A stretch of DNA of 39,674 bases from Alphaproteobacteria bacterium (GTDB lineage Bacteria; Pseudomonadota; Alphaproteobacteria; Micavibrionales; Micavibrionaceae): positions 1 through 39,674 of the forward strand of contig JAJFGW010000051.1 in NCBI GenBank assembly GCA_021775915.1, in the 5' to 3' direction. Shown here in pieces: positions 1-39,674 of the stretch (the first letter of the stretch is position 1; each line of letters opens with the position of its first letter). Made by a program: the position numbers and the translations under genes. Under the pieces are notes generated by a model. It was not told where the DNA came from. It was given only the letters and a program-made list of their open reading frames with translations, and searched no databases.

Positions 1-440
1 CGGTCGGCCAGCCCGCTTTTGACCATCCACCAGCCGAGCAGACCTTGCGCGCCGCCGAGCAATAAAAGTCCGAAAAATTTCCAGCCATAGCCGGACGGAA
101 TTTGTTTGCGCATAAAAAACCATAACAGAGGCAAGGCGTAAACAAGTCCGATCAGCCGTCCCCAAAGCCGGTGCAGCCACTCCCAGAAGAATATCTTTTT
201 GAAATCTTCCGGCTCCATCCAGTAATGACGGTGCTCAAATTCCGGGCTTTGCCGGTAAAGGTCATAAACGCGCTGCCATTCGGATTCGCTCATCGGCGGT
301 AACCAGCCGATCAAAGGCCGCCATTCCACCATCGACAGCCCGGATTCTGTCAGGCGTGTGATGGCGCCGATCACCGCCATGGCAAAAACCATAAAACAGC
401 AAAGATAGAGCCAGTAGGTAAGGGAACGGGTGCCGGGCAT
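1..440 (-). CDS. ctaA: Heme A synthase, N-terminal part (cut by window edge)
   Basis: Translating the minus strand from the ATG at 440 gives 146 open codons that run off the left edge. The product begins MPGTRSLTYWLYL and shows the CtaA/COX15 features ITRLTESGLSMVEWRP, then GWLPPMSESEW, then FWEWLHRLWGR, with the conserved EWxHR histidine region, followed by a hydrophobic segment ending GLLGWWMVKSGL. The family converts heme O to heme A in the inner membrane for cytochrome aa3-type oxidase. The first membrane helix covers about residues 8-28. No clear Shine-Dalgarno lies before the ATG. The upstream gene on the same strand stops only 6 bases away, so translational coupling is possible. Family identity is secure; the C-terminal half is not visible. 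Confidence 0.93.
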   Translation of the reverse strand, partial: MPGTRSLTYWLYLCCFMVFAMAVIGAITRLTESGLSMVEWRPLIGWLPPMSESEWQRVYDLYRQSPEFEHRHYWMEPEDFKKIFFWEWLHRLWGRLIGLVYALPLLWFFMRKQIPSGYGWKFFGLLLLGGAQGLLGWWMVKSGLAD

Positions 441-446
441 GTTTGC

Positions 447-1790
447 TTAAGCCATATTGTGATCCTGAGGCTTTATAGCAGTTTTTTGAGTGTTGTGAAG
501 GGCGGGATTTTTCTGCAGGACGTTGGTAAGGCTTTCCGTACCGGCAATGGCGTAAGGGAAGCCCCTATAGACGGACGCCATGGCCATGGCATATTGGACT
601 TTGTTCAATTCTATGCCTGTTTGCAGCGCTTTGGTGATGACGCCTTCCAGAATATCTTTTTTGTCTTCTCCCAGCGCTGCCAGTCCGGCTATGGCAGGCA
701 GGTAAAACTTCTTCTCACCTCGTGCCCAGTTTTTTTCTTTTTCTTCAATGAGCTTAATCACTTCGTCGGAATTTTTGGCGCTTTTCAAAGAATCCGCAAG
801 ATTCCAATAGGAATCGCGTAAGTCTTTGTTCTTTGTATCATCGCCAAAATCATTATTGCGCATGAGTGAATTGGAATGAAGTTCCAAAGCATTAGGCGCA
901 TCGTCATTGGTCTTTAGCATTGTGACTTTGATGGTTGATAATTCCCCATATTCAAACGGTCCTCGACCTTTGGCTGTAACCAGGCGGTAAGGGAATTTCA
1001 GGGTGAGCAGAGCCAGAAGCGGGCTGTATGGGGCAAAACCATTTAAAAATTTTGTACCAACTTCGTTTCCTGCATAATCATCAAAAACATCAAAGCCCGC
1101 GTCTTCTTCCGCTTTTTCGTTATAGCGGTTTTTAGGAACGCCAAGCTTGTTATCGACGAGAAATTTCTGGAACATCCGTCCGGCTTCAAGGGCAACGGGG
1201 AAGCCTCGTTCCGCAACGGTAATGGCGATCGCATATTCCATTTCTTCTATTGTAATCCCTGTTTTTTTCGCTGTGCTTAACAGGTCATATAAAATAGTTT
1301 CTTCCGGGTTGGTTTTATTCGGGTTTCCTGTTGCTGCTAATCCGGATATTGCTGCGAGATAAAATTCTTTGTTTTTTTGCAGGGGCGTTTTCATTGCCGT
1401 TATATCATTGGCGGTTTGAGCTTCTCTGATAGTCTTCCCCAGATTTTGGTATGCGGTTACGGATTTTTCAGTGCCGCCGCTATTGAGGAGGGCTTCCTTG
1501 TGGAGAGTGTGAGTTGAGGACATATCATTTGCGACACTTTGTATGGTGATAAAGGCCGCAGATTTTGTCTTATAGTCCATGATGGGGTCGGATATAACGA
1601 GGTTGCCGTAAAAATAACCAGACCATACGTGAAGATACGGGTTCTTTAGCGACGAAAGTTCCCCAAATTGAGAAGATGTGCCTTCGCTATCTTTGCCGGC
1701 ATAGTCCTGATCGAGGGTTTTAAATCCTTGAGCCAGACCCACAATGTCCTCGTATTCAGGCAAGGCGTTTGCAAGAAACTCTGTAGTCAA
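447..1790 (-). CDS. Hypothetical protein with two-fold internal duplication; start probably damaged
   Basis: Unknown function, 447 aa from a TTG start. The protein is an internal duplication: KEFYLAAISGLAATG (141-155) matches KKFYLPAIAGLAALG (360-374), and EYAIAITVAERGFP (about 185-198) matches QYAMAMASVYRGFP (399-412); YAGKD/FGELSSLK near 30-49 recur as YAGNE/YGELSTIK near 239-288. No signal peptide or membrane helix is seen, so it is probably cytoplasmic. The TTG has no ribosome site. A proper site (GAGG, 7-base spacing) precedes an ATG at 1815-1813, but that ATG is out of frame because a 16-bp unit is duplicated at 1772-1803. With one copy removed the ATG reads straight into this frame. 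The gene is therefore either translated weakly from TTG, frameshifted, or affected by an assembly error. It lies directly upstream of ctaA. Confidence 0.6.
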   Translation of the reverse strand: MTTEFLANALPEYEDIVGLAQGFKTLDQDYAGKDSEGTSSQFGELSSLKNPYLHVWSGYFYGNLVISDPIMDYKTKSAAFITIQSVANDMSSTHTLHKEALLNSGGTEKSVTAYQNLGKTIREAQTANDITAMKTPLQKNKEFYLAAISGLAATGNPNKTNPEETILYDLLSTAKKTGITIEEMEYAIAITVAERGFPVALEAGRMFQKFLVDNKLGVPKNRYNEKAEEDAGFDVFDDYAGNEVGTKFLNGFAPYSPLLALLTLKFPYRLVTAKGRGPFEYGELSTIKVTMLKTNDDAPNALELHSNSLMRNNDFGDDTKNKDLRDSYWNLADSLKSAKNSDEVIKLIEEKEKNWARGEKKFYLPAIAGLAALGEDKKDILEGVITKALQTGIELNKVQYAMAMASVYRGFPYAIAGTESLTNVLQKNPALHNTQKTAIKPQDHNMA

Positions 1791-1803
1791 GAAACTCTGT
1801 AGT
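1772..1803. repeat. Perfect 16-bp tandem duplication at a gene start
   Basis: The unit caagaaactctgtagt occurs at 1772-1787 and again at 1788-1803 without change. Since 16 is not a multiple of 3, the duplication separates the well-placed ATG at 1815 from the downstream reading frame. With the two copies, that ATG meets a stop after about 20 codons. Confidence 0.95.
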
Positions 1804-1812
1804 AAGGACTGT

Positions 1813-1829
1813 CATCTCATTTCCTCTTT
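1813..1829 (-). promoter_or_regulatory. Ribosome binding site and displaced ATG
   Basis: On the minus strand AAAGAGGAAATGAG precedes ATG ACA GTC CTT. GAGG is 7 bases from the ATG (1815-1813), which is ideal spacing. A TATATTATAAT stretch about 20-30 bases further upstream could supply a -10 element. These are the best initiation signals for the 447-aa gene, but the adjacent duplication puts them out of frame. Confidence 0.55.
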
Positions 1830-1845
1830 ATTTCAATAGATTACA

Positions 1846-1998
1846 TTATAATATACGCGACCTTGAAAAGGTCTTAACAGCCTTATCTATATACAGGAAA
1901 GTAAGATAAAAGTCAATTATTATGTAAAAATAATGAGAGCTAAGAGCTATGAGGTAGTTTTTTTTGAGTGTTGTTAGGGGTGGAATCTTTATTGACAT
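1846..1998 (-). CDS. Possible 50-aa small ORF or gene remnant
   Basis: A minus-strand ATG at 1998 is preceded by GAGAGG with a 6-base gap and opens a 50-codon frame beginning MSIKIPPLTTLKKNY and ending at TAA 1846-1848. The middle is hydrophobic and aromatic. The region also carries a 15-base exact match (1960-1974) to the 3' end of the 447-aa gene (482-496), so it may be debris from a paralogue rather than a working gene. Only the ribosome site supports coding. Confidence 0.2.
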   Translation of the reverse strand: MSIKIPPLTTLKKNYLIALSSHYFYIIIDFYLTFLYIDKAVKTFSRSRIL

Positions 1999-2021
1999 AA
2001 TTTTCCTCTCTGTGGTAGAGT
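1992..2021 (+). promoter_or_regulatory. Sigma-70-like promoter for the 246-aa gene
   Basis: TTGACA at 1992-1997, an 18-base spacer, then TAGAGT at 2016-2021. The predicted start point is about 35 bases before the ATG at 2062, leaving room for the ribosome site ATAGAGG. Confidence 0.5.
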
Positions 2022-2061
2022 TCTTTCATTGATTCAAATAAATGAATAGAGGCCAAATCAA

Positions 2062-2802
2062 ATGACTGACGAAAATACGGTGAAGGTACATTATTACCGG
2101 GTTAAAGAAGGGTCAGACCTTTATGAAGGTGCTGTGAAGTATCTGGAGGCTTGCGAGCAATTCGTAGAAAAAATAGAGGGCTTCTTTAAAGAATATGGAG
2201 ATGTTACGGGCGCGGTTTCCCTTGAGTATAGAGGAGAGATTGGGCTCGGTAGTGCGTATTTCCCTAATGACCCTCCCCCTTCTGATGAGGCCCTGAAGCA
2301 TTGGGAAAGAGAAGATATTGGCGTTTATAGGCCAAAGACCAGTTTGTTAGAAAAGGAATTTGAGGCTATTAGGCTGAGCCCGTTGAGCGCTTTTTGCGAC
2401 AAGGGTGTTATTGAAGATACACGTGTGGGACGGCTAGGTGATGTCCTTGTTGCGGCCTGTACGCCGAATAAGGATGGCAGCATACCTAAATTAGAAGGGG
2501 CTGAGCTTATAACGGATGCGGAACTGACTTTGATTCAGATGGGTGCATCTGGGCATGAGCAAGAGACTTTTTCGCTCAACGGTGCCTATGAACAATCGGA
2601 TATGACGAAGTTGTATCCTGTGCTTGATATTTCTCAGAATATGATAGGTGAGGCGCGGGAATGGGGTAAATTATCAAAAGATTTTCGGGCTTTTAGCCGG
2701 AATTGCACAGGTGCCGCCGATTTTAGAAAAAATCATGCAAGCCCGGCAGCGGTCAAGTTATACGATCGGATGCACCCTCCTAGAAAATTCGGTATTTTTT
2801 AA
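2062..2802 (+). CDS. Hypothetical protein, 246 aa
   Basis: I do not recognise this family. The start is supported by AGAGG about 8 bases upstream and by a good promoter. The protein is soluble and acidic in its first half (many D/E around 1-60, then PNDPPPSDEALKHW near 73-86) and has no signal peptide or membrane helix. The C-terminus (DRMHPPRKFGIF) is basic. It stands alone between an opposite-strand unknown gene and a ferredoxin-NADP reductase with its own promoter, so context gives no function. It may be accessory content. Confidence 0.7.
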   Translation: MTDENTVKVHYYRVKEGSDLYEGAVKYLEACEQFVEKIEGFFKEYGDVTGAVSLEYRGEIGLGSAYFPNDPPPSDEALKHWEREDIGVYRPKTSLLEKEFEAIRLSPLSAFCDKGVIEDTRVGRLGDVLVAACTPNKDGSIPKLEGAELITDAELTLIQMGASGHEQETFSLNGAYEQSDMTKLYPVLDISQNMIGEAREWGKLSKDFRAFSRNCTGAADFRKNHASPAAVKLYDRMHPPRKFGIF

Positions 2803-2811
2803 AAACTCAGT

Positions 2812-3949
<1,138 letters not shown>

Positions 3950-3950
3950 C

Positions 3951-4751
3951 ATGTCCTCTTTTGATATTACAATTGCCGCAGGTGCGGGTTACAAGCTGGT
4001 GTGGGCCGAGCGTAGCTATTTAATAAAGCTGGCCGCTGCGCCGTTTCTGATTAAGCTTGTTTGTTTTATGGTTGTCTTGCTTTTGGGTTGGGAAACGAAC
4101 TTTATTCGCCAGGCTCTGGTTATGTTGCCCTCCTATTTTGCCGATGGCTGGCTTTTCTCTCACCTTGTGCGGCTTGTTTTTCTGGATCAGCGCTGGCCTT
4201 TTCGGCCAACGGGTAATACCGGCAAGGACATGCAGATTTTGCAAGACCGGGCGCTGGGTATTATGAGGGGAATGCTCAGTTTTGTTGTCATCAGATTCCT
4301 TATGGCTGGTGTGACGGCTGTTTTGTACGGATATAGTCAGGTGGCTCATATAGAGGACGCACAAGACGGGGGCGTTAGTCTGCTTATGTTTGTTATTGCG
4401 CTCGCCAGCCTTATTTCCTTCTTCTGGGCTTTTCGGCTTTTATGGCTCTATATTCCGGCGGCCGTTAATTATCCGCTCCGGTGGTTTATGCGTGATTTGG
4501 GTGGGTATTTCACTTCATGGCACTTGATAGGGCTGTGGCTGTTTTGTTTTGTTCCACCCTTTTTTACTTTTGGTTTGGTATTCTCAGTTCTAAGTGCTGC
4601 GGCAGGAGATCCGGAGGGGGCGACTGGGATTATTTTTGTTGCTAATTTGTTGCGCGTGCTTCTGGATACGCTGGTGGGCGTTCTTTCTACGGCATGTATC
4701 GCTTACGGCATTAAAAAATACATATTGCCGTCTGCTGATAACGAGGCATAG
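3951..4751 (+). CDS. Hypothetical multi-pass membrane protein, 266 aa
   Basis: No family recognised. Hydrophobic segments at about 26-46, 105-127, 141-165, 186-213 and 226-252 predict five or six membrane helices. The N-terminus (SSFDITIAAGAGYKLVWAERSYL) is amphipathic, and a basic loop with RWPFRPTGNTGKD occurs near 81-93. No ribosome site is visible before the ATG; instead two direct repeats end right beside it. The gene follows the reductase in the same direction and converges on usg. It is probably an inner-membrane protein of unknown role. Confidence 0.7.
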   Translation: MSSFDITIAAGAGYKLVWAERSYLIKLAAAPFLIKLVCFMVVLLLGWETNFIRQALVMLPSYFADGWLFSHLVRLVFLDQRWPFRPTGNTGKDMQILQDRALGIMRGMLSFVVIRFLMAGVTAVLYGYSQVAHIEDAQDGGVSLLMFVIALASLISFFWAFRLLWLYIPAAVNYPLRWFMRDLGGYFTSWHLIGLWLFCFVPPFFTFGLVFSVLSAAAGDPEGATGIIFVANLLRVLLDTLVGVLSTACIAYGIKKYILPSADNEA

Positions 4752-4755
4752 CTTT

Positions 4756-5022
4756 CTACTGAAGTGTTAATTCAACATCATGGAATTTCGTATCGCCCGG
4801 TGTGATAAGTTCTTTGCTGGCAACGTAAACTGAATGAAGTTTGCCATCGAGATTGCTGTCCCAGAAATCAAGAAAACCGTACAGAACAGGGAATTTGGGC
4901 GCGATATCATATTCTTGCCATACGTAGCTTTGGAGTAGTTCCGGGAAATCCGGCATATGATAATATATCTCCGCCGTTGTCAGGCGGTAGTCTTTTACAA
5001 ATTGTTTTTCAAAATTAGCCAT
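4756..5022 (-). CDS. usg: Usg family protein
   Basis: An 88-aa protein matching the alphaproteobacterial Usg family (first noted near tryptophan genes; biochemical role unknown). Typical family segments are YRLTTAEIYYHMPD (12-25), PELLQSYVWQEYDIAPKFP (27-45), FLDFWDSNLDGKLHSV (51-66) and the following VASKELI. The start is well supported: AGGAGG lies 8 bases before the ATG at 5022. It reads away from groES and converges on the membrane-protein gene. Its presence is one of the clearer alphaproteobacterial markers here. Confidence 0.85.
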   Translation of the reverse strand: MANFEKQFVKDYRLTTAEIYYHMPDFPELLQSYVWQEYDIAPKFPVLYGFLDFWDSNLDGKLHSVYVASKELITPGDTKFHDVELTLQ

Positions 5023-5175
5023 TCATAAAACCTCCTGGTTTTTTCTTTCTATTACAAACCATTATAGCAAAAAATCCTGTTTTACTAAAGACCATGATGA
5101 CATAGGCTCCTTGCAAAACCGTTAATGGAAGCGCGTTAGCTAATGCTGCGGCGCAGCGCGATATGTAAGAAAAGA

Positions 5176-5206
5176 CTTGAAATATATGCGCAGGTAGCCT
5201 AAATAG
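5176..5206 (+). promoter_or_regulatory. Sigma-32 (RpoH)-type heat-shock promoter for groESL
   Basis: CTTGAAA at 5176-5182 and CCTAAATAG at 5198-5206, with 18 bases between CTTG and CCTAAAT. This fits the alphaproteobacterial RpoH pattern CTTG-N17/18-CYTATNT with one mismatch. No CIRCE operator is seen, so control by RpoH rather than HrcA is the simplest reading. Confidence 0.65.
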
Positions 5207-5295
5207 TTGGCATCTACGACATTAATGAATGTGGGCAGAAAGGTTCTGCTGGTAGATTATTTGTTTTAAAACAATAACTTAGGAGTGTAGCGAAG

Positions 5296-7297
<2,002 letters not shown>

Positions 7298-7314
7298 GTC
7301 TGCTTTCCATTCAC

Positions 7315-7343
7315 TTGATACAAATATAAAAGAGCCGTATGGT
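7315..7343 (+). promoter_or_regulatory. Promoter predicted to make a leaderless peptidase mRNA
   Basis: TTGATA at 7315-7320 and TATGGT at 7338-7343 have exactly 17 bases between them. The predicted start point, about 7 bases after the -10, falls on the A of the ATG at 7350. No ribosome site precedes that ATG, as expected for a leaderless message. The -10 lies inside the left arm of the groEL terminator. Confidence 0.45.
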
Positions 7344-7366
7344 CTATCCATGCGGCTCTTTCTTTT
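7329..7366 (+). terminator. Intrinsic terminator of groESL overlapping the next start codon
   Basis: AGAGCCGTATGG (7331-7342) pairs with CCATGCGGCTCT (7348-7359) with one G-U pair and a 5-base loop. Two more A-T pairs extend the stem to 14 bp, and the run TTTCTTTT follows. The ATG of the peptidase gene (7350-7352) is inside the right arm. Confidence 0.85.
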
Positions 7367-8156
7367 GACAGCTTTGGTTTTTTTTATATCTGCGCCAATT
7401 TATGCGTTGGAGCTTTCCGGCGTCTTAACGCAGGGCGGATTGGTGATTGGCACGGCGACGCCCGGTTCAAAAATTGAACTGGACGGGCAGCAAGTAGAGC
7501 TAACGGATGAAGGGCATTTTGTTTTTGGTTTTGGCCGCGATCATGGCGCGGCGGCGCTTTTAAAAATTACGACTCCCGAAAGCAAAACAGAAGAGTATAA
7601 TCTTGTTATCCGGCAAAGAGAGTACAATATCCAGCGTATTGATAAATTGCCGGGGAAAATGGTGTCACCGCCGGAAGGCACCTGGGAGCGAATTGCCAGT
7701 GACCGTACTTTGGTTGCGAATGCGCGGGAGAATAGCACAAGCACCCCCCATTTCTTGCGCGGCTTTATTCGCCCGGCTGAAGGGATTGTTTCCGGCGTTT
7801 ACGGCAGCCAGCGCATTCTAAACGGTAAGCCGAAGCAGCCCCATTACGGCGTGGATTATGCTGCGCCGGAAGGTGCGCCCGTGATGGCTCCGGCAGATGG
7901 CATCGTGCGCCTTGCCCATGCGGATCTGTATTATACAGGCGGGACGATTATTATAGATCACGGCCATGGTGTGTCTTCGACCTTGATGCATATGAGCGCG
8001 CTTCATGTTGAGGCGGGGCAACGCGTTAAACAGGGCGCGCTTATTGGCGCGGTTGGATCGACAGGCCGCGCCACCGGCCCGCATCTTGACTGGCGCATGA
8101 ACTGGCGCGATGCCCGTATCGACCCGATGACATTGGTGCCGGAATTGACAGAATAA
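7350..8156 (+). CDS. Exported M23-type peptidoglycan peptidase
   Basis: A 268-aa protein with a signal peptide (MRLFLLTALVFFISAPIYA, cut after about residue 19), an N-terminal beta-rich region with TPGSKIELDGQQV, and a C-terminal LytM/M23 domain (about 140-260). Visible motifs are HYGVDYAAPEGAPVMA (H165, D169 as metal ligands), IIDHGHGVSSTLMHMS (H214) and TGRATGPHLDW. In the usual HLH motif the last His is a zinc ligand; here it is Asp247 (HLD). This HLDW form may be a family variant or may lower catalysis. The protein probably acts on the cell wall in the periplasm. The ATG sits in the groEL terminator stem and no ribosome site is visible; the signal peptide supports this start. Confidence 0.88.
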   Translation: MRLFLLTALVFFISAPIYALELSGVLTQGGLVIGTATPGSKIELDGQQVELTDEGHFVFGFGRDHGAAALLKITTPESKTEEYNLVIRQREYNIQRIDKLPGKMVSPPEGTWERIASDRTLVANARENSTSTPHFLRGFIRPAEGIVSGVYGSQRILNGKPKQPHYGVDYAAPEGAPVMAPADGIVRLAHADLYYTGGTIIIDHGHGVSSTLMHMSALHVEAGQRVKQGALIGAVGSTGRATGPHLDWRMNWRDARIDPMTLVPELTE

Positions 8157-8224
8157 AGCTTGTGTCTTGTCTTCTTTATGTGCTTACATGCGTCCATATT
8201 TCATAAAACATATTGGGGTTTACG

Positions 8225-9550
8225 ATGTTTCATAGATATTTTAATAGCAAATCATTCGGATTTAAAGCTGTGGCTGCTTTTACGCTGGCGACATGGGCGA
8301 TGTTTGCGATGCCGGAAGTTTCATCGGCTAAAATGCGCTTCTTCACAGAACAGGAAGTGGCGGCGCGGGACTTTGCCGCTTATATTGCGGAGACGGCAGA
8401 TTCAAATGATTACAAAAATCGTTTTAATACAATGAGGGCAGATATGGAGAAGAACCCTTCTCTTGCCGGTACGGCTGTCAAAGCTTTGCCTGTATTATTT
8501 GATCAAAATAATTTGGATATGTGGGACAGGGCGCTCCAGACATTAGGCTGGATTAATGAAGTCTATCCGTTTCATGCTGATGCGGTGTCTGAAGCCTTAA
8601 AAGGAACTCTTGAGTCTTTGGAGTCTTTAGTTATTCAGGAAAATGATACGCGGTCGCGATTCTATGCGTCGGACATGGCGCGTATAATTGGTCTGTCCCA
8701 TGCCGATTACAACGTGAAGGCCCTGCAATTTATAGAGCGCTTTCGCCTTGTTGATGATAATAATCCTGACATTCGGCATGCAAACATTATAGGCGTTGTC
8801 CAATTGATAAAGAGTGAAAAATCCGCAACGCTCGCCCTTAAAATACTGGAACCGCTCGCAAAGAATTTAGACAAGTTTGATGATGAGGCGGCGTACAGCA
8901 TTGTATTTGGTATAGGTATAATCGGCATAGGATACAGCGCTTACACAAGTACTGCGATTGATTTGCTGGAACCAGCTTTGAGGATCCTAGACCAAAATGG
9001 TGCCTATAGAGAGATGAGGCTTATTGCAGATGAGCAGGAAGACCACGCGCAGAGAATTGTCGACATCCTGAAAACTAAAATCGCTGAAGGTCAGTCCGGC
9101 GCTCGGCCTGTGCACACCTTAAGAATGATTGCGGATAGTAACGACAGATATCTGCCCGATTCTTTTGAGGCTATGGCGTCTTTTACCAGACAGAATAATG
9201 ATTCGGCTATGGCTGGGAAGCTGGCAGTTATGGGCCAGACCTACAAAGCTTATACTCCTAAAGTCCTTGCCGCTTTTAAGGATATAATTTCCAAAGACAT
9301 TACGCTGTTCAAAAATATAGGCGTTATGCAGGCAGTTTCCGACATTGGTGACAGACAGCCGGAATATTTGTTGGAGGTGATGGATTTTATGACGGCGGCT
9401 ATAACAAAAGCCATGGAAGGGAAAGAAAAAAATTGGCACGTGGTTGAGAATGCTGCGGAGAGAATGAGATGGCTGCAGGCTGTTTATCAGGTGAAGGTGA
9501 TCGACAAGACACCAAAACCAGGACAAGCGCCTGTGCCGAAAGCACCATAA
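8225..9550 (+). CDS. Secreted helical-repeat protein of unknown function
   Basis: 441 aa from ATG 8225, preferred over an in-frame TTG at 8213 because GGGG lies 6 bases before the ATG. A likely signal peptide (hydrophobic AVAAFTLATWAMFAM, cleavage near EVSSA/K) directs export. The remainder is almost all helical, with repeated leucine-rich helices resembling HEAT/TPR solenoids (for example about 70-130 and 190-260), though I could not fit a named repeat. The end is proline-rich (KTPKPGQAPVPKAP). Its stop is 3 bases before fpg, so the two may be co-transcribed. Scaffold or envelope roles are guesses. Confidence 0.75.
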   Translation: MFHRYFNSKSFGFKAVAAFTLATWAMFAMPEVSSAKMRFFTEQEVAARDFAAYIAETADSNDYKNRFNTMRADMEKNPSLAGTAVKALPVLFDQNNLDMWDRALQTLGWINEVYPFHADAVSEALKGTLESLESLVIQENDTRSRFYASDMARIIGLSHADYNVKALQFIERFRLVDDNNPDIRHANIIGVVQLIKSEKSATLALKILEPLAKNLDKFDDEAAYSIVFGIGIIGIGYSAYTSTAIDLLEPALRILDQNGAYREMRLIADEQEDHAQRIVDILKTKIAEGQSGARPVHTLRMIADSNDRYLPDSFEAMASFTRQNNDSAMAGKLAVMGQTYKAYTPKVLAAFKDIISKDITLFKNIGVMQAVSDIGDRQPEYLLEVMDFMTAAITKAMEGKEKNWHVVENAAERMRWLQAVYQVKVIDKTPKPGQAPVPKAP

Positions 9551-9553
9551 CTC

Positions 9554-10399
9554 ATGCCTGAACTTCCCGAAGTTGAAACCGTTTGCCGGGGGATGGAGAA
9601 AGCCCTCAAGGGGCGAATCATTACAAATGTAAATCAGCGGCGTAAAAATTTGCGCGTGCCTTTTCCGGCGAATCTTTCCCGTAAACTTGAAGGACAAAAA
9701 GTTGAGCAGCTCGGTCGCCGGGCAAAATATATTTTGCTTGGTCTTACAAATCAAAAAACGATGATTCTTCATCTCGGGATGTCGGGGAGAATTTTATTAG
9801 TCCCACCGAATCAAGATTACGAAATTCAAAAACACGATCATCTGATTCTCTCTTTCGACGATGATTCGAAAGTGGTGTTTAACGATGCGCGGCGATTCGG
9901 CATGGTGATGCTGGCCAGTGAAAATGAACTGGAAGGTCACAAGGCGTTTAAGGCACTCGGGCCGGAGCCTTTGGGAAATAATTTTTCCAGCTTGGTTCTT
10001 TTTGAAGCGCTCAAAAATAAAAAGACGAGCATCAAGGCGGCGCTGATGGACCAGCGCGTGGTCGCCGGGCTGGGCAATATATATGTCTGCGAGGCGCTTT
10101 TTTATGCCGGGATAGATCCCGCGCGTATTGCGGCCAGCATCACTGAAAAAGAATCGAATAAACTGGTGCAGGTGATTCGCGACGTTTTGGACAAAGCGAT
10201 TAAAGCGGGCGGCAGCACACTTAAGGATTATCACAAGGCTGATGGCACGCTCGGTTATTTTCAGTACCAGTTTGCTGTTTATGATCGGGAAGGGCAGGCT
10301 TGCCCCGGATGCATCTGTGATGTAAGCAAAATAGGCGGGGTTAAAAAAATAACGCAGGGCGGACGGTCAACTTATTACTGTTCTCAAAAACAAAAATGA
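9554..10399 (+). CDS. mutM: Formamidopyrimidine-DNA glycosylase (MutM/Fpg)
   Basis: A 281-aa base-excision repair enzyme that removes 8-oxoguanine and formamidopyrimidines and nicks the strand. The N-terminus MPELPEVETV carries the catalytic Pro2 and Glu3, and Lys58 in GRRAKYILL matches the conserved lysine. VVAGLGNIYVCEALF is the helix-two-turn-helix region. The C-terminal zinc finger has Cys250, Cys253 and Cys276 (GRSTYYC), but the position of the fourth Cys is Lys279 (CSQKQK), so metal binding may be altered. Length is normal. The stop overlaps the next gene by 4 bases, indicating coupling. Confidence 0.94.
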   Translation: MPELPEVETVCRGMEKALKGRIITNVNQRRKNLRVPFPANLSRKLEGQKVEQLGRRAKYILLGLTNQKTMILHLGMSGRILLVPPNQDYEIQKHDHLILSFDDDSKVVFNDARRFGMVMLASENELEGHKAFKALGPEPLGNNFSSLVLFEALKNKKTSIKAALMDQRVVAGLGNIYVCEALFYAGIDPARIAASITEKESNKLVQVIRDVLDKAIKAGGSTLKDYHKADGTLGYFQYQFAVYDREGQACPGCICDVSKIGGVKKITQGGRSTYYCSQKQK

Positions 10400-10779
10400 A
10401 AATAAGATTTTTAATTTTTATAGTGGCGATGATTTGTAGTGCGGGGGCTGCTGTTTTTGCCGATAGCGCAAACAGAGTTCAGGAGCAGGAATTTTTTGAA
10501 TCGCCAAGCGATATACCTTTGATGCCCGGTCTTTATGAAGTGCCGGATGAATTGGTTGTTTTTGATAAGCCGGGGGGGCGCATTATCGAATCAGTTGCGG
10601 CGTCCAAAGCTCTTGCCGGCGGTGAGATTCGTGCTTTTTATAATCAGGTGCTGCCGCAAATGGGATGGTCAAAAAGCGGGCCAAATGCTTTTATCAGGCA
10701 AGATGAATTGTTGATAATGAAGATCGAGACTCAGGATGATTTGAGCATTATCAGGTTTATGGTTTCCCCGCGTCAGTAG
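10396..10779 (+). CDS. Small exported protein of unknown function
   Basis: 127 aa with a clear signal peptide (MKIRFLIFIVAMICSAGAAVFA, cut about residue 22). The mature part of about 105 residues has MPGLYEVPDELVVFDKPGGRI followed by a helix and IRAFYNQVLPQMGW, then a strand-rich end (LLIMKIETQDDLSIIRFMVSP). It overlaps the fpg stop (ATGA), so translation is probably coupled. I have no named family for it. No lipobox Cys is seen after the signal region, so it is likely periplasmic and soluble. Confidence 0.75.
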   Translation: MKIRFLIFIVAMICSAGAAVFADSANRVQEQEFFESPSDIPLMPGLYEVPDELVVFDKPGGRIIESVAASKALAGGEIRAFYNQVLPQMGWSKSGPNAFIRQDELLIMKIETQDDLSIIRFMVSPRQ

Positions 10780-10817
10780 GTGAAGTATCTGATACAAAAA
10801 GCTTTGTACGGTTTATC

Positions 10818-10847
10818 TTGACAAGAAGGGGCGATAGAGCGTAAAAC
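10818..10847 (+). promoter_or_regulatory. Promoter for rpsT
   Basis: Consensus TTGACA at 10818-10823 with GTAAAA at 10841-10846 (17-base spacer) or TAAAAC at 10842-10847 (18). The predicted start near 10853 leaves an 85-base leader before rpsT. In that leader gcgata (10831, partly in the promoter) and tatcgc (10879) are complementary. Confidence 0.6.
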
Positions 10848-10857
10848 TCTTCGATCC

Positions 10858-10866
10858 TGTGGATAA
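10858..10866 (-). promoter_or_regulatory. Perfect DnaA box in the rpsT leader
   Basis: TGTGGATAA is the exact reverse complement of TTATCCACA, the high-affinity DnaA-binding 9-mer. It lies just downstream of the predicted rpsT start point. DnaA bound there could affect rpsT transcription, or it may be part of a dispersed origin region that continues beyond rpsT. Confidence 0.6.
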
Positions 10867-10937
10867 AAAGGGCTTCATATCGCTTATGGGAAGCGGTTTT
10901 GGGTAAATTTAATTGGTTTTAAGAGGTTAAAGAAAAA

Positions 10938-11210
10938 ATGGCTAATCACGCTTCTTCAAAGAAAAGAATTCGTAGCACCGCAAAGCGTGCTGAAGTTAAT
11001 GGTGCGCGCCGTAGTCGCATGCGTACATTTATTAAAAAGATTGAAAGTGCCATTACGGCAGGAGACGCAAAGCAGGCAAATGACGCGTTGCGTGAGGCTC
11101 AGCCTGAGATTCACCGTGGTGTGGCAAAAGGAATTCTGCATAAAAATACAGCAGCAAGAAAATTATCACGGTTGTCTGCGCGTATTAAGGCTTTGAAATC
11201 GGCCGCGTAG
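10938..11210 (+). CDS. rpsT: 30S ribosomal protein S20
   Basis: A 90-aa basic protein starting [17 protein letters not shown], typical of S20, with [17 protein letters not shown] at about 64-80. It binds 16S rRNA early in small-subunit assembly. AAGAGG lies in the region before the ATG. The gene is preceded by a consensus promoter and a DnaA box and followed by a long non-coding stretch, then dnaA. rpsT beside dnaA is a familiar arrangement in alphaproteobacteria. Confidence 0.96.
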
Positions 11211-11754
11211 AGCAAACTAACTTAGTAATTCAAAAGTAAAAACAACGTCTTATTGTAATCTAAAGAAGTAATTCTTTAGATCTACAGGCGTACCCAAAAT
11301 AAAAAATTGAAAAAAAATTTCTTTTTAAATGTTCTCTGTTTGATCTTATTGCAATCATCAAAAAAACATCTTACTGTCATCTTTATCAACTGACGGGGCG
11401 AATTTTTGAAAGTTTGCTAATAATCTGGAAGTTGGAGAATAAAGCCTTTTGAAGTGACTTTTTTCTGTGTTATTTCGAGGATCGTCCTGATCCTGGTAGG
11501 TAGAGGAGTGGAGCGCGGTAGCGCTTATTAAGAAAGAGCGAAGGCTGGACTGAAATATAAACAGGCGTTGTAAATACGTCGTTCTTCAGTAAGTGCCTTT
11601 TAAAATTTAAGTTGATCCAGAAGTTTGTAGATGCACGTGTCATTGCGCGTTTGCAGCGGGTATTTTTTGCCTTTTTTAGAGGGCGGAAACGAAAGAACTT
11701 AAAAATATTTTTTAGATGACAGTTTATTTTTGAATCAGGAGTTGAAGAACCAAA
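11211..11754. other. Long non-coding rpsT-dnaA region, possible oriC
   Basis: 544 bases with no credible gene. The first part is very AT-rich, notably 11297-11333 (long A and T runs), which could serve as a DNA-unwinding element. A 10-bp perfect stem-loop lies at 11258-11281. A more GC-rich core follows, with AGGATC-GATCCT (11478-11494) and AGCGC-ggta-GCGCT (11512-11525) dyads. No perfect DnaA box was found inside; the only one nearby is at 10858-10866. Position next to dnaA-dnaN-recF-gyrB makes an origin plausible but not shown. The dnaA promoter must also lie here; I could not pick a convincing one. Confidence 0.35.
11258..11281. repeat. Perfect 10-bp inverted repeat downstream of rpsT
   Basis: ATCTAAAGAA and TTCTTTAGAT flank the loop GTAA. 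It is 47 bases after the rpsT stop and has no T-tract, so it could end or protect the rpsT mRNA or be an element of the presumed origin. Confidence 0.6.
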
Positions 11755-13197
11755 ATGACCGAAATTGCAAAACAAGGCTCTGTCGCAGCCGCCAAAGAAG
11801 AAGTCATAGAAAAAGCCATCAAGGAAGAGTCCTATGTGCCATCAAAGGAAATTAGAGATCTCTGGAAAAAGGTTCACAGTGCTATGCGCGGTGAATTCGG
11901 CGAGGCCGTATTTCGTAGCTGGCTAAAGCCTTTGACGCTGCGGGCATGTTATCACGGCGCTTTGGAAGTTTCGGTTCCTACTCGTTTTATGCGTGACTGG
12001 ATTCAAACTCATTATGCTGGCCGTATTCTGGAGATGTGTGTTGAGAAGGATCCCAATATAAAACGCTTTGAAGTTGTTGTTGTTCAAAATGCGATTCTTG
12101 CTGATGATGAGTCGGGAGAGCAGAGCAAAAAATTAAAGGCAAACGAAAACAAGAAGGAAGAAGACCCTTATAATTTATCTTCTCCTTTTGATCCGCGCTT
12201 TTCTTTTGAGGCTTTCGTTGTTGGCAAGCCGAATGCGCTGGCCCATGCTGCGGCACGTCGCGTGGTTGAGTCTCAAAATGTTCCGTTTAACCCGCTGTTC
12301 CTTTATGGCGGGGTTGGTTTGGGTAAAACCCACCTTATGCACGCTATCGGCTGGGCTATGAAGCAGCACTGGCCAGAGCGTCGCGTGATGTATATGTCGG
12401 CGGAAAAGTTCATGTATCAATTCGTCAAAGCGCTACGGACGAAAGATACCATGGGTTTCAAAGATACCTTCCGGTCTGTTGATGTGTTGATGATTGATGA
12501 TATTCAGTTCATGAGCGGCAAAGAGAGCACGCAGGAAGAGTTTTTCCATACCTTTAATGCGCTGGTTGATTTGAACAAGCAGATCATTATTTCGGCTGAT
12601 AAGTCGCCGTCTGATTTACTCGGGCTTGAAGAGCGTTTGCGTTCACGCCTCGCCTGGGGACTGGTGGCTGATATACATCCGAGCACTTATGAATTACGTC
12701 TTGGTATTGTGCAGTCCAAGCGCGAGCAGTTGCAGGCCGATATTCCTGATGCTGTGCTTGAGTTCCTGGCCTTGAAAGTGACGTCCAATATACGTGAGCT
12801 TGAAGGCGCGCTGAACCGGATTGTGGCGCATGCCGAAGTGGCCAAACAAAAAGTGACGCTGGAAACAACACAGGAAGTTCTTGTTGATCTTCTCCGTGCT
12901 CATGATCGCCGTATCACGATTGATGAAATCCAGCGTAAGGTTGCCGAGCATTACAATATCCGTATGGCGGATATGCACTCTCCGCGCCGGGCGCGGAATG
13001 TTGCGCGGCCGCGTCAGGTCGCAATGTACCTGGCCAAGCAGTTAACAGCCCGCTCCCTGCCTGAGATTGGCCGGAAGTTTGGTGGCCGTGACCACACAAC
13101 GGTCATGCACGCTGTGCGCAAAATCGAAGAGTTGATGGAAGAAGATGCGCAGATTGCACAGGACGTTGAAATCACCCGGCGCGCTCTTACCGGGTGA
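11755..13197 (+). CDS. dnaA: Chromosomal replication initiator protein DnaA
   Basis: A 480-aa AAA+ ATPase that binds DnaA boxes and opens the origin. Domain I (about 33-112) contains LWKKVHSAMRGEFGEAVFRSWLKPL. A charged, variable linker follows (114-138). Domain III has Walker A GGVGLGKTH (185-193), Walker B LMIDDI (245-250) and the arginine-rich ERLRSRLAWG (293-302). Domain IV ends with the DNA-binding signature GRDHTTVMHA (444-453). CAGGAG lies about 12 bases before the ATG. The unusual feature is an N-terminal tail of about 30 residues before domain I. It ends in an intrinsic terminator at 13244. Confidence 0.98.
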   Translation: MTEIAKQGSVAAAKEEVIEKAIKEESYVPSKEIRDLWKKVHSAMRGEFGEAVFRSWLKPLTLRACYHGALEVSVPTRFMRDWIQTHYAGRILEMCVEKDPNIKRFEVVVVQNAILADDESGEQSKKLKANENKKEEDPYNLSSPFDPRFSFEAFVVGKPNALAHAAARRVVESQNVPFNPLFLYGGVGLGKTHLMHAIGWAMKQHWPERRVMYMSAEKFMYQFVKALRTKDTMGFKDTFRSVDVLMIDDIQFMSGKESTQEEFFHTFNALVDLNKQIIISADKSPSDLLGLEERLRSRLAWGLVADIHPSTYELRLGIVQSKREQLQADIPDAVLEFLALKVTSNIRELEGALNRIVAHAEVAKQKVTLETTQEVLVDLLRAHDRRITIDEIQRKVAEHYNIRMADMHSPRRARNVARPRQVAMYLAKQLTARSLPEIGRKFGGRDHTTVMHAVRKIEELMEEDAQIAQDVEITRRALTG

Positions 13198-13203
13198 GAC
13201 TCT

Positions 13204-13243
13204 GGCAGGTTCAAGTCGGGGCAGGTTCAAGTCGGGGCAGGTT
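13204..13243. repeat. 16-bp tandem repeat after dnaA
   Basis: ggcaggttcaagtcgg occurs at 13204-13219 and 13220-13235, and a third partial copy begins at 13236 (ggcaggtt). The third copy runs into the left arm of the dnaA terminator. The repeat begins 7 bases after the dnaA stop and is non-coding. Confidence 0.95.
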
Positions 13244-13273
13244 AAATCAGGGCCGTAAGCGCCCTGATTTTTT
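13244..13273 (+). terminator. Intrinsic terminator of dnaA
   Basis: AAATCAGGGC (13244-13253) pairs perfectly with GCCCTGATTT (13261-13270) around a 7-base loop, followed by more T residues. It separates dnaA from the dnaN promoter. Confidence 0.93.
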
Positions 13274-13302
13274 CATCCTCAGGAAAAACGTAAAACACTT
13301 AT

Positions 13303-13338
13303 GAAACCGTTTGGTTTCCGCGCTTCCTGTGCTATATT
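13303..13338 (+). promoter_or_regulatory. dnaN promoter with an inverted repeat at the -35
   Basis: TTGGTT (13311-13316), 16-base spacer, TATATT (13333-13338). The perfect dyad GAAACC-gttt-GGTTTC (13303-13318) overlaps the -35 and could bind a regulator. Confidence 0.4.
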
Positions 13339-13380
13339 TTGATTCCTTACAGAATATTTATGGAACTTGGGGTAAATGCC

Positions 13381-14496
13381 ATGAAATTTACGATAGATCG
13401 CGCCGCATTGCTAAGATCACTTAATCATGTTCAGAGCGTTGTTGAACGCCGGAACACTATTCCAATACTTTCGAACGTGCTTTTAAAAGCGGAAGACGGG
13501 ACTTTGACCATGTCAACGACGGACATGGATCTTGAGGTCCATGAGTCTGTTGCTGCTGAGGTGACAGCGCCGGGGGCGACAACTGTTCCCGCTCATACAT
13601 TGCATGATATTGTGCGCAAGCTTCCCGATGATTCCAGTGTCGTTTTGAATTTAGGTGATGATGGCAACATCATGACTGTAGAAGCGGGGCGCTCTAACTT
13701 TAAGTTGAGCTGTTTGCCGGTGGCAGACTTTCCGGAAATTGCCAATGCTGATTTCCCCGTGAGCTTTTCTATTCCTGCGGCTGATCTGCGGGCGCTGATT
13801 GACCGGACTAAATTTGCGATGTCGACTGAGGAAACCCGTTATTACTTAAACGGAATTTATATCCATGAGACGGAAGTTGACGGCGCAAAAATTCTGCGGG
13901 CTGTGGCAACGGACGGTCACCGTCTGGCGCTGTTTGATATGGCTTTGCCGGAAGGGGCGAGTGGTATGCCGGGCGTTATTGTGCCGCGTAAGCTTGTCGG
14001 TGAGTTGCGTAAGTTGCTTGAAGAGGCGGCTGACACTATTCAGGTGAGTTTATCAGAAAGTAAAATCCGTTTTGCCTTTGATCATATTGTCCTGACGAGC
14101 AAGTTGATCGATGGAACATTCCCGAATTATGATCAGGTTATTCCCAAGGGCAATGACAAAATGGTTGAGGTTAATCCGAAAACTTTCAGTCAGGCCATTG
14201 ACCGTGTTTCCACTATTTCTGATGGCAAGTCACGCGCTGTGAAGGTGTCGCTGGCCGGTAATACGATGACGCTTTCTGCGAATTCGCCGGAAGCCGGTAG
14301 TGCGACGGAAGACATTGAAATTCATGGTAATGATAATATGGAGATCGGCTTTAATGCCCGGTATTTGCTCGATATTACCAGTCAGATTGAGGGCGATGGC
14401 TGCAGTCTGGCACTGGCCGATCCGGCTTCGCCAACGATTATCCGCGACACGAGTGATAATAGCGCGCTTTATGTTTTGATGCCGCTGCGGGTGTAA
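13381..14496 (+). CDS. dnaN: DNA polymerase III beta subunit (sliding clamp)
   Basis: 371 aa from ATG 13381, where MKFTIDRAALLRSLNHVQ gives the normal DnaN N-terminus. GGGG lies upstream of this ATG; an in-frame TTG at 13339 is rejected because it lies beside the -10 element. The clamp encircles DNA and tethers polymerase III and repair factors. Recognisable parts are ERRNTIPILSNVLL near 22-35, DGHRLALFD near the middle of the protein, and the C-terminal YVLMPLRV, which forms part of the partner-binding pocket. It stands between dnaA and recF, each separated by its own terminator. Confidence 0.97.
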   Translation: MKFTIDRAALLRSLNHVQSVVERRNTIPILSNVLLKAEDGTLTMSTTDMDLEVHESVAAEVTAPGATTVPAHTLHDIVRKLPDDSSVVLNLGDDGNIMTVEAGRSNFKLSCLPVADFPEIANADFPVSFSIPAADLRALIDRTKFAMSTEETRYYLNGIYIHETEVDGAKILRAVATDGHRLALFDMALPEGASGMPGVIVPRKLVGELRKLLEEAADTIQVSLSESKIRFAFDHIVLTSKLIDGTFPNYDQVIPKGNDKMVEVNPKTFSQAIDRVSTISDGKSRAVKVSLAGNTMTLSANSPEAGSATEDIEIHGNDNMEIGFNARYLLDITSQIEGDGCSLALADPASPTIIRDTSDNSALYVLMPLRV

Positions 14497-14516
14497 TTTA
14501 AAATTAATAATATTAA

Positions 14517-14547
14517 GGGGGCGCAGAGTGATCTGTGCCCTTTTTTT
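14517..14547 (+). terminator. Intrinsic terminator of dnaN
   Basis: The left arm (14517-14527, ending GGCGCAGA) pairs with TCTGTGCCCTT (14532-14542), including G-U pairs, around the loop GTGA. A run of seven T follows. Confidence 0.9.
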
Positions 14548-14601
14548 GTTTTTCTATAAATCCTTCTGTGCTCTCCTCCTGCTCTGTGGTTAAATTAAAC
14601 T

Positions 14602-15744
14602 ATGTCTTGGGTTCGGGAATTACAGCTTACAAATTTTCGCTGCTATGAGCAGGCGCGGTTAACGGATTTATCTGCCGGGCCGGTTGTGCTCTATGGCCCG
14701 AATGGCGCGGGTAAAACCAATGTACTGGAGGCCGTGTCTTTTTTGGTGCCGGGGCGCGGTTTGCGCGGGGCAAAAATTACGGAAGTGCAGAAACGTGGGG
14801 AAACGCCGCAGCCTTGGTCGGTCGCTTCCAAAGTTGAAACGCTCTATGGTGAAATGCGGCTTGGCACCGGGCGTGACCCTGCAAAAGACAAGCGAATCGT
14901 CCGGGTTAACGGTGAAACAGCCAAAGGGCAGAATGCGCTGGCGGAATATCTATCTTGTGTCTGGCTGACCCCGCAGATGGATCGTCTTTTTATTGACGCG
15001 CCCTCTGCGCGGCGGCGGTTTCTGGATCGTCTTGTTTTTGCCTTTGATCCTAGTCACTCAGGGCGCGTGACACGGTATGAGAACGCGCTGCGCCAGCGTT
15101 CCAAACTTTTACAGGGTGAAGAAAAATGTGACGAAACATGGCTTGCGGGGTTAGAGGAAACAATGGCGCAGACAGGTGTTTCTGTCGCCGCGGCGCGTCA
15201 GGAATTTGTTTCCCGCCTGCAACAGGCAAGTCAGCAATCTGATAATGCAGAGCTGTTTCCCAAGGTGCGCCTGCGGGCTGCAGGCACGATTGAAGAGCTT
15301 TTATCTCATTCCCCGGCGATTGAGGTTGAGGAAATGTTTAAATATCAGCTCCGGGAAACGCGTAAGCAGGATGCGTTAACCGGCGGCGCCGCCACCGGGC
15401 CTCACAAAAGTGACCTCGGTGTTTGGTATGCGGCGCGCGATATGCCAGCGGATCAATGCTCTACCGGGGAGCAAAAGGCGCTGTTGATTGGTATTATTTT
15501 AGCGCATAGCCGCTTGATTAATGCCGAGCGTGGCGCACCGCCAATCTTGCTTTTAGACGAGGTCGCGGCGCATCTTGATGATGGACGTCGGGGGGCGCTA
15601 CATGAAATTTTACTTTCCATGGGCGGGCAGGTCTGGCTGACGGGAACGGACAAAAAACTCTTTGATGATTTGGGGGGTAAGGCCTCTTATTTTTCCATTG
15701 AAAACAGTCACATAGAGCCGGTTCGGCAAAGGGAGGCAGCGTAG
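14602..15744 (+). CDS. recF: DNA replication and repair protein RecF
   Basis: A 380-aa SMC-like ATPase that helps load RecA at single-strand gaps with RecO and RecR. It has the N-terminal strand LQLTNFRCYE (8-17), Walker A YGPNGAGKTN (31-40), the ABC-type signature CSTGEQKALLIGIIL in the C-terminal third, and Walker B PPILLLDEVAAHLD. Length is normal. The start follows TTAAATTAAACT with no ribosome site, so initiation may be weak or leaderless; the LQLTNFR motif 8 residues in supports this ATG. It lies in the common dnaA-dnaN-recF-gyrB order. Confidence 0.95.
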   Translation: MSWVRELQLTNFRCYEQARLTDLSAGPVVLYGPNGAGKTNVLEAVSFLVPGRGLRGAKITEVQKRGETPQPWSVASKVETLYGEMRLGTGRDPAKDKRIVRVNGETAKGQNALAEYLSCVWLTPQMDRLFIDAPSARRRFLDRLVFAFDPSHSGRVTRYENALRQRSKLLQGEEKCDETWLAGLEETMAQTGVSVAAARQEFVSRLQQASQQSDNAELFPKVRLRAAGTIEELLSHSPAIEVEEMFKYQLRETRKQDALTGGAATGPHKSDLGVWYAARDMPADQCSTGEQKALLIGIILAHSRLINAERGAPPILLLDEVAAHLDDGRRGALHEILLSMGGQVWLTGTDKKLFDDLGGKASYFSIENSHIEPVRQREAA

Positions 15745-15796
15745 CGTTTTCTTCTTTGTAAAGGCGCAGTTTTAAGGTGCTTTTACGAAAGGTATA

Positions 15797-18321
<2,525 letters not shown>

Positions 18322-18332
18322 TATTTTTAAAT

Positions 18333-20108
18333 ATGACTTCTTTAGCAGAAAAATTAAGTGATGTTATTGGCGCAGTTTTTGCGGCGCATGATTTGCCTGA
18401 AACGCTTGGGCATGTAAGAGTTTCCGATCGCCCTGATTTGGCGCAATTCCAGTGTAACGGGGCGATGGCGGCGGCAAAGCTTGCCAAAAAAAATCCGCGC
18501 GAAATTGCAAATGATATTGCTGAAAAGTTAAAGGATGAGCCCGCACTCTCCAAAATCGAAATCGCCGGGCCGGGTTTTATTAACCTTAATATTACCGATG
18601 AATTTTTAGCAATGCATCTTGCCGGCATTACCGGTGATGAGCGGCTGGGCGTGGCCGCGTTTGCGTCTGAAGGTGAAGAAATTGTCGTTGATTATGGTGG
18701 AGCCAATGTCGCCAAAGCCATGCATGTAGGGCATTTGCGCCCGACAATTATCGGTGATTGTGTCAAGCGCATACTGGATTTTGCTGGATATAAGGCGTTG
18801 GGCGATGTCCATATGGGCGACTGGGGTTTGCCGATGGGGCAAATTATCAGTGAATTTGAAGAACTCAACCCGGACTGGATTTATTTTGATTCTGATATAG
18901 AGGGGCCTTATCCGGAAACCCCGCCTTTTAGTTATAGCGAACTTGAGAAAATTTATCCTGAGGCTTCTATTGCCTGTAAGGCTGATTCTGCGCGCTTGGA
19001 AAAAGCGAAGCAGGCGACCAAGGATTTGCAGGATGGCCGTCCCGGCTACCGGGCACTGTGGCAACATTTTATGGGATTATCGAAGGATAATCTAAAGCGG
19101 AATTTTGATTCTGTTGGTGTTCATTTTGAAATCTGGAAAGGGGAGGCCGACGTGAATTCCCTGATCCCTGCTGTTGAAAAAGACTTAAGGGAAAAAGGGT
19201 TGGTCGCTGAAAGCGAGGGCGCGCTTGTTGTTCCCGTTTCGGAAGAGAGTGATAAAAAGGAAATGCCGCCTCTGATGTATTATAAATCGGACGGCGCTAT
19301 GACCTATGGCACGACCGATTTGGCAACCATATATGATCGCGTTCAGCTCTATGGAGAGGCGCTTGCTAAAATAGTTTATGTTACGGACAAGCGGCAGAAT
19401 TTGCATTTTGAGCAGGTTTTCCGCGCGGCAGGCAAGGCAGGTTACGCCATCGAGGCACCGGAACTTGTCCATATTGGTTTTGGCACACTGAACGGCCCGG
19501 ACGGTAAACCGTTTAAGACGCGCGATGGCGGAGTCATGAGGTTTGACCAGCTTGTGAGTATGGCCATTGATAAAGCCATGCAGCGTTTAATGGAGGCGGA
19601 TCTTGCCGGTGACTTTGATGATTCCGAAAAGCAGAATATTGCGCATAAGGTCGGTGTCGGCGCGATTAAATTCGCGGATCTTTCCAACCAGCCTCATGTT
19701 GATTATATTTTCGATATGGATCGTATGGTTAGTTTTGAAGGAAAAACCGGGCCGTATTTACAGTATCAGGCGGTGCGGATTAAATCTCTGCTGAGAAAAG
19801 CAGAGGGTCAGGGTGATGCGCCGGGCTGTGATTTTATTATAAAAGATGAAGATAGGGCTCTGGCTTTATTGCTCACGGAAATGCCGGATGTTTTTGAGCT
19901 GGCGCTGCAGAACTACATGCCGCATCATATTTGTGAATATGCTTATAAGCTGGCGAGTGCTTTCAGTAGCTTCTATGCGAATTGTCACATCCTCTCTGAA
20001 AAAGACGAAGCGCTTAAGGCCAGCCGTCTCGCGCTTTGTGATTTATCTCGCAGGCAGCTGGAACTGACGCTTGGCTGGCTTGGCATTGAAGTGCCGGAGA
20101 GAATGTAG
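18333..20108 (+). CDS. argS: Arginyl-tRNA synthetase
   Basis: 591 aa from ATG 18333; an in-frame TTG overlapping the gyrB stop is less likely. A class I synthetase that charges tRNA-Arg. It has the ArgRS N-terminal add-on domain (about 1-110), the class I signature in VAKAMHVGHLRPTIIGD (HVGH at 131-134), GDVHMGDWGLPMGQI, and GKPFKTRDGG, the ArgRS replacement for KMSKS. The anticodon-binding DALR domain ends the protein (ANCHILSE to LGIEVPERM). It follows gyrB closely and is 2 bases from lspA, so gyrB-argS-lspA-lipoprotein is probably one operon. Confidence 0.97.
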   Translation: MTSLAEKLSDVIGAVFAAHDLPETLGHVRVSDRPDLAQFQCNGAMAAAKLAKKNPREIANDIAEKLKDEPALSKIEIAGPGFINLNITDEFLAMHLAGITGDERLGVAAFASEGEEIVVDYGGANVAKAMHVGHLRPTIIGDCVKRILDFAGYKALGDVHMGDWGLPMGQIISEFEELNPDWIYFDSDIEGPYPETPPFSYSELEKIYPEASIACKADSARLEKAKQATKDLQDGRPGYRALWQHFMGLSKDNLKRNFDSVGVHFEIWKGEADVNSLIPAVEKDLREKGLVAESEGALVVPVSEESDKKEMPPLMYYKSDGAMTYGTTDLATIYDRVQLYGEALAKIVYVTDKRQNLHFEQVFRAAGKAGYAIEAPELVHIGFGTLNGPDGKPFKTRDGGVMRFDQLVSMAIDKAMQRLMEADLAGDFDDSEKQNIAHKVGVGAIKFADLSNQPHVDYIFDMDRMVSFEGKTGPYLQYQAVRIKSLLRKAEGQGDAPGCDFIIKDEDRALALLLTEMPDVFELALQNYMPHHICEYAYKLASAFSSFYANCHILSEKDEALKASRLALCDLSRRQLELTLGWLGIEVPERM

Positions 20109-20110
20109 CG

Positions 20111-20578
20111 ATGAACAAGGCAGCCATTTTAATATCACTTGTTATTATTCTTTGTGATCAGTTTACCAAAGCGCTGGTGCTGAAATTTATAGCCGGAAAC
20201 TCTATTGCGGTTTTGCCTTTCTTTAATCTGGTGCTGGTTTGGAACCGGGGTGTTAGTTTCGGTATGTTCAGCGATAACGGCACTTATGGCGCGCTGGTGC
20301 TGATTGTTATGTCGCTTATTATTATCGGTTTTTTGATCGCCTGGCTGACAAGAATAGAGGATAAATTCCTATCCACAGCCGTTTTTGTCATTATTGCCGG
20401 GGCTCTGGGCAATGTCATTGACCGCGTGCGTTTTGGCGCAGTCATTGATTTTCTTGATTTTCATGCCTTTGATTGGCACTACCCGGCTTTTAATATTGCG
20501 GATTCAGCTATTGTTTTGGGCATTGCCTTCATCCTTTTCGATAGTATAGTCTTGGAACCGAAACGGAAGGGAACCTAG
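20111..20578 (+). CDS. lspA: Lipoprotein signal peptidase (signal peptidase II)
   Basis: A 155-aa inner-membrane aspartic protease that removes the signal peptide of prolipoproteins at the lipid-modified Cys. Four hydrophobic segments are visible (about 4-24, 58-78, 86-104, 128-148). The catalytic aspartates are Asp113 in GAVIDFLDF and Asp131 in FNIADSAI; VWNRGVSFGMF (43-53) and GALGNVIDRV (97-106) are family motifs. It is tightly spaced between argS and a gene that itself encodes a lipoprotein, one of its likely substrates. Confidence 0.97.
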   Translation: MNKAAILISLVIILCDQFTKALVLKFIAGNSIAVLPFFNLVLVWNRGVSFGMFSDNGTYGALVLIVMSLIIIGFLIAWLTRIEDKFLSTAVFVIIAGALGNVIDRVRFGAVIDFLDFHAFDWHYPAFNIADSAIVLGIAFILFDSIVLEPKRKGT

Positions 20579-20582
20579 TTTT

Positions 20583-21116
20583 ATGAAATGGCTGAGTAGC
20601 ATTACTGTTATCGCACTTTTTCCTTTGCTGGCCTTAACGGCTTGTGAAAGTGCAAAAGAGGAATTGGGTTTAACGCGGCAAGCACCGGATGAGTTTGCCG
20701 TTATTAAACGGGCACCGCTTGAAATGCCGCCTGATTACTCTCTTCGTCCCCCTCGGCCCGGTATGGCGCGTCCACAGGAAGCACAGCCGGAAAAACAGGC
20801 CAAAGCAGCTGTTTTCGGTGATGGTTCTTCGCAGCAAACGAGAACGCAGCCAGGAGGCGGTGAATCTGCCTTGTTGCAAAAGGCCGGTAGCCAGATTGCG
20901 CAGCCCGGTATCCGTGCCCGTATTGATCATGAAACGGCAGTCCTTGAACCGAAAGATAAGCCGGTGGCTGAAAAGCTTTTGGGCTGGTCAATGGGCGGTG
21001 ATGAGAAAGCGTCAGCCACGATTGTTGATGCGAAAGGAGAGGCTGAGCGTTTGAAGAAAAACGCCGATGAAGGAAAGCCGGTGACTTCAGGAGAAACGCC
21101 AACTATTGAAGAATAA
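20583..21116 (+). CDS. DUF3035-type lipoprotein (possible BamF-like)
   Basis: 177 aa with a lipoprotein signal sequence: a hydrophobic stretch then LTAC with the lipid-accepting Cys21. The following APDEFAVIKRAPLEMPPDY (34-52) and PPRPGMARPQE match the DUF3035 pattern of alphaproteobacterial lipoproteins. A lipoprotein of this kind has been linked to the outer-membrane BAM assembly complex in Caulobacter under the name BamF; I am not certain this is the same protein. The rest is low-complexity, rich in Q, G and K. It follows lspA after 4 bases. Confidence 0.75.
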   Translation: MKWLSSITVIALFPLLALTACESAKEELGLTRQAPDEFAVIKRAPLEMPPDYSLRPPRPGMARPQEAQPEKQAKAAVFGDGSSQQTRTQPGGGESALLQKAGSQIAQPGIRARIDHETAVLEPKDKPVAEKLLGWSMGGDEKASATIVDAKGEAERLKKNADEGKPVTSGETPTIEE

Positions 21117-21144
21117 ATTTTTTTTCTGGCTTTCACTGTATTCT

Positions 21145-21162
21145 TGCGCTATATAATGCGCA
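21145..21162 (+). promoter_or_regulatory. secE promoter -10 inside a dyad
   Basis: TATAAT (21152-21157) is framed by TGCGC (21145-21149) and GCGCA (21158-21162), a perfect 5-bp dyad. A weak -35 (CTTTCA, 21130) is 16 bases upstream. It would start the secE-nusG-rplK-rplA transcript with a leader of about 90 bases. The dyad could be an operator. Confidence 0.45.
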
Positions 21163-21254
21163 TTCCCTGACAATAAGGAACGTAATTAACCGGCAACCCC
21201 GCGCTACGAACCTTTGGTCAAAAAGAATTAAAAGCCTAATGGAGAGGTAGAAAA

Positions 21255-21452
21255 ATGGTAAAAATGTCGCCTACAGATTATATCCGCCAGGTGCGGTCTG
21301 AAATGCAAAAAGTGACGTGGCCGTCACGCAAGGAAACGTCAACCAGCACAATTGCTGTTTTTATAATGGTGACTTTTGCATCGGTGTTTTTGTTTTTGGC
21401 TGACCAGTTTATGGCTTTTGCCGTCCGGCTTATTTTAGGGCTGGGCCTGTAA
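21255..21452 (+). CDS. secE: Protein translocase subunit SecE
   Basis: A 65-aa protein with the SecE pattern: amphipathic YIRQVRSEMQKVTWPSRKE (9-27), in which KVTWPSR is the family hallmark, followed by one membrane helix (about 33-60). It clamps SecY in the SecYEG channel. GGAGAGG lies 8 bases before the ATG. Linkage to nusG and the L11 operon is nearly universal. There is no tRNA-Trp gene just upstream, unlike in many other bacteria. Confidence 0.95.
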   Translation: MVKMSPTDYIRQVRSEMQKVTWPSRKETSTSTIAVFIMVTFASVFLFLADQFMAFAVRLILGLGL

Positions 21453-21479
21453 AAGGAACGACTAGAAAGGATTTATGGT

Positions 21480-22052
21480 ATGAGTACAAATATTCAAGAA
21501 AGTGGCGAGAATAGTAAAATGTCAAAAAAACGTTGGTATGTTCTGCATGTTTATTCCGGGTTTGAAAACAAGGTTTCCGAAGCCATCATGGAAAAGGCGC
21601 GGAAAAAAGGTTTGGCGGACTATATAGAGGAAATTATGGTGCCTACTGAAGAGGTCGTCGAGGTTAAGCGCGGTCAGCGCGTGAATACCGAGCGCAAGTT
21701 TTTCCCCGGTTATGTTTTGGCGAAACTGGACCTTAATGACGATGTTTGGCATTTGATTAAGGATACCCCCAAGGTTACGGGCTTTCTGGGTGCTGGTAAC
21801 CGGCCATCGCCGATCAGCAATAAAGAAGCTGAATCGCTGATGAAGCAGATTCAGGAAGGGGTCGATCGCCCGCGTCCGAGTGTGGTTTACGATATTGGTG
21901 AAGAGGTCAAAGTCATTGACGGGCCGTTTGCATCTTTCAATGGTACCGTTGAAGATCTTGATGAAGAAAAAGCGAAGTTGAAAGTTTCCGTTTCAATCTT
22001 TGGCCGGGCAACACCGGTTGAGCTTGAATATAGTCAAGTAGAGAAAACATAA
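21480..22052 (+). CDS. nusG: Transcription termination/antitermination factor NusG
   Basis: 190 aa from ATG 21480, chosen because GAAAGGA lies 8 bases upstream; an internal ATG at 21519 (MSKKRWYVLHVYSG) is the family's usual first residue and remains possible. The NGN domain carries RWYVLHVYSGFENKV and FFPGYVLAKLDL; the C-terminal KOW domain carries IGEEVKVIDGPFASFNGTV. NusG binds RNA polymerase and links it to Rho or ribosomes. It is followed by the structured rplK leader. Confidence 0.96.
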   Translation: MSTNIQESGENSKMSKKRWYVLHVYSGFENKVSEAIMEKARKKGLADYIEEIMVPTEEVVEVKRGQRVNTERKFFPGYVLAKLDLNDDVWHLIKDTPKVTGFLGAGNRPSPISNKEAESLMKQIQEGVDRPRPSVVYDIGEEVKVIDGPFASFNGTVEDLDEEKAKLKVSVSIFGRATPVELEYSQVEKT

Positions 22053-22074
22053 AAAGCTTGTGTTTTTACGTGAA

Positions 22075-22155
22075 TGGCGCTAGATTTCGCGCCACTTACA
22101 ATTATTGTGGGAGGTTTTCCGGGTAAAGACCAGCCGGAGCTGTACCACAAACCTC
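22075..22155 (+). promoter_or_regulatory. Structured leader before rplK with competing stems
   Basis: A hairpin TGGCGC (22075-22080)/GCGCCA (22089-22094) comes first. Then TTGTGG (22105-22110) pairs with CCACAA (22145-22150), enclosing the smaller stem TCCGG (22118-22122)/CCGGA (22134-22138). An alternative 7-bp stem, GAGGTTT (22111-22117) with AAACCTC (22149-22155), shares bases with the outer stem and cannot form fully at the same time. L11-L1 messages are known to be repressed by L1; this leader is a likely target. Confidence 0.5.
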
Positions 22156-22186
22156 TTTAGTAACGCTTTTAGTGAAGGAGGCCAAA

Positions 22187-22615
22187 ATGGCAAAAAAAGC
22201 AAAAGGGTTTATTAACCTGACGATTCTGGGTGGCTCCGCCAACCCATCCCCACCTGTCGGTCCAGCTTTGGGTCAGCACGGTGTTAATATTATGGACTTC
22301 TGTAATGGCTTTAACAAAAAGACAGAAGACAGCAAGGGCATTCCTATTCCGGTGGTGATTACGGTTTATGAAGACCGTTCTTTTACCTTTATTACTAAGA
22401 AGCCTCCGGCGAGCTATTTCATCAAAAAAGCTGTTAAGCTTAAATCCGGTGCTAATCATCCGGGACGTGAGACCGTGGGCCAAATTTCCATGACTCAGCT
22501 TAAGAAGATTGCTGAAGAAAAGATGGAAGATCTGAACGCCAATGACATTGATGCGGCGGCAAGGATTATTGCAGGCTCAGCCCGTTCTATGGGCATTGAA
22601 GTGGTGGAGGGCTAG
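22187..22615 (+). CDS. rplK: 50S ribosomal protein L11
   Basis: 142 aa from ATG 22187, with GGAGG 5-6 bases before it; an in-frame GTG at 22172 is rejected because it precedes the ribosome site. The sequence [36 protein letters not shown] and [17 protein letters not shown] are L11 hallmarks. L11 forms the GTPase-associated centre with 23S rRNA and is required for stringent control by RelA. rplA follows after 5 bases. Confidence 0.97.
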
Positions 22616-22620
22616 AAATC

Positions 22621-23343
22621 ATGACAAGAATAGCTAAAAAAATGAAGGCTGCTTACGAGAGCGTTGATCGTGAAAAGCTTTATGGGGTTGAAGATGCTGT
22701 CAAATTGCTCAAAACTTCAGCAAAGAAGCGTAAGTTTGACGAAACTGTAGAGCTTGCCGTTAATTTGGATATTGATCCTCGTCATGCCGATCAGGCTGTG
22801 CGTGGCATGTTTGAATTGCCGCATGGTACGGGTAGTAGCGTACGCGTTGCTGTTTTCGCTAAAGATGACAAGGCGAAAGAAGCCAAGGCTGCTGGTGCTG
22901 ATATTGTTGGTGCTGAAGATTTGGCCGATAAAATCAGAGCGGGCGAAATGGATTTTGACCGTTGTATAGCGACGCCGGATATGATGCCGCTGGTTGGCCA
23001 GCTTGGTAAGGTTTTGGGCCCGAAAGGCCTGATGCCCAACCCGAAGCTGGGCACGGTAACGCCAGATGTTAAAAAAGCTGTTGAGGCAGCCAAGGGCGGT
23101 TCTATTGAGTATCGCGCTGAAAAGGCTGGTGTTGTTCATGCGGGTGTTGGTAAAGCCAGCTTTGACGATAAAAAGCTGACAGAAAACATCACCGCGCTGG
23201 TGAAAGAAATCTTGCGGGTTAGACCATCGGGAGCTAAAGGCACTTATATGAAAAAAGTGACGTTAACCTCAACGATGGGGCCGGGGATCAAGCTTGATCT
23301 CACTGCTTTTTCTGCTACGCAGGATAAGAAGAAAGCCGCCTAA
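22621..23343 (+). CDS. rplA: 50S ribosomal protein L1
   Basis: A 240-aa two-domain protein of the mobile L1 stalk that also represses its own operon by binding the mRNA leader. It shows [21 protein letters not shown] near 38-58 (read in parts), [12 protein letters not shown], and [15 protein letters not shown] in the middle, plus the conserved [13 protein letters not shown]. It is followed by a very strong terminator, so the rplK-rplA transcript stops here rather than continuing to rplJ. Confidence 0.97.
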
Positions 23344-23370
23344 GCGTATTTAAAATTAAACCGGGTTTTG

Positions 23371-23410
23371 TAAGAGCTTCATTGTGTGTACAATGAAGCT
23401 CTTATTTTTT
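23371..23410 (+). terminator. Strong intrinsic terminator after rplA
   Basis: TAAGAGCTTCATTGT (23371-23385) pairs perfectly with ACAATGAAGCTCTTA (23390-23404) around a 4-base loop, followed by TTTTTT. It separates the L11-L1 operon from the DMT-type gene. Confidence 0.97.
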
Positions 23411-23435
23411 GATCACATAACAGGGTTGTTAAAAT

Positions 23436-24302
23436 ATGTATTGGGCAATTTTTGGAATATTTCATAGTATTTTTCGCGCTATTTTTGCAGAGGTAAACAA
23501 GGTTTACAAAGCGGACCCGTGGCAATTATCTTTCTGGCATGCCAGCGTGGCGGTTCTTATTTTGCTTCCTTTTGTACCGTTTATGGATTGGCCGGCAGAT
23601 GTAAATTTCTACTTAGCGGCGGTGATGGTGGCGCTGATTTTATCTGTGGGCGTTATTATACAGCTTAATTTGTCCTCAGATAAAAAGGGGCGGGTTTCCA
23701 GTATATCCATACCGCTGGAGGCTATTTGCGCGGCCGTGGTCTGGGTCTTGATTACACCTTATATGCTGAACTATTACCTCGATGATATGGTTATGACCGT
23801 AGGAGTCGTGTCTGCTTTTACGCTGGCTTCCGTGGCGCTTTTTTTCCTGCGCCCAACTGATTTTTCATGGCCGGCCTTTTTTGTCGTGGCTCCTGTGGGG
23901 GTTACTTATGCTGTGGCCGGGGTCGTTACAAAACTAGTGATTCCAGAGGCCCAGCTTATTCCGGCGGCATTGTCCTTTGTCTTGATGAACTATGTTGTTA
24001 TGACGATTGTGATGGGGGTGTTTGTTTTGCTGAAGGGTAAGGCTAATCCGGGTATGTATAAGGCTTCTATGATTAAGGCGGGGGCTTTGACGGGGTTGTT
24101 CTCAACGCTGGCTTACCTGACATTTGTCGTCAGTGTCGTTTATGCACCAAACCCTGGTTACACCAGCTTACTGGCGGTGCTCGTGCCGGTGTGGCTGATG
24201 TGGTACCATGAATTGAGACTGGTTGAAGACAAGGCAAAGCCGCTGGCCGGGCTTTTAATTGTTGCCAGTGTCATTCTGTTGATTACATCAACCTGGAGCT
24301 AG
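23436..24302 (+). CDS. DMT-superfamily (EamA-like) transporter
   Basis: A 288-aa membrane protein with about ten hydrophobic segments in two similar halves and the last helix at the extreme C-terminus, as expected for drug/metabolite transporters. Glycine/alanine-rich helices and GRVSSISIPLEAICAAVVW near 92-110 fit the EamA pattern. The substrate cannot be told. No strong ribosome site precedes the ATG. It lies between rplA and rplJ, which are normally adjacent, and converges on the DUF58 gene with a 2-base gap. Confidence 0.75.
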   Translation: MYWAIFGIFHSIFRAIFAEVNKVYKADPWQLSFWHASVAVLILLPFVPFMDWPADVNFYLAAVMVALILSVGVIIQLNLSSDKKGRVSSISIPLEAICAAVVWVLITPYMLNYYLDDMVMTVGVVSAFTLASVALFFLRPTDFSWPAFFVVAPVGVTYAVAGVVTKLVIPEAQLIPAALSFVLMNYVVMTIVMGVFVLLKGKANPGMYKASMIKAGALTGLFSTLAYLTFVVSVVYAPNPGYTSLLAVLVPVWLMWYHELRLVEDKAKPLAGLLIVASVILLITSTWS

Positions 24303-24304
24303 GG

Positions 24305-25258
24305 TTACTTTTTAAAAAGTGTGGGCGTTGGAAGTTTTTGTGGCTTGATGCCATAAAGCGGCATAAGCGCGTGGTGCAAAGGCTGGTCGGTTACAAAGGT
24401 CGCAAAGTCCCAGCCGGGAATATTTTTTATCATATTTTTTATGCTGTTTTGGTGCGCCTCAAATTCTTTTTTATAGTCATCACGTATGGATTCAACTTTC
24501 CCTTTTTCTACGAAGGCGCCTTCATTCTCCATGTCGGTAAATTTAATGCGCCCGCTAAAATCAAGCTCCAGCTCCTGCCGGTCAAGAATTTGGATGATGT
24601 GGCCTTTGGTGCCGGCATGGAAGAGTGTTTTTATTGATTGTAATAACTCTTCCGGCGGGGACAGGGCATCGGTAAATATAAAGATATGGCTGTTTTTTTC
24701 CAGTCTTTTTCCCCGGTGAGCGGGAACCTTTGGTAAATCTTCCCCTGAATCGTGATGTAAGGAGATTTCGTTGGTAAGGGCATCAATAGCTTTTCTGTCG
24801 TTGCGTAGTTTCATGCCGCTTCCCAAAAGGGTGAATTGTTCTCCGGCTTCAATGGCGAGATAGGCCGATGCCATCAGGAGCGTTTCTGCGACTTCTTTTT
24901 TTGTATAAAGGGCTTTATCGGATTTGTAATCCATGGAGCCGGAAAGGTCGCACCATAAATAATAGGTCTTTTTGACTTCCATTTCGCGTTCACGGATAAG
25001 GAGCGTGTCCCCGCCTTCGCGGTTCGGGGTGCGTGCCGATGCCTTGAAATCAATTTTTCGGGGGTCATCTGCGCCGGCATCGTAGAGTCTAAAGCTATGG
25101 AATTCCGTACCTGATCCCGCTTTGCTTCTTTTGCGCATGCCTTGAATTTGGCTGGCTAGTTTGCGCGCTTCCAGACAGAGCTCCGGCAGTTTGGCGGCAA
25201 TACGCTGGGCCTCGACGCTACGTTTAAAGCCACCCCGTGCGGATTTATCCTTGGACAT
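24305..25258 (-). CDS. DUF58 family protein (von Willebrand A-like)
   Basis: A 317-aa DUF58 protein. FHSFRLYDAGADDPRKIDFK (53-72) and the ART then LIREREMEVKK (87-97) match the conserved front part, and YYLWCDLSGSMD (99-110) supplies a DxSGS metal-binding (MIDAS-like) motif. AGGAGG is 5 bases before the ATG. In many genomes DUF58 proteins work with a MoxR AAA+ ATPase encoded beside them; no such ATPase lies here, so the partner must be elsewhere. It is transcribed opposite to the ribosomal genes around it. Confidence 0.88.
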   Translation of the reverse strand: MSKDKSARGGFKRSVEAQRIAAKLPELCLEARKLASQIQGMRKRSKAGSGTEFHSFRLYDAGADDPRKIDFKASARTPNREGGDTLLIREREMEVKKTYYLWCDLSGSMDYKSDKALYTKKEVAETLLMASAYLAIEAGEQFTLLGSGMKLRNDRKAIDALTNEISLHHDSGEDLPKVPAHRGKRLEKNSHIFIFTDALSPPEELLQSIKTLFHAGTKGHIIQILDRQELELDFSGRIKFTDMENEGAFVEKGKVESIRDDYKKEFEAHQNSIKNMIKNIPGWDFATFVTDQPLHHALMPLYGIKPQKLPTPTLFKK

Positions 25259-25360
25259 TGAAGCCTCCTGCGAATTTTTTACTATGATTATTGGAAAGTA
25301 GAGTTACACGGGGGCGGTGTGGCTGTCAATTTGTATTTTGTCGTATTTTGTGAAAAAAGC

Positions 25361-25389
25361 TTGACGGCGGCGGTTTAATTTTGTAATAC
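25361..25389 (+). promoter_or_regulatory. Promoter for rplJL-rpoBC
   Basis: TTGACG (25361-25366), 17-base spacer, TAATAC (25384-25389). The start point would be about 25396, immediately before the closing stem of the leader. Confidence 0.5.
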
Positions 25390-25395
25390 CTGCGC

Positions 25396-25569
25396 TCATT
25401 CTTATCCAAGACTGCAGGTCGCGATTGTGTAAAGCCTGTATAGATGGGCAAAAGAGTTTCGGCAACGTGACTGAAAACGTGACTGAGATATCTGTTTATT
25501 TTCTTGGATAGGGTGAACCGGATGATGGTTTCATCCTTTTTTGTTGGATTATTTTTAGGAGATTATGCG
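25396..25569 (+). promoter_or_regulatory. rplJ (L10) leader with closing stem and attenuator
   Basis: TATCCAAGA (25403-25411) pairs with TCTTGGATA (25502-25510), extended by further C-G and G-U pairs, closing a domain of about 90 bases. Inside, aacgtgactga occurs at 25464-25474 and 25476-25486. After the stem, GGATGA (25520-25525)/TCATCC (25531-25536) is followed by TTTTTT, a short attenuator-like terminator. L10-L12 complexes are known to bind such leaders and repress translation. AGGAG before ATG 25570 is the ribosome site. Confidence 0.55.
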
Positions 25570-26085
25570 ATGCCTATGAGCCGCGTACAAAAAGAGCAGG
25601 AAGTGCAGACCCTCAAAGAGCGTTTTGAGGAAAATGATGTTGTGGTTGTTGCTCACTATTCTGGCCTAAGTGTATTGGAAATGTCTGAGTTACGCTCAGC
25701 GTTGCGCGCGGAAGGCGCAACCTTCAAGGTAGCGAAGAACAGTTTGGTCAAGCGCGCCCTTACGGGCACCAAATTTGAAGAAATGGCCGGTATGTTTTCC
25801 GGTCCAACCGGGGTTGCTGTTTCTAACGATCCTGGTGTGGCCAAAATCGCTTATAAATTTGCCAAGAGCCACGATAAGCTCGTTCTTATTGGCGGGGCCA
25901 TGGGTGAGCAAATTATGAGCAAGGCGGAAGTGGAGCAGCTTGCGAAACTTCCAAGTCTTGATGAGCTGCGCGGTACGATTATTGGCTTGTTACAAGCCCC
26001 AGCGCAGAAAATTGTTGGTGTTGTTGCGGCACCGGCCGGTGGTTTGGCAAGAGTTATCGGCGCTTATGCCGCTAAGGGCGAGTAA
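25570..26085 (+). CDS. rplJ: 50S ribosomal protein L10
   Basis: 171 aa from ATG 25570, which has AGGAG 8 bases upstream. An upstream in-frame TTG at 25504 is rejected since it would translate the leader hairpin. LKERFEENDVVVVAHYSGLS and FKVAKNSLVKRAL are typical of L10, as is EVEQLAKLPSLDELRGTIIG. L10 anchors the L7/L12 stalk to 23S rRNA and regulates its own mRNA. rplL follows after 62 bases. Confidence 0.96.
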   Translation: MPMSRVQKEQEVQTLKERFEENDVVVVAHYSGLSVLEMSELRSALRAEGATFKVAKNSLVKRALTGTKFEEMAGMFSGPTGVAVSNDPGVAKIAYKFAKSHDKLVLIGGAMGEQIMSKAEVEQLAKLPSLDELRGTIIGLLQAPAQKIVGVVAAPAGGLARVIGAYAAKGE

Positions 26086-26147
26086 AACGTCTGTGAGTTT
26101 TAATTTGGGTTTAATGAGTTACTACTATTTAAAAAAGGAGAAGTACT

Positions 26148-26525
26148 ATGGCTGCTAATATTGAGAAAATCGCAGAAGATCTATCTGCTTTGACAGTGAT
26201 GGAAGCTGCAGATCTTGCAAAAGTTCTGGAAGAAAAATGGGGCGTTTCTGCCGCAGCACCTGTTGCTGTTGCTGCCGCACCTGGCGCTGGCGATGCGGGC
26301 GCTGCTGAAGAAAAAGACAGCTTTTCAGTTGTTCTGGCAAGTGCCGGTGGCAACAAGATTTCTGTTATTAAAGAAGTGCGTTCTATTACCGGTCTGGGCC
26401 TGAAAGAAGCCAAAGATTTGGTTGAAGCTGCACCGAAAGAAGTTAAGGCTGACGTGAAAAAAGAAGAAGCCGAAGAGATGAAGACCAAGCTGGAAGCTGC
26501 GGGCGCATCTGTCGAACTTAAGTAA
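26148..26525 (+). CDS. rplL: 50S ribosomal protein L7/L12
   Basis: A 125-aa stalk protein. The N-terminal dimer domain ([21 protein letters not shown]) is followed by an alanine-rich hinge (about 40-55) and the C-terminal factor-binding domain with [20 protein letters not shown] and the end [11 protein letters not shown]. It recruits EF-Tu, EF-G and other GTPases. AAGGAG is the ribosome site. Downstream a hairpin marks the rplL-rpoB junction. Confidence 0.97.
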
Positions 26526-26546
26526 GTTTGATTTTTTCGCAGCTTT

Positions 26547-26581
26547 TATCCCGGAGACGTGCTTTGGCACCATCCGGGATA
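26547..26581 (+). promoter_or_regulatory. Long hairpin between rplL and rpoB
   Basis: TATCCCGGA (26547-26555) pairs with TCCGGGATA (26573-26581), and inside GTGC pairs with GCAC. There is no T-tract, so a processing site is more likely than a terminator. In E. coli an RNase III site lies at the same junction. Confidence 0.55.
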
Positions 26582-26609
26582 GGACGCTTGGCCGTGGCGT
26601 ATAAAAAGG

Positions 26610-26640
26610 TTGACATTGTCAAGCCTTTACGCCATATAAC
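26610..26640 (+). promoter_or_regulatory. Candidate rpoB promoter
   Basis: TTGACA (26610-26615) with CATATA at 26633-26638 (17-base spacer) or TATAAC at 26635-26640 (19). The -35 is also half of the dyad TTGACA-t-TGTCAA. It would give rpoBC a transcript with a leader of about 180 bases. Confidence 0.4.
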
Positions 26641-26823
26641 ACACGCAACTGCAGCCGGGACTGAGTGTGACAGCAGTTATTCCACATAACGGGTAACCGT
26701 AGTTTTTTTTGCCGCTTCGGCCCTGAGTAAGGGGTTTTGAGGCGGTGGTTTCGTGTTTGAACCTTGCGTGTGTTTGAACCTCGTATTTGACCTAATTTGG
26801 GCAAAGGTAGAAAGATAAAGATA

Positions 26824-29800
26824 ATGAGTGCAGCAAAAACAGGTAAATCCACTTCAAAAACAACAGATTTTAAGCCAGCCAATGATGTGAACAGTTTTAC
26901 TGGTCGTAAACGGGTTCGCCGGTCTTTTGGTAAAATTCGTGAAGTTGCGGAAATGCCAAATCTGATTGAGGTACAAAGGCAGTCTTATGAGCTTTTTCTT
27001 CAGGCTGATGTTCCGGCGGAAGAGCGCCCGATGCAAGGTCTTCATGAGGTTTTAACGTCTGTTTTTCCAATTAAGGATTTCTCCGACAAGGCAGAGATCG
27101 ACTATGTTAAGTATGAGCTTGAAGAGCCGAAATATGATGTAGAGGAATGTCGTCAGCGCGGCATGACTTATGCGGCACCGCTGCGGGTAACGCTGCGTCT
27201 GTCTGTTTTTGATGTTGATGAGGATACGGGTTTGCGCTCTATCCGTGACATCAAGGAGCAGGACGTCTACATGGTTGATATGCCCCTTATGACTGATGAG
27301 GGCACTTTTGTCGTTAATGGTACTCAGCGGGTTATTGTTTCGCAAATGCACCGTTCTCCTGGTGTGTTTTTCGATCATGACGGTGGTAAAACACATGCCT
27401 CCGGTAAGTATCTGTTTTCTGCGCGGGTTATTCCTTATCGTGGCTCCTGGCTGGATTTTGAATTTGATGCTAAAGATCATTTGAATGTACGGATTGACCG
27501 TCGCCGTAAATTGCCGGTAACGACGATGTTGCGGGCGCTTGATAGTGCTGAGACGGCTGCTTATCGTGCTAAATGCGAAGAAAACGATCAGGAAGTTGAT
27601 CCGCTTCTGGTTCAGGGGATGTCCAATGAAGAAATTCTGGACACGTTCTATGACCGGATTATTTACAACAGAGACAAAAAAGGCTGGAAAACGCCTTTTG
27701 ATGGTACGCGCTTACGCGGCGTCAAGCTGACTTATGATCTGATTAATGCCAAAACGGGCAAGGTTGTCGCTGAAGAGGGAACGAAAATCACGCCTCGTAA
27801 GGCAAAGCAATTTGCTGAAGCCGGTCTTGAAGATATTCTGGTACAGGATGATCAGTTGCTGGGACAGTATTTGGCTGTTGATGTTTTTGATGAGAAAACA
27901 GGTCAGGTTTTGTTTGATGCTGGTCATGAGATTACCGCCGAAGATATTGAAACGCTGAACGAGATGAGTGTTTCAGAAATTCCTATGCTGGCGATTGACC
28001 ACATGAATGTGGGAGCTTATGTCCGCAATACCATGGAAATTGATAAATGTGATACGCGCGAAGAAGCGTTGATTGATATTTACCGTGTTATGCGTCCGGG
28101 CGAGCCGCCAACAGTTGAATCTGCGGAAGCTTTGTTTGCTTCGCTGTTCTTTGATCCTGAGCGTTACGACCTTTCTCCTGTGGGCCGCGTGAAAATGAAT
28201 GCGCGTCTTGATCTTGAGTGTGATGACCAGTATCGCGTGCTGCGCAAGGAAGACATTCTGGCGATCTTGAAATATCTGCACGGTCTGAAAGACGGGCTGG
28301 GTGAAGTTGATGATATTGACAATCTTGGCAATCGTCGCGTTCGTTCTGTGGGCGAACTCATGGAAAATCAGGTGCGCGTTGGTTTGCTTCGTATGGAGCG
28401 TGCCATTCGTGAGCGTATGTCATCTGTTGAGATTGATACTTATATGCCGCACGATTTGATTAATGCGAAGCCTGCTGCGGCTGCTGTACGTGAGTTTTTC
28501 GGCTCGTCGCAGTTGTCACAGTTTATGGATCAGACGAACCCGTTGTCTGAAATCACGCATAAACGTCGTTTGTCGGCGCTTGGCCCTGGCGGTTTGACCC
28601 GTGAGCGTGCCGGTTTTGAAGTGCGTGATGTGCACACGACCCACTATGGCCGGATTTGTCCGATTGAAACGCCGGAGGGACCGAATATCGGTCTGATTAA
28701 CTCGCTGGCTACTTTTGCCCGTATTAATCAGTATGGCTTTATTGAGGGCCCTTACCGCCGTGTTGTAAAAGGCAAGGTTTCTGATGAAGTTGTCTATATG
28801 TCGGCGATGGAAGAGGCTAAATATACGATTGCGCAGGCTAATGCCATGATTGATAAGAGCGGCAAGTTCGAGGCTGATCTTGTATCTTGTCGTCAGTCCG
28901 GTGAGAACCTGATGGCTGCGCCGGATACGATTGAGTTTATGGATGTTTCGCCGAAGCAGATTGTTTCGGTTGCGGCTTCTCTTATTCCATTCCTGGAAAA
29001 CGATGATGCGAACAGGGCTTTGATGGGCTCTAACATGATGCGTCAGGCCGTGCCTCTTTTGAAGGCAGATGCTCCGCTTGTTGGTACCGGTATGGAGGCC
29101 ACTGTTGCCCGTGATTCCGGTGCTGCTGTTACGGCGCGCCGTTCTGGTACTGTGACTAAAGTTGACGCCACGCGGATTGTTATTCAGGCAACAGAGAAGC
29201 TTAAAACTGACGAGCCTGTGGTTGATATTTACAAATTGCACAAGTTCCAGCGTTCGAACCAGAATACTTGTATGTTGCAAAAACCTCTGGTGAAAGTTGG
29301 CGATACGATTAAGGGCGGTGATATTATTGCTGATGGCCCGTCTACGCAGTTCGGTGAGCTGGCGCTGGGTCGTAATGTGCTGGTCGCCTTTATGCCTTGG
29401 CAAGGTTACAATTTTGAGGACTCAATCTTGTTGTCTGAAAGAATTGTTCGCGAAGATGTCTATACCTCCGTCCATTTGGAAGAGTTTGACGTTATGGCGC
29501 GTGATACCAAGCTTGGTACCGAGGAAATCACTCGTGATATTCCTAATGTTGGTGAAGAAGCCCTAAAACATTTGGATGAAGCCGGTATTGTTCATATTGG
29601 TGCCGAAGTTGGCCCTGGTGACATTCTCGTCGGTAAGGTGACGCCGAAGGGTGAGTCTCCGATGACCCCTGAGGAAAAACTGCTGCGCGCTATCTTTGGT
29701 GAAAAAGCGGCTGATGTAAAAGATACGTCATTACGCTTATCTCCCGGTGCTGTTGGTACGGTTGTTGAGGTTCGTGTCTTTAACCGTCGCGGTGTTGATA

Positions 29801-31089
29801 AAGATGCGCGGGCGATGTCGATTGAACAGGAAGAAATCGAACGCCTTGCCAAAGACCGTGATGATGAACGCTCTATTCTTGAAGATGGTTTTTATGCGCG
29901 TATGGATGATCTTTTGACGGGGCAGACTTATGCGTCCGGACCAAAAGAGCTTAAGGTCAAAAAAGGCGATAAAATAAAAGCGTCTGATCTTGAAACTATC
30001 AAACGTGGTTTGTGGCGTCAGATTGCCGTGCAGAATGAAAAACGCATGGGCGAAATCGAAGCATTTTCCAAGACTTTTGAAGATGCTGTTGAAGCGCTTA
30101 AGCACCGTTTTGAGAGCAAAGTCGAGAAACTTCAGCGCGGTGATGAGTTAATGCCGGGCGTGATGAAGATGGTCAAAGTCTTTGTTGCTGTGAAACGTAA
30201 GATGCAGCCAGGCGATAAGATGGCTGGCCGTCACGGTAACAAAGGTGTTGTTTCCCGCATTATGCCGATGGAAGACATGCCTTATCTGGAAGATGGCACG
30301 CCGGTTGATATTGTGCTGAACCCTCTTGGTGTTCCGAGCCGGATGAATGTTGGTCAGATTCTGGAGACCCATCTGGGCTGGGCTTCTGCGACGTTGGGCA
30401 AGCAAATTGGTGAGATGATTGACGGTTTTGATAATTCCAAAGCCCCTGCGGAAGCAGAAGTTAAGAAGCTTAAAACCAAGCTCAAAACTGTTTATGGTGA
30501 TAAAGAGTTCGCGGAAAAAGTTGCTACGCTGGATAATTCTCAGCTTATTGAGATGTCAAATAATCTGCGTGGCGGTGTGCCGATGGCAACGCCGGTCTTT
30601 GACGGCGCTCATGAGCCTGATATTAATGACCTGCTGGAAAAAGCAGGGCTGGATACGACCGGGCAGGTGACGCTGATTAACGGCCTGACAGGTGAAAAAT
30701 TCCACCGTCCGGTGACCGTTGGTTATATCTATATGCTCAAACTGCATCACCTCGTCGATGATAAAATCCACGCCCGTTCAATCGGACCTTATTCTCTCGT
30801 GACGCAGCAGCCGTTGGGTGGTAAAGCCCAGTTCGGTGGTCAGCGCTTCGGTGAGATGGAGGTCTGGGCGTTGCAGGCTTACGGTGCAGCTTATACCTTG
30901 CAGGAAATGTTGACGGTGAAATCCGATGACGTGGCCGGGCGCTCGAAAGTTTACGAGGCTATCGTTCGCGGTGAGGATAATTTCGAGATTGGCATCCCTG
31001 AATCCTTTAATGTTTTGACAAAAGAGCTGAGGGCTTTGGGATTGAATGTTGATTTGAAGCAAAGCACTAAGGACGGAAGCGGGTCGTAA
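26824..31089 (+). CDS. rpoB: DNA-directed RNA polymerase subunit beta
   Basis: 1421 aa from ATG 26824 (MSAAKTGKS); an in-frame TTG at 26797 has no ribosome site. It forms half of the polymerase catalytic cleft. The rifampicin-binding region reads [16 protein letters not shown] then [14 protein letters not shown], with the residues usual in sensitive polymerases. [30 protein letters not shown] and the C-terminal [18 protein letters not shown] are family landmarks. Length suits an alphaproteobacterial protein. No truncation or frameshift was seen. rpoC is not directly adjacent: a repeat-flanked 101-aa ORF stands between. Confidence 0.98.
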
Positions 31090-31103
31090 CTTTCTTCGCT
31101 GTC

Positions 31104-31123
31104 ATCCCGGCGAAGGCCGGGAT
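31104..31123 (+). repeat. REP-like palindrome, left copy
   Basis: ATCCCGGC-GAAG-GCCGGGAT is a perfect 8-bp stem with a 4-base loop, 14 bases after the rpoB stop. Its exact reverse complement over 18 bases (31105-31122) occurs at 31570-31587. The form gtcatcccggcgaagg resembles dispersed palindromes common in alphaproteobacterial genomes. Confidence 0.9.
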
Positions 31124-31156
31124 CCATTAGGCGGTGAGGGGAATATAAGTTTTTAA

Positions 31157-31188
31157 CCGCAGAGACGCAGAGACGCAGAGACGCAGAG
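31157..31188 (+). repeat. 8-bp tandem repeat, four copies
   Basis: ccgcagag followed by three copies of acgcagag, then a degenerate aaagcagag. The last segment supplies GAGG, the only ribosome-site-like bases before the 101-aa ORF. Confidence 0.92.
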
Positions 31189-31207
31189 AAAGCAGAGGAA
31201 AAACGAG

Positions 31208-31513
31208 ATGGAACCTTATTTAGTTTATCATAAAGAAAATGAAGATGGTTCTTTCACTAGAGAGTTTCAAGAAAGCCAGAAGCTGTGGGCTGAAAAACTA
31301 AAAGGTGAGTTGACGGCTGCTTTTGCAGAGTCTGTAGAGGTAACCGATCTGGCTGTTGAGAAGCAAGCGCCGTTTTTGCTTTGGGTCGAAGTTGACGAGA
31401 GTAAGGCGGATGAGGTGCAGGAGTTTGTTGAGAGCCAGAATGGTAAAATGTTTCCTGCCGAATATTGGAATCCTTCACAAGGAGGTGGAGGGTTGCACGG
31501 CCCCTGGATTTAG
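31208..31513 (+). CDS. Hypothetical 101-aa protein between rpoB and rpoC
   Basis: No family recognised. It is acidic and soluble, with MEPYLVYHKENEDGSF at the start, a probable helix FQESQKLWAEKLKGELTAAF (20-39), a strand FLLWVEVDE (56-64) and a Gly-rich end NPSQGGGGLHGPWI. The helix-strand layout suggests a small alpha/beta fold. The start has GAGG 9 bases upstream, within the repeat tail. It is bordered on both sides by inverted copies of a palindrome and by short tandem repeats, so the block may have been inserted into the rpoBC operon. Codon-like composition and lack of stops support real coding. Confidence 0.65.
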   Translation: MEPYLVYHKENEDGSFTREFQESQKLWAEKLKGELTAAFAESVEVTDLAVEKQAPFLLWVEVDESKADEVQEFVESQNGKMFPAEYWNPSQGGGGLHGPWI

Positions 31514-31530
31514 AGATTAGAAAAATATAG

Positions 31531-31555
31531 CTTGGCGCACTTGGCGTCTTGGCGT
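31531..31555 (+). repeat. CTTGGCGT short tandem repeat
   Basis: cttggcgca, cttggcgt and cttggcgt stand in tandem just after the 101-aa ORF. The unit partly resembles the reverse complement of the acgcagag unit upstream (both share the gcg core and 8-base period). Confidence 0.85.
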
Positions 31556-31569
31556 GAAAATTTGATAGG

Positions 31570-31587
31570 TCCCGGCCTTCGCCGGGA
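31570..31587 (-). repeat. REP-like palindrome, right copy (inverted)
   Basis: TCCCGGC-CTTC-GCCGGGA is the exact reverse complement of 31105-31122. With the left copy it brackets a block of about 480 bp holding the 101-aa ORF. Confidence 0.92.
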
Positions 31588-31639
31588 TAATGATAAGAGA
31601 GCGGGATAACGATAAAAGACCGGAACAACGATAAAAGAA
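31583..31639 (+). repeat. 19-bp tandem repeat, three copies
   Basis: cgggataatgataagagag (31583-31601), cgggataacgataaaagac (31602-31620) and cggaacaacgataaaagaa (31621-31639) are tandem copies diverging progressively. The first overlaps the end of the right palindrome, so the array may have grown from it. It ends 29 bases before the rpoC ATG. Confidence 0.93.
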
Positions 31640-31668
31640 GAGAATACTTTTAAAAAGGAAGCGCAGAC

Positions 31669-34600
31669 ATGAACGAACTGATGAATTTATTTGGGCAGCC
31701 GACAAGTCCGCAGAGCTTTGATTCCATCCGGATTTCGATTGCTTCTCCGGAACAGATCGCAAGCTGGTCGTTTGGTGAAGTTAAGAAGCCGGAGACAATC
31801 AATTACCGGACGTTTAAACCTGAAAAAGACGGATTGTTCTGTGCCAAGATTTTTGGTCCGATTAAGGATTACGAGTGCTTATGTGGCAAATATAAGCGGA
31901 TGAAATATAAAGGCATTATCTGTGAAAAATGTCATGTTGAAGTCACGCTGACCAAAGTGCGCCGCGAGCGTATGGGGCATATTGATCTGGCCTCTCCTGT
32001 TGCTCACATCTGGTTCCTGAAGTCTCTTCCGAGCCGTATTGGCCTGATGATGAATATGACTCTGAAAGAGCTGGAAAAGGTTCTTTATTTTGAGTCTTAT
32101 ATTGTTCTCGAGCCGGGCATGACTTCATTGAAGGAGTACCAGCTTTTAACTGAAGAAGAATATCAGGATGCGCAGGATGAGTTCGGCGAAGAAAACTTCC
32201 GTGCCGGCATCGGGGCGGAAGCGCTCAAAGAAATTCTGACAGGCAAGGACCTGGAAAAAGAAAGAGAGCAGGTTGAAGAAGATCTGCGCGAAACGTCTTC
32301 CGAAGCCAAGCGTAAAAAACTGGTGAAGCGTTTAAAGCTTCTTGAAGCTTTCATCAGCTCTGGTACGCGTCCTGAGTGGATGATTTTGGATATCGTTCCT
32401 GTGTTGCCGCCGGAGCTTCGCCCGCTTGTGCCGCTTGATGGTGGCCGCTTTGCGACATCTGACCTGAACGATTTGTATCGCCGGGTGATTAACCGGAATA
32501 ACCGTTTGCGCCGTCTGATGGAGCTGCGTGCGCCGGATATTATCGTGCGGAACGAAAAAAGAATGCTGCAGGAATCTGTTGATGCGCTGTTTGATAATGG
32601 TCGTCGTGGCCGTGTGATTACGGGTGCGAACAAACGTCCGCTTAAATCCTTGTCTGATATGCTCAAAGGTAAGCAGGGTCGTTTCCGTCAAAACTTGCTC
32701 GGTAAACGGGTCGATTATTCTGGCCGTTCTGTGATTGTGGTCGGACCGGAGTTGAAATTGCATCAGTGTGGGATTCCGAAGAAAATGGCGCTGGAGCTGT
32801 TTAAGCCCTTTATTTACCATAAGCTAGAGATTTATGGTATGGCGACGACGGTCAAGGCCGCGAAGAAAATGGTTGAGAAAGAGCGCCCGGAAGTCTGGGA
32901 CATTCTCGAAGAAGTTATCCGCGAGCACCCTGTTATGCTGAACCGTGCGCCAACATTGCACAGGCTTGGTATTCAGGCGTTTGAGCCTGTCTTGATTGAA
33001 GGTAAGGCTATTCAGTTGCATCCGCTCGTTTGTACGGCGTTTAATGCTGACTTTGATGGTGACCAAATGGCTGTGCACGTGCCGCTTTCGATTGAATCAC
33101 AACTCGAAGCGCGTTGCCTGATGATGTCTACGAACAATATTCTTTCTCCGGCCAATGGTAAGCCGATTATCGTGCCAACGCAGGATATTGTTCTCGGCCT
33201 TTATTACCTCACAATTTCTCTGGATGGTGAGCCGGGTGAAGGCATGATATTCCGTGGCCCCGGTGAAATCCAGCATGCGCTGACCGAAGGTGTTGTTTCG
33301 TTGCACGCCAGAATCAAGTGTCGTTATAAAACGGTTGATGCCGAAGGTAATCCGACGGTTGAAATTGTGGAATCGACAGCAGGCCGGATGCTTGTTTCCG
33401 AGCTTTTGCCGCGCCATGCGGATGTGCCGTTTTCCATGATTAACCAACTTTTGACGAAAAAAGAAATCTCGACGGTTATTGATGTTGTTTATCGTTACGC
33501 CGGGCAGAAGGACACGGTTATTTTCTGTGACCACCTTATGAAGCTTGGTTATCGCTATGCTTGTCTTGCCGGTATTTCCTTTGGTAAGGACGATCTGGTT
33601 ATTCCAGAGGCTAAACAGACGCTGACCGGCGAAGCTTTGGCGAGAGTTAAAGAATTCGAGCAGCAATATATGGAAGGCCTGATTACCAAGGGTGAGAAAT
33701 ATAACAAAGTTATCGATATCTGGTCCAAATGTACCGATGATGTTGCAGACGCCATGATGCAGGGTATTTCCGATGTCAGCGGCGGTGTTTTGAACTCTGT
33801 TTATATGATGGCTCATTCCGGCGCGCGGGGGTCTGCGGCGCAGATCAGGCAGCTTGCCGGGATGCGGGGCCTGATGGCCAAGCCAAGTGGTGAAATTATT
33901 GAAACGCCGATTATTTCTAACTTTAAAGAAGGCCTGTCGGTTCTGGAATATTTCAACTCCACCCACGGTGCGCGGAAAGGTTTGGCTGATACGGCTTTGA
34001 AAACGGCCAACTCCGGTTATCTTACACGTCGTCTGGTTGATGTGGCGCAGGACGCTGTGATTATCACGGTAGATTGTGGTACCAAAAACGGTATTACCCT
34101 GCGGGCGGTTATGAATGGTGCTGATGTTGTTGTTTCTCTGGCTGAGCGTGTGCTGGGCCGGACAAGTTCTTCTGACATCAAGAACCCATTAACCGGCAAG
34201 GTTATTGTTAAGGCTGGTGAAATTATTGACGAAACGACGTCTGAGGAAATTGAAACAGCCGGTCTTGATGAGCTTTATGTTCGTTCAGCCCTGACCTGTG
34301 AAACAGTTGGCGGTGTTTGTGCCAAATGTTATGGCCGTGATCTGGCGCGGGGTACAGAGGTTAATATGGGCGAAGCTGTTGGTGTTATGGCTGCTCAGTC
34401 CATTGGTGAGCCGGGAACACAGCTTACCATGCGTACTTTCCACATTGGTGGTGCGGCGCAGCGTGGTGCTGAGAAGAACTCTGTTGAGGCACCAATCGCC
34501 GGTAAAATTAAAATACGTCATCATAACGTTGTTAAAAACTCCGAGGGCGTTGCCATTGTTATGGGTCGTAACATGGAAATAGCGGTACTGGATGCTAAGG

Positions 34601-35883
34601 ATAAAGAGAAAATGTCCGAGCGTCTGCCGTATGGTTCGCGTCTTCTTGTAGAGGATGGCGGCAAGATCAAACCGGGAGATAAGCTGGCCGAGTGGGACCC
34701 GTATACAACGCCGATTATCACGGAAAAAGATGGTATCGCTCATTACTATGATCTGGTCGAAGGCGTGTCGATCTCTGACAAGGTTGATGAAGCGACGGGT
34801 ATTGCTTCTAAAGTTGTTGTTGACTGGCATTCACAGCCTAAAGGCGGTGATTTGAAACCACGTATTTCGCTTTTGGATAAGAAAGGCAAAGTGATTAAAT
34901 TGCCGAATGGATTGCCAGCGAATTACTACATGTCGGTAGATGCTATTTTGTCCGTTGAAAATGGGCAGGAAGTTAAAGCCGGTGATATTATCGCTCGTAT
35001 TCCGCGTGAGACATCAAAAACACGCGATATTACAGGTGGTCTGCCGCGTGTGGCTGAATTGTTTGAGGCTCGTAAGCCAAAAGACTTCGCTGTTATTTCT
35101 GAAATTGATGGGCAGGTCGAGTTTGGCAAGGATTATAAATCCAAGCGTCGCATTATTGTTAATCCAACCGACGGTAAGGGTGAAGCTTCTGAATATTTGA
35201 TCCCTAAAGGCCGTCACTTGGCCGTGAATGAGGGTGACTTTGTACGTAAGGGTGATCAATTGCTCGAAGGGGCCATGGTTCCGCATGATATTCTCGATGT
35301 TATGGGGGTTGAGGCGTTGGCTGATTACCTTACGCAGGAAGTTCAGGATGTGTATCGTTTGCAGGGTGTGAAGATCAATGACAAGCATATTGAGGTGATT
35401 GTACGTCAAATGCTGCAGAAAATCGAAATCACCAAGCCGGGCGATACAACATATTTGATCGGTGAGCAGGTTGATCGCGAGGAATTTGATCAGGCTAACC
35501 AGAAGTATATGGAAGATGGTAAGCAAATTGCCGAAGGCCGCCTTGTTCTGCAGGGTATTACCAAGGCCAGCTTGCAGACGCGCAGCTTCATTTCCGCAGC
35601 CTCGTTCCAGGAAACGACGCGGGTTCTGACTGATGCGGCTGTGAATGGCAAGGTTGATAGCCTGATTGGGCTGAAGGAGAACGTTATTGTTGGGCGCTTG
35701 ATTCCAGCAGGGACGGGCTCTTACGTTAATAAAGTGCGCCAGTTGGCTGCGGATCGCGATCAGATCGCGATTGCGGCCCAGCAGGAAGCTGAGGCTTTGG
35801 CGCAAGGTGATGCTGGTGAAGAGGGCGGTGCGTTGCCTGAGCTACCAGCGGATGAGGAAAGCAAAGAAGCAGCAACAGGCTGA
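31669..35883 (+). CDS. rpoC: DNA-directed RNA polymerase subunit beta'
   Basis: A 1404-aa catalytic subunit. The N-terminal zinc ribbon has [19 protein letters not shown] (about 70-88), the active-site loop is [16 protein letters not shown] with three metal-binding Asp, and a second zinc site has [15 protein letters not shown]. The trigger-loop/bridge-helix areas read [22 protein letters not shown] lies 8 bases before the ATG. Length is normal for the class. The C-terminal tail is acidic and variable. A strong terminator follows. Confidence 0.98.
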
Positions 35884-35906
35884 GTTTTTGCCGGTTAAAA
35901 AATACC

Positions 35907-35935
35907 AAAAGGCGGCTTAAATAGCCGCCTTTTTT
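35907..35935 (+). terminator. Intrinsic terminator of the rpoBC operon
   Basis: AAAAGGCGGCT (35907-35917) pairs with AGCCGCCTTTT (35923-35933) around a 5-base loop; T residues continue to 35935. It is 23 bases after the rpoC stop. Confidence 0.96.
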
Positions 35936-35986
35936 GATGTTTTCAGGTTGTTAGAATAGAAAATTTGCTTTTCCTTAAATAAGTTC

Positions 35987-36016
35987 TTGACTGCAAGCGC
36001 TATTTTCCATTATATT
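35987..36016 (+). promoter_or_regulatory. Promoter of the str operon (rpsL)
   Basis: TTGACT (35987-35992), 18-base spacer, TATATT (36011-36016). The start point near 36023 leaves an unusually long leader of about 270 bases before rpsL. Confidence 0.6.
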
Positions 36017-36022
36017 CCGGCG

Positions 36023-36290
36023 TTCGAACATGGATGGGCTGGCCGTAAGCTATTTTTTTCCCAGTAATATCAAGGGTAAAAAAGAGAATTAGACGCAGCT
36101 CTGAACATGCCGTCGGAACAGTATCGGAAACGATAAAATAAGACGGTGTAATTATTAGGTGCCAGTTGCTTGTAAGGCCCGCAAAGTGATCTTGTCCACT
36201 CTTGATCACAGCTAGGGGGTTTACGCTGCAAGAGCCAACCATCCAAAAACGTTTGATTGAACGGATTTTATAGTTAGGAGAAGGCTAGAT
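36023..36290 (+). promoter_or_regulatory. Long structured leader of rpsL
   Basis: No convincing gene lies here. Nested pairing is visible: CCGTC (36110-36114) with GACGG (36142-36146) enclosing TATCG-GAAA-CGATA (36122-36135), which has a GNRA tetraloop. Further on, GTGATC (36186-36191) pairs with GATCAC (36204-36209). TTAGGAG is the ribosome site of rpsL. The layout suggests a cis-acting regulatory RNA; no known class was recognised. Confidence 0.45.
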
Positions 36291-36674
36291 ATGCCTACGA
36301 TACAGCAATTAATTCGCAAGCCACGCGCAAAAGGTGGCAAAAAGGCGATGAAGCCGAATAAGAAACGCGCATTGGGCGGGCAACCGCAGGCACGTGGTGT
36401 TTGTACCCGTGTTTATACTACGACCCCGAAGAAGCCGAACTCGGCGCTGCGGAAAGTGGCCAAGGTGCGCTTGACTACGGGAATGGAAGTTATTTGTTAT
36501 ATCCCTGGTGAGGGGCATAACCTGCAGGAACACTCGGTTGTTCTTGTCCGTGGCGGCCGGATTAAAGATTTACCGGGTGTTCGTTATACGGTTATCCGCG
36601 GTACATTGGATACGCAGGGCGTTAAAGATAGAAAACAGGCTCGTTCCCGTTACGGTGCGAAGCGGCCTAAATAA
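36291..36674 (+). CDS. rpsL: 30S ribosomal protein S12
   Basis: A 127-aa decoding-centre protein starting [32 protein letters not shown] carries the conserved lysine of the streptomycin-sensitive form (PKKPNSA), and [19 protein letters not shown] is the second conserved loop. Length is slightly above the usual 123-124, with extra residues in the N-terminal extension ([19 protein letters not shown]). It is the first gene of the str operon; its stop overlaps the ribosome site of rpsG. Confidence 0.97.
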
Positions 36675-37214
<540 letters not shown>

Positions 37215-37229
37215 GAGGAATTTTAGGAT

Positions 37230-39338
37230 ATGACACGCGAAACACCGATTGAAAAATACCGCAACTTTGGCATCATGGCTCATATTGATGCCGGGAAAAC
37301 GACGACGACCGAGCGGGTTTTATATTACTCCGGTAAGTCTCATAAAATAGGCGAGGTGCATGATGGTGCCGCGACTATGGATTGGATGGAGCAGGAGCAA
37401 GAGCGTGGCATTACAATTACTTCTGCGGCGACCACAACCTTCTGGAAGGGCCCTGAGAACGGCACTCATCCGGGTGAGACGTTCCGTTTGAATATTATTG
37501 ATACGCCGGGTCACGTGGACTTCACTATTGAAGTGGAGCGTAGCTTACGCGTTCTTGATGGCGCGATTGCTGTGTTTGATGCAAATGCCGGTGTGGAGCC
37601 GCAAACTGAAACTGTTTGGCGTCAGGCGGATAAATACGATGTGCCGCGTATGTGCTTCATTAATAAAATGGATAAAATTGGCGCTGATTTTTATAACACT
37701 GAAAAGATGATCGTTGATCGTCTTGGTGCTGTGCCTATGGTTATTCAACTTCCTATCGGTGCGGAAAATAATTTTGCCGGTATTGTTGATCTCGTGAAAA
37801 TGAAAGCTGTTATCTGGGATGCTGAAACACTGGGTGCGGAGTTCCACGAAGAAGACATTCCGGCTGATTTGGCTGATAAAGCTGCTGAGTACCGTGAAAA
37901 GATGGTTGAGCTGGCTGTTGAACATGATGATGCGGCGATGGAAGCTTATCTGGAAGGAACCGAGCCGGATGAAGCTACGTTGAAAGCTTGTATTCGTAAG
38001 GGTACAATTACGAACGCTTTTGTCCCGGTTATATGCGGTAGCGCGTTTAAGAATAAGGGTGTTCAGCCTATGCTGGATGCTGTGGTTGATTACCTTCCTT
38101 CACCGCTTGATATTGGTGCTGTTCAGGGTAAGAAGCTTGATTCCGACGAAGATGACAGTCGTGAGTCTTCTGATGACGCGCCGTTTTCTGCGTTGGCCTT
38201 TAAAGTTATGAACGACCCGTTTGTGGGCTCTCTTACTTTTGCTCGTATTTATTCCGGTACGCTGGAATCTGGTTCTTATACCGTTAATACGGTTAAGGAT
38301 AAGCGCGAGCGGATTGGCCGGATGTTGCTGATGCACTCTAACTCTCGTGAGGAGATCAAAGAAGCCAATGCCGGTGATATTGTTGCGCTTGTTGGTCTGA
38401 AGGGTACGACAACCGGTGATACATTATGTGATCCGGATAATCCGATTGTGCTGGAGCGTATGGAGTTCCCTGATCCGGTGATTGAGATTGCTGTTGAGCC
38501 GAAAACAAAAGCTGACCAGGAAAAAATGGGCATTGCCTTGCAAAGACTGGCGGCAGAAGATCCGTCTTTCCGTGTAAAGGTAGATCATGAATCCGGTCAG
38601 ACGATCATTGCGGGTATGGGTGAGCTTCACCTTGATATTCTCGTTGATCGTATGAAGCGCGAATTTAAGGTTGAAGCCAACATTGGTGCGCCGCAAGTGG
38701 CTTATCGCGAAACAATTACCAAAGTAACCGAAGTCGATTACACCCACAAAAAACAAACCGGTGGTGCGGGGCAATTTGCGCGCATGACGGTTATTTTTGA
38801 ACCAGGTGAAGTTGGTACCGGGTTTGTGTTTGAGAGTAAAATCGTTGGTGGTAATATTCCAAAAGAATATATTCCGGGCGTAAAAAAAGGGATCGATCAA
38901 GCCAAGGAAACTGGTGTTGTTGCCGGGTTCCCTGTCGTTGATTTCAAAGTTTGCCTTATTGACGGTGCGTATCACGATGTTGACTCCTCTGTTATGGCTT
39001 TTGAGATTGCGGCTAAAGCTGCCTTCCGCGAAGCGATGGCACAGGCCGGAGCGCAGCTTCTTGAGCCGATGATGAAGGTTGAGGTTGTGACGCCGGAAGA
39101 TTATATGGGTGACATTATCGGTGATTTGAATAGTCGTCGTGGTCAGGTTGGCTCGATGGAAGATCGTGGTAACGCTAAGGTGATTACAGCGAATGTGCCG
39201 CTGGCAAATATGTTTGGTTATATCAATACGCTGCGCTCGATGAGCCAGGGCCGTGCAAATTATACGATGCAGTTTGATCATTACGAACCTGTACCCGCTG
39301 CTGTAGCAGATGAGGTTAAGGCAAGTATGGGAGGATGA
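37230..39338 (+). CDS. fusA: Elongation factor G
   Basis: A 702-aa translocation GTPase. G1 is [12 protein letters not shown] (17-28), G3 DTPGHVDF, G4 NKMDK. Domain IV and V motifs such as [20 protein letters not shown] and [18 protein letters not shown] are present. A 7-residue DSDEDDS acidic loop occurs near 305-313. Length is typical. It belongs to the str operon and its end overlaps the ribosome site of the next small gene. Confidence 0.98.
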
Positions 39339-39342
39339 TGCT

Positions 39343-39534
39343 GTGAGTTTTAGAGGAAAAATAGAATTTCATGATGAGCCGTCGTCCGAATTCAAGAGCG
39401 CTTTTCACAGTGCGGGCAGAGCGGCGTTTGAAGGCCCTGTGCGTAAAGCAGAAAGTGGTGGTTTTGAAGTTGATATTATTGGAAAAGTGTCTGATGAGCA
39501 GGCAAAGCTACTGACGCAATATAACTATAGATAA
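39343..39534 (+). CDS. Small hypothetical protein between fusA and tuf
   Basis: A 63-aa protein from GTG 39343, chosen because GGGAGG lies 8 bases upstream (overlapping the end of fusA). The sequence starts (V/M)SFRGKIEFHDEPSSEF and ends LLTQYNYR. It is acidic and soluble with no recognised family. Stand-alone small genes between fusA and tuf are unusual. Proximity implies co-translation with fusA and tuf. An in-frame ATG within fusA (39310) is less likely. Confidence 0.6.
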   Translation: MSFRGKIEFHDEPSSEFKSAFHSAGRAAFEGPVRKAESGGFEVDIIGKVSDEQAKLLTQYNYR

Positions 39535-39564
39535 GAATTTTAGAGAGAAGAAAGGACGAAAGTC

Positions 39565-39674
39565 ATGAGTAAGGAAAAGTTTGAACGTAATAAGCCGCAT
39601 GCGAACATTGGAACTATTGGTCACGTTGACCATGGTAAGACGACGCTGACCGCGGCTCTGGCGAAGACGTTTGG
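39565..39674 (+). CDS. tuf: Elongation factor Tu, N-terminal part (cut by window edge)
   Basis: The ATG at 39565 follows AAAGGA and opens [16 protein letters not shown] then [18 protein letters not shown], the EF-Tu N-terminus with the GHVDHGKT P-loop. The frame runs off the right edge after 36 codons. EF-Tu delivers aminoacyl-tRNA to the ribosome. It continues the str operon order rpsL-rpsG-fusA-tuf with one small extra gene. Confidence 0.96.

Follow-up and report, generated by a model that had tools for sequence, protein, structure and literature searches.

Leaderless mRNAs are known from Caulobacter, Sinorhizobium, Zymomonas and Gluconobacter. The extracts of the respective papers used here give 375 leaderless mRNAs for Caulobacter, with a translation efficiency equivalent to that of other mRNAs (PMC4117421), 119 leaderless TSS-gene pairs for Zymomonas (PMC7566282), and 62 leaderless transcripts for Gluconobacter, 57 of them of genes with an ATG (PMC5756330). 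The extract from a Thermotoga study reports no leaderless transcripts (PMC3636130). The gene described here encodes an M23 family peptidase and follows groESL in an alphaproteobacterial genome. Like the genes of those leaderless mRNAs, it has an ATG start and no Shine-Dalgarno (SD) site, and a weak candidate promoter stands at the matching distance, with six bases between the -10 and the ATG. It differs from them in that the ATG is in the right arm, and the candidate -10 element in the left arm, of the putative terminator of the upstream operon.

The intrinsic terminators found after groESL in relatives have the same GC-rich stem, U-rich tail and place as that of the window. Unlike in other terminators, the right arm and U tract in the window are coding sequence of the next gene. 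Translational attenuators likewise use a stable stem, formed with upstream RNA, to pair a start codon or ribosome site. Unlike for those, positions 4500-10500 gave no Rfam match, and no alternative fold was seen for the window hairpin. Among the papers listed in searches on terminators near starts, leaderless genes or embedded promoters, no start codon within the terminator of an upstream operon was recognised from titles and abstract openings. What is new is how the locus came about, in that an arm and the tail of an old terminator have become coding sequence for the beginning of a secreted protein.

Genes and features of the locus

The window, that is the whole stretch of 39,674 nucleotides analysed, is contig C47 of a draft genome (G000, 2.45 Mb, 51 contigs). 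The features considered here are:

5296..5607, + strand, groES (Cpn10; Pfam PF00166, E 1.1e-35)
5642..7297, + strand, groEL (Cpn60; Pfam PF00118, E 5.1e-79), with the stop codon TAA at 7295-7297
7315..7320, + strand, possible -35 hexamer TTGATA (5/6 to TTGACA)
7329..7361, + strand, putative groESL intrinsic terminator hairpin, arms 7329-7342 and 7348-7361, loop 7343-7347 (folding and comparison)
7338..7343, + strand, possible -10 hexamer TATGGT (4/6 to TATAAT), in the left arm plus the first loop base
7350..8156, + strand, M23 family peptidase gene, 268 aa (Pfam PF01551, E 3.3e-30), with its ATG start inside the terminator
7350..7406, + strand, predicted signal peptide MRLFLLTALVFFISAPIYA (by eye and homologue comparison), codons 2-6 of which match the terminator of relatives
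7359..7366, + strand, terminator U tract TTTCTTTT (sequence), overlapping peptidase codons 4-6

The peptidase ORF is full-length and holds the whole M23 domain, which scored 104.5 bits against PF01551, above the gathering score of 28.7. The nearest NCBIfam model is Helicobacter Pgp3. It was matched by residues 68-266, the M23 domain being common to both, and the score of 136 bits lies below the curated cut-off of 300, so that the protein is not named as an equivalent.

Downstream of the peptidase gene are an ORF of 441 aa with an apparent signal sequence by eye (8225-9550; no Pfam or NCBIfam match at E 0.001) and mutM/fpg, encoding formamidopyrimidine-DNA glycosylase (9554-10399; NF002211). 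A mutM relative (56% identity) is also found near groEL in the congener G003 (L117). The peptidase gene and the 441-aa ORF may therefore be insertions between groEL and mutM. Antisense to groEL, an open frame of 345 aa (6314-7351, minus strand) has no Pfam match, and its mechanically assigned ATG overlaps the peptidase ATG; the frame is probably a chance one. Upstream of groES (5176-5204), CTTGAAA at 5176 is followed after 15 bases by CCTAAAT at 5198, which we take to resemble a sigma-32 promoter. No match to CIRCE was found in the window with up to three mismatches, so that control of groESL by heat shock is an assumption here.

The terminator after groEL

The hairpin stem consists of 14 pairs, seven of them G-C and one G-U, closed by a loop of five bases (UCUAU). 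Its U tract (7359-7366, 7/8 T) lies partly inside the stem, directly after the G-C part. Folding of 7298-7380 gave a z score of -4.2, with none of 200 shuffles as good, and the stem at 7331-7361 reached -21.2 kcal/mol (z -6.9). The ATG at 7350-7352 belongs to the right arm; its pairing partners, 7338-7340, are the opening triplet of the proposed -10 element. The initial annotation had described exactly this anatomy, a 14-bp stem at 7329-7361 with the ATG in its right arm and a -10 in its left, and its coordinates were right.

A generic terminator scan did not list the hairpin, because only four T remain in the eight bases after the counted stem, the rule stated by that scan. The tract was counted short because some of its bases pair with A residues at the base of the stem. 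We compared the sequences downstream of groEL at 30 loci that came out of a search in 38 genomes (35 with a match). A purpose-written scanner found a terminator at 25 of these loci, the window included. In 24 of the 25 it begins 20-51 nt after the groEL stop, and in the remaining one (L133) at +129. Among the five loci without a scanner terminator, the sequence of L132 ends at the gene and hairpins were seen by eye in L139 and L146, while in L143 and L145 neither the scanner nor inspection by eye revealed a hairpin after groEL. Other ORFs follow groEL in three congeners.

We accept the window hairpin as a terminator because 25 of the 30 groEL loci have one, starting at +20 to +51 in 24 of them. 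The outer stem, AAAGAGCCG...CGGCTCTTT, is identical in the congener G003. G005 (L149) has the stem in common with the window, plus a CTCTTTTCTTTT tail, and its CGGCTCTTTTCTTTTTT is a comparable terminator tail. Judged by the identical outer stem in G003 and the downstream terminators of relatives, the hairpin is taken to be the ordinary groESL terminator, older than its overlap with the peptidase gene. That it stops transcription is backed indirectly by its conserved position after groEL in relatives.

Start codon and ribosome site

None of the SD cores AGGA, GGAG, GAGG or AAGG precedes the ATG at 7350, in agreement with the initial annotation, which had found no ribosome site there. Such cores precede 131 of 315 sampled starts in this genome, compared with 28 in a control interval. 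SD initiation is thus common in this genome, yet many genes have no core.

The choice of start codon was compared with homologues (80 loci kept of 408 found). An in-frame ATG stands 15-27 codons before the mature part at 62 of the 80 loci, and in the window it does so at 18 codons. The other 18 loci have no in-frame ATG (11 loci), one only at least 30 codons upstream (4 loci), or one only less than 15 codons upstream (3 loci). The N-terminus in the window, MR-Leu/Phe, is like that of several homologues. The homologues thus support ATG 7350 as the start; a conserved start codon further downstream, which according to the initial annotation would have spoken against its reading, was not seen. A hexamer-based gene caller preferred TTG 7407, and we take this as a sign of unusual codons and not of the true start.

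The promoter-like site

The candidate promoter consists of TTGATA, a spacer of 17 bases and TATGGT, and is followed by six bases and the ATG. It agrees with the consensus at 9 of 12 positions. The predicted first transcribed base is a purine, the A of the ATG. T at -7 is missing from the majority of the alphaproteobacterial promoters analysed, according to the extract of that study used here (PMC8407463), and is present in TATGGT.

A promoter scan found nine such sites in 5 kb, where 7.2 are expected. In shuffles of 7298-7349, a 9/12 site arose at a gap of 5-8 to the ATG with P 0.008, and at any gap of 0-23 with P 0.038. Across the genome sample, a 9/12 site at a gap of 6-8 was found for 5 of 314 genes, including the peptidase gene, a count within the range of other bins (0 to 11 per six positions). 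Among the 314-315 sampled genes of this genome, neither -10-like hexamers nor promoter-like sites were enriched at leaderless spacing. Among the 29 groEL loci with enough sequence for a promoter comparison, only three, the window included, had a 9/12 site with the -10 ending within +1..+84, and in the two others it stands at other places than in the window. The stem and the ATG within it are well beyond chance; the promoter match is only marginally so, and near chance. Of the earlier proposal that TTGATA-N17-TATGGT directs transcription onto the ATG itself, the sequence and the exact leaderless spacing are confirmed, but the match of 9/12 is near chance and is not backed by a genome-wide leaderless excess.

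Folding of alternative transcripts

In folding predictions the stem persists in RNAs that begin at 7301 or at 7331, with total energies of -26.7 and -23.5 kcal/mol. The RNA from 7335 reaches -14.3 kcal/mol, and RNAs from 7340, 7344 and 7350 fold no better than shuffles. A transcript from a promoter upstream of the left arm should therefore end early in the peptidase gene or, on read-through, hide the start codon. On paper, a transcript start at 7340-7350 avoids both. The initial annotation had argued that read-through from groEL would bury the ATG and that a leaderless message would escape this; the predictions agree on both counts, as RNAs starting at or before 7331 bury it and those from 7340 on leave it free. 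For useful peptidase synthesis, transcription would have to begin within the left arm or beyond it, because the hairpin would hide the start in read-through RNA. The peptidase is probably made well only from a transcript beginning at or very near the start codon.

Regulation by an RNA thermometer or riboswitch was considered and rejected: neither an Rfam match at gathering score in 4500-10500 nor an alternative fold was seen, and the stem is very stable. At -21 kcal/mol, its stability is probably too high for a thermometer.

Relatives and origin of the overlap

A search for orthologues (E 1e-30 or better) covered 142 genomes of the order, 104 of them of the family. An orthologue of the peptidase was present in two, both of the family: the genome of the window and G023. 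It lies directly after groEL in both, and the two proteins are 64% identical (66% over the mature part). The congener G003 has no orthologue at this threshold.

The arrangement in G023 is conventional. Terminator, promoter-like site, SD and ATG succeed each other over 145 nt, with the terminator at +35..+68 from the groEL stop and the ATG at +146. The promoter-like site TTGCAG-N18-TAAAAT is weak (8/12, ending at +108; one of four overlapping weak matches listed), and AGGAAG stands 7 nt before the ATG. In the window, the terminator is at +32..+64 and the ATG at +53, so that the stretch from groEL to the ATG is 93 nt shorter than in G023. Codons 2-6 of the window gene (CGG CTC TTT CTT TTG) correspond to a terminator arm and tail, as in CGGCTCTTTTCTTTT of G005, and TTT CTT TTG lines up with TTT CTT CTG of G023. 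An 8-base repeat in G023, TTTTTCTT, has one copy at +64, within the terminator tail, and a second 101 nt further on, at +165, among the codons of the signal peptide. Recombination between T-rich words such as TTTTTCTT would give such a joint; the sequences are only compatible with it, as T-rich words are common.

The window ATG could also be read as the direct homologue of the G023 ATG, since a global alignment pairs ATGCGGC with ATGCGCC. We prefer an origin from the terminator, at least for codons 2-6, because otherwise the right arm CGGCTCTTT would match the ancestral arm by accident. The ATG itself may have either origin.

A GroEL tree (28 of the 30 loci) grouped G000, G001, G002, G003, G015 and G023 (99/96) and paired G023 with G001 (96/90). 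G000 and G023 are not sisters in this tree. Transfer, or loss in other species, must therefore have played a part as well, and the peptidase has a patchy history within the clade. Relatives of the peptidase were found in records titled Competibacteraceae, Aliiglaciecola, Lysobacterales and Kiloniella, among others. The gene may have arrived at the groEL site horizontally, given its near absence from the order (2/142) and its relatives in other groups.

We propose that the peptidase gene already stood downstream of groEL when a deletion (93 nt relative to G023) joined the old groESL terminator to its 5' end. The gene appears to have lost its own promoter, leader, SD site and original start by this event. 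The right arm and U tract would now give the start codon together with the opening signal-peptide codons (ATG CGG CTC TTT CTT TTG). The hairpin should still end groESL transcription, around peptidase codons 4-6, and would hide the peptidase start in any RNA that reads through. The best candidate transcript would be a leaderless mRNA from the A of the ATG, made from TTGATA-N17-TATGGT. A deletion in the lineage of the window is the simplest reading; its polarity, as opposed to an insertion in G023, rests on parsimony. The arrangement looks like a by-product of the deletion more than a device for separating the peptidase from heat-shock transcription, as the initial annotation had suggested, and is probably a lineage-specific, deletion-made fusion.

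The reading of the initial annotation is thus partly supported: geometry and folding speak for it, promoter strength and conservation do not. We give fusion plus leaderless expression, taken as a whole, about an even chance; of the two, the fusion is by far the better secured. Should the gene be expressed, leaderless expression would be the likeliest route. We suggest only tentatively that the terminator was recruited to form the beginning of a secreted protein, with the right arm serving as start codon and charged residue 2, the U tract as hydrophobic signal-peptide codons and the left arm as -10 element. The same 33 bases might then end one operon, start a leaderless gene and insulate it from chaperone read-through.

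If the proposal is true, one small deletion can turn an ordinary gene with leader and SD into a leaderless gene shielded from the upstream operon. This would illustrate a route by which leaderless genes can arise, and why SD loss can be tolerated in Alphaproteobacteria. Insulation from groESL transcription would be a consequence, if the whole reading is right. Because U tracts encode Phe and Leu, fusions of a terminator to a signal peptide could, more generally, give rise to new leaderless genes that encode secreted proteins and are insulated. Joints of this kind can also mislead terminator predictors and gene callers: the generic scan omitted the terminator, and the hexamer-based caller missed the likely start.

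Alternative explanations

The peptidase could be made mainly by groESL read-through, by leaky termination or by a hairpin that is opened or cut (e.g. by an RNase in the loop), giving a low synthesis linked to groESL. The groESL operon is usually strong, and a few per cent of its transcription could suffice; the loop UCUAU ends two bases before the AUG. Starts without SD are also common in Caulobacter, according to the extract used here (PMC4117421). Against this stand the pairing of the start codon in a hairpin of -21 kcal/mol, the missing SD and the distance to the end of groEL, 52 nt upstream and far for coupling, and we consider read-through unlikely as the main source. We think it similarly improbable that the deletion silenced the gene, leaving an intact-looking, hardly expressed remnant with promoter-like hexamers by chance. 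The promoter score near background, the lack of an SD and the restriction of the layout to a single genome would fit such a remnant, as would the dispensability of the peptidase in this group, suggested by its presence in only 2 of 142 genomes of the order. The full-length ORF with its whole M23 domain argues against it. So do the in-frame ATG and the normal length of the signal peptide, an outcome to be expected of few random deletions.

An assembly or binning artefact, in which the 93-nt shorter junction is absent from the organism, is very improbable. The genome is a draft in 51 contigs, T-rich words flank the corresponding place in G023, and the joint occurs in no second genome of the order. 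But at the junction the terminator is intact and the start is in frame and as far along as expected, which a random misjoin would rarely achieve, and both sides of the junction agree with relatives. Least probable, and scarcely credible to us, is translation from TTG 7365 or TTG 7407, which would make the hairpin ATG irrelevant. Both codons are in frame, the coding-score caller chose the latter, and non-ATG starts occur in the family, as seen from the 3 of 80 loci with their only ATG within 14 codons and the 11 with none. Such a start would strip the charged first residues or the whole signal peptide (TTG 7365 would stand 13 codons before the mature part), no SD core precedes either TTG, and ATG codons at 15-27 codons are on offer at 62 of the 80 homologue loci.

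Rarity of the overlap

How often a terminator-like hairpin covers a start codon was surveyed with one scanner in 338 kb of the genome of the window (five contigs, whole or in part, the window included). It did so for one of 314 genes, the peptidase gene, and three others have a hairpin farther upstream. In 400 kb of a second family member, G024, none of 327 genes had a hairpin over the start; 16 had one near it, ending 10-56 nt before the start in 14 cases and lying within the gene in two. Combined, one of 641 starts was covered, and this one had been chosen beforehand, leaving none of 640 others. The scanner is strict, with a terminator within 120 nt after the stop for 16 of 315 genes in G000 and 59 of 327 in G024, and the start calls are approximate.

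A GTG-led ORF at groEL locus L133 (G010) was considered as a second example, which it probably is not:

2102-2989, GTG-led ORF of L133 (G010), its first GTG inside a terminator-like hairpin

This GTG, at +146, falls in a hairpin 129-153 nt after groEL. The ORF contains a later GTG at +233, which is the likelier start, the first GTG probably being only mechanical.

The arrangement is not conserved in relatives, where the initial annotation had suggested looking for it. No terminator-like hairpin was found within -80..+60 of the chosen start at any of 78 homologue loci (two of the 80 were skipped over start or flank demands), and the nearest relative has a conventional leader. The overlap layout is known from one genome only, so nothing on its maintenance can be read from the comparison. 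At 44 of the 78 homologue loci, the start lies within 5 nt of, or overlaps, the mechanically taken upstream ORF, which in two of the cases inspected (L023 and L043) is presumably the exonuclease VII gene xseA.
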